DNA of 64,000 bases from Gammaproteobacteria bacterium. GTDB lineage: Bacteria; Pseudomonadota; Gammaproteobacteria; VBWC01. Positions 1 to 64,000 of the stretch are shown here, piece by piece (within the stretch, counting starts at the first letter, position 1; each line of letters starts with the position of its first letter). The translations under genes and the position numbers were made by a program. The notes below the pieces were generated by a model that saw only the letters and a program-made list of their open reading frames with translations, was not told where the DNA came from and made no database searches. Location of the stretch: NCBI GenBank assembly GCA_006218035.1, contig VBWC01000003.1:1-64000 (forward strand), written 5' to 3'.

Positions 1-1190
1 TGTCCAAGGAAAAATTTGAGCGAAAGAAGCCGCACGTAAACGTAGGCACGATCGGTCACGTAGACCACGGCAAGACGACGCTGACGGCGGCGCTGACGAA
101 AGTGCTGGCGGAGAAATTTGGCGGATCGTTTATCGCGTACGACCAGATCGACAAAGCGCCGGAAGAAAAAGCCCGCGGCATCACGATATCCACCTCGCAC
201 GTCGAATACGAAAGCGCCAAGCGCCACTACGCCCACGTTGACTGCCCGGGACATGCGGACTACGTCAAAAACATGATCACCGGTGCCGCCCAGATGGACG
301 GTGCCGTACTCGTCGTCAGCGCGGCCGACGGCCCGATGCCCCAGACCCGCGAACACATCCTGCTGTCGCGCCAGGTCGGCGTCCCGTACATCGTCGTCTT
401 CCTCAACAAAGCCGACATGGTGGACGACGCCGAACTGCTCGAACTGGTCGAAATGGAAGTCCGCGAACTGCTCGACTCCTACAATTTCCCGGGCGACGCC
501 ACCCCGATCATCACCGGCTCCGCGCTCAAAGCCCTCGAAGGCGACCAAAGCGACATCGGCGTCCCGGCGATCCTCAAGCTGGTCGACGCCATGGACAGCT
601 ACATCCCCGAGCCCGAGCGCGCCATCGACGGCGACTACCTGATGCCGGTCGAAGACGTCTTCTCCATCTCCGGACGCGGCACCGTCGTCACCGGACGCAT
701 AGAGCGCGGCATCGTCAAAGTCGGCGACGAAGTCGAAATCGTCGGCCTCAAAGACACCCAAAAGACCATCGTCACCGGCGTCGAAATGTTCCGCAAACTG
801 CTCGACCAGGGCCAGGCCGGCGACAACTGCGGCGTCCTGCTGCGCGGCACCAAGCGCGACGACGTCGAACGAGGCCAGGTCCTGGCCAAGCCCGGCTCCA
901 TCAAGCCGCACACCCAGTTTGAAGCCGAGATCTACGTACTGAGCAAAGAAGAAGGCGGGCGACACACCCCGTTTTTCAAAGGCTACCGGCCCCAGTTTTA
1001 CTTCCGGACCACCGACGTCACGGGCGAAATGGACCTGCCGGAAGGCGTCGAAATGGTCATGCCGGGCGACAACATCAAAGTGACGGTGACACTGATTGCG
1101 CCGATCGCGATGGAAGACGGGTTGCGTTTTGCGGTGCGTGAAGGTGGACGTACCGTCGGCGCCGGTGTCGTTACCAAGATTCTTGCATAG
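1..1190 (+). CDS. tuf: Elongation factor Tu (5' base missing)
   Basis: EF-Tu is the GTPase that delivers aminoacyl-tRNA to the ribosomal A site. The window opens on the second base of the start codon (TG then TCC AAG GAA), so only one base of the 396-codon gene is missing. The G domain shows GHVDHGKTT (P-loop), the effector stretch [18 protein letters not shown] and NKAD. Domains 2 and 3 follow ([27 protein letters not shown]) and the C-terminus [11 protein letters not shown] is complete. Length and sequence match the bacterial family closely. Position 64 or so carries S where many relatives have N. It is the last gene of the str operon and lies 11 bases before rpsJ. The middle of the gene uses C-ending codons (GTC, CTC, ATC, GAC) much more than the ribosomal genes that follow. 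Confidence 0.98.
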
Positions 1191-1201
1191 GTTTTAATGT
1201 C

Positions 1202-1516
1202 ATGAGCAATAGCCAGAGAATACGCATCCGTCTTAAGGCCTTTGATCATCGCCTGATCGATCAGTCGGCACTGGAGATTGCCGAAACGGCAAAGCGCACC
1301 GGGGCGCACGTGCGCGGGCCGATTCCGTTGCCGACCAAGAAAGAGCGGTTCACGATCCTGATCTCGCCGCACGTGAACAAGGATGCGCGCGATCAGTATG
1401 AACTGCGTACGCATAAGCGTTTAATGGATATTGTGGATCCGACGGACAAGACGGTGGATGCGCTGATGAAGCTGGATCTGGCGGCCGGCGTGGACGTGCA
1501 GATCAAGCTGAATTAA
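1202..1516 (+). CDS. rpsJ: 30S ribosomal protein S10
   Basis: S10 is a 30S head protein and also the NusE antitermination factor. The 104-residue product is full length and carries the conserved segments [26 protein letters not shown] and YELRTHKRL. The ATG at 1202 is preceded by a short out-of-frame ATG-TCA-TGA. Only 11 bases separate it from tuf, so the long untranslated leader through which L4 controls the S10 operon in E. coli has no room here, and the gene is probably read through from the str operon. Confidence 0.97.
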
Positions 1517-1563
1517 TGCGTGCTTCGCGCGCGCTGTCTTGAGATGTTAAGAGGTTATCAGTA

Positions 1564-2217
1564 ATGGCAATAGGTTTAGTCGGTCGCAAGTGCGGTATGA
1601 CGCGGGTCTTTCTTGAAGACGGCCGGGCTGTTCCCGTAACGGTCGTGGAGATTACGCCAAACCGCGTAACCCAGATCAAGGTTGAAGACGGCGACGGATA
1701 TCGCGCGCTGCAGGTAACGACGGGCACGCGCCGCGCCTCGCGGGTGACCCGGCCGATGGCCGGGCATTTTGCCAAGGCCGGCGTCGAAGCAGGTCGTGGC
1801 ACATGGGAATTTCGGTTGGCAGCTGGCGAGGGCGAAGGTATCAATGTTGGCCAGGAGCTCAAGGTCGATCAGTTTGCCGCCGGTCAGAAAGTCGATGTTA
1901 TCGGAACATCCATCGGTAAGGGTTTTGCCGGCGTGATCAAACGCTATCATTTTGCCGCGCAGGACGCGACGCACGGCAACTCGCTTTCGCACCGCGCCCC
2001 AGGGTCTATTGGACAAAGGCAGTCACCCGGCCGCGTGTTCAAGGGCAAGAAAATGGCCGGGCATCTCGGCAACGCACGTCGTACCACGCAGAATCTCGAG
2101 GTCGTACGGGTTGATACTGAGCGTAACGTTTTGTTGATTAAGGGAGCGATCCCGGGAGCGGCCGGCTCGGACGTTATCGTACGTCCGGCAATTAAGGCCA
2201 GGCCGGTATCCGAATAG
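1564..2217 (+). CDS. rplC: 50S ribosomal protein L3
   Basis: L3 is an early-assembly 23S rRNA binder that lines the peptidyl-transferase region. The 217-residue product begins [16 protein letters not shown] and contains the tip loop [19 protein letters not shown], whose glutamine (GSIGQ) corresponds to the residue methylated by PrmB in E. coli. GAGG at 1551-1554 lies nine bases before the ATG. It is the second gene of the S10 set, and rplD begins just behind its stop. Confidence 0.97.
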
Positions 2218-2228
2218 AGGTGAGCGTA

Positions 2229-2846
2229 GTGGAGATTAGTGTCTTAACAGCTAGCGGCGAATCAAAGGGAACCCTGAAGGTTTCCGACAACGCGTTCGGT
2301 CGCGAATTCAATGAGCCGCTGATTCATCAGGTTATAACCGCCTATCTCGCTGGTGGCCGTGCAGGTACGCGCGCCCACAAGAATCGCAGCGATGTGCGGG
2401 GTGGTGGCCGCAAACCCTGGAAACAGAAGGGCAGCGGTCGAGCACGCGTAGGGACTATTCGCAGCCCGCTGTGGCGCGGGGGTGGCAAGACGTTTGCTGC
2501 GCGGACAGCGGACTACTCCCAGAAGATTAACAAGAAGATGTATCGCGGCGCGCTGCAGTCCATTCTGTCCGAGCTGGTACGGCAAGCCAGAATGGTCGTT
2601 ATCGACAACTTGTCCCTGGAGACGCCGAAGACCAGGGAGCTTGCCAGCAAGCTTGCGATGCTTGGCGTCAGCAAAGCGCTGATTGTGACCGATCAGCTCG
2701 ACAATAATCTTGTGTTGGCTGCGCGTAACCTGCCGCATGTCGACGTGATCGGCGTTAATGAAATTGATCCGGTGCGCTTGGTCGGGTTTGAAAAAATCTT
2801 GATATCTGCCGCGGCGGTCAAGCAGCTGGAAGAGAGGTTCGCATGA
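2229..2846 (+). CDS. rplD: 50S ribosomal protein L4
   Basis: L4 binds 23S rRNA domain I, lines the exit tunnel and in E. coli represses its own operon. Conserved features are [11 protein letters not shown], the tunnel loop [18 protein letters not shown] and [19 protein letters not shown]. Two in-frame GTG codons are possible, 2220 and 2229. I chose 2229 because AGAGG (2216-2220) then sits eight bases upstream and the product (205 aa, [12 protein letters not shown]) aligns with the usual N-terminus MELVL; the 2220 codon overlaps that ribosome-binding site and would add three residues. Confidence 0.95.
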
Positions 2847-3136
2847 ATCAGGAGCGACTTTCCAAAATTATTGTAGCCCCGCATGTATCGGAAAAGAGTA
2901 CCGCCGCGGCGGACAAGAATCACCAGCATGTTTTCCGGGTGCTGACGGATGCATCCAAGCGGGAAATCAGGGATGCCGTCGAGCAGTTATTTAACGTGAA
3001 GGTGGATTCAGTCACCACGTTGGTTGCGCGCGGCAAGGTTAAGCGTGCTGGCGCCGGATTTGGTAAACGAGCGAATTTCAAGAAGGCCTATGTCCGTCTG
3101 CAACCCGGGCACGACATTGATATTCTTGGGCAGTAA
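2843..3136 (+). CDS. rplW: 50S ribosomal protein L23
   Basis: L23 sits at the exit of the polypeptide tunnel and docks trigger factor and SRP. The 97-residue product has the typical start [15 protein letters not shown], the central [15 protein letters not shown], and the basic extension that reaches the tunnel ([19 protein letters not shown]). Its ATG overlaps the rplD stop codon (ATGA), which suggests translational coupling, and GAGAGG lies just upstream inside rplD. Confidence 0.97.
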
Positions 3137-3165
3137 TTAGGTAGCAGAGAAACAGGATTCGAGAG

Positions 3166-3993
3166 ATGGCTCTTGTAAAAGCAAAACCAACGTCCGCTGG
3201 ACGCCGTTTCGTCGTTCGCGTGGTTACGCCCGGCCTCCATAAAGGTGAGCCGCATCGCGCGCTGATTGAAAAGAAGAACCGGACTGGCGGTCGGAACAAC
3301 GATGGCCGGATCACTGTTCGGCATCAGGGTGGCGGGCATAAGCAGCACTATCGACTGGTCGACTTTAAGCGTAATAAAGACGGTATTCCGGCAAGGATAG
3401 AGCGCATAGAATATGATCCGAATCGCAGCGCGCATCTGGCGTTGCTGTTGTATGCGGACGGCGAAAGGCGGTACATCATTGCGCCGAAGGGGGCAGCCGC
3501 CGGGTTGGAATTGGTGTCGGGTAACGATGCCCCGATCAAGAGCGGCAACTGTTTGCCGCTGCGGCATATCCCGGTGGGTACGACGGTGCATTGCATTGAA
3601 TTGAAGTCCGGTAAGGGCGCGCAGATCGGGCGTAGTGCCGGGGCGTCGGTGCAGCTTGTGAGTAAGGAAGGCGCTTATGCGACGCTCAGGTTGCGCTCTG
3701 GTGAGATGCGCAAGATACAGATTGAGTGTCGCGCCACCATCGGCGAAGTCGGTAATGAGGAGCACAACCTGCGGTCGTACGGCAAGGCAGGGGCCAAGCG
3801 CTGGCTGGGCATACGCCCGACGGTGCGTGGCGTTGCGATGAACCCCGTGGATCATCCTCACGGCGGCGGCGAAGGAAAGACCTCTGGCGGCCGGCATCCG
3901 GTATCGCCGTGGGGCACGCCGACCAAGGGATACAAGACACGTCGTAACAAGCGTACCGGCGACATGATTGCGCGTGATCGCAGACGCAAGTAG
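3166..3993 (+). CDS. rplB: 50S ribosomal protein L2
   Basis: L2 is needed for subunit association and peptidyl-transferase activity. The 275-residue product is full length. It contains the RNA-binding core [19 protein letters not shown] and the C-terminal signature [19 protein letters not shown], which includes the histidine (DHPHGGG) implicated near the peptidyl-transferase centre. It ends in a basic tail ([18 protein letters not shown]). Confidence 0.97.
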
Positions 3994-4043
3994 CCCCAGA
4001 GATTTTTGAGTCGTATTCGTTAAGGAATTATTGAGGATAACAA

Positions 4044-4316
4044 GTGCCACGTTCACTGAAAAAAGGGCCATTTGTCGATTTGCACCTCGCGAAAAAAGTC
4101 GAGGAAGCGAATACTGTCAAGAGTAAGAAGCCTATAAAGACCTGGTCGCGTCGCTCGGTCGTCATTCCGGACATGATAGGGCTGACGATAGCGGTACATA
4201 ACGGTCGCCAGCATGTGCCGGTGCTCGTCAGTGAAAACATGGTGGGTCACAAGCTCGGTGAATTTTCGGCTACCCGAACGTTCAAGGGGCATGTTGCCAC
4301 GAAAACGGTGAAATAG
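4044..4316 (+). CDS. rpsS: 30S ribosomal protein S19
   Basis: S19 is a 30S head protein that pairs with S13 near the A-site finger. The 90-residue product starts [14 protein letters not shown] and contains [21 protein letters not shown] and [16 protein letters not shown], all standard. The start is a GTG, supported by GAGGA at 4033-4037 and by the N-terminal alignment with the family. Confidence 0.97.
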
Positions 4317-4324
4317 CCTGGGAC

Positions 4325-4663
4325 ATGACGATGGAAGTGGATGCTAAATTGAAGTTCGCACGTATTTCAGCGCAAAAGGGTCGCCTGGTTGCGGATCAGA
4401 TTCGCGGATTGCCCGTAGAGCGCGCGCTGCAACTGCTCGAGTTCAGCCCGAAGAAGGCAGCGACGATGATCAAAAAGGTACTCGAATCGGCCATTGCCAA
4501 CGCCGAACACAATGCCGGCGCGGATGTCGATGAGCTGAAGGTATCGCGTATTTTGGTTGATGAAGGTCCGTCGCAAAAGCGCTGGAGCCCGCGGGCCAGG
4601 GGTAGCGCGAACCGTATCTTGAAACGCACCAGCCATATTATTGTGGCGGTTTCCGATGAATAA
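4325..4663 (+). CDS. rplV: 50S ribosomal protein L22
   Basis: L22 contacts all six 23S domains, and its hairpin loop narrows the exit tunnel. The 112-residue product has the standard [21 protein letters not shown] and the tunnel-loop region [20 protein letters not shown]. Two ATGs two codons apart (4325 and 4331) are possible; neither has a strong Shine-Dalgarno sequence, and translation probably continues from rpsS eight bases upstream. Confidence 0.97.
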
Positions 4664-4678
4664 CTCAGAGAGTTTGTA

Positions 4679-5359
4679 ATGGGTCAGAAAGTACATCCAA
4701 CTGGAATACGTCTGGGTATCATCAAGGACTGGACGTCGACTTGGTACGCAGGAACCAAGGATTATGCCGATTATCTGAATACGGACCTGGCGGTAAGGGC
4801 CTTCTTGAAACAGAAGTTATCCCAGGCGTCTGTCAGTCGTATCCAGATAGCGCGGCCGGCACGTAACGCGCGTATTACGATCCACACTGCGCGACCCGGC
4901 ATCGTTATCGGTAAGAAAGGCGAAGATGTCGAAGCACTGCGCAAGCAGGTCGCCGCGATGATGGGTGTGCCGGTACACATCAGTATCGAAGAGATCCGCA
5001 AGCCGGAGCTGGATGCTCAACTTGTCGCGGAGAGCGTGTCACAGCAGATTGAGCGGCGTATCATGTTTCGCCGCGCAATGAAACGCGCTGTTGCGAACAC
5101 GATGCGGCTGGGCGGGCAAGGAATCAAGATACGGGTGGCTGGTCGTTTGAACAACTCGGAGATTGCGCGATCAGAGTGGTATCGTGAGGGCCGCGTTCCG
5201 TTGCATACACTGCGTGCCGATATCGATTACGGCTTCTCGAAGGCGATTACGACGTCGGGCGTTATCGGAGTGAAAGTGTGGATATTCAAAGGTGAAGTGT
5301 TCGGCGCCCAGGAAGAAGAGGCTAGCGCCAGTGCGGAGCCGGCAGCTGCTGCGAGCTAA
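4679..5359 (+). CDS. rpsC: 30S ribosomal protein S3
   Basis: S3 forms part of the mRNA entry tunnel and its helicase. The 226-residue product contains the KH-domain GXXG-type loop in [17 protein letters not shown], and the C-terminal domain with [20 protein letters not shown] and the [20 protein letters not shown] signature. The tail is acidic and alanine-rich ([15 protein letters not shown]), as in many proteobacteria. A GAGAG ribosome-binding site precedes the ATG. Confidence 0.97.
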
Positions 5360-5372
5360 TTAGGAATTCGAC

Positions 5373-5786
5373 ATGCTTCAACCGAAACGAACAAAATTTC
5401 GTAAACAGTTCAAGGGACGCAATCGCGGCGTGGCGTCGCGTGGCAATAAGGTCAGCTTTGGTGAGTACGGGCTTAAGGCGACGACGCGCGGCCGAGTCAC
5501 CGCCCGCCAGATAGAGGCGGCACGTCGAGCGATGACCCGCTATGTAAAGCGCGGTGGCCGCGTCTGGATACGCGTGTTCCCGGACAAACCGATCACCAAG
5601 AAGCCCCTCGAAGTGCGCATGGGTAAAGGTAAAGGCAACGTAGAATACTGGGTTGCCCAAATCAAACCTGGTCACATGCTCTATGAGATGGAAGGCGTGA
5701 CGGAGGAAGTGGCACGCGAGGCGTTCAAGCTGGCCTCCGCGAAGCTACCGGTGTTAACGACATTTGTAACGCGGACAGTAATGTGA
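5373..5786 (+). CDS. rplP: 50S ribosomal protein L16
   Basis: L16 organises the A-site region of the 50S subunit. The 137-residue product is full length: [19 protein letters not shown], then [20 protein letters not shown] and [12 protein letters not shown]-type sequence (here [20 protein letters not shown]). The arginine in PLEVRMGKG corresponds to the residue hydroxylated by RoxA/YcfD in E. coli. Its stop overlaps the GTG start of rpmC. Confidence 0.97.
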
Positions 5787-5983
5787 GCACAGCAAGCGAA
5801 TACAGAAATAAATCGGTACCGGAGCTGAAACAGGAGCTTCAGGCGCTGCTGCGCGAGCAGTTCAATCTACGCATGCAGCGGGGATCCGGCCAACTGTCCA
5901 AGCCTCACCAGATGAAGGCGGGGCGGCGCAATATTGCGCGGATCAAGACCTTATTGAAGGAAAAAGCGGATAGCGAGTCATGA
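5783..5983 (+). CDS. rpmC: 50S ribosomal protein L29
   Basis: L29 is a small helical-hairpin protein near the tunnel exit. The 66-residue product carries the family core [21 protein letters not shown] and [12 protein letters not shown]. The GTG start overlaps the rplP stop (GTGA), and the gene in turn overlaps rpsQ by four bases, so all three are likely to be translationally coupled. Confidence 0.96.
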
Positions 5984-6243
5984 GTGACGCACCGAAAAAA
6001 GCAGCCCGTACGGTGACTGGCCGAGTGGTCAGTGACAAGATGGACAAGACGATTACCGTTCTGATCGAGCGCCGCGTGCGGCATCCGATATATGGCAAGA
6101 TCGTCCGGCGTAGCACCAAACTGCACGCGCACGATGAGCAGAACGAATGTGGTGAAGGCGATACCGTTATCATCGAACAATGTCGGCCGCTGTCGAAGAG
6201 CAAGTCGTGGCGTCTGGTGAAGATCGAGGAACGGGCGAAGTAA
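5980..6243 (+). CDS. rpsQ: 30S ribosomal protein S17
   Basis: S17 is a primary 16S rRNA-binding protein of the 30S body. The 87-residue product contains [40 protein letters not shown] and the end [14 protein letters not shown]-type sequence (here [18 protein letters not shown]). The ATG overlaps the rpmC stop (ATGA). It is the last gene of the S10 set; only 24 bases follow before rplN, leaving no obvious room for the separate spc promoter found in E. coli. Confidence 0.97.
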
Positions 6244-6267
6244 TCTACCGGTTTTGGGGAAACAGTA

Positions 6268-6636
6268 ATGATTCAGATGCAAACCGTTCTGGACGTGGCC
6301 GACAATAGCGGTGCCCGCCAGGTCATGTGTATCAAGGTGCTCGGCGGCTCCAAGCGCCGCTATGCCCGTATTGGTGACATCATCAAGGTCAGCATCAAAG
6401 ACGCAATTCCGCGCGGCAAGGTCAAGAAGGGCGAGGTCTATGATGCCGTCGTTGTGCGCACCCGTAAGGGCGTGCGCCGGCCGGACGGATCGGTAATCCG
6501 GTTTGACGGTAACGCGGCGGTATTGCTGAATAACCAGCTCCAGCCGATTGGCACCCGTATATTCGGGCCCGTGACTCGCGAGCTGCGTACCGAACGTTTT
6601 ATGAGAATCATCTCGTTGGCGCCGGAAGTACTTTGA
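6268..6636 (+). CDS. rplN: 50S ribosomal protein L14
   Basis: L14 forms intersubunit bridges and is the docking site of the silencing factor RsfS. The 122-residue product is full length with [57 protein letters not shown] and [14 protein letters not shown] good GGGGA ribosome-binding site precedes the ATG. It is the first gene of the spc set. Confidence 0.97.
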
Positions 6637-6700
6637 GTTTGCGTTTCGTGCCGAGTGCAGTGTGGGGTTGACGGTTTAGATTGGCTTTCAGGTTAGTGAA

Positions 6701-7018
6701 ATGAAAAAGATCAGAAAAGATGACGAAGTGATCGTGATTGCCGGCAGGGACAAGGGCAAAACAGGTACGGTCATGCGTGTCCAGACGGACGATCGGCTCG
6801 TTGTTTCCGGCGTAAACATGGTGAAGCGCCACACCAAGCCCAACCCGACGCGAGGTGTGGGGGGCGGCATAGTCGAAAAGGAAATGCCGATCCAGATATC
6901 AAACGTCGCGCTGCTCAATCCGATCACCAAGCGGGCTGACAAGGTTGCGTTCCGGGTGTTGGAAGACGGCCGCAAGGTACGGTATTTCAAGTCAAATAAT
7001 GAAGTAGTGGATATCTGA
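6701..7018 (+). CDS. rplX: 50S ribosomal protein L24
   Basis: L24 is an assembly initiator that binds the 5' end of 23S rRNA. The 105-residue product shows the KOW motif ([20 protein letters not shown]) and the standard [15 protein letters not shown]. The 64-base gap before it (6637-6700) is the largest between rplC and rpmJ; no convincing promoter or hairpin is visible there. It is followed four bases later by rplE. Confidence 0.97.
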
Positions 7019-7022
7019 AGAC

Positions 7023-7562
7023 ATGGCACGTTTGCAGAAACATTATCGCGACAACGTCATCAAGCAGTTGACCGAGCAGTTCGGCTACAAGAGCGCGATG
7101 CAGGTTCCTCGGATCACGAAAGTCACGTTGAACATGGGCGTTGGCGAAGCCGTTGGCGACAAGAAAATTATCGATAACGCGGTCGCCGATATGACGGCGA
7201 TTGCCGGCCAGAAGCCGATCGTGACGCGTGCGCGCAAGTCGGTGGCAGGGTTCAAAATTCGCGAGGAATGGCCCATCGGATGCAAGGTCACCTTACGGCG
7301 TGAGAAGATGTATGAATTTCTTGATCGGCTGATCAGTATCGCGATCCCGCGTATCCGTGATTTTCGTGGCCTGAATCCGCGGTCGTTCGACGGGCGCGGC
7401 AACTACAGTCTCGGGGTTCGCGAACAGATTATTTTTCCCGAAATTCAATACGACAAGATCGATGCATTGCGCGGTATGGATATCACCATTACGACCACGG
7501 CACTGTCGGATGAAGAAGCGCGCGCCTTGCTTGTGGCATTTAGTTTTCCGTTGAGGAGCTGA
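7023..7562 (+). CDS. rplE: 50S ribosomal protein L5
   Basis: L5 binds 5S rRNA in the central protuberance. The 179-residue product contains the signature [19 protein letters not shown], the P-site loop [20 protein letters not shown] and [20 protein letters not shown]. The ATG lies only four bases after the rplX stop. Confidence 0.97.
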
Positions 7563-7571
7563 GGAACGACG

Positions 7572-7877
7572 ATGGCAAAGACATCGATGGTCAACCGTGA
7601 AGTGAAACGCCTGCGGACAGTGCGGAAGTACGCAACCAGGCGTGCGGACCTGAAGGAAAAGTTGCGGAGTCCGAATCTGCCGGTCGAGGAACGCGACGAG
7701 TTGCGGCGCAAGTTTCAGTCACTGCCGCGCGATGCCGGTCCGACCAGGATGAGGAGCCGTTGCCGCATCACTGGAAGATCGCGTGGTTACTATCGAAAAT
7801 TTGGTCTCGGTCGGAACCAGCTGCGGGAAGCGGCAATGCGCGGCGATTGTCCGGGACTGGTGAAGGCCAGTTGGTAG
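7572..7877 (+). CDS. rpsN: 30S ribosomal protein S14 (zinc-free long form)
   Basis: S14 is a 30S head protein near the A site. The 101-residue product is the long, zinc-independent form: its basic C-terminal region ([20 protein letters not shown]) has a single cysteine where the zinc form has CXXC pairs. This contrasts with S4 and L36 in the same window, which keep their metal-binding cysteines. A strong GAGGA site precedes the ATG. Confidence 0.97.
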
Positions 7878-7906
7878 TTTATTACTTAAGTTGGTGAATA
7901 TAGCTT

Positions 7907-8302
7907 ATGAGCATGACTGATCCCATTGCGGATATGTTGACCCGTATCAGGAACGCGCAGATGGTCAAGAAGGCGCGAGTGAGTATGCCGTCGTCGACAC
8001 TGAAGGTCGCGATTGCCGAAGTGCTTAAGGAAGAAGGCTATATAGGCGAATTCTCGGTCGAGGGCAGCGGTCCCAGTTGTACCCTGCAAATCGGTCTCAA
8101 GTACTATGAGGAAAGACCGGTCATTGAGCATATACAGCGTGTAAGCCGGCCTGGACTGCGTATTTATAAGAGTAAGGATGATTTGCCCAAGGTTCAGGGT
8201 GGACTGGGTATTGCCATAATCTCGACCCCCAAAGGCGTGATGACAGACCGCTCCGCGCGGGCTGCCGGCCAGGGCGGCGAAATACTGTGTACCGTTTCTT
8301 AA
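7907..8302 (+). CDS. rpsH: 30S ribosomal protein S8
   Basis: S8 is a primary 16S rRNA binder and, in E. coli, the repressor of the spc operon. The 131-residue product starts [18 protein letters not shown] and ends in the signature [20 protein letters not shown] followed by GGEILCTVS. Length and motifs are standard. Confidence 0.97.
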
Positions 8303-8315
8303 GGATTTTGTAGTT

Positions 8316-8849
8316 ATGGCGCGAACGTCGAATCAGGTTACAACGGTTGCCAAGGGTGTGGACGTGGCGATCGACGGGCAACTTGTCAGGATCAAGGGTC
8401 CGAAGGGTCAGCTGGAACATTTGGTTCACGAGAAGATCGCCGTCGGGCAGCAGGACAGTGTCCTCAACTTCTCACCGCGTAATAAAGAGAACGCCGCCGT
8501 TGCGCTGGCGGGTACCACATGCGCGCTGATCAAGAACATGATGCGTGGCGTGACCACCGGGTTTGAAAAGAAACTCACGTTGATCGGCGTCGGATATCGC
8601 GCGCAGGCGCAGGGAAAGAAGCTCAACCTGACACTGGGGTTTTCGCATCCGGTGAGTTTTGAAATACCGAATGGCATTACCATCGATACGCCAAGTCAGA
8701 CGGAAATCATCGTGAAGGGCATTGATAAGCAGCAGGTCGGGCAGGTCGCCGCAACGATACGCGGATACCGCCCGCCTGAGCCGTACAAGGGTAAGGGCGT
8801 GCGTTACGCGGATGAAAAAATCATCCTGAAAGAAGCGAAGAAGAAATAA
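8316..8849 (+). CDS. rplF: 50S ribosomal protein L6
   Basis: L6 lies at the base of the L7/L12 stalk near the sarcin-ricin loop. The 177-residue product contains two L6 repeats; the second ends with the signature [20 protein letters not shown] followed by [14 protein letters not shown] lies upstream of the ATG. Confidence 0.97.
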
Positions 8850-8860
8850 GGATAGAAGTC

Positions 8861-9220
8861 GTGGATAGCAAGAAACAATCTCGAATTCGTCGTGCACGCC
8901 GCAGCCGCGCGAAAATCCGCGAACTGGGTGCGCATCGCCTGTGCATCTATCGTTCGCCGCGGCATATCTACGCGCAGCTGATCGCGCCGAACGGTTCAGA
9001 GGTGGTGGCGAGCGCCTCCACCCTGGATAAGGAGATACGGCAACAGTTGACCGGTGCAACCGGGAATATTGCCGCGGCACAGGCCGTTGGTGCGGCGGTG
9101 GCTAAGCGTGCCGCGAAAGCCGGCATCACGAAAATAGCTTTTGATCGTTCCGGGTACAGATATCATGGCCGCATCAAGGCGCTAGCCGATGCCGCACGTG
9201 AAAATGGCTTGCAATTCTAA
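8861..9220 (+). CDS. rplR: 50S ribosomal protein L18
   Basis: L18 binds 5S rRNA with L5 and L25. The 119-residue product has the basic N-terminus [20 protein letters not shown] and the core [11 protein letters not shown]-type sequence (here [15 protein letters not shown]), then [20 protein letters not shown]. The start is a GTG with AAGGA eight to ten bases upstream. Confidence 0.96.
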
Positions 9221-9228
9221 GGATATAG

Positions 9229-9738
9229 ATGATGGTTAGTTTTGATGCGCCGCAGTCGGGGGAAGATCTTCAGGAAAAGCTGGTAAACGTCAACCGCGTC
9301 GCCAAGGTGGTGAAAGGCGGGCGGCTGTTTGGCTTCACGGCGCTGGCGGTTGTCGGCGACGGGAACGGCAGAATCGGTTTTGGTCGTGGCAAGGCGCGTG
9401 AAGTGCCGGCGGCGATCCAAAAAGCGCTGGAGCAGGCGCGCCGCAACATTATCAGTGTGCCGCTGAAAGAGGGGACGTTACAGTATCCGATCAAGTCGTC
9501 CCACGGTGCGGCGACTGTTTTCATGCAGCCGGCGTCGTCCGGTACGGGCATTATCGCCGGTGGTGCGATGCGGGCCGTATTCGAGGTTATGGGTGTGCGT
9601 GATGTGCTGGCCAAATGCATAGGCAGCCGCAACCCGGTGAACGTCGTGCGTGCCACGGTTCGTGGCCTGAAGGGTATGACGGACCCGGAGCGGGTGGCCG
9701 CCAAACGCGGTAAAACGGTTAAAGAAATTCTGGGGTAG
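9229..9738 (+). CDS. rpsE: 30S ribosomal protein S5
   Basis: S5 is involved in decoding fidelity and mRNA unwinding at the entry site. The 169-residue product contains the double-stranded-RNA-binding signature region ([38 protein letters not shown]) and [19 protein letters not shown]. Two adjacent ATGs (9229 and 9232) follow AAGGA directly. Confidence 0.97.
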
Positions 9739-9741
9739 AAG

Positions 9742-9930
9742 ATGGCCGGCAACTCTAAAATCAAAGTGACATTGACGCGCAGTTTTCATGGGCGGCTGGC
9801 ATCGCATAAGGCATGCGTCAAGGGCCTCGGTTTACGTCGAATTAACCATACTGTCGAGGTGATCGACACGCCGGCGGTGCGCGGGATGATTACCAAGATT
9901 GCCTATATGGTCAGCGTTAAGGAAGGTTAA
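9742..9930 (+). CDS. rpmD: 50S ribosomal protein L30
   Basis: L30 is a small 50S protein that is dispensable in some bacteria but retained here. The 62-residue product has [31 protein letters not shown] and the end [17 protein letters not shown]. Its start lies three bases after the rpsE stop and it is followed at once by rplO. Confidence 0.96.
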
Positions 9931-9932
9931 CC

Positions 9933-10367
9933 ATGCGTCTCAACTCACTCAGGCCCGCGAAGGGCAGCAAGCAAGTAAGGCGGCGCCCAGGTCGTGGTAT
10001 CGGATCCGGGCTAGGCAAAACCGGCGGACGTGGTCACAAGGGTCAAACCTCTCGCGCTGGCGGGTATCACAAGGTCGGATTCGAAGGCGGTCAGATGCCT
10101 CTGCAGCGCCGCCTGCCGAAGATCGGGTTCGTATCCCGTCGTGCGAAACGGACGGAAGAGGTTCGTTTAACGGAATTGTCCAAGGTTGTGGGCGACGTGG
10201 TAACGCTGGAGGCACTGCGTTCTGCGGGGGTCATCGGCCAGCAGGTGACGCGCGCCAAGGTGATAGCGTCGGGTAAGGTGTCGAAGGCGGTCACGCTGCA
10301 AGGTGTGGCGGTTACAAAAGGCGCCCGTGCGGCCATTGAAGCCGCCGGCGGACGGATTGAGGAATAA
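9933..10367 (+). CDS. rplO: 50S ribosomal protein L15
   Basis: L15 is a late-assembly 23S rRNA binder. The 144-residue product begins [20 protein letters not shown] and carries the glycine- and arginine-rich extension [19 protein letters not shown] and [18 protein letters not shown]. It ends in the signature [18 protein letters not shown]. The secY start follows its stop codon without a gap. Confidence 0.97.
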
Positions 10368-11723
10368 GTGGCTGCATCCAGGTCAGCGCTAGCGGCAAGT
10401 CTGGCGGGTTCAGGCAGTTTTCATGAGCTGAAAGGCCGGTTGCTGTTTGTGCTGGGTGCGCTGATCGTTTTCCGCGTCGGAGCGCACATTCCGGTTCCGG
10501 GGATTGATCCTGTCGCATTGCAGGCGTTGTTTGAACAGCAGCGCGGCACGATTCTCGACATGTTCAACATGTTTTCCGGCGGGGCGCTTGGGCGTTTGAC
10601 GGTATTTGCTCTGGGAGTGATGCCGTATATCTCGGCATCTATCATCATGCAATTGCTGACGGTAGTATCGCCGACGCTCGAGCAGATGAAGAAGGAAGGC
10701 GAGGCCGGACGCCGCAAGATTACTCAGTACACCCGCTATGGCACGGTGTTTCTGGCGATGTTCCAGGCGATTGGCATATCGATTGCGCTGGAAAGCATGC
10801 GGGCCGGTAGCCTGCCGGTCGTGATCGAGCCGGGCATCGGCTTCAGGTTTATCGCAGCGGTCACGCTTGTCACGGGCACGATGTTTTTGATGTGGCTTGG
10901 TGAGCAGGTGACCGAGCGTGGTATTGGTAATGGCATTTCGCTGATCATCTTTTCCGGTATCGTGGCAGGATTGCCCGCGGCGATCGGCGGCACACTGGAA
11001 CTCGCCAGCACCGGGGAGTTGAACTGGCTGACCGTGCTTGTTCTTCTGGCACTGGCCAGTGGCGTGACCTGGTTCGTCGTATTCGTGGAACGCGGCCAAC
11101 GGCGTATCACAGTGAACTATGCGAAGCGGCAGCAGGGGCGCCGTATCTACGCCGGGCAATCGAGTCATTTGCCGCTCAAGATCAACATGGCAGGTGTGAT
11201 TCCGCCGATCTTCGCGTCGAGTATCATCCTGTTTCCCAGCACGCTGGGAAGCTGGTTCGGACAGGCTGAGGGTTTGGGGTGGCTGAGCGACCTGGCGTCG
11301 ACATTGTCGCCGGGCCAGCCGGTTTACGTTATTTTTTACGCGATTGCGATTATATTTTTCTGCTTTTTCTACACCGCCCTCGTATTTAATCCGAAGGATA
11401 CGGCGGAGAACCTGAAAAAGTCCGGGGCGTTCATTCCGGGTATACGGCCGGGCGAGCAGACGACCCGCTATATTGATTCCGTCATGACGCGCCTGACCGC
11501 AGCAGGCGCCATATATATCACAGGGGTATGCCTGTTGCCGGAGTTTCTGATTGTTTACTGGAATGTCCCGTTTTACTTCGGCGGAACATCGTTGCTGATC
11601 ATCGTGGTGGTCGTCATGGATTTTATGAGCCAGGTTCAGGCGCACCTGATGTCACACCAGTATGAAGGGCTGCTGAAAAAGGCGAACCTGAAAGGTCATG
11701 GCAGATCAGGCTTGGTACGCTGA
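10368..11723 (+). CDS. secY: Protein translocase subunit SecY
   Basis: SecY is the channel subunit of the inner-membrane SecYEG translocon. The 451-residue product has the ten-helix pattern and the family signatures [15 protein letters not shown] and [20 protein letters not shown]. Cytoplasmic loop 5 carries [15 protein letters not shown], the SecA and ribosome contact. The start is GTG, immediately after the rplO stop and preceded by GAGGA, so it is probably translated by coupling. The long N-terminus before the first membrane helix (about 20 residues) is normal for the family. Confidence 0.97.
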
Positions 11724-11750
11724 AAATTAATTCGTTAGTGGAGAAATATC

Positions 11751-11864
11751 ATGAAAGTTCGTGCCTCGGTGAAGAAAATATGCCGGAATTGCAAAGTCAT
11801 TCGTCGCGGCGGCGTGGTGCGGGTCATATGCTCGAACGGCCGTCACAAGCAGCGCCAGGGCTAG
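11751..11864 (+). CDS. rpmJ: 50S ribosomal protein L36 (zinc form)
   Basis: L36 is the smallest 50S protein and stabilises 23S rRNA. The 37-codon gene encodes [19 protein letters not shown] followed by [18 protein letters not shown]. The zinc ligands Cys11, Cys14, Cys27 and His32 are all present, so this is the metal-binding form. It lies 27 bases after secY, its usual place, with GGAG upstream, and closes the spc set before the alpha promoter. Confidence 0.96.
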
Positions 11865-11886
11865 GCGCCGGATTTCGGGGTTTTGA

Positions 11887-11914
11887 TTGATTTTGGCGTG
11901 TAGCACAGTATAAA
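11887..11914 (+). promoter_or_regulatory. Probable sigma-70 promoter of the alpha gene set
   Basis: The 95-base gap between rpmJ and rpsM contains TTGATT (11887-11892), a 16-base spacer and TATAAA (11909-11914), close to the sigma-70 consensus and correctly placed. A transcript would have a leader of about 40 bases, too short for the long pseudoknot leader through which S4 represses the alpha operon in E. coli. Inferred by eye. Confidence 0.55.
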
Positions 11915-11959
11915 ATCGCCCATTTTTCAGTTAGGTCGGTGATCTAGAGGGTAGTCTTG

Positions 11960-12316
11960 ATGGCACGTATTGTTGGCGTAAATATCCCGGTAAACAAGCA
12001 CGCGGAAATCGCGTTGACGTCGATTTACGGCGTCGGTCGGTCGCGTGCGCGTCAAATTTGTTCAGCGGCCGGCGTTAGTCCCGCCGCCAAGATCAAGGAT
12101 CTTTCCGAAGGCGAAATCGAAGGCCTGCGTACCGAGGTGGCCAGGTTCCGCGTCGAAGGCGATTTGCGGCGAGAGATCTCGATGAATATTAAGCGTTTGA
12201 TGGATCTCGGCGCCTATCGCGGGTTGCGCCATCGGCGGGGTCTGCCGGTGCGCGGTCAGCGTACCCGAACCAACGCGCGTACCCGCAAGGGTCCGCCCAA
12301 GGCGATTAGAAAATAA
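11960..12316 (+). CDS. rpsM: 30S ribosomal protein S13
   Basis: S13 is a 30S head protein contacting S19 and the P-site tRNA. The 118-residue product starts [20 protein letters not shown] and has the helix-two-turn-helix ([12 protein letters not shown]) and the basic tail [20 protein letters not shown] start it at ATG 11960 instead of the TTG one codon upstream because the ATG matches the family N-terminus and has GAGG at 11947-11950. Confidence 0.97.
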
Positions 12317-12335
12317 CCGGAGTGTATGAACTAGT

Positions 12336-12725
12336 ATGGCGAAGGTAAGCACACGGACCCGCAAGCGGGTCAAGAAGAGCGTCTCGGATGCGATAGCGCA
12401 TATCTATTCGACGTTTAACAATACGATCGTCACGATCACGGACCGCCAGGGGAACACCTTGGGCTGGGCAACGTCCGGCGGGTCCGGATTCCGTGGCTCG
12501 CGCAAGAGCACGCCTTTTGCGGCGCAGGTGGCGGCTGAGACCGCGGCCCGTGCTGTCAAGGAATTCGGTGTAACGAATCTTGATGTGCTGGTCAAGGGTC
12601 CGGGGCCGGGCCGTGATTCCGCCGTGCGGGCGCTGCATTCGTCCGGACTCAAAATCAATTCGATCAGTGACACGACGCCGATTCCGCATAACGGATGTCG
12701 CCCACCCAAGAGACGCAGGGTTTAA
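12336..12725 (+). CDS. rpsK: 30S ribosomal protein S11
   Basis: S11 is a platform protein of the 30S subunit. The 129-residue product contains [20 protein letters not shown], the signature [20 protein letters not shown] and the end [16 protein letters not shown], all full-length and standard. GGAG lies upstream of the ATG. Confidence 0.97.
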
Positions 12726-12741
12726 GAACGGAGTGTAATAC

Positions 12742-13368
12742 GTGGCAAAGTATATTGGATCCAAATGTCGTTTGTGCCGTCGTCAGGGCCAGAAACTCTT
12801 TCTGAAGGGCGAAAAGTGCTATACGTCGAAATGTGCGGTCGAGAACAGAAGTTTCCCGCCGGGCCAGCACGGCCAGAGACGCACCCGCATTACCGATTAC
12901 GGCACCCAGTTGCGCGAAAAGCAGAAATTACGCTGGATTTACGGCGTTCTTGAGCGTCAGTTCCGCCGGTATTACAAAGAGGCATCGCGGCGTAAAGGAG
13001 CCACCGGCGAGGCGTTGTTGCAACTTCTGGAAGGGCGGCTCGACAACGTCGTCTACCGGATGGGGTTCGGCGCGTCGCGGACGGAAGCTCGGCAGCTCGT
13101 GAGGCATAACGGGGTGACGGTCAACGCCAAGAAAGTCAATATTCCGAGTTACCAGGTGACGCCGAACGACGTGATCGCCGTTTCCGAGCACGCGAAGCAG
13201 CAATTACGCGTCAAGGCTGCGGTACAGGTCGCGCAGCAGCGCGATGTCGTTGACTGGATAGAGATGGATTTTGAAAAAATGCAGGGTATTTTCAAGGCGC
13301 GTCCGGAGCGTAGCGACCTGCCCGCAGAGATCAACGAGCACCTGGTTGTTGAGTTGTATTCGAAATAA
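12742..13368 (+). CDS. rpsD: 30S ribosomal protein S4 (four-cysteine zinc form)
   Basis: S4 nucleates 30S body assembly and guards fidelity. The 208-residue product has the S4 RNA-binding domain ([20 protein letters not shown]) and ends [20 protein letters not shown]. Its N-terminus carries Cys9, Cys12, Cys26 and Cys31 (KCRLCRR and KCYTSKC), the zinc-binding arrangement known from Thermus S4; E. coli S4 keeps only one of these cysteines. The start is GTG, with GGAG upstream. Confidence 0.97.
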
Positions 13369-13437
13369 GTCAGTATATTGGCGTCAGCATCGTAATCTGA
13401 TGCGATCGGTTACCAGTCCTGACAGAGAGGATTTTTC

Positions 13438-14442
13438 ATGACGCGCAAAGTAACAGAGTTTTTGAAGCCACGAATTGTTGATCTGCAGATCTTCAGCAAT
13501 TCCCACGCAAAGGTAACGCTGGAGCCTTTGGAACGCGGCTTTGGCCACACGCTGGGCAACGCATTACGGCGCATTTTGCTGTCGTCGATGCCGGGCAGTG
13601 CCGTGACCGAGGTCGAGATAAAGGGCGTGCTTCATGAGTACACGACGATTGAGGGTGTCCAGGAGGACGTCATTGATGTCGTGTTAAATTTGAAGGGACT
13701 GGCGTTTATTTTGCACGACCGTGATGTGGTGTCCTTGACGCTGAAGAAGAAAGGGCCGGGTCCGGTGCGTGCGAGCGATATCGAACTCACCCACGATATC
13801 GAACTCGTCAATCCCGAACATTTGATTGCCAACCTGACCAATTCGGGCGAGTTGAACATGACCCTGAAGGTGGAGAAGGGGCGTGGTTATCAACCGGCGA
13901 CCGTGCGTGAGGACAGCGAGCACGAGCGTCCGATAGGCGTCCTGCAACTCGATGCCTCGTTCAGCCCGGTTATGCGAGTTTCGTATGTGGTCGAGAGCGC
14001 GCGCGTCGAGCAGCGTACCGACCTCGACAAACTGGTGATAGACCTCGTGACCAACGGCACCATAGAGCCGGAAGAAGCGATACGCCGCGCGGCCACGATT
14101 CTTAAGGATCAGCTCACGGTATTTGTCGACCTGCAAAGCAAGGACGAAACCCTGCCGGCGCGTCCGGAACAGGAGATCGACCCGATTCTGCTGCGCCCGG
14201 TGGACGACCTAGAGCTGACCGTCCGGTCGGCGAATTGCCTGAAGGCGGAAAACATCTATTACATCGGTGATCTGATTCAGCGTACCGAAGTCGAGCTGTT
14301 GAAGACCCCTAATCTGGGCAAAAAGTCATTGACAGAAATCAAGGACGTGCTCGCCACCAACGGCCTGTCGCTGGGGATGCGCCTGGAGAACTGGCCGCCC
14401 CCCGGTTTGAAGGCGCCGGAAGAAGAGAAAGCAACTGCCTGA
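13438..14442 (+). CDS. rpoA: RNA polymerase alpha subunit
   Basis: The alpha subunit dimerises to start RNA polymerase assembly, and its C-terminal domain contacts UP elements and activators. The 334-residue product has the N-terminal domain ([20 protein letters not shown], residues about 20-50), a linker near 235-250 and the C-terminal domain with [20 protein letters not shown] and [18 protein letters not shown] precedes the ATG. A weak hairpin (GCATC/GATGC, 13387-13403) lies in the 69-base gap after rpsD. Confidence 0.98.
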
Positions 14443-14470
14443 TCGAGTAGGGTAAACCGGAGTTTAAGAA

Positions 14471-14866
14471 ATGCGTCATCGTAACAGTGGGCGACAACTG
14501 AGCCGCAACAGCAGTCACCGCAAGGCCATGTTCAGGAACATGGCTGCATCGTTGCTGAAACATGAAATCATCCGCACCACGGTGCCCAAGGCCAAGGAGT
14601 TGCGTCGGGTGGCGGAACCTCTCATTACGCTGGCCAAGAATGACAGTGTGGCGAAGCGTCGTCTTGCCTATGCCCGGTTGCGCGACCGCGATATCGTGAC
14701 CAAATTGTTCAGCGAGTTGGGGCCGCGCTACAAGGCACGTCCCGGCGGGTATCTGCGGATACTGAAGACCGGTTTCCGGGTCGGTGATAACGCGCCGATG
14801 GCGATTGTCGAGTTGGTTGATCGTCCGCAACACGGCTCGGCCGGCGAGGAACCATCGGCGGAGTAG
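14471..14866 (+). CDS. rplQ: 50S ribosomal protein L17
   Basis: L17 lies near the tunnel exit and is the last gene of the alpha set. The 131-residue product begins [20 protein letters not shown] and has [19 protein letters not shown] and [20 protein letters not shown]. The usual 127-130 residue length is met. A strong terminator follows 17 bases after its stop. Confidence 0.97.
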
Positions 14867-14883
14867 ACGGAATAGCCGAATAG

Positions 14884-14910
14884 AAAAACCGGGCATATGC
14901 CCGGTTTTTT
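14884..14910 (+). terminator. Rho-independent terminator of the ribosomal run
   Basis: A perfect palindromic hairpin, AACCGGGCATATGCCCGGTT, is flanked by an A run on the left and six T on the right, just behind rplQ. It is symmetric enough to work in both directions. Confidence 0.92.
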
Positions 14911-14978
14911 ATTTGAGCCTGCCTGCTCATGGTCGATACGCGAATCGCCATCGAACGCTGGCTGCCGTTTGGCAACAG

Positions 14979-15743
14979 ATGCTGGTGATATATACAGACT
15001 TCGGCATCGGCCCGTATACGGGGCAGGTCAAGGCCATGTTGTGTCGTCAGGCGCCTGGCGTGCCGGTCATTGACCTGGCGTGCGACGCACCATCATGTAA
15101 TCCGCAGGCGGCTGCTTATTTGCTTGCTGCGTTACTGGTACCCATCCCCCACGATGCCGTCGTTATGGGAGTCGTGGACCCGGGCGTCGGCAATTCGGAT
15201 CGCAAACCTGTCATCGTCAACGTTGACGGCCGCTGGTTCGTCGGGCCCGACAACGGGCTGTTCAGTGTCGTCGCGATGCGCGGTCGGAAGGTGGGATGCT
15301 GGGACGTCGAGTGGTTGCCGGAGCAACTGTCAGCCACCTTTCATGGCCGCGATCTTTTCGCACCGCTTGCCGCTCGGCTCGCCTGCGGTGGTGATCCCTC
15401 GGGACAGGAGCGCCGACCGGCAGATTTGGTCGGCAATGACTGGCCCGCAGATCTTCATCAGATCATTTACATCGACCATTTCGGAAACGCGGTGACGGGA
15501 GTTCGTGCATCCAGTGTGGCGGCCAGCGCGCGCGTCAGCGTCGGTGGCATTACGCTGCCGCGGGCCCGCACCTTTTCAGATGTGCCAGCCGGTAGCGGAT
15601 TCTGTTATAAGAACGCCTTCGGGCTGCTCGAAATCGCCGTTAATCGCGGGCGGGCAGACGCCGTGCTCAGCGTCGGAATCGGGGACGCGGTCGATGTCAT
15701 GGACCAGGCAGCTTGTTCCGCAAAGTCATCGCGCAACGAGTGA
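14979..15743 (+). CDS. S-adenosyl-L-methionine hydroxide adenosyltransferase (DUF62)
   Basis: This family splits SAM with water into adenosine and methionine and is related to the SAM fluorinases and chlorinases. The 254-residue product shows the family landmarks in order: IYTDFGIGPYTGQVKAML at the N-terminus, VVDPGVG, VGPDNGLFSVV, FHGRDLFAPLA and YIDHFGNAVTG. I start at ATG 14979 because the homology begins with it; the open frame reaches back into rplQ and the terminator, which cannot be coding. It stands alone between the ribosomal run and an AI-2E-type gene. Its physiological role in proteobacteria is not well settled. Confidence 0.88.
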   Translation: MLVIYTDFGIGPYTGQVKAMLCRQAPGVPVIDLACDAPSCNPQAAAYLLAALLVPIPHDAVVMGVVDPGVGNSDRKPVIVNVDGRWFVGPDNGLFSVVAMRGRKVGCWDVEWLPEQLSATFHGRDLFAPLAARLACGGDPSGQERRPADLVGNDWPADLHQIIYIDHFGNAVTGVRASSVAASARVSVGGITLPRARTFSDVPAGSGFCYKNAFGLLEIAVNRGRADAVLSVGIGDAVDVMDQAACSAKSSRNE

Positions 15744-15810
15744 CGGCTGGTTTGTTGTGCCGGCAAACGCACACTATGCAACGTGCTGGAAACGCGACGG
15801 TAACACCGCT

Positions 15811-16884
15811 ATGACCAATGTATTCGCCAAGTGGTATCGAAAGTATTTCTCTGATCCGGAGAGCGTTATCCTGGCGGTACTGCTGCTGGCCGGGCTCGCG
15901 GTGGTTGTTTTCATGGGTAATATGCTCGCGCCTGTGGTGGCCGCGGCGATCATTGCCTACCTCCTTGAGGGGCTGGTGCAGATGCTCGAGCGTTATGGCG
16001 CGCCGCGATTCCCGACGGTCATTATCGTATTCGTGATATTTCTGGCGTTTTTGCTGGTCGTTACGTTCGGTTTTATTCCGTTGTTGTCGCGACAGTTGAC
16101 ACAGTTGGTACACGAACTGCCGAACATGATTGCGCAGGGGCAGCAGGCGCTGCTGCGGCTTCCCGAACTTTATCCGAACTTTGTCTCGGAAGATCAGGTA
16201 AAGGAGCTGTCGGTGGCGATCCGGACTGCTGTCGGGTCGTTGGGTCAGCGCGTCGTGTCGTTATCGCTGGCCTCTATTGCCGGATTATTTACGTTGCTGG
16301 TTTATCTGGTGCTGGTGCCGGTACTGGTATTCTTTTTTCTCAAGGACAAGGCGAGGATCTTTCAGTGGTTTGGCGGCGTCTTGCCCCGCGATCGCAAACT
16401 CGCGACGCGGATATGGAACGAAATGAATGTGCAGATCGGTAATTACGTCCGCGGAAAGTTCACCGAGATCCTGATTGTCGGCAGTGTGAGTTATCTGGTC
16501 TTCGCGCTGATGGGGCTTAATTTCGCCATGTTGCTCGGCGCGCTGGTTGGACTCTCGGTCATTATTCCGTATATCGGCGCTGCGGTAGTCACGGTTCCGG
16601 TCGCGTTGATCGCGTATTTTCAATGGGGATGGAGCGCTGATCTGGCATGGCTGATGGCTGCCTACGGCATCATCCAGGCGCTTGATGGCAACGTTCTGGT
16701 GCCGTTGCTGTTCTCCGAGGCGGTGAATCTTCACCCCGTCGCGATCATTGTGGCGGTGCTGGTGTTCGGCGGTATCTGGGGTTTCTGGGGGGTATTTTTT
16801 GCGATACCGCTCGCGACGCTGGTCAAGGCGATTCTGGGTTCATGGCCCAGGATTGAGGATGCCGTGGCGGACGCAACGACCTAG
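15811..16884 (+). CDS. AI-2E/PerM family inner-membrane protein
   Basis: The 357-residue product is an AI-2E family (UPF0118) membrane protein. Hydrophobic segments occur at about 20-40, 45-65 and 70-95, and a further group in the C-terminal half (LLVYLVLVPVLVFFF, FAMLLGALVGLSVIIPYIG). The C-terminal part carries the family signature region NLHPVAIIVAVLVFGGIWGF. Relatives include permeases of unknown substrate and Na+/H+ antiporters, so the transported compound cannot be named. ATG 15811 begins MTNVFAKWYRKYF; the open frame upstream overlaps the DUF62 gene and is not coding. The gene converges on bcp with no clear terminator between them. Confidence 0.85.
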   Translation: MTNVFAKWYRKYFSDPESVILAVLLLAGLAVVVFMGNMLAPVVAAAIIAYLLEGLVQMLERYGAPRFPTVIIVFVIFLAFLLVVTFGFIPLLSRQLTQLVHELPNMIAQGQQALLRLPELYPNFVSEDQVKELSVAIRTAVGSLGQRVVSLSLASIAGLFTLLVYLVLVPVLVFFFLKDKARIFQWFGGVLPRDRKLATRIWNEMNVQIGNYVRGKFTEILIVGSVSYLVFALMGLNFAMLLGALVGLSVIIPYIGAAVVTVPVALIAYFQWGWSADLAWLMAAYGIIQALDGNVLVPLLFSEAVNLHPVAIIVAVLVFGGIWGFWGVFFAIPLATLVKAILGSWPRIEDAVADATT

Positions 16885-16938
16885 CGTCGTTCGGCTGGCA
16901 CGTGTGTCACGCGGGAATCTGCCACATGCAGGTCTGCT

Positions 16939-17406
16939 TTACAGCCCCTTGGCCGCCGCGAGCACTTCATCTACATGTCCGGCGACCTTGACCTTGCGCC
17001 ATTCGTTGCGTAGCACGCCTTTTCCATCGATCAGGAAGGTGCTGCGTTCAATGCCGACGACCTGCTTGCCATACATGTTCTTCGGTTTGATGACGTCAAA
17101 TATCCTGCAGGCGGTTGCATCGGTGTCGGAAAGCAGATCGAACGGAAATTCCTGCCTGCCCTTAAAGTTTTCGTGCGACTTGATGGTATCGCGGGATATC
17201 CCCAATACGACGGTGTTGGCACGCCGGAACCTGGCGTGATTATCACGAAATCCCTGTCCCTCCAGCGTGCATCCGGGCGTGCTGTCCTTCGGGTAGAAAT
17301 ACAGCACAACATTGTGTCCCTTGAGCGCCGATAGCCTGACCTTCTTGTCGCCGGTAGCCGGTAGTTCAAAGTCCGGGACGGGTTTGCCGGTGGTTGCTGT
17401 CGTCAT
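16939..17406 (-). CDS. bcp: Thiol peroxidase of the Bcp/PrxQ family
   Basis: Bcp reduces hydrogen peroxide and organic peroxides with thioredoxin. The 155-residue product has the peroxidatic motif YPKDSTPGCTLEG (Cys46), FRDN, ERSTFLID and the C-terminal VAGHVDEVLAA. The resolving cysteine found five residues later in E. coli Bcp (Cys50) is replaced by Gln51; the only other cysteine is Cys100, which aligns with E. coli Cys99. It may therefore act as a one-cysteine enzyme. The start (ATG, complement of 17404-17406) has GGAG just upstream; the longer open frame is antisense to dapA. Confidence 0.93.
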   Translation of the reverse strand: MTTATTGKPVPDFELPATGDKKVRLSALKGHNVVLYFYPKDSTPGCTLEGQGFRDNHARFRRANTVVLGISRDTIKSHENFKGRQEFPFDLLSDTDATACRIFDVIKPKNMYGKQVVGIERSTFLIDGKGVLRNEWRKVKVAGHVDEVLAAAKGL

Positions 17407-17772
17407 GGTTTGATCTCCTGTGCCTGCGAGACTGTTTGCGGCATGTTGGCGCCGCCGTTGCTGTTTCCGTTGTGTAATAGTATCGCGCTGCGATTTCTCT
17501 AAAGCCAGCGTCGCAACCGGATTCATCTCCTCACAAAGTTTCATGAATTGATGGCGCTGCTCGAGGATTGTTGATCGGCGCGTAGTTAAACGGTCAACCC
17601 AAATCGGCCGTCGGTGCCACACCGGCCTCCAGCGGTTAATTCGCCGCGCGGGGACCGGCTGCGCGGATCGGTGTCCGAGCAAAAAAAGCGGTGAATTGCT
17701 GCGGGTCGATGTCCTTGTTTTCAGGACGGGCCCTGCGTAACATGAACCCGTTTTCTTTAGCGGAGAGTATCC
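17407..17772. other. Intergenic region between divergent bcp and dapA
   Basis: The 366 bases hold no convincing gene: the open frames are extensions or shadows of bcp and dapA. The right end contains a possible dapA promoter (annotated separately). A small hairpin GTCCT/AGGAC (17711-17727) overlaps that promoter. I see no repeat or RNA gene. Confidence 0.5.
17715..17743 (+). promoter_or_regulatory. Possible sigma-70 promoter of dapA
   Basis: TTGTTT (17715-17720), a 17-base spacer and TAACAT (17738-17743) lie 30 bases before the dapA ATG. Spacing is ideal; both hexamers are only fair matches. Confidence 0.4.
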
Positions 17773-18648
17773 ATGTTTCACGGCAGTATCGTGGCGTTGG
17801 TGACGCCCATGCACGCTGATGGCGCGGTTGATCACGAAAGCCTCGAGAAACTCGTCGAATTTCATGTTGATAATGGCACCGACGGGATCGTCGCCATGGG
17901 TACCACCGGCGAAAGCGCGACGTTCGACGAAAAGGAACACTGTGGCGTCATTCGTGACATCGTCCGGATGGTGCGGGGGCGCATTCCGGTAATCGCCGGT
18001 ACCGGGGCGAATTCAACGCGCGAGGCGATTGATCTGACGCGCTGCGGCATGCAGGGAGGCGCGGACGCCTGTCTGCTGGTGACTCCGTATTACAACAAGC
18101 CGACGCAAGAAGGGCTGTTTCTTCATCACAAGCGGGTGGCCGAAACGGTGCCGATTCCGCAGATTCTCTATAACGTACCGGGACGCACCTGTTGTGACAT
18201 GTTGCCCGAAACCGTGGAGCGTCTGTCACATATTCCCAATATCGTTGGCATCAAGGAGGCCACCGGTGATCTCGATCGTGCGCGCGAGATACTGCAGCGT
18301 TGCGGTGACCGGCTGGATCTTTTCAGCGGTGACGATGCGACAGCGATGGAGTTTATTTTGCTGGGGGGCAAGGGCGATATCTCGGTGACGGCGAATGTTG
18401 CACCCGCGGCGATGCACGCGATGTGTGCCGCGGCACTGGCGGGCGATCGGAGAAAGGCGGCGGAAATCGATGGCCGCATCGCCGAGCTGCATAAGGTCCT
18501 GTTCGTCGAGTCCAACCCGATTCCGGTGAAATGGGCGCTCTATGAAATGGGGCTGATACCGCCCGGCATACGCCTGCCGTTGACCCCGCTCGCTGTCCAG
18601 TACCACGACCCGGTGCGAAATGCCTTGAAAAATGCAGGTGTGCTCTGA
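17773..18648 (+). CDS. dapA: 4-hydroxy-tetrahydrodipicolinate synthase
   Basis: DapA condenses pyruvate with aspartate semialdehyde, the first committed step of lysine and meso-diaminopimelate synthesis. The 291-residue product is full length. Key residues are visible: GTTGESAT near residue 45, Tyr133 in YNVPGRT and the Schiff-base Lys161 in VGIKEATGD, both at the same numbers as in E. coli. It heads the order dapA-bamC-purC known from E. coli, and its TGA overlaps the ATG of the BamC-like gene. Confidence 0.97.
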
Positions 18649-18929
18649 TGGTGTTCGTCATGCGCTTATCGCATCGTGGTGCGCTGTTCTGGCTGTTGGC
18701 GGGCAGCGTCTGGCTGAGTGGCTGTGCGTCCTACGCCGACAAGAACGTGGCGTACCGGGACAGTCGGGTATCACCGGTGCTTGAGGTGCCCGCCGGGCTG
18801 GATGCGCCTGTGGCCGAACGCCCGCTGACGATACCGGGTGCCCCGGCGGCCGACGAGCCGATGTCCGATGACGAGCCCCTCGACGTACGTGCGCCCAGTA
18901 TCCTCGATGAGGAACCGGCCGGACCGTGA
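18648..18929 (+). CDS. Short BamC-like outer-membrane lipoprotein
   Basis: The 93-residue product has a lipoprotein signal peptide ending LSGC (Cys26), with Ala at +2, which favours outer-membrane sorting. The rest resembles only the unstructured N-terminal lasso of Bam[21 protein letters not shown] and EPLDVRAPS line up with the E. coli stretches ending HAPAGMILP and ALDIRPP. The two helix-grip domains that make E. coli BamC about 344 residues are absent. Position between dapA and purC is exactly that of bamC (nlpB). The role, binding BamD in the outer-membrane assembly complex, is inferred. The start overlaps the dapA stop; a second ATG at 18660 is possible. Confidence 0.72.
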
Positions 18930-19017
18930 CCGCACGGAATTTTTGTCATTTCCCGACCGTGTATCGGGTAAAATGGCGTCAGGGAAAACCCGTCGTCCAG
19001 TCACAGGAATTTTGATC

Positions 19018-19731
19018 ATGCACACCGGCACCCCGATATATTCCGGGAAGGCGAAGACGCTTTACACCACCGATGATCCGGACAAGCTGATCATGGGGTT
19101 CCGTGACGATACGTCAGCATTCGACGGTCGCAAGCTCGCGCAACTCAGCCGCAAGGGAAAGATCAATAACAGGTTTAACGCGTTCATCATGGCCAAGTTG
19201 GCCGAAGCCGGTATCCCGACGCATTTTGAACACCTGTTGTCTGATACGGAATCGCTGGTCAAGAAGCTGCATATGATTCCGATCGAGTGTGTCGTGCGGA
19301 ATCTGACGGCCGGCAGTGTCTGCCGCCGTCTTGGGGTGAAGGAAGGTATTGCGCTTGATCCCCCGACGTTCGAGTTTTTTTTGAAGAACGACGAGTTGCA
19401 CGATCCGATGGTCAATGACTACCTCATCCGTTCATTCAACTGGGCGAGCGATACCGATATTGCCAGAATGAAGGAGCTGACGTTCCGGGTGAATACGGTG
19501 CTGAAGGATCTGTTTTTTGCTGCCGGAATTCTGCTCGTCGATTACAAGCTCGAATTCGGCCGCTATCACAACGAGGTCGTACTCGGTGACGAGTTCACGC
19601 CTGACGGCTGCCGGTTGTGGGATGCCGCGACCCGGGAGAAACTGGACAAAGACCGGTTTCGCCAGGATCTTGGCGGCGTCGTCGAGGCGTACGAGGAAGT
19701 GGCGCGCCGGCTTGGCATTGGTATTCAGTAA
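19018..19731 (+). CDS. purC: Phosphoribosylaminoimidazole-succinocarboxamide synthase
   Basis: PurC (SAICAR synthase) ligates aspartate to CAIR in purine synthesis. The 237-residue product is the short bacterial form: [14 protein letters not shown] at the N-terminus, [31 protein letters not shown] and [10 protein letters not shown] with the metal-binding [11 protein letters not shown] 19018 has AGGA upstream and matches the E. coli N-terminus; the open frame further upstream overlaps the BamC-like gene. It is followed 96 bases later by purL, so two purine genes are clustered here. Confidence 0.96.
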
Positions 19732-19827
19732 CGGTCGCCCGGCCCGGCTTGCCAGGGCAGTTGCAGAACTGGCCGGCATCGCGCCGGCGTCCGTAAACAC
19801 GCGAATCATAACCCCGATCGAACTGTC

Positions 19828-22800
19828 ATGACCCGGCTGAACGGTAAACCGGTATTTTCCCAATTTCGGCTGGACAGGCTCGTGCGCCGTGCGCGCGAGA
19901 TCGTGCCCGACGTCACGCGCGTCACGGCGACCTACTGCTATTTCGTCGATGCCGAGCCGCGCCTGACAACGGAACAACGAGACCTGGTCGGGACGCTGAT
20001 TGACGAAGCCCCGGAGTCTGCGCCGGGTGATCCGGCGCCGCTGCTCGTGGTGCCGAGGCCCGGGACGATACCGCCGTGGTCTTCGAAGGCGCTCGATATT
20101 CTTCACCTGTGCGGGTGGCCACAGGTACGGGCGATTTTCCGCGGACGTCTGTTCCAGTTCTGGTATCCAAATGGCCAGCCGGCCAGCGAGCACGACGTCG
20201 TTCTGTTGTCCGGACTGGTACATGATCGCATGACGGAGACAGTCATGACCGGGTTCGATGATGCCGACGTGTTGTTTCGGCGCGCCGAGCCGGCGGCGCT
20301 CGAAACGGTAGACGTTATAAACGGCGGTACGCAGGCGCTGATCACGGCGAATCGTGACAAAGGTCTCGCGTTGTCAGCGGACGAGATCGACTATCTTGTC
20401 GATAGCTACCGTGCGCTCGGACGCAATCCAACCGATGTCGAGCTGATGATGTTTGCGCAGGCGAACTCCGAACATTGTCGTCACAAGATATTCAATGCCG
20501 ACTGGATCGTCGACGGCGTAGCGCGTGATAAATCGCTGTTTGCGATGATCCGCAACACCGCGGCCAGCAGCCCGGACGGGGTGCTGTCGGCCTATCGAGA
20601 CAATGCCGCGGTGATTGCGGGAACCCTGTGCGAGCGATTCTTTCCCGACCCGCTGACGCGGGCTTATGCCTCTCATCACGAGGAGGCGCATATCCTCATT
20701 AAGGTCGAGACGCACAATCATCCGACGGCCATATCGCCTTACCCGGGTGCGGCGACCGGGTCCGGCGGCGAAATACGGGATGAGGGTGCCACCGGGCGCG
20801 GCGCCAGACCCAAGGCCGGACTGGCAGGATTTTCCGTGTCCAATCTGCTGTTGCCGGGAGCGCAACGTCCCTGGGAAACTGACCATGGCCGTCCGGCGCA
20901 TATCATGTCGGCCCTCGATATCATGCTTGAGGGTCCGCTGGGCGCGGCCGGGTTCAACAACGAATTCGGCCGCCCGAACATCGCCGGCTATTTCCGCACC
21001 TACGAGGAACAGGTGCCGGGCCCGCACGGGGCGGAACTGCGCGGCTATCACAAACCGATCATGATCGCCGGCGGTATCGGCACCATCCGTCCGGCGCATG
21101 TGCACAAGCAGCTAGTGCCGCCGGGTGCGCCGATCGTCGTGCTGGGCGGGCCGGCAATGCTGATCGGCCTGGGTGGCGGGGCGGCGTCGTCAATGGCCAG
21201 CGGGGCGAGCCGGTCCGAGCTGGATTTTGCATCGGTGCAACGTGACAACCCGGAAATGCAGCGGCGTTGCCAGGAGGTCATCGACCGGTGCTGGCAACGG
21301 GGTGACGATAACCCGATACTCTCTATCCACGATGTCGGCGCCGGCGGTTTGTCGAATGCGTTGCCCGAGATCGTCAATGACAGTGCTCGCGGTGCGCGCA
21401 TCGAGATGCGCGCTATCCCGAACGATGATCCCGGCATGTCGCCGCTCGAAATCTGGTGCAATGAAGCGCAGGAGCGCTACGTGCTGGTAGTGGCCCCGGG
21501 GCGTCTGAAGGAATTCCGGGACATCTGCCGGCGCGAACGTTGCCCGTACGCCGTTGTCGGTGAGGTCAACGACGACAGGCAATTGATCGTCGGCGATGGT
21601 TATTTCGATAACCTGCCGATCGACATACCGATGTCGCTGTTGTTCGGCAAGGCGCCGAAGATGTTGCGCGATGTGACGCATCATCCGTTTCACAAGGATG
21701 AGCTCGATACCGCGTCGCTGGATATCGCGGAAGCGGCGCGGCGGATTCTGCTCTTGCCGGCCGTCGCGGACAAGACCTTTCTGGTGACGATAGGCGATCG
21801 CAGCGTCGGCGGGATGGTGACGCGTGATCAAATGGTCGGTCCATGGCAGGTGCCGGTCGCCGATGTCGGCGTAACGTGCAGCGGGTTTCATGGCTACAGC
21901 GGCGAAGCGATGGCGATCGGCGAGCGCGCACCGATCGCGCTGGTACATCCGGCCGCATCCGGCCGCATGGCCGTCGGCGAGGCGATCACCAACATTGCGG
22001 CGGCACGCATCGCCAAAATCGGCGATATCAAACTGTCGGCGAACTGGATGGCGGCGGCCGGGCATCCCGGCGAGGACGCCGGCCTGTATGAAACGGTCCG
22101 GTCGGTGGGTATGGAGTTGTGCCCCGCGCTGGGTATCGCCATTCCGGTCGGCAAGGATTCGCTGTCGATGAAAACCGTCTGGAGGCAGGGTCGCAAGGAG
22201 CGTGTCATGGCGGCGCCGTTGTCGCTGATCGTCAGCGCGTTCGCGCCGGTTACGGATGTGCGCCGCACGTTGACGCCGCAACTGGTGGCTACCCGAGGCG
22301 ATACCGACCTGATACTGATTGACCTGGGCAAAGGCCGTAACCGGCTCGGCGGGTCGGCGCTGGCGCAAGTCTACAAGCAGATCGGGCACCGCCCTCCCGA
22401 TCTTGATGATCCGCGTGCAGTGAAGACGTTCTTCGACGTCATTCAGTCATTGAATGCGGATGGACTGATACTGGCCTATCACGATCGCTCGGACGGCGGC
22501 CTGTTCGTGACCCTGTGCGAAATGGCGTTTGCCGGCCGCGTGGGCATTGCGATCGATCTGGACGACCTCGGACATGATCCCGCCGCGACGTTGTTCTGCG
22601 AGGAACTCGGCGCTGTCCTGCAGGTCCGGCACTGCGATACGGATACCGTGCTACAGGTGTTACGCGAGAACGGTTTCGACCGCCACGCCCACATCGTTGG
22701 CACGGTGAGTGACGACGATCGCGTGGTATTTTCGCATGGCGGCCGCGCAGTACTGGAGGATACGCGCACCAATTTTCAGCGTCTGTGGTCGGAGACGACG

Positions 22801-23721
22801 TGGCGCATGCAGGGTTTGCGGGACAATCCCGATTGCGCGCAGCAGGAATACGATCGCATCCTGGACCACGATGATCCCGGTCTGAATGTCCGTCTGACCT
22901 TTGATCCGCGTGACGATGTCACGGCGCCGTTCATCGGCCGCAGCGCCCGGCCGCGTGTCGCGATATTGCGCGAGCAGGGCGTCAACGGTCACGTTGAGAT
23001 GGCGGCGGCGTTCGACCGCGCACGGTTCGAGGCGGTCGATGTTCACATGAGCGATATCCTGTCGGGAGCCGTATCGTTGCGGGAATTCACCGGACTTGCG
23101 GCGTGTGGCGGCTTTTCTTACGGCGACGTACTCGGTGCCGGGCGCGGCTGGGCCAGCACTATTTTGTTCAATGCCCGCGCGCGCGATGAATTTTCCGCGT
23201 TCTTCGAGCGTCGTGATTCGTTCGCGCTCGGTGTGTGCAACGGCTGCCAGATGATGTCGCATCTGTATCAATCGATTCCAGGTGCTGCGCAGTGGCCGCA
23301 GTTCGTGCGTAACCTGTCGGAACAATTCGAGGCGCGCTTCGCGCTGGTGCGGGTACGGCCGTCACGATCGCTCTTCCTGAACGGTATGGAAGGGTCCGTC
23401 ATGCCGGTGGCGGTCGCGCACGGCGAAGGGCGCGTGGTGTTCCGCCATGCAACGGATCACAGGGCGTTGCAAGACGGCGGGCAGGTGGCGCTCGAATATG
23501 TCGATAATCACGGCTCAGCCACTGAGCGTTACCCGTTTAATCCCAGCGGTTCTCCGCAGGGCATTACCGGTCTGACGACGCCCGACGGTCGATTCACGAT
23601 CATGATGCCGCATCCCGAGCGTGTCTTTCGCACCGTGCAGCATTCGTGGCATCCCGGTGACTGGGGTGAGGACGGGCCGTGGTTGCGTATGTTCCGGAAT
23701 GCGCGGACGCAACTCGGATGA
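19828..23721 (+). CDS. purL: Phosphoribosylformylglycinamidine synthase (large form)
   Basis: This single 1297-residue enzyme converts FGAR and glutamine to FGAM in purine synthesis. Domains run in the usual order: N-terminal PurS-like part, linker ([20 protein letters not shown]), two AIRS-like halves containing [11 protein letters not shown] and the glycine-rich [11 protein letters not shown], and a C-terminal glutamine amidotransferase. In the last, Cys1137 (GVCNGCQM) and His1262/Glu1264 (MPHPERVF) form the catalytic triad. The length equals that of the E. coli enzyme. The ATG directly follows the purC region. Confidence 0.98.
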
Positions 23722-23742
23722 TCGTGGTGGCATTGGATGACG

Positions 23743-23784
23743 GGCACTCCATGATAGAGTGCCATCCGTTACCGCTGTTTTTTT
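23743..23784 (+). terminator. Possible weak terminator between purL and prfC
   Basis: GGCACTC (23743-23749) and GAGTGCC (23757-23763) form a seven-pair stem, extended imperfectly by flanking GGAT and ATCC. A run of seven T (about 23777-23784) begins 13 bases further on, farther than usual, so activity is doubtful. Confidence 0.35.
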
Positions 23785-23810
23785 GAACCGGACTTTTCCA
23801 GGTAGCTAGC

Positions 23811-25391
23811 ATGTCTCATTACACCGACGAAATGTCGCGGCGGCGGACGTTTGCGATTATCTCGCACCCCGACGCGGGTAAAACCACCATTACCGAAAAA
23901 CTGTTGCTGTTCGGCGGGGCAATTCAGCTCGCCGGTACCGTCAAGGGACGCAAGGCGGCCCGTCACGCGACGTCGGACTGGATGGCACTGGAAAAGGAGC
24001 GCGGCATTTCGGTCACGTCTTCCGTGATGCAGTTTCCCTACCAGGACAAGATCGTCAATCTGCTCGATACGCCCGGCCATGCCGATTTTTCCGAAGATAC
24101 CTACCGCACGCTGACGGCGGTGGATTCCGCGCTGATGGTGATCGACAGCGCGAAGGGCGTCGAGGAACGTACCATCAAGCTGATGGAGGTATGCCGGCTG
24201 CGGGACACGCCCATACTGACCTATATCAACAAGCTCGACCGCGATGGCCGGGAGCCGATCGATCTGCTCGATGAAATCGAGACGGTGCTGAACATCCGCT
24301 GTGCACCGGTCACCTGGCCGATCGGCATGGGCAAGCATTTCAAGGGCGTGTTTCATATCCTCAACGACCGCGTGCATCTATTCAGTGCTTCGCACAGCGG
24401 CAAGATCCGCACGGGTGAGGTCGTCGACGGATTGCATAATCCCCGGCTGGACGAGCTGCTCGGCGATGGAGCGAAGGAATTACGTAATGAAATCGAGCTC
24501 GTCAAAGGGGCGAGTAACGCCTTCGATCGTTCGGCCTATCTGGCGGGCGCGCTGACACCGGTTTTTTTCGGGTCGGCGATTAATAACTTCGGCGTCGAAG
24601 AGCTGCTCGACACCTTCGTCGGGTACGCGCCGCCGCCCAAGGCGCATGCAACGACGACACGCCTGGTTTCGCCCGACGAGGAAAAATTCTCCGGCTTTGT
24701 GTTCAAGATACAGGCCAACATGGACCCCCAGCACCGTGACCGCATTGCGTTTCTGCGTATCTGTTCGGGCGAATACCGGAAGGGCATGAAGATGCGTCAC
24801 GTCAGGCTCGGCAGGGATGTACTGATCGCCAACGCGGTGACGTTCCGCGCCGGGGAGCGCGAGCAGGCCGATGACGCGTGTGCGGGTGACATCATTGGCC
24901 TGCACAATCACGGTACGATCCAGATCGGCGATACCTTTACGCAGGGTGAGGAACTGAAATTCACCGGCATTCCAAATTTTGCGCCGGAACTGTTTCGCCG
25001 CGCCGTGTTGCGTGACCCGCTGCGTATGAAGGCCTTATTGAAAGGCCTTGAACAGCTCTCCGAGGAAGGCGCTACCCAGTTGTTCCGGCCGCTCACCAGT
25101 AACGACCTGATTCTTGGTGCCATCGGTGTGTTGCAGTTCGAGGTAGTCGCCTATCGTTTGCAACACGAATACGGTGTTGATTGTGTATTTGAGCAGGTGA
25201 ACGTTGTGACGGCGAGGTGGGTATCGTGCAAGGACGCCAGGCGGCTGGGTGAGTTTCGCGTGAAGGCGCAGGATAATCTCGCGCTCGATAGCGCGGGAAA
25301 TCTCGCCTATATCGCGCCGACGCGCGTTAATCTTCAGGTGATCATGGAACGCTGGCCCGAGATCGAGTTTCACGCGACCCGTGAACATTGA
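23811..25391 (+). CDS. prfC: Peptide chain release factor 3
   Basis: RF3 is the GTPase that ejects RF1 and RF2 after termination. The 526-residue product has the G-domain motifs [16 protein letters not shown], a switch I with [27 protein letters not shown] and NKLDR, followed by the domain II and III signatures typical of RF3, including [18 protein letters not shown]. Length matches E. coli RF3 (529). After its TGA the same reading frame continues into the remnant of an outer-membrane gene. Confidence 0.97.
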
Positions 25392-25421
25392 TCGCCGGGG
25401 TCTGCCGGCAGGGGTTGCCGT

Positions 25422-25706
25422 CAGAGCAAGCTGACCAGTACGGGTAACACCGATAGCGAGGTGCTCGCGCGTGCTGCCGGCAATTACGTCTGGAAGATCA
25501 GTGATACCACGACCTTCAGCGAGGAACTGACGATCGATGCCGGTCAAGATTCCACTATCAGCAAATCGGTTACCGGTCTGAAATCCCAGGTAGCCGGGAA
25601 TCTGGCGACAAAGCTTACATTGACGATAAAGAATACCTCCGACGTCCCGCCTGGCGTGGAAAAAACGGACACCGAGACCGCCGTGACCCTCGTCTACGGT
25701 TTCTAA
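25422..25706 (+). pseudogene. C-terminal remnant of a DUF481 (YdiY-like) outer-membrane protein
   Basis: From about 25422 the frame reads QSKLTSTGNTDSEVLARAAG, then NYVWKISDTTTFSEELTID and TDTETAVTLVYGF, which resembles the C-terminal third of DUF481 outer-membrane beta-barrel proteins, including the terminal phenylalanine. No signal peptide or N-terminal two thirds is present; upstream lies the stop of prfC. A GTG at 25461 could start an 81-codon piece but would lack an export signal, so I call it a decayed gene. It keeps its own strong terminator. Confidence 0.7.
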
Positions 25707-25722
25707 ACACTTTGCAATTGAT

Positions 25723-25752
25723 AAAAAAGCCAGCCGAAAGGCTGGCTTTTTT
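25723..25752 (+). terminator. Rho-independent terminator
   Basis: A perfect 13-pair stem (AAAAAAGCCAGCC and its complement) closes a GAAA tetraloop and ends in six T. It lies behind the DUF481 remnant and ahead of the phoB promoter region. Confidence 0.93.
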
Positions 25753-25986
25753 ATTGTCTGAATCTGCTTCCGCTGGTCGTTGATACGACTGTTGTCCGAA
25801 CGCGAATTCTCGCCCAGCGGTTAAATCGACAGGGTGACGGTCTCAGTGCCCGGACGGCGGGCATCACTATCGGAGCGAGTACGGTATTGACCGCCTGGAA
25901 TGGTGGCGCCGGTTCGGATGGCCGAAACGTCATGCCATTCGAGGAAACCGCGCATAGCCGGCCAGGGCTTGCGATTCTCAGTCCAC
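25753..25986. other. Non-coding stretch before the phoB promoter
   Basis: These 234 bases carry no recognisable gene. A minus-strand open frame crosses them but starts antisense inside phoB and matches nothing I know. With the terminator on the left and the Pho boxes on the right, the whole gap between remnant and phoB is 351 bases. Confidence 0.4.
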
Positions 25987-26019
25987 CTGTCATAAATACG
26001 CAATAAATTTGTAATATAA
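25987..26019 (+). promoter_or_regulatory. Pho box array upstream of phoB
   Basis: Three 7-base units with 4-base AT-rich spacers follow each other with an 11-base period: CTGTCAT-AAAT, ACGCAAT-AAAT, TTGTAAT-ATAA. The first is a perfect PhoB half-site and the other two are degenerate. The array lies 38 bases before the phoB ATG and implies that PhoB activates its own gene. A poor -10 (TATGCC, 26023-26028) follows. Confidence 0.75.
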
Positions 26020-26057
26020 GGATATGCCATCGACTTGGGGATAAAATCAGGGGGTTT

Positions 26058-26753
26058 ATGGCAGCCACAGTTTTGATTGTCGAGGACGAGCCGGCCATCT
26101 GTGAGATGGTCGGGTTCGCATTGTCCCGGTCGGGCTATGACTACCATGCGGCGATGGACGTGGAACAGGCCCATCGGATTATTATGGAGCAGCGTCCCGA
26201 TCTGATTTTGCTCGACTGGATGTTGCCGGGCGAAAGCGGTCTGCAGTTCGCGCGGCGACTGAAAAAAGACAGCTATACGCGGGAAATCCCGATTATTATG
26301 CTGACTGCCCGGGGTGAGGAGGGTGATAAGGTCAGCGGACTGGAGGCCGGGGCCGACGATTACATCACCAAACCGTTCTCGCCGAAGGAGCTGATGGCGC
26401 GTATTAAAGCGGTGCTGCGCCGAGTCGCGCCACATGCCGCCAATGAGCTTGTCCGCGCGGGCGCTTTGTTACTGGACCCGGGAACTCATCGTGTGATGTC
26501 GGACGACAATGAATTGCGGGTGGGGCCGACCGAGTTCCGGCTGTTGAATTTCCTGATGACGCATCCTGAACATGTGTTCAGCCGGGCGCAGCTACTCGAT
26601 AATGTATGGGGGACCGGCGTATTTATTGATGAGCGTACGGTCGATGTGCACATCCGCCGCCTCAGGGAGTCGCTGACGCCGGCAGGGTGCGAAAAAATGA
26701 TTCAGACGGTGCGCGGCGTCGGTTACCGCTTTTCGACGCAGGAGCCGTCTTGA
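26058..26753 (+). CDS. phoB: Phosphate regulon response regulator PhoB
   Basis: PhoB binds Pho boxes when phosphorylated by PhoR under phosphate limitation. The 231-residue product has a receiver domain (acidic pocket Glu9/Asp10, phosphoacceptor Asp53 in [11 protein letters not shown], Thr83 and Lys105 in [12 protein letters not shown]) and a C-terminal OmpR-type winged helix ([37 protein letters not shown]). AGGGGG precedes the ATG. It is followed by phoR with overlapping codons and preceded by its own Pho boxes. Confidence 0.96.
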
Positions 26754-28066
26754 CCAGCGGCTGGACGACCGAAGTACGCCGCTTTGTTGTCGTTGTTACG
26801 ATAGCGCTGCTGGCGGGATTGATCACAGGGCGATGGGGTCTGTCGCTGGCGCTCGCGGCGGGTGTCATTCTTGGCTGGCTGCTTTATAACCTGGTGCGCC
26901 TGACGGCGTGGCTCGGCCGTCGTGATAAATCCTTGCCGCCGGTGTCATCCGGTGTCTGGGGCGAGGTTTTCGACAACATCTACCGTCTCCAGCAGCGTGA
27001 CCGGCAGCGCAAGCGGCGCCTTGCACGGATGCTGGGCCAGTTTCAACAGTCCACCGCTGCGATGCCGGACGCGTTGGTGGTGCTGGGATCGTCCGGCGAG
27101 ATCCAGTGGTTCAATGAGGCGGCACGGAATCTACTCGGTATTCGTTCGAAGGATGTCGGTCAGCGCATCGCGAACCTGGTGCGGTTCCCCGAATTTCAGG
27201 CGTTCGTGGCCGATGACAGGGACGGGGTAATTGAATTTCAGTCCCCGGTCGATGCGAATATTGCGCTTCACTGTCAGGTCGTTCGTTATGGCGAAAAGCA
27301 ACGGCTGCTGATTGCCCGCGATGTTTCGTTGCTGCATCGTCTGGAGCAAATACGTACCGACTTTGTCGCCAACGTATCGCATGAAATGCGCACCCCGTTG
27401 ACGGTGCTGCATGGGTATCTCGAAACATTGACCGCCAGCGCCGCGGAGACGCCTGCGGCGTGGCGCCGGCCGCTGGAGCGCATGTACGAGCAGTCGCTGC
27501 GCATGCAGACGCTGGTCAACGATCTGCTGATTCTGACGCGCCTTGAGACCGAAGGTCGAGGCGATCATGCGGTGCCGGTCGCGGTCCCGGAAATGCTGTC
27601 ACAGATCCACAAGGATGCCGTGGCGCTGAGTGGTAAGCGCGAGCACCGGTTCAACCTCGACATCGACGAGAATCTTTGGGTGAGTGGTAGTCCGAACGAA
27701 CTGCAAAGCGCCTTCTCGAATATCGTATTCAATGCAATCCAGTACACCCCGGAACGTGGTGAGGTCACGATTCGATGGTATTCAAATGCGGCCGGAGCGC
27801 ATCTCGAGGTCGTCGATAACGGCATCGGCATACCGGAGCATCATATCCCGCGTCTCACGGAGCGGTTTTATCGTGTTGATATAGCGCGCTCCAGACGTAC
27901 CGGCGGAACCGGCCTCGGGCTGGCCATCGTCAAGCACGTGTTGCAGCGGCATGGCGGTGAGCTTGAGATCAGGAGCAGCGAGGGAAACGGTAGCACGTTC
28001 ATCTGTCATTTTCCGTCAGATGCCGTAGTGAATCGTGACGCGGGGCAGACGATCCAGGCGGGGTAG
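26750..28066 (+). CDS. phoR: Phosphate regulon sensor histidine kinase PhoR
   Basis: PhoR is the inner-membrane kinase/phosphatase acting on PhoB. The 438-residue product has two N-terminal membrane helices (about 11-27 and 30-50), no large periplasmic domain, a PAS region (about 100-190), the HisKA helix with His211 in [18 protein letters not shown], and a HATPase with N box ([14 protein letters not shown]), DNGIGIPEH and [15 protein letters not shown] start it at TTG 26750, which overlaps the phoB stop (TTGA), because CAGGAG lies five bases upstream and the product then begins just before the first helix, as in E. coli PhoR (431). Confidence 0.94.
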
Positions 28067-28108
28067 CGCCCATGACGTGAAATTTCAGCGGATCCCGCTT
28101 TCATGAAC

Positions 28109-28155
28109 TCGTCACGACGCTGTCATCATATTGTCATTTCTCCGCTGCATATTAT
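28109..28155 (+). promoter_or_regulatory. Pho box promoter of pstS
   Basis: Repeats TCGTCAC (28109), CTGTCAT (28120-28126) and TTGTCAT (28131-28137) keep the 11-base period of PhoB sites. A -10 hexamer TATTAT (28150-28155) lies 12 bases after the last unit, as in PhoB-activated promoters that lack a normal -35. The pstS ATG follows 53 bases later. Confidence 0.85.
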
Positions 28156-28208
28156 CGGCGTGTTTATTGGAAGCGAATTTTCAAATAATTTGACGGGGGA
28201 TCGCAACA

Positions 28209-29183
28209 ATGTTGATACAGGCAATAAGAGGAATGCTGGTCGTTTTTGCCGTCGGGATGCTACCGGCGTCGGTATTGGCCAAGGATTCGCCGGGCGCTGA
28301 TTTGGCGGAATACAGCCCGGTCAGCGGTGTGTCCGGTAACCTGTCCAGTGTTGGCTCCGATACGCTCGCCAACCTGATGACGTTATGGGCCGAGGAATTC
28401 AAGCGTCTTTATCCGAATGTAAATATTCAGATTCAGGCGGCCGGGTCGTCGACTGCGCCGCCGGCGTTGACCGAGGGAACCGCCAATCTTGGTCCGATGA
28501 GCCGCCAGATGAAAGGCAATGAAATCGAGGCGTTTGAAAAGAAGTACGGTTACAAACCGACGGCGATCCGCGTCGCCATCGATGCGTTGGCGATCTATGT
28601 GCACAAGGACAATCCGATCAAGGGTCTAACAATACCGCAGGTTGATGCGGTGTTCTCGTCGACCCGTAAGTGCGGTGCGGAAGCCGATGCGCGTAACTGG
28701 GGTGAGGTTGGTCTGACCAGCGCCTGGGCGAGCCGTAACATTCAGCTGTATGGCCGTAACTCGGTTTCGGGAACCTACGGTTACTTCAAGGACGAGGCGC
28801 TGTGCAAGGGAGACTTCAAGAACACCGTCAACGAACAGCCCGGTTCCGCGTCGGTGGTCCAGTCCGTGTCGGCGTCGCTGAATGGCATCGGTTACTCGGG
28901 GATCGGCTACAGAACTTCCGGCGTCAGGGCGATACCGCTGGCCAAAAAGGCCGGGGAGCCTTATGTCGAGGCGACGCCGGAGAACGCGATCAAGGGTGCC
29001 TATCCGTTGTCGAGATTTTTGTATGTCTATGTCAACAAGCACCCGAACCAGTCGCTGCCGCCGCTCGAGCGCGAGTTTATCAGGATGGTGATGTCGAAGG
29101 CCGGCCAGCAGGTCGTCGTGAAGGATGGGTATATCCCGTTACCGGCCAAGGTGGCGGGTGCCGAGTTAGGCAAGCTGAATTGA
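28209..29183 (+). CDS. pstS: Phosphate ABC transporter substrate-binding protein
   Basis: PstS is the periplasmic phosphate receptor of the PstSCAB importer. The 324-residue product has a signal peptide ([19 protein letters not shown], likely cleaved after ASVLA, residue 24) without a lipobox. The binding cleft shows [33 protein letters not shown] and [14 protein letters not shown]. It belongs to the PstS-like type common in Pseudomonas and relatives more than to the E. coli type. GGGGGA precedes the ATG, and a Pho-box promoter lies upstream. The next gene is a porin, not pstC. Confidence 0.93.
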
Positions 29184-29251
29184 TGCTTGTGACATTAAGG
29201 ATAGTTGAGATAGTTGAAACACGTGTGTTAAGAAAACAGGGGGAAACCAGA

Positions 29252-30292
29252 ATGAAGTCTTGCAAGAACGTTATTGCAGTAGCCGTCGCGGCGTCGCTCG
29301 CAGCACCGGTGATCGCCCAGGCCGAGGCCGAAGTTTACGGGAATGTGCGCGTATCCGCCGGCGTAGTCAGCGACGACAACCCGGGGGCAACCGCCGAGGA
29401 CAGCAAGTTCAGCGTGACCAGTCACGCGTCACGGCTGGGGTTCAAGGGCTCTGACGATCTTGGCGATGGTCTGATCGCGATCTGGCAGATTGAGAGCCAG
29501 GTCGATTTCGATGACAGTAGCGGCGGTTTGTTTGACGGCATGCGCAATACCTTCGTCGGTCTGAAGGGCGGCTTCGGTAAAGTGATTGCCGGTCGGCATG
29601 ATACGCCTTACAAACTGGCTGCCAAGGACGCCGATATCTTTGTCGATTTACACGCCGACTATACGGGCGCCGTGCTGTCCAAGACACATGACACACGGTT
29701 TGACAACCTCGTGGCCTATTTTTCCCCGACCTGGTCCGGTTTGAATTTTATCGTCGGCGTGTCGGGCGACACGGCGAATGATGATCTTCCGGATGCTGCC
29801 AATACCGACAAGAAGGATGCCGCAAGCGGTGAGGTTACCTATGAGATCGGACCGGTTTCAGCGAGCATCGCTGCACAGACAATCAGTAATGGTACCGGTA
29901 ATCCTGACAAGAAGGCCGCCAAGGCGGGCGTCATCTACAAGCTGGATAATGCCAGCCGTTTTGCGTTTGTCTATGAAAACGCCGAAGAAGGAGCCGCTCT
30001 GGATCAGAACGCCCTCTACCTGAGTGCCGCGCATGACTTCGGCGGCATGACATTGAAGGGTGCGCTCGGGCAGAAGGGCGAGACGGCGAGCGGCGCGAAT
30101 GACGGCAGCGATTTTGCGGCGCTGGGTCTGTTCAAGACCATGTCGAAGACGACCGAGCTCTATGCGCTGTACACACAGACCGCGAATGACACGGCCGGTA
30201 CGAACGGGCTGGCCGAGGTGAGTCCTGGATTTGCCGACAAGACCACCAGCGCGCTGGTGGTGGGGATTAACCTCACCTTCTCGTCGAAGTAG
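29252..30292 (+). CDS. Gram-negative general porin within the pst locus
   Basis: The 346-residue product is an outer-membrane porin of the trimeric 16-strand type. It has a signal peptide cleaved after VIAQA (residue 24), the mature start EAEVYGNVRVSAGV, the conserved SRLGFKGSDDLGDGLIAIWQ and the loop-3 region around FVGLKGGFGKVIAGRHDTPY. The C-terminus reads GINLTFSSK, so the usual terminal aromatic residue is followed by three more. It lies 68 bases behind pstS with no promoter evident between, and is followed by a hairpin and then the Pho-box promoter of pstC. A phosphate-uptake role is inferred only from that position. Confidence 0.85.
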   Translation: MKSCKNVIAVAVAASLAAPVIAQAEAEVYGNVRVSAGVVSDDNPGATAEDSKFSVTSHASRLGFKGSDDLGDGLIAIWQIESQVDFDDSSGGLFDGMRNTFVGLKGGFGKVIAGRHDTPYKLAAKDADIFVDLHADYTGAVLSKTHDTRFDNLVAYFSPTWSGLNFIVGVSGDTANDDLPDAANTDKKDAASGEVTYEIGPVSASIAAQTISNGTGNPDKKAAKAGVIYKLDNASRFAFVYENAEEGAALDQNALYLSAAHDFGGMTLKGALGQKGETASGANDGSDFAALGLFKTMSKTTELYALYTQTANDTAGTNGLAEVSPGFADKTTSALVVGINLTFSSK

Positions 30293-30330
30293 GCCCGGCG
30301 AAATCCGGGGCCCCGTAGGGCAACACGGAA

Positions 30331-30350
30331 ACGGGGCCGCAAGGCCCCGT
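30331..30350 (+). terminator. Hairpin behind the porin gene
   Basis: ACGGGGCC-GCAA-GGCCCCGT is a perfect eight-pair stem with a GNRA-type loop, 38 bases behind the porin stop. The following tract (TCATTGGTTGTT) is only moderately T-rich, so it may be an attenuating or mRNA-stabilising hairpin more than a full terminator. Confidence 0.6.
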
Positions 30351-30380
30351 TCATTGGTTGTTAGGTATGGCCAAGTCGGG

Positions 30381-30414
30381 CTGTCATCGTATTGTAATAA
30401 TCGACCCCTATCCT
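30381..30414 (+). promoter_or_regulatory. Pho box promoter of pstC
   Basis: CTGTCAT (30381-30387), CGTA, TTGTAAT (30392-30398) form two PhoB half-sites with an 11-base period. A -10-like TATCCT (30409-30414) lies 10 bases further on, the normal distance. The start codon of pstC is at 30422, so the transcript would be nearly leaderless. Confidence 0.75.
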
Positions 30415-30421
30415 GCGCGCC

Positions 30422-32701
30422 ATGCCGAACCGCCCCGCGAGCGTCAGTATTGTGTCTGCCCCAGGTCGACGTAAGGGGGCGGCGCTATGGCGCTGGCGCA
30501 ATGCCAAGGACGTCTCGGCGCGCCACGCGATGCGTTTGGGCGGCATCAGTGTCATCGTCGCCCTGCTGTTGATCTTTTTCTATCTGCTGTATGTGGTGTT
30601 TCCGCTGTTCGTGCCGGCGAGCATCAAGCGTGCGGGTGGTTATGCGGTGCCAGCGCCGGAGGCCGGCCGTACACTGCACCTGGCTATCGAGGAACAGTCG
30701 CGCATTGCCGTGCGTATTACGGATAGTGGCCGTGCGGTTTTTTTTGACGCGAGCAGCGGGAACGTGATCAGCAATGTCGCGTTGCCGGTCCCCGGGGGCG
30801 TCAGGATAACCAGTTTTGCCGCCGGCGACCCGGCGGGACGACTCTTTGCGTTCGGCCTCAGTGACGGCACGGCGCTCGTCGCCCGGCACGACTATCGCAC
30901 GGTCTACGCGGATACTGGCTCGACGATACTCCCCGACATCGATTATCCGCTCGGTGATAAACCGGTCGTCGTTGATGACCGCCGCCGGGCATTGGTGCAC
31001 TTGGCCATAGAGGAAGCGGGCGATGAAACGACGCTTGCGGCCGCCACCAGCGACAACGACGTCCTGCTGAACCACATTAGCCGGGAGAAATCGTTCCTGG
31101 ACGAGGATGAGGCGACAATCAAGCGTACCCTCGCCAGCGTTTCTGTTGAACAAATGAAAATCCGGGCACTGCTGCTTACCGAAGAACAGAATACGCTGTA
31201 CGTCGTTGGCGAGAAGGGCGGGGTCGCGTATTTCGATATTCGGGACAAGCAGCTACCGCAACTGTTACAACGGATTAACGTTACGGCGGAATCGGCCCGG
31301 ACCACGTCGGTCAGCATGCTCGCGGGAGGCATCTCGCTGGTGATCGGCGATTCATCGGGCAGATTGAACCAATGGTTTCCGGTGCGTGACGAACGTAACA
31401 GCCGCGCGCTGACATTTATTCGCGAATTCCATGATCAACGCTCGCCGATCAGTGCGATCGCGGCGGAGCACGGGCGCAAGGGATTCATCGCCGCCGATCA
31501 GTCCGGGCGCATCGGTCTTTATCACGCCACGGCACATCGTACGCTGTTGGTGGAAAGGATCGGCGAGCAGGCGATCGAAACGCTGGCCATGGCGCCACGC
31601 GGGAATGCCTTGTTGGCGGAGGATCAGGCAGGGCAGATATTGTTCTGGCGCATACACAACGAGCATCCCGAGGCTTCGTGGTCGGCGTTATGGCAGAAAG
31701 TCTGGTACGAGAGTTATGAAAAGCCGGATTATATCTGGCAGTCGTCGTCCGCCAGTAATGACTTCGAGCCGAAGTTCAGCCTGACGCCATTGACGTTTGG
31801 CACGATCAAGGCGGCCTTCTACGCGATGATATTCGCGATCCCGCTCGCGCTGCTCGGTGCGATCTATACAGCCTACTTCATGGCGCCGAGAATGCGCCAG
31901 TACGTCAAGCCCGGCATCGAGATCATGGAAGCCTTGCCGACGGTGATTCTGGGTTTTCTGGCGGGATTGTGGCTGGCGCCGTTTATCGAAACGCATTTGC
32001 CCGGGTTTTTTCTGGCACTGATCGCGTTGCCGACCGGCGTACTGGTGTTCGCGTATTGCTGGAGCCGTTTGCCGCCGGGGATCGCGGGCTGGATACCCGA
32101 CGGATGGCACGCCGCCGGGCTGATACCGGTGCTGTGCGCCATTGCCTGGCTGTCGTTCAGCGGCGGGCCGGTAATCGAACAGGCATTATTCGGCGGTGAC
32201 CTGCACGGCTGGTTGACCGCGCGCGGCATCGGCTTCGATCAGCGCAACTCCCTCGTGGTCGGTCTGGCAATGGGCTTCGCAGTGGTCCCGATGATGTTCT
32301 CGATCGCTGAGGATGCCGTATTCAGCGTTCCCGGGCATCTGACGCGTGGCTCACTGGCGCTCGGGGCAACGCCGTGGCAGACGCTGGTGCGGGTCGTCCT
32401 CTTGACGGCCAGCCCGGGAATTTTCTCGGCGATCATGATCGGGCTCGGCCGGGCGGTCGGCGAGACCATGATCGTATTGATGGCGACCGGTAATACGCCG
32501 GTCATGGATATGTCTTTCTTTGCCGGCATGCGCACCTTGTCCGCCAATATCGCGGTTGAGATGCCCGAGGCGGAGGTAAGCAGTACGCATTACCGGATTC
32601 TGTTCCTGGCGGCCCTGGTGCTGTTTCTGTTTACGTTTCTTGTCAATACGCTGGCGGAAATCGTTCGTCAGCGCTTGCGCAAGAAGTACAGCAGTCTTTA
32701 G
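30422..32701 (+). CDS. pstC: Phosphate ABC transporter permease PstC (long form)
   Basis: PstC is one of the two membrane subunits of the Pst importer. The 759-residue product is more than twice the length of E. coli PstC (319). One membrane helix at about 41-63 is followed by a large periplasmic domain (about 65-455) with repeated beta-strand patterns, then the permease half (about 456-759) with TFGTIKAAFYAMIFAIPLAL, the EAA-loop region DAVFSVPGHLTRGSLALGAT and GLGRAVGETMIVLMATGN. Long PstC forms of this kind are known in Pseudomonas. It overlaps no neighbour; pstA starts 10 bases after its stop with AGGAG between. Confidence 0.92.
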   Translation: MPNRPASVSIVSAPGRRKGAALWRWRNAKDVSARHAMRLGGISVIVALLLIFFYLLYVVFPLFVPASIKRAGGYAVPAPEAGRTLHLAIEEQSRIAVRITDSGRAVFFDASSGNVISNVALPVPGGVRITSFAAGDPAGRLFAFGLSDGTALVARHDYRTVYADTGSTILPDIDYPLGDKPVVVDDRRRALVHLAIEEAGDETTLAAATSDNDVLLNHISREKSFLDEDEATIKRTLASVSVEQMKIRALLLTEEQNTLYVVGEKGGVAYFDIRDKQLPQLLQRINVTAESARTTSVSMLAGGISLVIGDSSGRLNQWFPVRDERNSRALTFIREFHDQRSPISAIAAEHGRKGFIAADQSGRIGLYHATAHRTLLVERIGEQAIETLAMAPRGNALLAEDQAGQILFWRIHNEHPEASWSALWQKVWYESYEKPDYIWQSSSASNDFEPKFSLTPLTFGTIKAAFYAMIFAIPLALLGAIYTAYFMAPRMRQYVKPGIEIMEALPTVILGFLAGLWLAPFIETHLPGFFLALIALPTGVLVFAYCWSRLPPGIAGWIPDGWHAAGLIPVLCAIAWLSFSGGPVIEQALFGGDLHGWLTARGIGFDQRNSLVVGLAMGFAVVPMMFSIAEDAVFSVPGHLTRGSLALGATPWQTLVRVVLLTASPGIFSAIMIGLGRAVGETMIVLMATGNTPVMDMSFFAGMRTLSANIAVEMPEAEVSSTHYRILFLAALVLFLFTFLVNTLAEIVRQRLRKKYSSL

Positions 32702-32711
32702 GAGCATCACG

Positions 32712-34364
32712 ATGCGTCAGTGGTTTCGTAGCGGTACTCCATGGATATGGCTGACGGCGGCGGCGGTCAGCGCGAGCCTAATCATGGTCATCGGCCTGGT
32801 GTCGCTGATCGCGATTCGCGGTCTCGGCTACTTCTGGCCGGGCGAGGTGCTCGATATCCAGTATCGCGATGCGGACCACCACACCGTCCGTATCATCGGT
32901 GAACGGTATGACGAAGAGCGGGTTTCCGCCAGCCGTCTTCGTGAGTCCGGTGTGGATCTGACGACGAATGCCGAGCAGATTGAGCGTTATCTGATCAAGA
33001 CCGGCAACCGGGACGTCGGCGGGCTGGATTTTCGCTGGCTGATCGAGCCGGACATCACCACGATTGAACGGCCGGGCGATGTCGCGGTGATCGAGCGGCG
33101 CGAATGGGGCAATCTGTACGGTTTTTTGATAGCGCTCAAGCAGGGTGGTCAGGTGGTGGCAGAAGGCGACCAGGCGTGGCCGGCGCTGGCGCAGCGTCTC
33201 GATCGTGCCCGTGATCTGTTCGCACAAATACGTGCTGTCCAGAAAGAGGCAATGGGCGAGGTCAATCACGGTCTGGAGAAGCTCCGGTTGCGGGAGCGCA
33301 TGCTGGAAATCCGCGGCGAAAACGACCCGGAGCGACGACTCGAAATCGTCGCGCAACGCCAGGAGTTAGCGGCACGCTACGCCGACCTTGAACAGCGACT
33401 GGTTGGGCTGTCCGAGGCCATCGCCCGCGACAGTATCGTCGTACAGACCGCGGACGGCGGAATCGTCGAAGTGCCGCTGGCAAAGACCGTCAGGATTTTC
33501 CGGCCGAACAGTATGGGGCCGACCGGAAAAATCGCTCACTACCTGGAGAAGCTCTGGGAGTTTGTCAGTGACGACCCGCGCGAGGCGAATACCGAGGGCG
33601 GCATCTTTCCGGCTATTTTTGGCACGGTATTGATGGTCATCATCATGTCGGTGATTGTGACGCCTTTCGGCGTGATAGCCGCCGTGTACTTGAGGGAGTA
33701 TGCCCGGCAGGGTGTGGTGACCCGTCTGATCCGCATCGCTGTCAACAATCTTGCTGGCGTACCAGCGATTGTTTACGGCGTATTCGGTCTGGGTTTCTTC
33801 GTCTATTTCGTCGGCGGTGGCATCGATCAGTGGATGTTTCCCGAGTCGCTGCCGGCACCGACGTTCGGTACGCCGGGCATACTGTGGGCATCGTTGACAC
33901 TGGCGATCCTGACGCTGCCGGTCGTCATTGTCGCCACCGAGGAAGGCCTGGCGCGTATCCCGCGTTCGATAAGAGAGGGTAGCCTCGCGCTCGGTGCAAC
34001 CAAGGCCGAGACGTTGTGGCGTACGGTGCTGCCGATGGCGAGTCCGGCGATGATGACCGGTCTGATACTCGCGGTTGCCCGCGCCGCAGGCGAGGTCGCG
34101 CCGTTGATGCTGGTCGGGGTTGTAAAACTGGCGCCGTCAATGCCGCTTGACGGAGACTTTCCGTTTCTGCATCTCGATCGAAAATTCATGCATCTCGGGT
34201 TTCATATCTATGATGTCGGATTTCAAAGTCCGAATGTGGAAGCGGCCCGGCCGCTGGTATATGCGACCGCGCTGTTGCTGGTATTGGTGATTCTGGTACT
34301 CAATCTGGCGGCAATCGCGATACGAAACCGTCTGCGCGAGAAATACCGTTCCCTCGAAAGCTAG
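32712..34364 (+). CDS. pstA: Phosphate ABC transporter permease PstA (long form)
   Basis: PstA is the second membrane subunit of the Pst importer. The 550-residue product is about twice the length of E. coli PstA (296). A first helix at about 15-37 is followed by a periplasmic insert; residues 158-240 (from AQRLDRARDLFAQIR to EQRLVGLSEAI) are strongly charged and heptad-like, a probable coiled coil. The permease part (from about 300) contains NNLAGVPAIVYGVFGLGFF, EEGLARIPRSIREGSLALGA and LAVARAAGEVAPLMLVGV. ATG 32712 has AGGAG upstream. Confidence 0.93.
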   Translation: MRQWFRSGTPWIWLTAAAVSASLIMVIGLVSLIAIRGLGYFWPGEVLDIQYRDADHHTVRIIGERYDEERVSASRLRESGVDLTTNAEQIERYLIKTGNRDVGGLDFRWLIEPDITTIERPGDVAVIERREWGNLYGFLIALKQGGQVVAEGDQAWPALAQRLDRARDLFAQIRAVQKEAMGEVNHGLEKLRLRERMLEIRGENDPERRLEIVAQRQELAARYADLEQRLVGLSEAIARDSIVVQTADGGIVEVPLAKTVRIFRPNSMGPTGKIAHYLEKLWEFVSDDPREANTEGGIFPAIFGTVLMVIIMSVIVTPFGVIAAVYLREYARQGVVTRLIRIAVNNLAGVPAIVYGVFGLGFFVYFVGGGIDQWMFPESLPAPTFGTPGILWASLTLAILTLPVVIVATEEGLARIPRSIREGSLALGATKAETLWRTVLPMASPAMMTGLILAVARAAGEVAPLMLVGVVKLAPSMPLDGDFPFLHLDRKFMHLGFHIYDVGFQSPNVEAARPLVYATALLLVLVILVLNLAAIAIRNRLREKYRSLES

Positions 34365-34376
34365 GAAACTCCCACT

Positions 34377-35231
34377 ATGCAGGATACTAACAACTTAAAG
34401 GCGACCAGGCCGTTGACGCACGGTATCGATATCTCGGCCCTGGATCGTCACGATGCGGTCGCGACACGTGGAACGGAAGAGACGTGTATCCAGACGGAAG
34501 CGCTTAATCTTTACTACGGGGCGAAGCAGGCGCTGAAGGACATCAACATTACGTTGCCGAAATATCGCGTCTCGGCCTTTATTGGCCCCAGCGGCTGTGG
34601 TAAGTCAACGCTGCTGCGCTGTTTCAATCGAATGAACGATCTGATCGATGACGTCCGTATAGACGGGGCTATCCTGCTGGACGGGGCCGATATCCAGACG
34701 CGGGACGTCAACGTCGCCGAGCTGCGCAGACGGGTGGGCATGGTATTCCAGAAACCCAACCCGTTTCCCAAGTCAATTTATGAGAATGTCGCGTATGGTT
34801 TGCGCATTAACGGCATCAATAAACGACGCTATCTCGATGAGGTGGTAGAAAAGGCCCTGCGTGATGCCGCATTGTGGGATGAGGTGAAAGACCGGTTGAA
34901 CGAAAGCGCGCTGTCTTTATCCGGAGGTCAGCAGCAACGGCTCGTCATCGCGCGGGCCATTGCGGTAGAACCGGAAGTGCTGCTGCTCGATGAGCCGGCA
35001 TCCGCGCTCGATCCGATTTCGACATTAAAAATCGAGGAGCTGGTTTATGAACTTAAATCGCGCTATACAATCGTGATAGTCACGCACAATATGCAACAGG
35101 CGGCGCGGGTATCCGATTACACGGCGTTCATGTATATGGGCGAGATGATCGAGTTCGACAGTGCGGCTACCCTGTTCACGAACCCGCGTGACAGAAGGAC
35201 CGAGGATTATATTACCGGCCGTTACGGGTAG
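34377..35231 (+). CDS. pstB: Phosphate ABC transporter ATP-binding protein PstB
   Basis: PstB powers phosphate import and, with PhoU, signals to PhoR. The 284-residue product has Walker A ([19 protein letters not shown]), the Q-loop [15 protein letters not shown], signature [16 protein letters not shown], Walker [14 protein letters not shown] and the H-loop [19 protein letters not shown]. The N-terminus is about 25 residues longer than in E. coli. Its start lies 12 bases behind pstA. Confidence 0.97.
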
Positions 35232-35302
35232 TGGCGGGCCTGACTGAATGCCGCGCGACGAGACGGCGCTGACCGATTGTTGGAGAATTGAAGGAGAAGA
35301 CT

Positions 35303-36028
35303 ATGCCACGGGCGGGATCGGGTGATCATATTTCCCATCGATACGACGAGGAACTGGAAGATATACGCAACCACGTGCTCAAGATGGGCGGGTTGGTCGA
35401 GCAACAGCTGGCCGATGCGATTATGGCTTCGGTGGAAGGCGATATAACGCTGGCGGAAAAGGTCGTCACCAGCGATTACAAGGTCAATGCGATGGAAGTC
35501 GCCATCGACGAAGAGTGCACGCGCATCATTGCCCGTCGCCAGCCGGCAGCCAGCGATTTGCGCCTGATCATCGCCATCATCAAAACCATCACCGACCTGG
35601 AGCGTATCGGCGATGAGGCCGAGCGGGTGGGACGCATGGTTGTTCAGCTGACACAGAATGAACGGACGAGCAAGGGCCAGGTCGAGATTCAGCACCTGGG
35701 TACCCATGTCCGGCAGATGTTACACGACGCACTGGACGCGTTCGCGCGTATGGATGCCGAGGCGGCGGTGCGGGTTGCACAGGAGGATCTCAAGGTCGAT
35801 CAGGAGTACGAGGGGATAATGCGACAGCTGATCACGTTCATGATGGAGGACCCGCGATCGATACCGTGGGTACTCGAAGTCATCTGGTCGGCCCGGGCAT
35901 TGGAGAGAATCGGCGACCGGGCATGCAATATCTGCGAATACGTCGTCTATCTGGCCAAGGGCAAGGACGTGCGGCATACCAGCCTGGAGCAGATGGAGAA
36001 GGAAGCACGCTCCGAAAAGAATCGCTAG
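35303..36028 (+). CDS. phoU: Phosphate signalling regulator PhoU
   Basis: PhoU is the negative regulator that couples PstSCAB activity to PhoR. The 241-residue product consists of two three-helix PhoU repeats, each with a metal-binding signature: [19 protein letters not shown] in the first and [19 protein letters not shown] in the second. I start at ATG 35303 because AAGGAG (35291-35296) precedes it, in place of an in-frame TTG at 35288. It ends the phosphate locus, with a strong terminator behind it. Confidence 0.96.
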
Positions 36029-36084
36029 GCGCCTGATTCAGGGCCCGCAGTGCGTGGCCCGGGAATAGCGAGCCTGTATTGTGC

Positions 36085-36122
36085 AGAAAGCCCGGTTCCG
36101 GCGATACGTAACCGGGCTTTCT
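36085..36122. terminator. Bidirectional terminator between phoU and mscL
   Basis: AGAAAGCCCGGTT (36085-36097) pairs perfectly with AACCGGGCTTTCT (36110-36122) around a 12-base loop. A runs on the left and T runs on the right suit termination of both the phoU and the convergent mscL transcripts. Confidence 0.85.
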
Positions 36123-36150
36123 TGCGTCAGCGTTTGAGTTGATTAACGTG

Positions 36151-36597
36151 TCAGAGCTGCGACGTGCAGTTCGGGCAGCGTTTCGCCTTGATGGGGATCT
36201 TCGTCATGCAGAACTGACATTCTTTCTCGGTCGGTACCGCCGGTGGCGCTTCTTCTTCTGTCTTGAGTTTGTTTAATCCGCGAATCAGCATAAACACAGC
36301 AAATGCGACGATCAGGAAGCTGATGACGCTGTTGAAAAACTTGCCATAGGCGACAGTAACCGCGCCCGCGGCTTTCGCTACATCAAGTGTGGTATAGGGA
36401 GCGGCGGTGGCGCCTTCCTTTACAATCAGGAAGAGATTGCTGAAATCGACGCCGCCGAGCAAAATACCGATCGGCGGCATAAGCACGTCATCGACCAGCG
36501 ACTTGACGATCGCGCCGAAGGCCGCGCCGATAATGATACCGACCGCCATATCGACGACGTTGCCCCGCATTGCAAATTTCTTGAATTCGTTAAACAT
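36151..36597 (-). CDS. mscL: Large-conductance mechanosensitive channel with zinc ribbon
   Basis: MscL opens under membrane tension to release solutes in osmotic downshock. The 148-residue product has the N-terminal amphipathic helix [20 protein letters not shown], helix TM1 ([20 protein letters not shown]) and TM2 ([19 protein letters not shown]). The C-terminus carries two CXXC pairs (CQFC at 127-130, CPNC at 141-144), a zinc-ribbon-like tail absent from the E. coli protein (136). The ATG at 36597 has AGGAG upstream. Confidence 0.95.
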
Positions 36598-36634
36598 GCC
36601 TTTCTCCTGGTTGTGCCGTGTTGGATCGGTGGCT

Positions 36635-36994
36635 TTAATTTCCAATGATGCGAAGTTCGACCCGGCGATTTTCCGCTCGTCCTTCAGCTGTGGCGTTGCT
36701 CGTTACCGGATTAGCCGGACCATACCCCTTGGCGAGTATTCTACCCGCGTCAACGCCCTGACTGACAAGGTATAGCCGTACGGCTTCGGCACGCTGCCGG
36801 GACAAACGCATATTGTGTTGTGCGGAGCCGGCGTTATCGGTATGACCGGCGACCTCGATGCGCAGGTTCGGGTGTTTGCGCAGAATGTCGGCCATGTTGT
36901 CGAGCACGGAACGTGAACTCGCTGTCAAGTTTGCCGAATTGCTCCCGAAATTGACACCTTTCAGTGTGACTCGTTTGATGGAGAGTGTCTGGGG
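36635..36994 (-). pseudogene. OmpA-type peptidoglycan-binding domain fragment
   Basis: Reading the minus strand from an in-frame TGA at 36995-36997, the frame gives VTLKGVNFGSNSANLTASS, then VAGHTDNAGSAQHNMRLSRQ and [14 protein letters not shown], a nearly complete OmpA C-terminal domain with the conserved TD and NRRVE peptidoglycan contacts. There is no ATG or GTG at its head, no signal peptide and no N-terminal domain; a TTG at 36928 would start inside the domain. It is therefore the 3' part of a broken gene, lying 37 bases upstream of mscL on the same strand. Confidence 0.75.
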
Positions 36995-37190
36995 TCAGCG
37001 CGCCGACCTGAATACGCTCACCGTGGATACACACATCAGTCACTTGCATAACAAGCCGTCGCTGACCCCGGAAAACGGCTGGCGGCTAAGCTCGATTTAC
37101 CAGCACGGCTACCGGCTCGAACGGACTGATCAGACCTGGGAGTCACGGGAGCACAGGTTGGCTGGCGCGCCGGCCGGTACGATGCTGTAG
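36972..37190 (+). pseudogene. Winged-helix fragment of an OmpR-family regulator
   Basis: The plus strand from about 36972 encodes RLMESVWGQRADLNTLTVDT, HISHLHNKPSLTPENGWRL and SSIYQHGYRLERTD, clearly the last two thirds of an OmpR/PhoB-type DNA-binding domain. The receiver domain and the first part of the winged helix are missing, and the positions before 36972 are antisense to the OmpA fragment. It ends at TAG 37190, 24 bases before the 3' end of valS. Confidence 0.75.
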
Positions 37191-37214
37191 CAGGGCCAGG
37201 TGGATCGACGCTGG

Positions 37215-40037
37215 TTAAATCGTTTGAAAGCGCCGGTGCTGTTCGTTCAGTTGTTGCAGCGATGAACGCATTTCGTCAACCCGTTGCTGTTCTTTAGCCA
37301 CGACGTCGGCCGGCGCGCGTTCCGCAAAGCCGGGGTTGCCGAGTTTGTTTTCGCTGCGCGAGAGCATTCCCCGCAGTTTCTCGATTTCCCGGGTGAGCCG
37401 GTCCAGTTCCGCCTGTTTGTCGATCAGGCCGGCAAGCGGAATGAGTATCTTCATATCACCGACCAGGGCAGTGGCGGCTTCCGGGGGAGTAGTGGTGTTG
37501 TCCAGCCAGGTGATGTGCTCGATCCGCGCCAGCGACATTAACAGGGCGCGGGTGTTGTCCAGTCGCTTGAGATCTGCGTCGCTGCCGTTCTGCAGCAGTA
37601 CCGGCAGTGTCTTTGATGGGGCGATGTTCATGCCGCTGCGTATCTTGCGCACGCCGAGAACGAATTCCTGCACCCACTCGATTTCTCTCAACGCGTCATG
37701 ATCGATAAGGGCAGTCTCCGCCGCGGGGTAGGGTTGCAGCATGATGGTCGCGCCGGTCTTGCCGGCCAGTGGCGCCACGCGCTGCCAGATTTCCTCCGAA
37801 ATAAATGGCATCAGTGGATGAACGAGACGTAGTAACGCCTCGAGCACCCTGACCAGCGTGCGACGTGTTCCGCGCTGTGCCGGTGCGCGCGTAGCAGTGG
37901 AGGTCAGCACCGGTTTTGCCAGTTCCAGGTACCAGTCGCAGTATTCATTCCAGGTAAATTCGTATATCGCCTGGGCCATCAGGTCGAAGCGGTAGATTTT
38001 GACGGCGTCGGCAACACGCGCCTCGCATTGTTGCAGGCGCGAAATAATCCAGCGGTCAGCGAGGCTCAGTTCCACGTCGCCACCGTGCTGTCCGCAATCC
38101 TGATTTTCCGCGTTCATCAGGACGTAGCGCGCCGCGTTCCATAGTTTGTTGCAGAAATTTCGATAACCGTCGATACGGCCCATATCGAAGTTGATGTCGC
38201 GTCCGGTCGAGGCCAGCGCGGCAAACGTGAAGCGCAGTGCATCCGTGCCGAATGCCGGAATGCCGTCGGCAAAATCCTTGCGCGTTGATTTGTCGATTTG
38301 TTTCGCCATTTGCGGTTGCATCAGGCCGGCGGTGCGCTTGGCGACGAGCTCGTCGAGTGTGATGCCATCGATCAGATCGATGGGGTCAAGCACATTCCCC
38401 TTGGACTTGGACATCTTCTGACCGTGGGCGTCGCGTACCAGTCCGTGAATATAGACCTCGCGAAACGGTACCTCGCCGGTGAACTTGAGACCCATCATGA
38501 TCATGCGCGCGACCCAGAAGAAAATGATGTCAAAGCCGGTGACCAGTACGCTGGTCGGGTAAAACGCTTTCAGTTCGCGCGTCTGCTCCGGCCAGCCGAG
38601 TGTCGAGAACGGCCACAATGCCGACGAGAACCACGTGTCGAGTACGTCCTGATCCTGCGACAGGGCGATATTGCTACCGAGATTGTGTTTGGCGCGGACC
38701 TCGTCTTCGGAGCGGCCAACGTAGACACCGCCCTTGTCGTCGTACCAGGCCGGTATGCGGTGGCCCCACCATATCTGGCGTGAAATGCACCAGTCCTGAA
38801 TGTTGCGCATCCACTCGAAATAGGTGTTCTTCCAGTTGTCGGGGACAAAACGTATCGCGCCGGATTCGACGGCCGCTATCGCCGGTTCGGCCAGTGGTTG
38901 CACCTTCACATACCACTGGTCCGTCAGATAGGGTTCGATGACGGCGCCGGAACGGTCGCCACGCGGTACCATCAGCTTGTGCGGTTCGGACTTGTCGAGC
39001 AGGCCGATCGCGTCGAGATCACTGACGATCTGCTTGCGTGCAGCAAAGCGATCCAGTCCGCGATAATTCCCGGGAACAAGATCCTTGTTCGGATCAGCGG
39101 AGTCGTTATCGTGCAGACGCGCGCTGATATCGAAGATATTGATCAGGCCGTTGCGGGGTAACCGCTGCAGCGCGCTCTCGTCACGATGCCGCTGCCACAC
39201 ACCGTAGTCGTTGAAGTCGTGGGCCGGTGTGATCTTGACGCAGCCGGTACCGAACTCCGGGTCGACATAGTCATCGGCGATCACCGGAATGCGCCGGCCG
39301 GTCAGCGGCAGTTCAACCTGCTGACCGATCAGGTGCTTGTAGCGTTCATCGCCCGGATGTACCGCGACGGCGCAATCGCCGAGCAGGGTTTCCGGACGTG
39401 TCGTCGCGACGGTCAGGTGACCGGAGCCATCGGCGAGCGGATAGCGCATGTGCCACAGAAAGCCGCGTTCTTCCTCTGCTATGACTTCCAGATCGGACAC
39501 GGCGGTATGCAGCACTGGGTCCCAGTTGACCAGCCGCTTGCCACGATAGATCAGACCTTCCTCATGCAGGCGCACGAATACTTCTTTCACGGCATCGGAT
39601 AAGCCGTCGTCCATCGTAAACCGCTCGCGCGACCAGTCCAGCGACGCACCCATACGCCGCAGTTGCCGGGTGATATGGCCGCCGGACTGCTCCTTCCATT
39701 GCCACACCTGCTCGATAAACGCCTCGCGGCCGAGATCGTGACGGGTTTTCCCCTCGACGGCGAGCAGACGTTCCACCACCATCTGCGTCGCGATGCCGGC
39801 GTGATCGGTGCCTGCCTGCCAGAGTGTATTGCCGCCTTTCATGCGGTGATAGCGGATCAGCGCATCCATCAGCGTGTCCTGGAAGGCATGACCCATGTGC
39901 AGCGAGCCGGTCACGTTCGGCGGCGGGATCATGATGCAGAACGGCGATCCGTTGCCCGACGGCCTGAAATAACCGTTGTCTTCCCAGGTCTGGTACCAGT
40001 GTTGCTCGATGGCGTGAGGGTCGTAGGTTTTTTCCAT
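37215..40037 (-). CDS. valS: Valyl-tRNA synthetase
   Basis: ValRS charges tRNA-Val and edits mischarged threonine. The 940-residue product has the class I motifs [15 protein letters not shown] (HIGH) and [20 protein letters not shown] (KMSKS), the editing-domain segments [17 protein letters not shown] and [16 protein letters not shown], and a C-terminal coiled coil ([19 protein letters not shown]) typical of ValRS. Length matches E. coli (951). It is followed in transcription order by no other gene; holC lies upstream 46 bases away, as in E. coli. Confidence 0.98.
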
Positions 40038-40083
40038 GGTCAGGCAGTGATCGCGTCAGCTTCCGATACGGCAGTCAGGCCGC

Positions 40084-40518
40084 TCAGGATGGTATGGCGT
40101 GGGTTTCCGGCTCGTAGCCGTTGTCTTTGTAAAAGCGAAACCGGTCACGGCCGGATTTCTTGGTGTCTTCGTGTTGATCGATGATCTCGGCGATGCGCTG
40201 ATAACCCCGGAACATCTCGGGCACGGCGTTCGTGAGATTGACCAGCAGGTCCGTGGCATCGCCCGGGCAGTGCTGCTCGCCGATGACGACCGGTGGCGCG
40301 TCCCCGCCAGGGGTTGCTCCGGACAACGTATGCGGCACGAAACTGCCGGCACGAAATGTCCAGAGTAACTCGTCGAGCAGGGCGGCCTGTTCGCGATTCG
40401 CCGTCTGGATAAAGACCCGATGGCCGGCACGATAGGCCTTTTCCGCCAGGCGACACGCGAATCGCAGCCGCTCGGTCGGAGCGCCGTCCTGCAAGATATA
40501 GAAATCGACTCGTGCCAT
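40084..40518 (-). CDS. holC: DNA polymerase III chi subunit
   Basis: Chi joins the clamp-loader complex to single-strand-binding protein. The 144-residue product has the family features MARVDFYILQDGAP, RLAEKAYRAGHRVFIQTANR, LLDELLWTFRAGSFVPH and LTNAVPEMFRGYQRIAEII. Order pepA-holC-valS is that of E. coli. Confidence 0.93.
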   Translation of the reverse strand: MARVDFYILQDGAPTERLRFACRLAEKAYRAGHRVFIQTANREQAALLDELLWTFRAGSFVPHTLSGATPGGDAPPVVIGEQHCPGDATDLLVNLTNAVPEMFRGYQRIAEIIDQHEDTKKSGRDRFRFYKDNGYEPETHAIPS

Positions 40519-40561
40519 ACGCGGCTACCAATTCACAGCGACGTCGACATCGGACATTGTT

Positions 40562-42079
40562 CTATGCCTGGGCGCCACGACCTGTCCCGGCGCAGCGATC
40601 GATCAGATACTGTGTCAGCAATGGCACCGGTCGTCCGGTCGCGCCCTTTTTGGCGCCGGACAGCCATGCCGTCCCGGCAATATCCAGGTGTGCCCAGTGA
40701 AACTTCTTGGTGAACCGCGCGAGAAAGCAGGCGGCGGTAATGGTGCCGGCCTCACGGCCGCCGACGTTCTGCATGTCGGCGAAATTGCTCTTGAGCTGGT
40801 CCTGATACTCTTCCCATAACGGCAGCTCCCAGGCACGGTCGCCGCTGGCCGTGCCGGCGTTCGTCAGCTGATGCGCGAGTGGCGCATGATTGCTGAGCAG
40901 GCCGCTGGCATGGGCGCCCAGCGCGACGACGCAGGCGCCGGTCAGCGTCGCAATATCGATGACCACATCCGGATCGAAGCGTTCGGCATACGTCAGCGCG
41001 TCGCACAGGATCAGACGGCCTTCGGCATCGGTGTTGATCACCTCGATCGTTTGTCCCGACATGCTGGTAACGATGTCGCCGGGTTTGGTGGCGGTTCCCG
41101 ACGGCAAGTTCTCGGTGGCGGGTATTACGCCGACGATGTTCAGCGGCAACTTGAGATCGGCCGCCGCCGACAGCGTGCCGAGCACACTTGCCGCACCGCA
41201 CATGTCGAATTTCATCTCATCCATCGCGGCGCCGGGCTTCAGCGAAATACCGCCGGAGTCAAACGTAACTCCCTTGCCGACCAGCGTAATCGGCTTGTCT
41301 TTTTTTTTCTTCGATCCCTTGTAATGCAGCACGATCAGTTTTGCCGGTTCCGCGCTGCCACGGGCCACGGACAGCAACGAGCCCATGCCGAGCTTTTTCA
41401 TGTCGGCCGCTTCCAGCACCTCGACCTTGATACTGCGATGACGTTTGCCGAGCGCGGCCGCCTGTTCGGCCAGATGGGTCGGCGTGCAGATATTGCCGGG
41501 ACGGTTTGCCAGGTCCTTCGCCAGGGCAACGCCGTCAGCAATCGCGACGCCTTCCCTGGCGGCCGATTCGCCATCCGGCAGGTCGCTGCGTTGTGGCAGC
41601 GCCAGCACGAGTTTGCGCAATGGCCGCCGCGTCTCGTCCTTCTTGGATTTTAGTTCATCGAAGCGGTACAGCGCGTCGCGGGTTGCCTCAACGGCCTGCC
41701 GTACCTGCCAGCGTATATCGCGGCCTTTGACGTGGATCTCCGGCAGATAGGACACGGCTTCCAGTGCGCCGATGTCGTGCAGCGTCGTTGCCGCCGTCGC
41801 GACGATCTTGCGATACTGGTTATCGGTGAGTTCGCGTTCCTTGCCGCAGCCGACCAGCAGCACCCGGTCACACAGCGTATTGGGGATATTGTGCAACAGC
41901 AGCGTCTGACCTACCTTGCCCTCAAGGTCGCCGCGCCGCAGAAAGTTGGTCAAATAGCCAGCCGAGGCCTGATCCAGCGCCTCGCCGGACGGCGACAGGC
42001 GCCGCGGCGCGAAGACACCGATAACGACACACGCGGTACGCTGTTTTTCCGGATTGCCACTCTTTACAATAAACTCCAT
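40562..42079 (-). CDS. pepA: Leucyl aminopeptidase
   Basis: PepA is a hexameric di-zinc/manganese aminopeptidase (M17); in E. coli it is also a DNA-binding partner in Xer recombination and carAB control. The 505-residue product has the metal-site segments [17 protein letters not shown] and the signature [18 protein letters not shown]. It is the first gene of the pepA-holC-valS series and faces lptF across a 181-base divergent gap. Confidence 0.97.
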
Positions 42080-42196
42080 ACAGTCCTCTTCAGGTGCAGT
42101 GTGTTCGAGACCATGTGGTTACCCGTTCGATCCGTAAACCATCACCGTGGCCCGGCGTGGCGACAGGATAACCTGTGAAAATCCGTGAGCCGCGCC

Positions 42197-42225
42197 AGTT
42201 TACCCCAAGAATAGCGGATTTTCAT
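42197..42225 (-). promoter_or_regulatory. Possible promoter of pepA
   Basis: On the minus strand, ATGAAA, a 17-base spacer and TAAACT (complement of 42197-42202) give a plausible sigma-70 promoter about 118 bases before the pepA start, inside the divergent gap. No equally good candidate is seen for lptF on the plus strand. Confidence 0.35.
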
Positions 42226-42260
42226 ACCATTTCAGCGCATTGCCGCGCGCGGGGCAAGCC

Positions 42261-43358
42261 ATGTTGATCATCAACCGCTACGTCATGAAAGAAGTGCTGG
42301 TGACGCTGCTCGGTGTGTTGGCCATCTTGTTCCTGATTTTTCTCAGTACACGGTTTATCCAGTTTCTTGCGGCGGCGGCGTCGGGGATGCTGCCGACGAA
42401 CGTTGTGCTGACACTGCTTGGTCTCAAGGCGCTCAGCGCCCTGGCGGATTTGTTGCCGTATTCGCTTTATATTGCCGTGCTGCTTGCCTTCGGCCGTTTG
42501 TACAAGGACAGTGAAATGGTGGCCCTGGCCGCGTGCGGTATCGGGACGCGCAAGATTGTGCGGGTAATTCTCGGCTTCTCGATAATGACGGCGGTAATCG
42601 TCGGCGCCGCGTCGCTGTATTTCGCGCCCTGGGCAGAAGAACAGAGTTCACGGATACGTGACCAGGTAAAGGCGTCCGCCGAAGTCATCGGGCTGGCGCC
42701 GGGGCGGTTCAGTGAATCCGGTAGCGGCAACGGCGTTTTCTTCGCCGAGGAGATTTCACGGGACGGACAATCCTTGCGCAATATCTTTATGCAGGCCAGC
42801 CGCGACAAGAGCGTTGAGACGCTGTCGTCGGAGCACGGCGCTTTTGTGACCGATCCGGAAACAGGCCGCCGTTTTCTGGTGCTGAAGAACGGCTACCGGT
42901 ACGAGTGGCAGCCGGGCGTGCCACAGGTCAATATCGTTCAGTTCGAGGAACACGGCGTGCTACTGCGGGAACGGGAAGTCGAGGAGTCGACGCGGCGGCA
43001 CCAGGCGCGCGCCACGGATACCTTGCTGGCAAGCGACGATCTGACCGAGATCGCCGAGTTTCAGCGTCGCGTTTCCATGCCGGTTATAACGATTCTGCTT
43101 GGCCTGCTCGCCGTCCCGCTAAGCCGCACCTCACCACGGCGAGGCCGCTACGCGAAGCTGTTCACGGCGATACTGATCCTGGTGATCTACAGCAATATAC
43201 TTGGAGTGGCCCAGTCGTGGTTCGAGCGCGGAGTGACGCCTCCGTCCCTGGGTATATGGTGGGTACATGCGGTGTTTCTGGTATTCGTGTTGATCGTTTA
43301 TGTCCGGCAGATGGGCCTGACGTGGACGATGCGCGTGCTGGCGGGCAAGGACGTATGA
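42261..43358 (+). CDS. lptF: LPS export permease LptF
   Basis: LptF is one of two membrane subunits of the LptB2FGC complex that extracts lipopolysaccharide from the inner membrane. The 365-residue product has six membrane segments flanking a periplasmic beta-jellyroll (about 125-265), starts LIINRYVMKEVLVTLLGVLA and has the cytoplasmic coupling segment LLAFGRLYKDSEMVALAACG. ATG 42261 matches E. coli LptF (366); the TTG seven codons upstream is not needed. Its stop overlaps the lptG start. Confidence 0.95.
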   Translation: MLIINRYVMKEVLVTLLGVLAILFLIFLSTRFIQFLAAAASGMLPTNVVLTLLGLKALSALADLLPYSLYIAVLLAFGRLYKDSEMVALAACGIGTRKIVRVILGFSIMTAVIVGAASLYFAPWAEEQSSRIRDQVKASAEVIGLAPGRFSESGSGNGVFFAEEISRDGQSLRNIFMQASRDKSVETLSSEHGAFVTDPETGRRFLVLKNGYRYEWQPGVPQVNIVQFEEHGVLLREREVEESTRRHQARATDTLLASDDLTEIAEFQRRVSMPVITILLGLLAVPLSRTSPRRGRYAKLFTAILILVIYSNILGVAQSWFERGVTPPSLGIWWVHAVFLVFVLIVYVRQMGLTWTMRVLAGKDV

Positions 43359-44419
43359 AGACGATTGACCGTTATATAGCGAGATCGGTCGCGGCCAGTT
43401 CGTTTCTGGTACTGGTCGTGCTGTTAGCGCTGTTTTCGCTGGTCACGCTGGTCGGTGAGCTCCAGGATGTCGGCAAGGGCAGCTATCAACTGATCGATGC
43501 CGTACAGGTGATACTGCTGACCCTGCCGGGCCTGACCTACCAGCTTATGCCGCTGGTCGCGCTGCTCGGCACGACGCTGGGTCTCGGGATGCTGGCGCTC
43601 AACAATGAACTCGTCGTTCTGCGGGCGTCGGGAATCTCGCTGGGTCGCGTGGTGATGTCGGTCATGCGCGTCGGGCTGGTGCTGATCGTGATCGCTATCG
43701 TGCTTGGCGAATGGGTGGCGCCGCGCACGGAACAACTCGGCCAGAGTCTGCGTGCTACGGCCTTGCACGAGCCCGTTACGTTGAAGACGGACAAGGGTTT
43801 CTGGGCGCGTGACGGCAAGCGTTTCATTAATATCCGGCAGGTTTTCCCGGATGGGCGGCTGGGTGATATACGGATTTTCGAGCTGGATGACAAATACCGG
43901 TTGCGTGAAACGGTGCATGCGGCGACCGCGTCCTATCAGGGCGACGAATGGTTGCTCGAGGACATTGTGCGGACCGTAATAGGCGACGGGCAGGTGACCA
44001 CCGACAGGCTGCCGGAGGCGTCCTGGCAATCGTTGATCGACCCCGGGTTGATCGATGTCGTTGCCGTCAATCCGGAGAAACTCTCAGCGTGGGGGCTGTA
44101 TAAATACATCGAGTACCTGCATGACAACAGCCTGGCCGCCGGCCGCTATGAGCTGGCATTGTGGGGAAAGATCATGGCGCCTGTCGCGACCGGCGTCATG
44201 GTGTTTCTGGCGGTGCCTTTTATCTTCGGCTCGTTACGGTCGGTCAGTATTACCCAGCGCATCCTCGTCAGCGCATTTATCGGTATCGGTTTTCATATTT
44301 TCAACCAGACGGTCAATTACGTCGCGCTGGTGTATGATTTTTATCCCGCGGTCAGCGCGGTGCTGCCGACCTTGCTGTTTTTTTTAGTCGCCTTGTTATT
44401 GCTGCGACGGGCAAGCTAG
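43355..44419 (+). CDS. lptG: LPS export permease LptG
   Basis: LptG pairs with LptF in lipopolysaccharide extraction. The 354-residue product begins MKTIDRYIARSVAASSFLVL, has GTTLGLGMLALNNELVVLRA in the coupling region, a periplasmic beta domain (about 130-260) and three C-terminal membrane helices. The ATG overlaps the lptF stop (ATGA), so the two subunits are coupled. Length matches E. coli LptG (360). Confidence 0.95.
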   Translation: MKTIDRYIARSVAASSFLVLVVLLALFSLVTLVGELQDVGKGSYQLIDAVQVILLTLPGLTYQLMPLVALLGTTLGLGMLALNNELVVLRASGISLGRVVMSVMRVGLVLIVIAIVLGEWVAPRTEQLGQSLRATALHEPVTLKTDKGFWARDGKRFINIRQVFPDGRLGDIRIFELDDKYRLRETVHAATASYQGDEWLLEDIVRTVIGDGQVTTDRLPEASWQSLIDPGLIDVVAVNPEKLSAWGLYKYIEYLHDNSLAAGRYELALWGKIMAPVATGVMVFLAVPFIFGSLRSVSITQRILVSAFIGIGFHIFNQTVNYVALVYDFYPAVSAVLPTLLFFLVALLLLRRAS

Positions 44420-44637
44420 CGGTACAGACATACCCGGGTTGGTCGCTTGCAGAACGCGACCCCGCATTTTGCCGTGACCGGCGTGATCACGCGTGGACGC
44501 TGTCGGTCGGGATGCGCCTTTTTTGATCCGGTACGCAGTGTGGTTTCCTGATGGATCAGCGCCAGGATATTGCGTCGGCAGAAACTAAAATACACGTGCA
44601 GTCCGGTATAAATTACGCCCACACCAAGGAGAATCGA

Positions 44638-45219
44638 ATGGCACGTACTTCGTCCGCGATGCTGGAGCTCGGAACAGTAGCCCCGCAATTTTCGTTAACC
44701 GAGCCGGCAACCGGGAAACGGCGGTCGCTTGCGGAATTCCGCGGAGCGCCGGGTTTGCTGGTGATGTTTATCTGCAACCACTGTCCCTATGTCATGCATA
44801 TACGGGCGGCGCTGGCGGACTTTGCCCGGGAATACCGCGACAAAGGTCTGGCGATCGTTGGTATCAATTCGAACGACGTTGCGAACTATCCGGATGACAG
44901 CCCCGAGAAAATGACGGAAGAAGTCACGGCGACGGGTTATACGTTTCCCTATCTTTACGATGAGTCACAAAGTGTCGCCAGGGCCTATCGTGCCGCGTGC
45001 ACGCCGGATTTCTTTTTGTTCGATAACTCGCGCAGGCTGGTCTATCGAGGTCAGTTCGATGACAGCCGGCCCCGCAACGGGCTGGCGGTGACCGGCGCCG
45101 ATTTGCGGGCGGCTGCCGACGCGCTGCTGGCCGGCCGCACGATCAGCGCCGACCAGACGCCCAGTGTCGGCTGTAACATCAAGTGGCAGCCGGGCAACGA
45201 GCCGGATTACTACGGTTGA
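44638..45219 (+). CDS. Thioredoxin-fold redoxin with CNHCPY active site
   Basis: The 193-residue product has a thioredoxin/AhpC fold: LGTVAPQFSLTEPATGKRRS, the redox centre ICNHCPYV (Cys46 and Cys49), GINSNDVANYPDDSPEKM, the cis-proline loop CTPDFFLFD and the C-terminal motif SVGCNIKWQPGNEPDYYG. Proteins of this type are common and are usually annotated only as thioredoxin-family or peroxiredoxin-like; the substrate is unknown. It has no export signal, so a cytoplasmic role is likely. The ATG has AAGGAG six bases upstream. A further frame-sharing gene starts 36 bases after its stop. Confidence 0.85.
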   Translation: MARTSSAMLELGTVAPQFSLTEPATGKRRSLAEFRGAPGLLVMFICNHCPYVMHIRAALADFAREYRDKGLAIVGINSNDVANYPDDSPEKMTEEVTATGYTFPYLYDESQSVARAYRAACTPDFFLFDNSRRLVYRGQFDDSRPRNGLAVTGADLRAAADALLAGRTISADQTPSVGCNIKWQPGNEPDYYG

Positions 45220-45255
45220 CGCCGGCGTGCCGGCGTCGCAGGGGCGAAAACCGGT

Positions 45256-45789
45256 TTGGTTTTTGACTATTACCAGAAGCTGACGCCGCCGCAGCAGCGC
45301 GTCTACCGGGCCAGCGACCAGATAACGCTGGTTCGTCTGAATGACCGCGAATCGTTGATCCCCGTTGTGGCCGCGCTCGGCACGGCCCTGGCCGCAGCGC
45401 ATCGCGCCAATACACAAAAGGTCTGCCAGAAGCTGGCGCAGGCATTGTCCGACGATCTGAAGATACGCCGTCTGAACGTCCGGGTGCTGTCCGCGCGACC
45501 GCACGATAGCAACGGCGAGCTGCATGGGATGTACGAGCCGCGCCATGGCGTCAAACCGGGCAAGATAACGTTGTGGATGCGCACGGCGCGGCAGCAGCGC
45601 GTCGTGGCGTTCCGGACGTTCCTGCGGACGTTTCTACATGAGTTCGGCCACCATCTCGATTACGAGCTGCTAAAACTCGCCGATTCATTCCACACCGAGG
45701 GATTCTTCAAGCGCGAATCGAGCCTGTTTCGCCAGCTGGTGCCACGCAAGAAAACCATCAGGAAACCGGTTCAGGGACGCGCTGATTAA
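45256..45789 (+). CDS. Uncharacterised protein with HEFGH putative metallopeptidase motif
   Basis: The 177-residue product begins VFDYYQKLTPPQQRVYRASD and contains FLHEFGHHLDYELLKLADSF: HEXXH at His128-His132, the hallmark of zinc metallopeptidases. Candidates for the third ligand follow (His146, Glu148, Glu154 in FHTEGFFKRESSLF). It has no signal peptide. I do not recognise a characterised family. The only start is TTG 45256, because the frame opens at the stop of the preceding redoxin; the AGGGG (45240-45243) is rather far upstream. The conserved-looking motif, length and frame argue that it is real; proteolytic activity is inference. Confidence 0.7.
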   Translation: MVFDYYQKLTPPQQRVYRASDQITLVRLNDRESLIPVVAALGTALAAAHRANTQKVCQKLAQALSDDLKIRRLNVRVLSARPHDSNGELHGMYEPRHGVKPGKITLWMRTARQQRVVAFRTFLRTFLHEFGHHLDYELLKLADSFHTEGFFKRESSLFRQLVPRKKTIRKPVQGRAD

Positions 45790-45949
45790 TTTCTTGTCCG
45801 TCATCCCCGTGCGAGCAGGAGCCCATTCATGGGCTCGTTCGCTGCGCACAGGCGGCCTCTGTGAAAACAGGGGGCCGGAGTGACGACACATCAGAGGTTC
45901 CGTGGCGGTCTGTCGTTGCGGCAGGTGGCGCGGGAGGGTGGCGGCAACA
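45790..45949. repeat. Possible dispersed intergenic repeat
   Basis: Between the HEFGH gene and the convergent miaE end lie GTCCGTCATCCCCGTGCGAG and, reversed and imperfect, GGGCCGGAGTGACGAC about 65 bases later, the look of the CGTCATTCCCGC-type repeats common in proteobacterial intergenic DNA. Inside is a perfect hairpin GAGCCCA-TTCA-TGGGCTC (45819-45836). Only one copy is in the window, so its repeat nature is not proven. Confidence 0.3.
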
Positions 45950-46534
45950 CTAGTGCAGCGACGGTCGCCATTCGAGCGATCCGAGAATCTCCGCTTCGGC
46001 CCGCGCAATCTCATGCAGGCGATCGTAGACGGTTTTTTCGTCAAAGCACTCAAGTGCCATGTCGACGAATACATGGCCGTGTTTAGCCTCGGCGGTCCAC
46101 AGGTCACGGTAGAAATGCTTGAGATGCGTGTCCTGCAGTGCTTCTGAAATCAGGCGGAAACGCTCCGCGCCACGGCATTCGATGATGGACGCGAGCAGCA
46201 ACTGGTCGAGAAAGCCCTCGTCCCGGCCATGGCGCCGCAGGGCCAGCAATTTATTCACGTAAGGATCGCGCGTATCCGGTATTGCCGCGACGCCGCGGCT
46301 TAACATGAGTTCGTAAACCTGACGAAAATGTTCGAGCTCTTCCTGGGCCAGCTCAATGAGACGCGGGATAATGCCGGTCCGGTCCGGATATTTGACGACC
46401 AGGCTCATGGCGAGCGCCGATGCCTTGCGTTCGCAGTTGGCGTGGTCCGCCAGGAACTCGTCAAAGTTGTTCAGAATGGTCGCTACCCATTCCGGCGCGG
46501 TCCGCACGTACAGGTCGATCGATTTTTTGGCCAC
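45950..46534 (-). CDS. miaE: tRNA-(ms2io6A)-hydroxylase
   Basis: MiaE is a di-iron monooxygenase that hydroxylates the isopentenyl group of ms2i6A37 in tRNA. The 194-residue product has the ferritin-like ligand pattern: ANCERKASALAMSLV, QEELEHFRQVYELM, IIECRGAERFRLISEAL and AEAKHGHVFVDMAL, giving two EXXH-type pairs. The start is GTG (complement of 46532-46534), matching the MAKKSIDLYV-type N-terminus. It stands alone. Confidence 0.9.
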   Translation of the reverse strand: MAKKSIDLYVRTAPEWVATILNNFDEFLADHANCERKASALAMSLVVKYPDRTGIIPRLIELAQEELEHFRQVYELMLSRGVAAIPDTRDPYVNKLLALRRHGRDEGFLDQLLLASIIECRGAERFRLISEALQDTHLKHFYRDLWTAEAKHGHVFVDMALECFDEKTVYDRLHEIARAEAEILGSLEWRPSLH

Positions 46535-46778
46535 GTTATTTGTTCCGGGTTCGCCAGGTTGAGCGCCCGCGCGGCGGGGATGCGGGTGTGCCGGGCGCCC
46601 GACCTGGAATTATCGCAGGAAGGATACACTGAATCCGCCGGTGAACGAGGGCAGGGGGCACGCAGTTGTTACGCGACCCACCTGTATTTGTGCGCCCTGC
46701 GCACAGAATATTCCGGACCGGAGACCCGTGGTAGTGGTTTCAGATAAGCAGGTTTCCGCTTGCAGGCGTGCAACACGT
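46535..46778. other. Intergenic gap between miaE and the DUF4870-like gene
   Basis: No gene is convincing in these 244 bases. A perfect hairpin TGTGCGC-CCT-GCGCACA (46689-46705) without a T tract is the only structure I see. The plus-strand open frame crossing it is rich in rare-looking composition and runs antisense through the neighbouring gene. Confidence 0.35.
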
Positions 46779-47150
46779 TCAGATCCATACCGGCATCGGA
46801 CGAGTGCCGATGAGGCTGACGATGCCGCGGGCGATCCGGTAGATCCACCACAACCCGACGCCGCCCCACAACACGTAGCCAATACCATAGTACAGCGAGC
46901 CGAAGCCCATCATACCGACAACGACTGCTGCGATGAAGGTACGAACCAGCCACTCGTGGTGAGTGCGCAGCGTCGTTAGTACTTCCGGCAGCGCGGCAAC
47001 TTCGGACTCCGTAAGCTTTTTAAATTTACGGGTGTTGATCAGGCTGATGACAAACCCGATCGGCGCCGTGAACAACAGCAGGTACAGCAGGTACGCGATC
47101 CAGAGCGTGCGCCGCTGTTCATGCAGGGTTTCTTCGCTGGGGTTTTCCAT
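46779..47150 (-). CDS. Small membrane protein of the DUF4870-like type
   Basis: The 123-residue product has membrane helices at about 15-38 (LWIAYLLYLLLFTAPIGFVI) and 67-108, with a short charged loop between (NTRKFKKLTESEVAALPEVL). This resembles the DUF4870/YidD-neighbour membrane proteins often annotated only as hypothetical. The ATG has AGGAG upstream. Nothing in the context gives a function. Confidence 0.75.
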   Translation of the reverse strand: MENPSEETLHEQRRTLWIAYLLYLLLFTAPIGFVISLINTRKFKKLTESEVAALPEVLTTLRTHHEWLVRTFIAAVVVGMMGFGSLYYGIGYVLWGGVGLWWIYRIARGIVSLIGTRPMPVWI

Positions 47151-47705
47151 GGGTCATTCTCCTGCGCAGACTGGTGTATATCGCTTGGGTATATTCTCTA
47201 TTGCCGATGACGTTTATGTCGAGTCTAATTAATAAGACAGCGCAACCGCGACATATACGTCAGGGGAGCCGTATTATTTTTTGCCCGCTGCGCATGCGAC
47301 GTCATTGCATGTGGTACGCAGGTTGCAGCTGGCTGGGCAAGGTCGCGCTGCAACCTCCCGCGCAACTGGGCGATCGCCGCCGGTTGCACAGCCGGCGGTA
47401 AAAAAGGCGAACAAGCCGGGCAAGCTCACCGCGACGGTATGAAATGGTCCCGGGAACATTGTGTGCTCCAGAACGAATCTAACCGCGATGCTGATATCGA
47501 TAACCGGCGGATCGGCTGCGCCGCCCAGCGCCATGTTTTGAGCGGTCATAATTCCGTAAAAACAGTTGGATAGTGGCGGGCCGCAGGTTTTATGCCGAGT
47601 CAGTTCATCAGTCCCGGCCCGGTTCCCTCTTCCCAGCGGCGCGCGGAAGGCGTACTTTCTTGGGCTTACGGTTTGTTGCTGGTACGAGGTTGGTTCGCAC
47701 GGGTA
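47151..47705. other. Long gap with inverted repeats before tpm
   Basis: This 555-base stretch carries no gene I can support. Two structures stand out: AGGTTGCAGC (47320-47329) paired with GCTGCAACCT (47347-47356), a perfect ten-base repeat, and CCGCCGG/CCGGCGG (about 47377-47398) followed by TAAAAAAGG. A minus-strand frame (complement 47274-47549, starting MTAQNMALGGAADPPVID) and an N-terminal extension of tpm from ATG 47592 are possible but match nothing I recognise. Confidence 0.4.
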
Positions 47706-48365
47706 ATGCGCGGCGATTTCTGGTTAAAGCGTTGGGAAGATAACGAGATACGGTTTCATCAGGATCGTATCAACCGTTATCTTGAGCGATTCTGGCCACG
47801 GCTGGGTCTCGGGCGCGGGGACCGTGTGTTCGTGCCGCTATGCGGCAAGAGCCAGGATTTGCTGTGGCTGCATGAACAGGGGCATCCGGTGCTGGGCATC
47901 GAGATCAGTCCGATCGCCGTCAAGGCCTTTTTTGCCGAGAATCATCTGGAGCCTGGCTGCCGCGTGGGACCGCGCTTTACCCGCTGGACCCATGGTTCGA
48001 CCGAATTGCTGTGCGGCGATTTTTTTGATCTCGGCGTGCTGGATACCCAGGACGTCGTCGCTGTCTATGATCGTGCCTCGCTGGTCGCCTTCCCGCATGC
48101 CGAGCGCCGGAATTATGTCCGCCATCTGACCTCGCTGTTAACCGATAACGTCCGCATGCTGCTGGTGACGACCGACTTTCCGTCGCACGAAATGGACGGC
48201 CCGCCGTTTTCTGTCGGTGAGGAAGAGGTGTGCGAGCTATACAAGGACGCGTTTAATGTGTGTCTCGTGCATGTCCAGAATGCCCTGGCCGACTATCCAC
48301 ACTTTCGCGAGCGCGGCTTGACCCGGTTCGAAGAGAAGGTTTACCTGTTGACCAGTAAGGACTGA
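47706..48365 (+). CDS. tpm: Thiopurine S-methyltransferase
   Basis: This SAM-dependent enzyme methylates thiols and, in bacteria, selenium and tellurium compounds. The 219-residue product starts MRGDFWLKRWEDNEIRFHQD and has RVFVPLCGKSQDLLWLHEQG, LGIEISPIAVKAFFAEN, LLCGDFFDL, VYDRASLVAFP and MDGPPFSVGEEEV, in the family order. ATG 47706 matches the usual N-terminus; an in-frame ATG at 47592 would add 38 residues without homology. The gene is followed by an SDR gene 18 bases later. Confidence 0.9.
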   Translation: MRGDFWLKRWEDNEIRFHQDRINRYLERFWPRLGLGRGDRVFVPLCGKSQDLLWLHEQGHPVLGIEISPIAVKAFFAENHLEPGCRVGPRFTRWTHGSTELLCGDFFDLGVLDTQDVVAVYDRASLVAFPHAERRNYVRHLTSLLTDNVRMLLVTTDFPSHEMDGPPFSVGEEEVCELYKDAFNVCLVHVQNALADYPHFRERGLTRFEEKVYLLTSKD

Positions 48366-48383
48366 ATTAAGGATGGCGAGATC

Positions 48384-49064
48384 GTGAACGTACTGGTGAC
48401 CGGCGCCAATCGTGGTATCGGACTGGGTTTCGTCAAACACTATTTGAATGGCGGACACGATGTCTGGGCGTGCTTCAGACAGGACCCCGGTGGTCTGAAG
48501 GAACTCGATACGCGACGTCTGCGGCAGCTGCGCTGGGATGTCACCGAGGACAAGGACGAAGAATTTCTCGTCGCCGCCGGCATACCGGAGCAGCTGGACC
48601 TGCTGATTAATAACGCCGGAATCTATGGGCCGAACGGCGATGGCCAGTCGCTGGAAAACATCACCGCACAAACCATGCGCGAGGTGTTCGACGTAGATTG
48701 CATCGGTGCGCTGCAGGTGACGCAGCTGCTATGGAAGCGTATGCGCGTGCATGGCGGCGTTATCGCCAACGTCAGTTCGAAGATGGGCTCGTCCGCCGAC
48801 AACAGCAGTGGCGGCTGTTATGCCTACCGTGCGGCCAAGGCCGCGCTGGTGATTTGCAGCAGGTCCATGGCGATTGATCTGGCGCCGCATGGTATCGACG
48901 TTGTTACCCTGCATCCCGGTTGGGTGCGTACCGATATGACTGACCATAACGGTTTGATCACCGTCGCGGAGTCCGTTACCGGTATGGCGCGGGTGATCGA
49001 GCGGACCGCAGATTTTTCGCCGGGCGCATTTGTCGCGTTTGACGGCAAGATCGTACCCTACTGA
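48384..49064 (+). CDS. Short-chain dehydrogenase/reductase
   Basis: The 226-residue product is a classical SDR: VTGANRGIGLGFVKHYL (Rossmann glycine motif), DLLINNAGIYG, NVSSKMGS and the catalytic YAYRAAKAAL, then LHPGWVRTDM. It resembles the CsgA/C-factor branch. The substrate cannot be told from sequence. The start is GTG with AAGGATGG upstream, 18 bases after tpm, so the two are likely co-transcribed. Confidence 0.85.
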   Translation: MNVLVTGANRGIGLGFVKHYLNGGHDVWACFRQDPGGLKELDTRRLRQLRWDVTEDKDEEFLVAAGIPEQLDLLINNAGIYGPNGDGQSLENITAQTMREVFDVDCIGALQVTQLLWKRMRVHGGVIANVSSKMGSSADNSSGGCYAYRAAKAALVICSRSMAIDLAPHGIDVVTLHPGWVRTDMTDHNGLITVAESVTGMARVIERTADFSPGAFVAFDGKIVPY

Positions 49065-49163
49065 TTTTTCCGTGCGGCTCGCGCGCCGGGGGCGGCGACG
49101 GGTTTGCTGATCATGCCGCAGTGCGGTTATTCTGAACAGTCCCGCCGTGGATCGGAGTGATAT

Positions 49164-49655
49164 ATGGTTGCGAATCCTGCCGAAAAGAACGCCGGCGATG
49201 TCCCCGCCGGGAAGACCGCCGGCGCCCGGCGCATGACCGTCGCTGTACTCGAAAAGGAATTGCAAGGTACCCGCGACGAACTGGCGCATGTCAAGCAGGC
49301 GCAGGCCGGCATCATTGCCAAGCTGGAGAGGTTGGAGGAAAACCTGGCGAATGTCGCTGCGCCGGTGCGCGCCGCTCGCATTACGCCACGGTGGTCATTG
49401 CACGGGTTTGTCGACTGGTTTGCCCCGCGTGTCATGCGGCTCACTGCGTTATTGGACAAATTCTGGCCGGCCAGCAAGCACCGTGTGTACGGGACGTTGA
49501 TCATCCTGGATGTTCTCGCCTGGCTACTGTCCTGGAGTGGTGTGTCCTTATTCCTGTTCGGTGTGATCATGCTGGTGGTGTTTCTTGAATCGCTGAAGTT
49601 CGCCGGCATGCAGTTTGTGTATCGGTATCACGACGCGCGCAGGCGCTTGCGCTGA
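49164..49655 (+). CDS. Hypothetical membrane protein with N-terminal coiled coil
   Basis: The 163-residue product is not one I recognise. Residues about 25-65 (TVAVLEKELQGTRDELAHVK and QAGIIAKLERLEENLANV) are heptad-like and charged, and two hydrophobic segments follow at about 107-150 (GTLIILDVLAWLLSWSGV, LFLFGVIMLVVFLESLKF). The C-terminus is basic. A GGAG lies upstream of the ATG. It may form a membrane-anchored oligomer; nothing around it gives a role. Confidence 0.65.
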   Translation: MVANPAEKNAGDVPAGKTAGARRMTVAVLEKELQGTRDELAHVKQAQAGIIAKLERLEENLANVAAPVRAARITPRWSLHGFVDWFAPRVMRLTALLDKFWPASKHRVYGTLIILDVLAWLLSWSGVSLFLFGVIMLVVFLESLKFAGMQFVYRYHDARRRLR

Positions 49656-49709
49656 CCGTCGGGGGCACCCTGAATATCACGTTATAATCGAACGATGGGT
49701 CTTTAGCCG

Positions 49710-49946
49710 GTGAATGAGCAGCGTTTTTATCTGAATATCCCGGCACATCGGTACCTTTCTTACTATCAGGGTGTCGCGAAGAATGTGATCGCGACCGCGC
49801 ATGACGGTACGACCGTGCAGTTTCCGGCCGAATCGCTCCGGCGCTTTCTGACGCATGACGGGGTGCGAGGCGAATTCCGCTTGTGTTACGACGATGCAAA
49901 CCGGCTGATCAGTATCGAAAGGCTGGGCGACACCGGCGCCGGGTAG
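49710..49946 (+). CDS. DUF2835 family protein
   Basis: The 78-residue product matches the DUF2835 pattern: RFYLNIPAHRYLSYYQGVAK, VQFPAESLRRFLTHDGVRG and FRLCYDDANRLISIERL. The family is small, gammaproteobacterial and of unknown function. The start is GTG at 49710. It converges on slt across an inverted repeat. Confidence 0.85.
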   Translation: MNEQRFYLNIPAHRYLSYYQGVAKNVIATAHDGTTVQFPAESLRRFLTHDGVRGEFRLCYDDANRLISIERLGDTGAG

Positions 49947-49977
49947 TGCTGCCGCCGAATCGGCGCCAGCAACCCTG

Positions 49978-50054
49978 GCAGCTTGTTGAAAAACTACTGC
50001 GCTTGCCATGACGGCGTTGCAAAAAGGCTCAAACTACGTTTTTCAACAAGCTGC
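49978..50054. repeat. 17-bp inverted repeat element between DUF2835 and slt
   Basis: GCAGCTTGTTGAAAAAC (49978-49994) and its exact reverse complement (50038-50054) enclose 43 bases that include TGCCATGACGGCGTTGCAAAAAGG. The right end includes the first base of the slt stop codon. The AAAAAC/GTTTTT edges could terminate transcription in both directions. TTTTTCAACAAGCTG-type sequences recur in the intergenic DNA of several gammaproteobacteria, so this may be a small transposable (MITE-like) element; only one copy is in the window. Confidence 0.6.
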
Positions 50055-51988
50055 TAGTCAGGCTGTTTGGTGATCGGCGGCATGCGGGTGCGCAACGGGA
50101 TGTGCGTTTGGCCCAGCCGCCGCTCGTAGATCGGTGCGTAGGCGAACACGTTCTGCAGGTAACCGCGCGTTTCATAGAACGGGATGGTTTCCACCCATAG
50201 ATCCACCGGCACCGGACCGGCAACCGGTAGCCAGCGGCGGACACGTTGATCGCCGGCGTTATACGCCGCCGTTGCCAGCACGGGGTGCCCGCCGAACCGG
50301 TCCAGCAGTTTGCGCAGGTAGGCGATGCCCAGGTTGATATTGGTGTCGGCATGCAGTAGCTGTGCAGTACTGGTCAGCCGAATGTCGACGGTCTTCGCCA
50401 GACGCCGCGCGGTTTCGGGCATCAGTTGCATCAGTCCCAGTGCGCCGGCCGGTGAGCGCACATCCTCGGTAAACGCGCTTTCCTGCCGAATGATGGCGAA
50501 CGCCAGCGCCGGATCCACCTTGCGGCGCTCGGCCTGCTCGAGTACCTGTGCACGGAAGGCAAGCGGGAATCGCAGCTCGAGGTCATCATCGTGCTTGGTG
50601 CCGGCGACAGCGAAGATTGCCCGATCATGCCACCCCCATTGCTGCGCCAGTTTCGCTGCGCGCTGGCGCTGGTCATCATCAAGGCCTCGCGTGGCGTGAT
50701 ACCACTCGCGACGTGCGTCGACTATGCGTTCGAGCAGTAAAAGCTCGCGCGCGCGGCGGATACCGGGGATATTCTCAATCGCGACGAGTCCATCGCGCGG
50801 GTAATCGAGCGGTTGTTCCTGAAACTGGTATGGAGTTTCCAGCCGGTCCGCGGCAAGAAAACCGTAGTAATGGCGTAGCTGCGCGAGATCGAGAAAAATC
50901 TCGTCGGCGATCTCCTGCTGGCCCAGCTCCGCCAGCGAGCGTGCGGTCCAGTAACGCCAGCGCGGTGACTGTTGTTCTTCCTGGGGCAGGCGGTCGATCC
51001 ACGCGAGAACCGCGTCCCAGTTGCGCGCGCCAAGTGCGGAGCGTATCCGCCATTCCCGGATATCGCGATCTGCTTTTTCAGGCGGGACGACTGCGAGCCA
51101 GCTCAATCCTTCCGGCCGTCCGGCAACCGCGATATAAAGCGCGATCTGGCTCTCGGCACTGTCGCGCTGTTCGTCGGTCAGCGTGTACTGGCGGCGGATC
51201 TTTTCCCAGGCGTCGAGCACCTCGTCCGGGTAGAGCCGGGCGTAACGTTTGACGCCATGTACGACGATTTCACCGGCGAAACGATTCTCGGCACTGATCA
51301 CGCCGCCGTGGGTCAACAGCTTCGGGTTCGCATCCACTTCGCGCCATTGCTTCGCCCAGCGCTGCTGGTTTGCCGGCAGCGAGCCCGCCAGATGACGTGC
51401 CACTTGCAGCTCGCGCACCTGCATGGCCAGCTGAATACGGCGCCACAGCAACTCTGTTGTGATAGCGCCCGATTCCTGCCACACCTGAAACAGCGGATCA
51501 CAGGCATCGGGCAGCGAGAAGGCCACCAGCCATAACTGTTCTATCCGGGCGAACGCCTCGGTTTTGCGGCCGGTACGGAGCAACGCGCGGCGCTGGTAAC
51601 ACTGTAGTGTCGCGTCGTCGCCAGCCTGATAGGCATTGAGAAACTGCTGCCATGCACCTTGCTGCGCAAGGCGCAGCAGCCAGCTGTAACGCAGGCGCGG
51701 TGCCAGCGGCGTGTCGGCGTATCGGGTCAGGAAGTCTGACAGCTCTTTATCCGTTGCTGTCGCCAGACGTGGACGCAGTTCGGCGTAGATGAGATACGGG
51801 TAAAGCGGATAATCGACCAGCCTTGCCAGCCGTTTCCGGAAACCCGGGTTGTCGCGCTGTGCCAGCGCCTGTTCTGCTGCCAGAAAATCGGCGCGCCGGG
51901 ACGCCAGATCCTTGCCTGGATCACTGAAAGCCGGCGCGTGCGCGAAAAGCAGCAGGCAAAACGTTACATTAGCGGCGGCAATGCGCAT
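50054..51988 (-). CDS. slt: Soluble lytic murein transglycosylase
   Basis: Slt cleaves peptidoglycan glycan strands with formation of 1,6-anhydro-muramic acid. From ATG 51988 the product is 644 residues: a signal peptide (MRIAAANVTFCLLLFAHAPA, cleaved about FS-DP), a long alpha-helical superhelix, and a C-terminal lysozyme-like domain with FAIIRQESAFTEDVRSPAGA (catalytic Glu503), GLMQLMPETARRLAK, NINLGIAYLRKLLDRFGG and AAYNAGDQRVRRW. The length matches Slt70 of E. coli (645). An in-frame GTG at 52021 would add 11 residues; neither start has a clear ribosome-binding site. Confidence 0.95.
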   Translation of the reverse strand: MRIAAANVTFCLLLFAHAPAFSDPGKDLASRRADFLAAEQALAQRDNPGFRKRLARLVDYPLYPYLIYAELRPRLATATDKELSDFLTRYADTPLAPRLRYSWLLRLAQQGAWQQFLNAYQAGDDATLQCYQRRALLRTGRKTEAFARIEQLWLVAFSLPDACDPLFQVWQESGAITTELLWRRIQLAMQVRELQVARHLAGSLPANQQRWAKQWREVDANPKLLTHGGVISAENRFAGEIVVHGVKRYARLYPDEVLDAWEKIRRQYTLTDEQRDSAESQIALYIAVAGRPEGLSWLAVVPPEKADRDIREWRIRSALGARNWDAVLAWIDRLPQEEQQSPRWRYWTARSLAELGQQEIADEIFLDLAQLRHYYGFLAADRLETPYQFQEQPLDYPRDGLVAIENIPGIRRARELLLLERIVDARREWYHATRGLDDDQRQRAAKLAQQWGWHDRAIFAVAGTKHDDDLELRFPLAFRAQVLEQAERRKVDPALAFAIIRQESAFTEDVRSPAGALGLMQLMPETARRLAKTVDIRLTSTAQLLHADTNINLGIAYLRKLLDRFGGHPVLATAAYNAGDQRVRRWLPVAGPVPVDLWVETIPFYETRGYLQNVFAYAPIYERRLGQTHIPLRTRMPPITKQPD

Positions 51989-52061
51989 AGCGTCGTGTAT
52001 GGAAAAACCGTGCCACCGCACCGAATGAAGGCAATGCTAAAGGGATCAATATGTGTCGACG

Positions 52062-52469
52062 CTACATTTTCGCGTTGGCGCGGTTCGGTACCGCGTAGTG
52101 GCCGGTCGCCTTGTCAATCGCATTCATCAGCTCGCTTTTATCAACCGGTTTCACCAGATAGCCGACGATGCCTTCGGACATGAATTCTTCCGCCAGTCGC
52201 ACATCCGGATATCCCGTGAGCACGATCACCGGTATCGCCGGGTATTCTTGCCGAAAGTAGGCCACTGCTTCGACGCCGTTGATGCGCGGCATGCGCACGT
52301 CGCAAATAATCGCATCGACGGTGGTCGGGTTGTCACCGGTATTGAGGGTACGAATGCCGTCCTCGCCGTCGCACGCCTCGATAACGGCGCAACCGCCGCC
52401 GGCAAGTTGCCGGTGGATCGCCTGGCGCACCTCCGTTTCGTCGTCAATGACCAGGATCTTGCGTTGCAT
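52062..52469 (-). CDS. Single-domain response regulator
   Basis: The 135-residue product is a CheY-like receiver without output domain: acidic pocket Asp9/Asp10 in KILVIDDETEVRQAI, phosphoacceptor Asp57 in IICDVRMPRINGVEA, Thr85 (IVLTGYPDV) and Lys107 (YLVKPVDKSEL). Its start lies inside the 3' end of the preceding kinase gene (26-base overlap), so the two are co-translated and presumably partners. The overlap and shared strand are seen; the output pathway is unknown. Confidence 0.9.
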   Translation of the reverse strand: MQRKILVIDDETEVRQAIHRQLAGGGCAVIEACDGEDGIRTLNTGDNPTTVDAIICDVRMPRINGVEAVAYFRQEYPAIPVIVLTGYPDVRLAEEFMSEGIVGYLVKPVDKSELMNAIDKATGHYAVPNRANAKM

Positions 52470-54282
52470 CTTGTGTTCTCCTTGCTTGCGTTACCGCGCG
52501 GAATACCATGGTGAAAACGGTTCCCGCTCCATGGCCGCTGTCGACCTTGATCGTGCCGCCGTTTTTTGTCAGTGTCTGCCGTACCACATACAGGCCCAGA
52601 CCTTCACCTTCGTCAGGGCCTTTGGTGGTGAAAAACGGATCGAATATCTTGTTGAGATGTTCTTTCGGGATGCCGGTTCCGGTATCGCGTATTTTAACCA
52701 CAACCTCGGACTTTTCGTAGCGGCTTTCGACGGTGAGCGTGCCGTTACCGTGCATCGCCTGGATACCGTTGCGAATAACATTGAAAAAAGCCTGTTGAAT
52801 CTCTTCCGGCTTGCCGCGCACCGGTGGTACCTGCCCGAATTTCTCGACTATCGTCAGATTATCGCCGATCAACGAACGGTTGGCCATTGCCAGCGCCTCG
52901 TGCAGTTTGCTATTGACATCGAAGGATTCTGTTGCTTGTCTGTCGCCCGGTCGCGCATAGGCGGACAGGTTCTTGACGATAGCGGCAATGTGTTTGCAGC
53001 GATTGACGATCGCTTGCGCGTCGTCGCGACATTGCGCGATATCGCTGCTGTCGCGAATGGTTTCGGCCGCGCTCAATATCACGTACAGCGGATTATTGAT
53101 TTCATGACCGATACCGCTCGCCATCGTGCCGATGACGGAAATTTTTTCTGCCTGGATCAGCTGCTCGACGATACGCTGTTTTTCGGCCTCGGTGTCCTGC
53201 AGTGCGCGCGTGCGCTGATCGACGCGATCCTCCAGCGTCGCTATCAGCTTGCGCAGCTGCATGCGCATATCGTCGAGCTGATGCGCGAGTTCCTCGATCT
53301 CGTCCCGCGTATCGACTTCGATCGCATGATCAAGCTCGCCTGCGGCGATCCGGCGCGCGCCCGCGCCCAGTTTCCTGATGGGCGCGACGATACGGCGGCT
53401 CGCGTAATAGCCGAGCACGACCAGCAGTCCGAAGGCGAGCGCGACGGCCGTCGCGATGCCCGTCCGCAGGCTGTATACCGGCGCGAAGATTTCACCGGAG
53501 TCCTGCCAGACGAACGAATACCACGCGGTGTCGGTAAGCTCCGGGCCGGACAGCACCACCGGCGCGTGACCGATCAGCGACATCTCCCGGCCGCCATGTC
53601 CGTCGCTGTGTCCCTGCACCCAGCCGGGACGGTCCGCCGCCGTGCCGGTCAGCAGATCCCACCCGGATATCGTGCTGCCGGTTGGCAGCAACGGGCAACT
53701 GATCACCGTGCCATGCCCGTCTATCAGCATGACGTGGCCGGTGGCGCCGAATCGCACCGGGTAGACCAGCGGGTCGAAAAACAGCCTGGCGTCGTATTCG
53801 CGTATCAGCCGGCCGGAGTGGCCCAGCGGCGTGACGGTGCGAAACACATGACGATCTTTTGGTGCGTTCCACTCGATCGGGCCGATACGTCCGGCCGATG
53901 GTGCGGTACCGTGCTCCTGGTTTGCCGCTGCGGCGATCCATGAGGCGATGAGCGCCGGCGTCGCCGCGTTGTCGTCAGGCCGGCCTGGCCATGGCATACG
54001 GTCCGCCGCCGGATTTTTCAGCCACGCCTGTACGGCGGGATCTGCGGCGGCCTCGCGTGCGAGCAGCCGGTTATCTTCCTGCAGGCGTTGCAGCTCAGCG
54101 GCGATCTTTCGTGCATTGTCCTCGGCCAGGGCCTTAAAACTTTCACCGATGACCGCGCGCAACTGACCTTCCCCCTTGACGTAGGTGACGCCGAGCGCAA
54201 CGGCTATCGGCAATGCGCCGGCGGCGACCATGGCCAGGAGCAATTTGCTCCGCAGACCAAGCGGATATCGGGAGCGCGACAT
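52444..54282 (-). CDS. Membrane sensor histidine kinase
   Basis: The 612-residue product has a membrane helix at about 13-35, a large periplasmic part (36-270, probably a Cache-type sensor), a second helix (about 274-293), a HAMP linker (294-345), a coiled segment and a kinase core: His393 in MASGIGHEINNPLYVILSAA, N box NVIRNGIQAMHG, DTGTGIPKEHLNKIFDPFFT and EGEGLGLYVVRQTLTKNGG. The HEINNP type belongs with NtrB- and DctB-like kinases. Start ATG 54282 places the first helix at the N-terminus; the frame upstream is antisense to the next gene. The signal is unknown. Confidence 0.9.
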   Translation of the reverse strand: MSRSRYPLGLRSKLLLAMVAAGALPIAVALGVTYVKGEGQLRAVIGESFKALAEDNARKIAAELQRLQEDNRLLAREAAADPAVQAWLKNPAADRMPWPGRPDDNAATPALIASWIAAAANQEHGTAPSAGRIGPIEWNAPKDRHVFRTVTPLGHSGRLIREYDARLFFDPLVYPVRFGATGHVMLIDGHGTVISCPLLPTGSTISGWDLLTGTAADRPGWVQGHSDGHGGREMSLIGHAPVVLSGPELTDTAWYSFVWQDSGEIFAPVYSLRTGIATAVALAFGLLVVLGYYASRRIVAPIRKLGAGARRIAAGELDHAIEVDTRDEIEELAHQLDDMRMQLRKLIATLEDRVDQRTRALQDTEAEKQRIVEQLIQAEKISVIGTMASGIGHEINNPLYVILSAAETIRDSSDIAQCRDDAQAIVNRCKHIAAIVKNLSAYARPGDRQATESFDVNSKLHEALAMANRSLIGDNLTIVEKFGQVPPVRGKPEEIQQAFFNVIRNGIQAMHGNGTLTVESRYEKSEVVVKIRDTGTGIPKEHLNKIFDPFFTTKGPDEGEGLGLYVVRQTLTKNGGTIKVDSGHGAGTVFTMVFRAVTQARRTQDATQDPGH

Positions 54283-54407
54283 GCTGGGCTCATGATTCGG
54301 GGAACAGGTCGTATTATCCGCTTGTCCGCCCAACGCGCCAACGTATAATTGTCCCGAAATCCGCACGGCGGCAACCCATGTCCGCCGGTTTTTGTCAGGA
54401 GCAAATC

Positions 54408-54953
54408 GTGGAAAATCCCATCCGTGTTGTCGTACTGACGATCAGTGATCGCTGCTCGGCGGGCGAGGCCGTCGATACGGCCGGTCCGGCAGTAGCGCGT
54501 CTGCTGCAAAGCACTATCGGCGCACGCGTGGTGCACCGCGAAATCCTGCCCGATGAGCAGCCGCGGATCGCCGGAAAACTGATCCACTACTGCGACATTG
54601 AGCCGGTCGACATGATTGTTACCGTGGGCGGTACCGGTCCGGCGCCGCGCGATGTCACGCCGGAGGCGACGCGCGATGTCATTGACCGGACGATGCCGGG
54701 GTTCGGTGAGGCCATGCGGCTCGCTTCGTTGCAGAAGACGCCGACGGCGATGCTGTCGCGCGGTATATCGGGTATCCGCAAGGCGACGTTTATCATCAAT
54801 CTGCCGGGATCGGAGCGCGGCGCCGTCGAAAACCTTGCAGCGATACTGCCGGCGATCCCGCACGGCGTGCGGCTGGTGCGGGGCCACGCGGCGGACTGCG
54901 ATTGTTGCGCGCCGCTGAAAAAGGCGCCGGCGGTGGCCTTGAGTTGCGGCTGA
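54408..54953 (+). CDS. MogA/MoaB-type molybdopterin adenylyltransferase
   Basis: The 181-residue product belongs to the MogA/MoaB family, which adenylates molybdopterin before molybdenum insertion. Landmarks are VVVLTISDRCSAGEAVDTAG, VDMIVTVGGTGPAPRDVTPE, MPGFGEAMR and INLPGSERGAVENL. GTG 54408 is chosen because AGGAG lies six bases upstream; an in-frame ATG at 54378 would add ten residues. The next gene, a MobB-MobA fusion, begins one base after its stop and belongs to the same pathway. Whether it acts as MogA or MoaB cannot be settled by eye. Confidence 0.88.
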   Translation: MENPIRVVVLTISDRCSAGEAVDTAGPAVARLLQSTIGARVVHREILPDEQPRIAGKLIHYCDIEPVDMIVTVGGTGPAPRDVTPEATRDVIDRTMPGFGEAMRLASLQKTPTAMLSRGISGIRKATFIINLPGSERGAVENLAAILPAIPHGVRLVRGHAADCDCCAPLKKAPAVALSCG

Positions 54954-54954
54954 C

Positions 54955-55980
54955 ATGCCGGTGCTGGCGGTATGTGGGCACAGCGGCAGCGGCAAGACCA
55001 CGCTGATCGAGTGGGTCATCCCCGAGCTCGTGCGCCGGCGCCTGCGTGTTGCGGCGGTCAAACACGACGTCCACGCGATTCAGATCGACAGACCGGGCAA
55101 GGACAGCGACCGATTGTTTACGGCCGGCGCCGATGTTTATCTACGCGGGTCCAGCGAGCATCTGGTCCGGCGCCACCATCGCGACAGCGCGGAATTCGAT
55201 GTGGAGTTACGGGATATCCGGCGTAGCTATGACGTCGTGCTGGTGGAGGGATTCAAGCACAGCCCGTGGCCGAAGGTCTGGTTGCTGGGCGCCGGTGAGC
55301 GGTTGCCGCCCGCGGATGTCGCCGCGGTGCTGGATATCTACCCGCGCGATGCCGATCGGGCGGCAAGATTCCTCGCGCTGATCGATGATCAATTGCCGCG
55401 GCAATGGCGGCAGACGCCGGTGTATGGCGGTATCCTGATTGGCGGTGCGAGCCGCCGCATGGGCCGGCCGAAGCATCTGTTGCGCGCGGCCGATGCAAGT
55501 TGGATAGAACAGATAGCGGCGGTCGCCGGTGACGCGGTCGAGCGATTGGTGGTGGTCGGTTCCGGCGAGTTGCCACCGGGGTTAACCGGGATAACGCGCC
55601 TGCCCGACGCTGCGGACTGCGACGGACCGTTGGCGGGCATGCTGGCCGCCCGGCGCTGGGCACCGGACGCCGGCTGGTTGTTCATGGCGTGCGATATGCC
55701 CGATATATCACGCGCGGCGATCGACTGGCTGCTGTCACAGCGCGCGCCGGGGCGGTGGGCCGTGCTGCCGCGATTGTCCGGCCAAGACCGGATCGAACCG
55801 TTGTTCGCTTATTATGATCCGCGCATCGCCACCGTGCTGGAAGACATGGCGGGCAGTCGTCGTTTCGGCTTCCAGCATCTGCTGGCAAACCAGGCCTGCC
55901 TGTGTCCGCGGGTGCCCGAATCCCTGGTGCCGGCGTGGCGCAACGTCAATACGCCGGACGATCTGGCCCTGGCCCGCTAA
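54955..55980 (+). CDS. MobB-MobA fusion, molybdenum cofactor guanylylation
   Basis: The 341-residue product joins two proteins. Residues about 1-155 are MobB-like: P-loop CGHSGSGKTTLIEWV, KHDVHAIQIDRPGKDS and the Walker-B-like VVLVEGFKHSPWPKVW. Residues about 160-341 are MobA-like: GGILIGGASRRMGRPKHLLR (nucleotide-binding loop), DGPLAGMLAARRW, FMACDMPDI and the end NVNTPDDLALAR. MobA attaches GMP to molybdenum cofactor and MobB is its GTP-binding partner. Fusions usually place MobA first; here MobB is N-terminal. It follows the MogA/MoaB gene by one base. Confidence 0.9.
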   Translation: MPVLAVCGHSGSGKTTLIEWVIPELVRRRLRVAAVKHDVHAIQIDRPGKDSDRLFTAGADVYLRGSSEHLVRRHHRDSAEFDVELRDIRRSYDVVLVEGFKHSPWPKVWLLGAGERLPPADVAAVLDIYPRDADRAARFLALIDDQLPRQWRQTPVYGGILIGGASRRMGRPKHLLRAADASWIEQIAAVAGDAVERLVVVGSGELPPGLTGITRLPDAADCDGPLAGMLAARRWAPDAGWLFMACDMPDISRAAIDWLLSQRAPGRWAVLPRLSGQDRIEPLFAYYDPRIATVLEDMAGSRRFGFQHLLANQACLCPRVPESLVPAWRNVNTPDDLALAR

Positions 55981-56025
55981 GGTTGGGCGCCATGTATTCG
56001 TGGCAGGATAGAAGTGACCGGCAAG

Positions 56026-56101
56026 TGGCGCTCCCTAGGGGACTCGAACCCCTGTTCCCGCCGTGAGAGGGCGGTGTCCTGGGCCACTAGACGAAGGGAG
56101 C
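56026..56101 (-). tRNA. tRNA-Glu (anticodon CUC)
   Basis: The minus strand reads a full cloverleaf. Acceptor GCTCCCT pairs with AGGGAGC, the discriminator is G, and CCA is encoded. The anticodon stem CCGCC/GGCGG closes loop CTCTCAC, giving anticodon CTC; the T arm is CAGGGGTTCGAGTCCCCT. E. coli tRNA-Glu differs in having TTC. It is 119 bases from the pcnB frame and divergent to it. Confidence 0.95.
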
Positions 56102-56220
56102 GGCATGGTAACAAATGGCAGGATATATTCTGCATAAACAAAACGACGATGATATTATACGCCGTTTCGGCCACGGCATTAAAGCCATGGCTACAACAAC
56201 GTCGAGAGGCATGACGCGTT

Positions 56221-57558
56221 ATTAGCAATCCCAATATCACGCCCCGTTCCGCCCATATCATCTCGCGGGCCAACATCAGTGATCAAGCGCTAAAAGTCTT
56301 GTATCGGTTGAAGGGCGCCGGTTACGAGGCGTTGCTTGTCGGCGGATCCGTACGTGATCTCCTGCTGGGGAGGGAGCCCAAGGATTTCGACGTTGTCACC
56401 GATGCGCGACCCGAGCAGATCAAGCAGCTGTTCAGTCACTGCCGTATCGTCGGGCGCCGGTTCCAGCTGGCGCACGTGTATTTCGGACGGGACTACATTG
56501 AAGTCGCGACGTTTCGCGCGCGGCACGACGGCGGTGAGGGCGGCCTGACCGAAAATGGCCGCATCCTGCGCGATAACGTCTATGGCAACCAGGAAGAGGA
56601 CGCATGGCGGCGCGACTTCACGATCAACGCACTGTTTTACAATATCCGTGATTTCTCCATCGTTGATTACGCGGGCGGGCTGGACGATCTCAATAGCGGT
56701 TTTCTGCGGCTAATCGGCGAACCAGAGGTACGCTATCGCGAGGACCCGGTGCGCATGCTGCGCGCGGTGCGCTTCGCGGCGATGCTTGGTTTCCGTATCC
56801 ATCCGGACAGCGAGGAGCCGTTGCACCGGCTCGGGCATCTGCTGGCCGATATCTCCGAGGCGCGTTTGAGCGATGAGGTGATCAAGCTGTTCCTCAGCGG
56901 TTACGCGGTGCAGACGTTCGAGTTGTTGCGCAAGTACGGGCTGTTCGGTCATCTGTTTCCACAGACCGAGCGGGTGCTGGCCGAGGAAGAACAGGGATTC
57001 CCGCACATGCTGCTGGTGCGCGCGCTGGAAAATACCGACAAACGCATCGCGGAAGGCAAGCCGGTAACGCCGGGGTTTTTGTTCGCGGCGTTGTTGTGGG
57101 AACCGGTGAGGCTGTTGACGGATAAGTATCGCGCCGACGGGGAGTCACCGGCGTACGCGCTGCAGGCGGCCGCGCATGAGGTGATCGGCCGACAGACCGC
57201 GCGTGTCGCGATGCCCAAGCGATTCACAATTATGATGAAGGAAATTTGGCAGTTGCAGCCACGCTTTCAGCACCGGACCGGCAAGCGTCCGGTCCGCCTG
57301 TACTTGCACCCGCGTTTCCGTGCCGCCTATGATTTCCTGTTGTTGCGCGCCGAGGTGGGTGAGGTGGAACAGGAACTGGCGCAATGGTGGACGGAATTCC
57401 AGACGAATGATGAGGCGCTGCGCGCGGGTATGATTGCCGAAGGCGCCGTCGCCGGTGACGCCAACGTCGCCGGTGAATCCAGCGTCGAAGGCGAGGCCCA
57501 TACCGAGACACGTAAGCGGCGGCCGCGGCGCCGCAAACGCCGGCGCAAGCCCGCATGA
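56221..57558 (+). CDS. pcnB: Poly(A) polymerase I, apparent AUU start
   Basis: PcnB adds 3' poly(A) tails that mark RNAs for decay. The frame has LVGGSVRDLLLGREPKDFDV (nucleotidyltransferase GS...DXD motif), RDFTINALFYN, REDPVRMLRAVRFAAMLGF and a basic tail KRRPRRRKRRRKP. Homology to E. coli PcnB already exists upstream of the first standard codon, TTG 56299 (SRANISDQALKVLYRL), and reaches back towards the in-frame TGA at 56212. Between them no ATG, GTG or TTG occurs. ATT 56221 is therefore the likely start; E. coli pcnB is known to use AUU. GAGAGG lies 11 bases upstream. Length 445 from ATT; 419 from TTG. Confidence 0.85.
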   Translation: MSNPNITPRSAHIISRANISDQALKVLYRLKGAGYEALLVGGSVRDLLLGREPKDFDVVTDARPEQIKQLFSHCRIVGRRFQLAHVYFGRDYIEVATFRARHDGGEGGLTENGRILRDNVYGNQEEDAWRRDFTINALFYNIRDFSIVDYAGGLDDLNSGFLRLIGEPEVRYREDPVRMLRAVRFAAMLGFRIHPDSEEPLHRLGHLLADISEARLSDEVIKLFLSGYAVQTFELLRKYGLFGHLFPQTERVLAEEEQGFPHMLLVRALENTDKRIAEGKPVTPGFLFAALLWEPVRLLTDKYRADGESPAYALQAAAHEVIGRQTARVAMPKRFTIMMKEIWQLQPRFQHRTGKRPVRLYLHPRFRAAYDFLLLRAEVGEVEQELAQWWTEFQTNDEALRAGMIAEGAVAGDANVAGESSVEGEAHTETRKRRPRRRKRRRKPA

Positions 57559-58139
57559 TCGATATCGCCCCCGGCACGCCTCCAATGGGAGGCTCGTTAA
57601 CCGAGGTTCATGCCTATGTCGGGCTCGGCGCCAATCTGGGCAACCCGGTACGGCAACTGCTGGCGGCGCTTGATGCGCTGGAGCATATCCCGGCGACCCG
57701 CGTTATCGCCAGTTCGTCTCTGTATCGCAGCCGGCCGATGGGCGACATCGGTCAGCCGGATTTTATCAACGCGGTCGCCGCACTGGCTACCGGGCTCACG
57801 CCCCTGGAGTTGTTGGAGCACCTGCAACGTATCGAGCGCGAACAGGGGCGGGTGCGTACAGTGGAGCGTTGGGGACCACGCCGGCTCGATCTCGATTTAC
57901 TGCTCTACGGCGACGAGACGATACGATCGGCGCGGCTGCAAGTGCCGCATCCGGGACTGTGCGAGCGTGATTTTGTGTTGTGCCCGCTGAACGAGATTGC
58001 GCCACACCTGGAGATTGCCGGGCTCGGTACCGTGGCCGACCTGCTGGCCAGGTGCCGGCGTCACGATGTGCAGCGCGTCGGCCGGCCAGCGGAGATGCAG
58101 GGGCGGGCAGGCGACAGCCGGCCGGCGATGGATCAATGA
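57555..58139 (+). CDS. folK: 2-amino-4-hydroxy-6-hydroxymethyldihydropteridine pyrophosphokinase
   Basis: FolK (HPPK) transfers pyrophosphate from ATP to the pterin precursor of folate. The 194-residue product has VGLGANLGNPVRQLLAALDA, SRPMGDIGQPDFINAVAAL and the signature RWGPRRLDLDLLLYGDE. A roughly 15-residue N-terminal and a 30-residue C-terminal extension exceed the usual 160. The ATG overlaps the pcnB stop (ATGA), as in E. coli where folK follows pcnB. Confidence 0.94.
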   Translation: MIDIAPGTPPMGGSLTEVHAYVGLGANLGNPVRQLLAALDALEHIPATRVIASSSLYRSRPMGDIGQPDFINAVAALATGLTPLELLEHLQRIEREQGRVRTVERWGPRRLDLDLLLYGDETIRSARLQVPHPGLCERDFVLCPLNEIAPHLEIAGLGTVADLLARCRRHDVQRVGRPAEMQGRAGDSRPAMDQ

Positions 58140-58777
58140 CGCCGGGCTTTATTGTTGTCGAGGGACCGATAGGCGTCGGCAAGACCAGTCTCGCGCGGCG
58201 GCTCGCGGCAACGTTCGGCAGCGAACTGCTGCTGGAAGGTGCCGAGGAGAATCCGTTTCTCGAACGTTTCTATCAGAATCCGCGCCATGCGGCGTTGCCG
58301 ACCCAGCTCTATTTCCTGTTTCAGCGGGCGCGTCAATTGCAGGCGATACGGCAGGGGGATATGTTCAATCCGGTGCACGTTGCCGATTTCTTAATGGAAA
58401 AGGACCGGCTGTTCGCCCAGATCACGCTCGATGACGAAGAGTTCAAGCTCTACGAACAGGTCTACCGGCAGATGACGCTGGAAGTTTCGCGTCCCGATCT
58501 GGTGGTGTACCTGCAGGCACCGGTCAGCGTGCTGCTGGAGCGTATCGCCAGGCGTGGCTTACCGTACGAAAAGCTGATCGAATCGGCTTATCTGCAACGG
58601 GTGGTCGATGCCTATACGCGTTTTTTCCATCATTACGATGCGTCGCCGTTGCTCATCGTCAACGCCACCGACATCGATCTGGCGCGCAGTGAGGACGACT
58701 ATCAGCTGCTGCTGGAGCGCATACGCGAAACGAGCCGCGGTCGCCACTACTTCAATCCCATGCCGATTGCGCTGTAA
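58136..58777 (+). CDS. Deoxynucleoside kinase family protein
   Basis: The 213-residue product resembles deoxyadenosine/deoxyguanosine kinases: P-loop VVEGPIGVGKTSLARRLA, LEGAEENPFLERFY, QLYFLFQRARQLQ, the ERS-like region MEKDRLFAQITL and RPDLVVYLQAPVSVLLERI. It would phosphorylate deoxynucleosides in the salvage pathway; the exact base cannot be told. The ATG overlaps the folK stop (ATGA), and panB follows 73 bases later. Such a kinase between folK and panB is a recurrent arrangement in gammaproteobacteria, in my memory of such genomes. Confidence 0.88.
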   Translation: MTPGFIVVEGPIGVGKTSLARRLAATFGSELLLEGAEENPFLERFYQNPRHAALPTQLYFLFQRARQLQAIRQGDMFNPVHVADFLMEKDRLFAQITLDDEEFKLYEQVYRQMTLEVSRPDLVVYLQAPVSVLLERIARRGLPYEKLIESAYLQRVVDAYTRFFHHYDASPLLIVNATDIDLARSEDDYQLLLERIRETSRGRHYFNPMPIAL

Positions 58778-58850
58778 AATCGCGTTTTCGGCAATATGGC
58801 CGCTGGCGGCGGTATTGTGAGCGCGACGGGTCTGCCTTGAAACCAACGAG

Positions 58851-59675
58851 ATGACTGCGGTGAATAACCAGACCATCACGACACTGGTAACGCTACGCAC
58901 GCTGCAGAAGTACAAGTCGCAGCATGACCGGTTTGCCTGCCTGACCGCCTACGATGCGAGCTACGCGCGTTTGCTGGCAGCCGCCGGAGTCGAGGTGCTG
59001 CTGGTCGGCGATTCGCTCGGTATGGTGATTCAGGGGCAGACGAGTACGCTGCCGGTGACGATCGCTGACATGATCTACCACACACGCTGCGTGCGCCGCG
59101 GCAGTCCCGACACGCTGCTGATCGCGGATATGCCGTTCATGAGTGACATGACCCCGATGCAGGCGCTGGGCAACGCGTCGCGGCTGCTCGCCGAGGGCGG
59201 CGCGAATGTCGTCAAGCTCGAAGGTGGCGCGCGTCTGCTCGATACCGTGTCGTTACTTGCCGGTCGCGGTGTGCCGGTATGCGCGCATCTGGGCCTGTTG
59301 CCGCAATCGGTCAACAAGCTCGGCGGATACAGCGTGCAGGGGCGTGATGCCCGGGCCGCGCGGCAGATCGTTCAGGACGCGCAGGATCTCGAGCGCGCCG
59401 GCGCCGATCTGGTACTGATCGAGTGCGTGCCGAATGCGCTTGCCGAAGAAGTGGTGGCGCGGCTGAAAATCCCGGTGATCGGTATCGGCGCGGGTCCCTC
59501 CTGCGACGGCCAGGTACTGGTGGTCTACGACATGCTCGGCATTACGCCCGGTAAACCGCCGCGTTTTGTCAGAAACTTTCTCGCGGATCACGGCGATGTT
59601 CAACAGGCGGTGGCGGGCTATGTCGAGGCGGTCAGGAACGGGACCTTTCCGGCGCCGGAGCACTGTTTTAAATAA
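58851..59675 (+). CDS. panB: 3-methyl-2-oxobutanoate hydroxymethyltransferase
   Basis: PanB makes ketopantoate, the first step of pantothenate synthesis. The 274-residue product has MVIQGQTSTLPVTIADMIYH, VKLEGGARLLDTVSLLAGRG, GVPVCAHLGLLPQSVNKLGG, IECVPNALAEEV and a C-terminal VYDMLGITPG. Mg2+ ligands of the family are in VGDSLGM and LIADMPFM. Its TAA overlaps the panC ATG. Confidence 0.96.
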   Translation: MTAVNNQTITTLVTLRTLQKYKSQHDRFACLTAYDASYARLLAAAGVEVLLVGDSLGMVIQGQTSTLPVTIADMIYHTRCVRRGSPDTLLIADMPFMSDMTPMQALGNASRLLAEGGANVVKLEGGARLLDTVSLLAGRGVPVCAHLGLLPQSVNKLGGYSVQGRDARAARQIVQDAQDLERAGADLVLIECVPNALAEEVVARLKIPVIGIGAGPSCDGQVLVVYDMLGITPGKPPRFVRNFLADHGDVQQAVAGYVEAVRNGTFPAPEHCFK

Positions 59676-60532
59676 TGCAGACCGTGACGACGAGCGCGGC
59701 GCTGCGCGATGTGTTATCGGGCTGGCGCACGCAACGACAACGTATTGCGCTGGTGCCGACGATGGGCAATCTGCATGACGGGCATTTGAGTCTCATCCGG
59801 TGTGCGCGGCAGGCGGGCGACAGGGTGGTAGCGAGTATCTTCGTCAATCCGCTCCAGTTCGGCGCCGCCGAGGACTTTGACGGTTATCGGCGCACGCTGG
59901 ACCTGGACGCCGGCAAACTGCGCGAGGCAGGCGTCGATCTGCTGTTTGCACCGGGCGACGCGGAGATTTATCCCCACGGCCACCGCGATGTCACCGCGGT
60001 CGAGGTGCCGGTGTTGTCGACGATGCTGTGCGGCGAGTTCCGGCCCGGTCATTTCCGCGGCGTGGCGACCGTCGTCGCCAAGCTGTTCAATCTGGTGGAG
60101 CCGGACGTCGCCGTGTTCGGCGAGAAGGACTACCAGCAACTGCTGGTGATTCGCCGCATGGTGACTGATCTGGATTTCCCGGTGCGGATAGTCGCGGCGC
60201 CGACGGTGCGGGAAACGGATGGGCTCGCCATGAGTTCGCGCAACGGCTATCTTGCTGCCGGCGAACGGCAGCGCGCGGCCGTGCTGTATGAAACGTTAAG
60301 CGCCATCCGCGACGCGATTACGGGCGGGCTGCGTGACTACAAGGCACTTGAAGCACAAGGGCGATTGCGACTTGAACGCGCGGGATTCCATCCCGATTAT
60401 GTCGCTATACGGCGGTCCGCGGATCTGCTGCCCGCTGGCACCAGTGACAGAAATCTGGCGATCATGGCGGCAGCGTGGCTCGGAAGGGCGCGTCTGATCG
60501 ACAATTTGCAGCTGAGCTTGTCTAGCGGGTGA
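59675..60532 (+). CDS. panC: Pantothenate synthetase
   Basis: PanC joins pantoate and beta-alanine using ATP. The 285-residue product has the HIGH-type LVPTMGNLHDGHLSLIRCAR, VASIFVNPLQFGAAEDF, GHFRGVATVVAKLFNLVEPD, FGEKDYQQLLVIRRMV and the MSSRNGYL (KMSKS-type) motif. The length (285) is the family norm. The ATG shares a base with the panB stop (TAATG). Confidence 0.97.
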   Translation: MQTVTTSAALRDVLSGWRTQRQRIALVPTMGNLHDGHLSLIRCARQAGDRVVASIFVNPLQFGAAEDFDGYRRTLDLDAGKLREAGVDLLFAPGDAEIYPHGHRDVTAVEVPVLSTMLCGEFRPGHFRGVATVVAKLFNLVEPDVAVFGEKDYQQLLVIRRMVTDLDFPVRIVAAPTVRETDGLAMSSRNGYLAAGERQRAAVLYETLSAIRDAITGGLRDYKALEAQGRLRLERAGFHPDYVAIRRSADLLPAGTSDRNLAIMAAAWLGRARLIDNLQLSLSSG

Positions 60533-60574
60533 TCAGGCGGGAAAATGGGCGCGCTGGACAGGATGATAATTGGG

Positions 60575-60580
60575 TATAAT
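60575..60580 (+). promoter_or_regulatory. Possible -10 element before panD
   Basis: A perfect TATAAT lies 50 bases before the panD start and behind panC. No good -35 is found at 16-18 bases upstream (CGCTGG), so it is only a candidate. Confidence 0.3.
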
Positions 60581-60629
60581 TCGCGACCGGGCCGGACAGG
60601 CAGGATTTTCAGATAGTTGGGAACGACCC

Positions 60630-61010
60630 ATGCAGAGAACCATGTTAAAAGCGAAGTTGCACCGTGCGTGCGTGACACATTCCGAACTGGAATATGACGG
60701 GTCATGCGCGATCGACGGTAAGTTGCTCGAGGCGGCCGGAATCGCCGAATACGAGCAGATACAGATCTATAACATCAATAACGGCGAGCGTTTTACTACC
60801 TATGCGATCCGCGCGGCCGAAGGATCCGGCATCGTGTCGGTCAACGGCGCCGCCGCCCATAAGGCCAGTCCGGGCGATCGCGTGATTATCTGCATTTACG
60901 CGACGGTGGACGAGCGGGAGCTGGCGGCGTTCAAGCCGACGCTGATCTATCTCGACGGGCGCAACCGCATCGAGCGGCGCAGCCACTTCATCCCGGTGCA
61001 GGTGGCGTAG
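60630..61010 (+). CDS. panD: Aspartate 1-decarboxylase precursor
   Basis: PanD makes beta-alanine from aspartate and is a pyruvoyl enzyme formed by self-cleavage between Gly24 and Ser25. Here the 126-residue product reads [19 protein letters not shown] and YDGSCAID, with Gly24-Ser25 at the right numbers, then [33 protein letters not shown] and the end IPVQVA. ATG 60630 has GGGAA upstream and aligns with E. coli MIRTML; upstream codons are ignored. It ends the pantothenate genes. Confidence 0.97.
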
Positions 61011-61033
61011 CGTTCCGGTCCCGTCCGGCGACG

Positions 61034-61240
61034 TCAGGCGGACAGTGCCGCGCCTGCGTCGGTTAGACAATCCTCGCGCCACAGACAGGCGGTCTGATCG
61101 CAGTAGCCGCTGTGCGCGGTACCGAAACAATCGAAGTTTCCCTCTCCCTGCTGGATTGCCCGGATCAGCGCGGTCTTGTCCAGTTTTCCCGCTTTGACGC
61201 CGGTACTGCGGGCGATTTTCTGTACGTCCTGTAGTTTCAT
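61034..61240 (-). CDS. Small SAP-domain protein with four-cysteine motif
   Basis: The 68-residue product has an N-terminal SAP/HeH-like helix-extension-helix (MKLQDVQKIARSTGVKAGKL then DKTALIRAIQQGEGNFD), followed by Cys38, Cys47, Cys52 and Cys58 in FDCFGTAHSGYCDQTACLWR and EDC. The pattern could bind zinc or an iron-sulphur cluster. I remember near-identical small proteins in many proteobacteria, but no function. ATG 61240 has GGGAG upstream; the in-frame ATG eight codons earlier is less well supported. It lies between panD and the ppc 3' end, facing away from panD. Confidence 0.85.
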   Translation of the reverse strand: MKLQDVQKIARSTGVKAGKLDKTALIRAIQQGEGNFDCFGTAHSGYCDQTACLWREDCLTDAGAALSA

Positions 61241-61352
61241 CGCGGGTCTCCCTGTCGGTTCCAATGCGGCGGCGGTATGCGGTATATCGTGCGCGATACC
61301 ACAGCCGCGTTGATAGAGAGACTGCGGAAGTACGGCAGAGTTCCCGGGGAAT

Positions 61353-64000
61353 CTATCCGGTATTTCGCATGCCAGCGGCGATGGCGTTAATGGACCTCAA
61401 CAGCGGGTCCTTCCAGATGCCGCGGGTCGCTTCGTCGATGGCCTCGTCGCGGTAGCGTTCCAGCAGCACGATCTGGATATGGTTCAGCGGGTCGAGGTAG
61501 GGGTTGCGCCGGCTGAGCGACAGCGCCAGCGGGGGGTTGTCTTCAACCAGCGTTGTTGCCTGAACAGTTGTTAGAATGTGTTTGATTGTGCGTTCGTATT
61601 CCTGCCGAATGGCCGTGAAAACACGGTCGGCGGTCGCCGGGTCCGGGCAAAGTTGCGCGTAGTCGGACGCGATCATCATGTCCGACTTGAACAACGCCAT
61701 CTGCGTATTGCTGAGTATCGCGCGGAAAAACGGCCATTCGACGGCCATTTGTTGCAGCCTGGCGAGTCCGTCCGGATTGTTGTCGCACCAACGTTCGATC
61801 GCGGCGCCTATGCCGTACCAGGCCGGCAGCGTGTGGCGCGACTGCGCCCAGCCGAACACCCAGGCGATCGCGCGGATGGACGCCTTGGACCGGTCGGTTT
61901 TCTTGCGATGACTGGGCCGCGAACCGATATTCAGCAGGCCGATCTCATTGACCGGTGTCGCGGTATAGAAGTAATCCATGAACCCGGCCGTGTTCTCCGT
62001 CACCTCGCGGTACGCCGCCTCGCCGGTCTCGGCGAGCCGGGTCATGATATCGAGGTATTCCTGACGCTCCGGTTCCGGTGGCGCGATCAGGCCGCGACTG
62101 GCCTTGAGCAGGCCGGTAATCCCCATCGTCAGTTCATAGACAGCCGTTTCGGTGTTGCTGTATTTGTACGACAGTACCTCGCCCTGTTCGGTGAACTTGA
62201 TCTGGCCGAACACCGTGCCTTGCGGTTGCGCGAGGATCGATTCATGGGTCGGGCCGCCGCCGCGGCCGATGGTGCCGCCGCGGCCGTGAAACAAACGGCA
62301 GTCGATGTTGTGTGACGTCGCCAGCCGCGTGATGCGCTTCTGCGCCTCGTACAACAGCCATGACGAGGCGACGATGCCGCCGTCCTTGCACGAATCGGAA
62401 TAACCGAGCATGACCTCCTGCAGATTGCCCGAGGCCTGCAACAGTTGCGCGTAGGTCGTGTTGTTGAACAACACGCCCATGACGGACTCGATGTTCTCAA
62501 GGTCCTCGATCGTTTCGAACAACGGGCTGACACGGATCTGGCAGAACGGGTTGCCGCCGCGGCGCCCGATCAGTCCGGTCTGGCGTGCCAGGGCCATGAC
62601 CTCGAGCACGTGGCTGGGCGCATGCGTCATTGAAATAACGTAAGAGCCGAACGCGTCGGCACTGATTTCGCTGCGCATGCCGGTGATCACGTTGAATACG
62701 TCCAGCGTTTCCTGGGTCTCTGGACTCAGCGTCGCGGGATCAATGGCCAGGCGGGCGTTGCCGTTGATGATGGCCTCGAGACGTTTGATACGTTGCGGTT
62801 CCGTCAACGCCAGGTAATCGATTTCTTCCGGTTGCCGATGCAGCAACTCGGCAATGGCGCTGGTATGGCGCCCCGACTCCTGGCGCACGTCGAGATGCAC
62901 CAGGTAAAAACCGAAGGTCTCGACGAGACGGATCACGTCCTTGAGCTCACCGTCGGCAATGTTGGCTTCGCCATCACTGATCAGCGAATCGCGGATGACA
63001 TAAAGATCATCCAGCAGTTCTTTTTCGGACAGGTAGCTGGCTTCCAGCAGTTCCTGGTCCTTGCCCTTGAGGCGGCGCTTGACCGTCTTCAGGTTCTGTT
63101 CGAGACGGTAATGCATGATGTACAGCTTGCGCCGGTACGGTTCGTGCCGGAAGCGCTCGGGGTTGCCGGGGAACACGTCCGCGATGAAACGCTCGTCGCG
63201 CTCGAGACTGTCCATCAGCTCCTGCGACGGGTGGGACAGCAGGCTGGAATGCGTCAGGATATGGCCGAGCCGGTAAGTGGCGGCGAGATATTCGCGCAAC
63301 GCCGCCTGGGTTTGTAACCGCAGTGCCAGTACCGTGGTTTCCGGTTTGACGTTCGGATTGCCGTCGCGGTCGCCACCGATCCACGAACCGAACTTGAGGA
63401 AGCTCGGTACATTGAGCGTCCGGTCAGGGCCGAGTTCGGCACCGTAGGCCCGCCTGATGGCCTTCTCCAGATAGCGGTAGATAATCGGCGCGGCCTGAAA
63501 CAGGCTTTTCTGGAAATAAAAGATTCCGTTACGGATCTCGTCGACGACGGTGGGGCGGTTGGCGCGTACCTCGTCGGTCTTCCAGAGAATCTGGATTTCC
63601 GCCTCGAGCTCTCGGTGGATGGCAGCGCGCTGTTCCTTGCTGAGACGGCGGCCGCCGTCGAGCTGTTCCGCGGTCTCGAAGACGCGCCGCGTCGCTTCCA
63701 TCACCGTATGGCGCTTCGATTCGGTCGGGTGTGCAGTGATCACCGGCATGAACATCAGCCGGTCCAGCAATACCTGTAGTTGATCGATGCTCACGCCCTG
63801 TTCGCGCAGCTCGCGCAGGGTGCGATCGAACGAGCCGATCCACAGCGGGCCGCCCTTGCTGACCTGCAAACGCCGCTGGCCGTGCCAGTAGGCCTCCTCG
63901 GCGATGTTGACCAGATTGAAATAGGTGCTGAATGCCCGGATGACATGCGTCAGGGTGTCCGGGTCCAGCTTGCCGATGATGCGCTCGAGCTGCTGGCGCT
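61353..64000 (-). CDS. ppc: Phosphoenolpyruvate carboxylase (5' end outside window)
   Basis: PEP carboxylase forms oxaloacetate from PEP and bicarbonate to refill the TCA cycle. About 881 residues are visible, running off the right edge. Visible motifs are VITAHPTESKRHTVMEATRR (active-site His), WIGGDRDGNPNVKPETT, VMLGYSDSCKDGGIVAS (the bicarbonate-binding Lys), LFHGRGGTIGRGGGPTHES and the terminal IAAGMRNTG, which supplies the C-terminal Asn/Gly of the active site. Only the first few dozen residues can be missing. Confidence 0.97.
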   Translation of the reverse strand, partial: RQQLERIIGKLDPDTLTHVIRAFSTYFNLVNIAEEAYWHGQRRLQVSKGGPLWIGSFDRTLRELREQGVSIDQLQVLLDRLMFMPVITAHPTESKRHTVMEATRRVFETAEQLDGGRRLSKEQRAAIHRELEAEIQILWKTDEVRANRPTVVDEIRNGIFYFQKSLFQAAPIIYRYLEKAIRRAYGAELGPDRTLNVPSFLKFGSWIGGDRDGNPNVKPETTVLALRLQTQAALREYLAATYRLGHILTHSSLLSHPSQELMDSLERDERFIADVFPGNPERFRHEPYRRKLYIMHYRLEQNLKTVKRRLKGKDQELLEASYLSEKELLDDLYVIRDSLISDGEANIADGELKDVIRLVETFGFYLVHLDVRQESGRHTSAIAELLHRQPEEIDYLALTEPQRIKRLEAIINGNARLAIDPATLSPETQETLDVFNVITGMRSEISADAFGSYVISMTHAPSHVLEVMALARQTGLIGRRGGNPFCQIRVSPLFETIEDLENIESVMGVLFNNTTYAQLLQASGNLQEVMLGYSDSCKDGGIVASSWLLYEAQKRITRLATSHNIDCRLFHGRGGTIGRGGGPTHESILAQPQGTVFGQIKFTEQGEVLSYKYSNTETAVYELTMGITGLLKASRGLIAPPEPERQEYLDIMTRLAETGEAAYREVTENTAGFMDYFYTATPVNEIGLLNIGSRPSHRKKTDRSKASIRAIAWVFGWAQSRHTLPAWYGIGAAIERWCDNNPDGLARLQQMAVEWPFFRAILSNTQMALFKSDMMIASDYAQLCPDPATADRVFTAIRQEYERTIKHILTTVQATTLVEDNPPLALSLSRRNPYLDPLNHIQIVLLERYRDEAIDEATRGIWKDPLLRSINAIAAGMRNTG

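Follow-up and report, generated by a model that had tools for sequence, protein, structure and literature searches.

The inverted repeat that touches the slt gene in the window (the whole stretch of 64,000 nucleotides that was analysed, from a gammaproteobacterium) was found to be very probably a MITE that was moved in trans by an IS5-family (DDE) transposase into a YTAR target, and the window copy is read as a 75-bp, internally shortened form of a 144-bp type; we give this reading as a whole a probability of about 0.92. We observed an insertion relative to an empty site in a sister species, target copies at its borders, ends that recur, unchanged or almost so, on insertion sequences of other genomes that code for a transposase, and covariation in the hairpin of its relatives. 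In the proposed mechanism, an IS5-family transposase would recognise the family ends CAGnnTGTTGAAAAA and insert the element at YTAR, duplicating four bases. The target CTAG would have contained the slt stop codon, so that the duplication left this codon intact, and the 75-bp form would have arisen from the 144-bp type by internal deletion. Full-length members contain a long imperfect hairpin between their ends, with compensating changes in the stem and constant bases in the internal loops, and this hairpin is common to elements with quite different ends. Taken as a whole, the interpretation in an earlier note on this DNA was partly supported.

An inverted-repeat scan of the window revealed exact 17-base arms (49978-49994 and 50038-50054) that enclose 43 bases, as the earlier note had described; when one mismatch was allowed, the arms extended to 20 nt (49975-49994/50038-50057, 95%). 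From the comparison with the other copies, the boundary of the element was set one base inward of the 17-base arms (Table 1). The outermost of the 17 pairs is thus formed by target bases, namely the G of the left CTGG opposite the C of the right CTAG. The element lies 32 bases past the DUF2835 stop codon and at the slt stop, and the two neighbouring genes are convergent. The contact of its right end with the slt stop, pointed out earlier, is exact: the codon (50056-50054 on the minus strand) is inside the right target copy. Folding z-scores against 200 shuffles were -4.70 for the plus strand and -3.12 for the minus strand, and TARCAGNNTGTTGAAAAA at up to two mismatches occurred at 61 sites in the 3.0-Mb source genome versus 2 for the reversed control. 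These results, together with a sister species without the element, confirmed that the inverted repeat at 49978-50054 is real and not due to chance. As in other MITEs, the elements are short (75-192 bp, below 500 bp), have terminal inverted repeats (16-bp arms in the window copy) and lack coding capacity; the ORFs of at least 80 aa crossing the window site are chance frames that enter from outside, and none is contained within the element.

Table 1. Features of the element and of its surroundings in the window.
Feature	Position	Strand	Basis or remark
Left target copy CTGG	49975..49978	.	single CTAG in sister species, ...CAACCCCCTAGTCAGG
Element proper, 75 bp, 16-bp ends	49979-50053		comparison with other copies
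Left terminal inverted repeat CAGCTTGTTGAAAAAC	49979..49994	+	same end elsewhere in genome
Residual interior	49995..50037	.	left half of conserved hairpin up to GGCTCAAA, joined to CTACG
Right terminal inverted repeat, minus-strand reading CAGCTTGTTGAAAAAC	50038..50053	-	
Right target copy CTAG	50054..50057	.	sequence and sister comparison
slt stop codon TAG, within right target copy	50054..50056	-	ORF 50054-52021
slt, soluble lytic transglycosylase	50054..52021	-	PF01464 E 3e-30, PF14718 E 3e-21
DUF2835 gene, left neighbour, stop 49944-49946	49710..49946	+	PF11197 E 3.1e-26
MiaE-family gene	45950-46534		
Thiopurine methyltransferase-family gene	47592-48365		
tRNA	56029-56101		sole Rfam match in window at gathering scores

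The source genome (G000; 3,013,730 bases in 62 contigs) was searched for further copies. Counting the 77-base unit, a check proposed in the earlier note, gave a mixed answer: the exact unit was present only once, as was the 75-bp form, but two siblings of 144 bp (C44:180269-180412) and 192 bp (C44:84596-84787) were found on the same contig as the window copy. A more distant relative bearing the same core was located at C35:159629-159768. As expected of a MITE, copies are present at several unrelated places: the further two-ended elements described below and, for the interior type of the window copy, two siblings and one divergent relative. Comparison with the two siblings revealed that the window copy consists of the outer parts of the 144-bp form minus 69 internal bases, which make up most of a hairpin. 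The junction letters CTCAAAC are common to the window copy and the 144-bp copy, which suggests the 144-bp type as the source of the window copy. The core, which had been called conserved-looking, is indeed conserved in the family, but most of it has been lost from the window copy.

Apart from the window copy, the source genome has 20 two-ended elements, 70-198 bp in length with target bases counted in for some; one 50-bp pair and two pairs longer than 500 bp are outside this count, and some end copies were unpaired. Judged by eye, the interiors comprised the present core, a consecutive-hairpin type of ~159 bp and, in two elements, another palindromic repeat. The ~159-bp type, with about five consecutive hairpins by eye, was observed at C44:235050-235208, C27:40221-40379, C31:43087-43245, C32:116315-116475 and C47:294244-294401; several other copies were internally shortened or contained runs of N, and one-ended or interrupted copies were found at C44:156252, C15:148999, C35:146556 and C27:34064 and at C35:159206 and C27:58846. 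The one-ended or interrupted copies of this type share two break points, one following ...GCCATTTTTCA and the other ...GCAAAAAA, which reflect either real truncation or assembly failure at the hairpin. At C27:14519-14664 and C1:131532-131691, the interior between the same ends is another palindromic repeat, whose arms resemble CTTCGACAGGCTCA and GAGC.TGTCGAAG. Additionally, the 192-bp copy holds a further hairpin, GTCGCTGCGGGCATCCTGCCCTCCCGCGAC, close relatives of which are repeated in two other genomes (G036 and G035) without the present ends.

The same-genus sister G001, in which slt is 97% identical, lacks all three contig-44 copies, and the corresponding sites are uninterrupted. The 192-bp copy has TTAG on both sides in the source genome versus a single TTAG in G001, the empty site for the window copy reads CAACCCCCTAGTCAGG with one CTAG, and that for the 144-bp copy reads TTTTTCCTAGGTGG. 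These empty sites indicated that each of the three copies is an insertion at a YTAR site. G001 contains four exact end-pattern matches, and a search of it with the core model returned no match. The left flank of the window copy has two C's fewer than the sister species, and its left target CTGG was probably altered from CTAG. The 144-bp sibling is flanked by the same imperfect pair, CTGG/CTAG; the right CTAG is intact in both copies and holds a stop codon in both (slt, and a frame at 180 kb), and this stop codon may protect the right target copy. Target duplication, proposed earlier as a check and expected of a MITE, was borne out in the wider set, as the flanking 4-mers were identical in 43 of 73 two-ended elements (mean of 14.5 and maximum of 24 in 2000 permutations), while the next 4-mers outward were identical in 0/73. 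In the remaining 30, the target copies are not identical, and the window copy too has an imperfect pair. Among the elements with a non-palindromic target (CTAA or TTAG) on the left and YTAR on the right (n=20), the right copy was a direct repeat in 14, an inverse repeat in 1 and a different sequence in 5.

The exact end pattern was found in 48 of 369 genomes of the class, with control counts of 0, in agreement with the earlier remark that such repeats are scattered in the class. From 30 of these 48 genomes, one end-pattern locus each was examined. In genome G262, we found an insertion sequence of ~1298 bp (1306 including both target copies) with the ends CAGGCTGTTGAAAA...TTTTCAACAGCCTG and a transposase ORF of 363 codons, which matched NF033581 with 267.6 bits (cut-off 140) and contained DUF772 and DDE_Tnp_1. 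Four copies of this insertion sequence are present in G262, identical across 360 queried residues, and their TTAA/TTAA flanks are clean in two copies and imperfect in the other two. An IS5 transposase is also located between closely similar ends in Thiolapillus brandeum pTBH10, where TTAG flanks both ends, and in Stutzerimonas stutzeri 95A6, where CTAC does; the latter also carries a core-bearing element with such ends. Thus, ends common to transposase-coding insertion sequences, as expected of an IS5-related MITE, occur in G262, S. stutzeri 95A6 and T. brandeum pTBH10. Together with the terminal repeats, the 4-bp target copies and the empty sites in the sister, this upheld the description of the element as MITE-like. 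From the shared ends, a transposase of this type probably moved the window element.

The transposase with matching ends that the earlier note had asked for was present in these three places but not in the source genome: no match to the G262-type IS5 transposase was found there with a query that does detect G262's own. Similarly, there was no match in 25 of 33 other genomes, including the end-rich G067, G163, G055 and G016, and the remaining 8 matched at E<=1e-10, several of them distantly. The exact end pattern occurs in 148 copies in G067 and in 112 copies in G163. Draft assemblies often lose insertion sequences, and the elements of the source genome may be orphans, or their insertion sequence may be missing from the draft. 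PF01609 was matched at three other places in the source genome, one of them an IS5-family remnant with different ends, of the GGAAACTCTG/GGAACCTCTG type, at C57:4956-5462. These PF01609 matches were rejected as mobilisers, as the largest has GGAA(A/C)CTCTG-type ends and the other two are short matches. Elements of the IS1182 type in three Pseudomonas genomes, a label inferred from ORF length and a weak match to the query, were also rejected, as only the inner TCTGTTGAAAAA of the end is in common. Five viral contigs carry an end, and no transposase-length pair at up to four mismatches was found in the stretches of them that were examined.

To describe the core beyond this genome, the pattern GCTCAAAATGCTCATTTAC...GTAAACTnCGCTTTTTCGC... 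was run on genome contigs, and at least 117 stretches contained it. Among the matches listed, many were from Pseudomonas, and others were from Azotobacter, Halomonas and relatives, Endozoicomonas, a Cycloclasticus MAG and several uncultured lineages. The core model R1 matched 71 of 369 class genomes at E<=1e-15 (hand count) and 156 of 369 at E<=1e-4. In a second draw of 398 genomes of the phylum, 120 matched at E<=1e-4, of which 74 were outside the class (hand count), and four outside-class genomes (G403, G424, G453 and G465) matched at E<=1e-15. The looser level fails to distinguish the class from neighbouring groups, so the strict level was used; weak matches are distant relatives or background. 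The E-values of R1 are rough, with up to 10 candidates scored per genome. When six loci with elements were compared with Rfam up to E 5, none matched. A core element of Pseudomonas was found in 15 plasmid records (14 Pseudomonas and 1 Halomonas) and matched no phage and no E. coli genome, and the 206-base stretch with the 192-bp copy matched no plasmid or phage record.

In the 54 model matches obtained from 74 searched loci (alignment A3, which was fitted to R1 and includes training members), 25 of the 28 hairpin pairs were changed on both sides in some sequence. Paired cells amounted to 95.4% versus 77.7% in shuffles, with 0 of 500 shuffles as high, and pairing fell to 38-48% in slid structures. 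The core was also present in nine of the 30 end-selected loci, in three of them weakly and in one in part. Loop columns 34, 48, 49, 50, 103, 105 and 112 were constant in all nine, five of which are also in the R1 training alignment; other loop columns vary (e.g. 104 and 114), and some paired columns are equally constant. As the loci of A2 and of the genome contigs were mostly picked by the exact core pattern, core constancy in them is circular, and we based it on pattern-free columns, the end-selected loci and A3.

The same core was found between different ends. Among 114 distinct core copies in the matches listed, 34 had CAGnnnGTTGAAAAA, 25 GGGCACCTCTAAAAA, 14 CAGGCTGTGTGAAAAC and 10 GGCTTnGTACGAAAAC and relatives, while 8 had four rarer kinds and 23 were unclassified; the end classes are expressions written by eye, and several of the 23 are visibly worn forms of the named kinds. 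The second kind (GGGCACCTCTAAAAA, the GGGCACCTCT kind) has 4-bp duplications of its own in 9 of 21 copies (permutation mean 0.83, maximum 5), whereas duplications of 3, 5 or 6 bp in the same register were not in excess. Its targets, for example TAAA, TTTT, GTAA and CATA, are not YTAR. Thus, the interior has been carried by at least two systems that differ in ends and in target preference. No partner of the GGGCACCTCTAAAAA ends was found, and three other end kinds offered too few copies (4, 1 and 2) for the duplication test.

The contact with a stop codon is largely accounted for by the target, as YTAR reads TAR (TAA or TAG) on either strand. Of the 151 YTAR sites in the window, 107 are inside predicted ORFs, 26 are between them and 18 are on their stop codons. 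A script placed 7 of the 21 elements of the source genome inside a predicted ORF and 14 outside, and a predicted stop was in the target for 10 of these 14 versus 18 of the 44 non-coding YTAR sites in the window. The script undercounts, as one of the target copies contains a stop in four of the seven "inside" elements (window slt, C44:180266, C27:14519 and C1:131532). The comparison, with these single cases read post hoc, is suggestive only. Target choice and gene avoidance go far to explain the slt contact without a role as terminator. The 14 elements outside ORFs lie in 5 convergent, 8 codirectional and 1 divergent gaps. For core-bearing elements in general (91 of the 114 in the matches listed, after removal of 16 located within ORFs and 7 at edges, with a simple ORF picker), convergent gaps were not enriched (19/91 versus 60/338 other gaps, Fisher p = 0.54), and divergent gaps were somewhat fewer (15/91 versus 89/338, p = 0.054). 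In codirectional gaps, 35 elements had the opposite and 22 the same orientation, which is not convincing as a strand bias.

These data bear on the proposal that the repeat ends two convergent transcripts, that is, that it is a bidirectional terminator common to DUF2835 and slt and a fixed part of their 3' ends. The window copy does lie between convergent genes, 32 bases from one stop and at the other, both of its strands fold well as RNA, and 5 of the 14 source-genome elements outside ORFs are in convergent gaps. However, the sister with the nearly identical slt has no such sequence, no stem-loop with a T run, the mark of an intrinsic terminator, was found at 49800-50250 (0 found, 0.5 expected), and the core-bearing relatives are free of convergent bias; the suggested check, whether copies lie at convergent gene ends, is answered by the same counts without a sign of such a bias. 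We consider a terminator highly improbable as the origin of the repeat. The other half of the earlier proposal, a REP-like element, would mean a REP/REPIN whose mobility depends on a REP-associated tyrosine transposase that works on single-stranded hairpins. REPs are tied to such a single-strand transposase, and a short, palindromic, intergenic repeat with paired inverted arms resembles them, but the 4-bp YTAR duplications are of the DDE type rather than the movement without duplication of a REPIN, and the ends are common to IS5-family insertion sequences. This origin is scarcely credible, and, judged by the target duplications, the REP-like label was not supported.

Compared with these, an artefact that concerns only the length has a greater chance, although it is still improbable: the insertion would be real, and a full-length hairpin element would have been collapsed to 75 bp by short reads. 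Runs of N inside other elements (C7:17156, C39:33311 and C47:35467) and the breaks of several one-ended copies at the same two places are compatible with it. In contrast, both ends of the window copy are intact and its flanks are continuous with both genes, and shortened two-ended copies are present in another interior type (C14 82 bp, C15 84 bp and C30 70 bp, target bases partly included), although they could share the same artefact. In the full-length members, covarying stems around constant loops are the trace expected from a recognised folded strand, and selection on such a strand is suggested by the alignments. Alternatively, the covariation may have arisen by mutation, with template switching within the palindrome copying one arm onto the other. 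Imperfect palindromes are corrected in this way, and all of these elements are palindromic; however, template switching should erase internal loops, and the seven loop columns listed above are constant in the nine end-selected core loci, an argument limited by the variation at 104 and 114, by the constancy of some paired columns and by the five loci in the training set. We regard template switching as unlikely, while leaving it a real share of the weight. Our tentative proposal, which we place a little short of even odds, is that the hairpin is a unit of selection of its own: a folded strand with fixed loops would be recognised by a host or transposon protein, would have been passed between transposase systems by exchange of terminal repeats and would have spread through a large part of the class, and the window copy would be a remnant without it.

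By itself, the window copy, a small and worn MITE within a stop codon, is nothing unusual, and the reading of YTAR as a stop codon on either strand is a simple reason why such elements touch stop codons. Less usual is that a single interior, in which stems covary and loop bases stay constant, recurs in several element types with their different ends, and that two of these types differ in target preference. MITE interiors are usually viewed as filler between transposase-specific ends; should selection act on this one, a functional, recognised structure would be carried by the short mobile palindromes of these bacteria. The shared core had no description in Rfam or in the open-access literature searched, where long result lists were covered in part and a description elsewhere is possible; the core sequence strings were in no open-access paper searched, and the short end strings gave nothing relevant among the matches listed.

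The closest published element is MITEPsy1 of Pseudomonas syringae pv. phaseolicola, which, according to its report (PMC3189936), is 100 nt long with 18-nt terminal repeats and a 4-nt duplication of CTAG or YTAA, is attributed to the IS5-family ISPsy2 and was reported to transpose; a homologue in P. stutzeri led its authors to suspect that other bacteria have similar sequences. MITEPsy1 is like the window family in size, 4-nt duplication and IS5-type partner, whereas its ends, as given there, are GGAAGGTCTGAAAAAGCC/GTATCCTCTGAAAAAGCC rather than CAGnnTGTTGAAAAA (PMC3189936). Among insertion sequences related to ISAzs10 (the NF033581 group), the members in G262 and T. brandeum pTBH10 agree with the window family in their YTAR copies and, fully or almost fully, in their ends, and ISAzs10 itself has CAGGCCGCGGAAAAA as a related end and is flanked by TTAG left and right; these code for a transposase, whereas the window element codes for nothing and has only the ends in common. 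R0, R2 and R178 of P. fluorescens are described in PMC2718517 as MITE-like intergenic palindromes with a tail-to-tail bias, and at their ends R0 and R2 match insertion sequences present in that strain. They differ from the present elements in size, and no tail-to-tail bias was found for the present core. REPs and REPINs are similar as short intergenic hairpin repeats, but the present elements have DDE-type target duplications. Overall, we regard the window element as a MITE of an established type, whereas the core with its exchanged ends is, in our view, a novel variation on that type.
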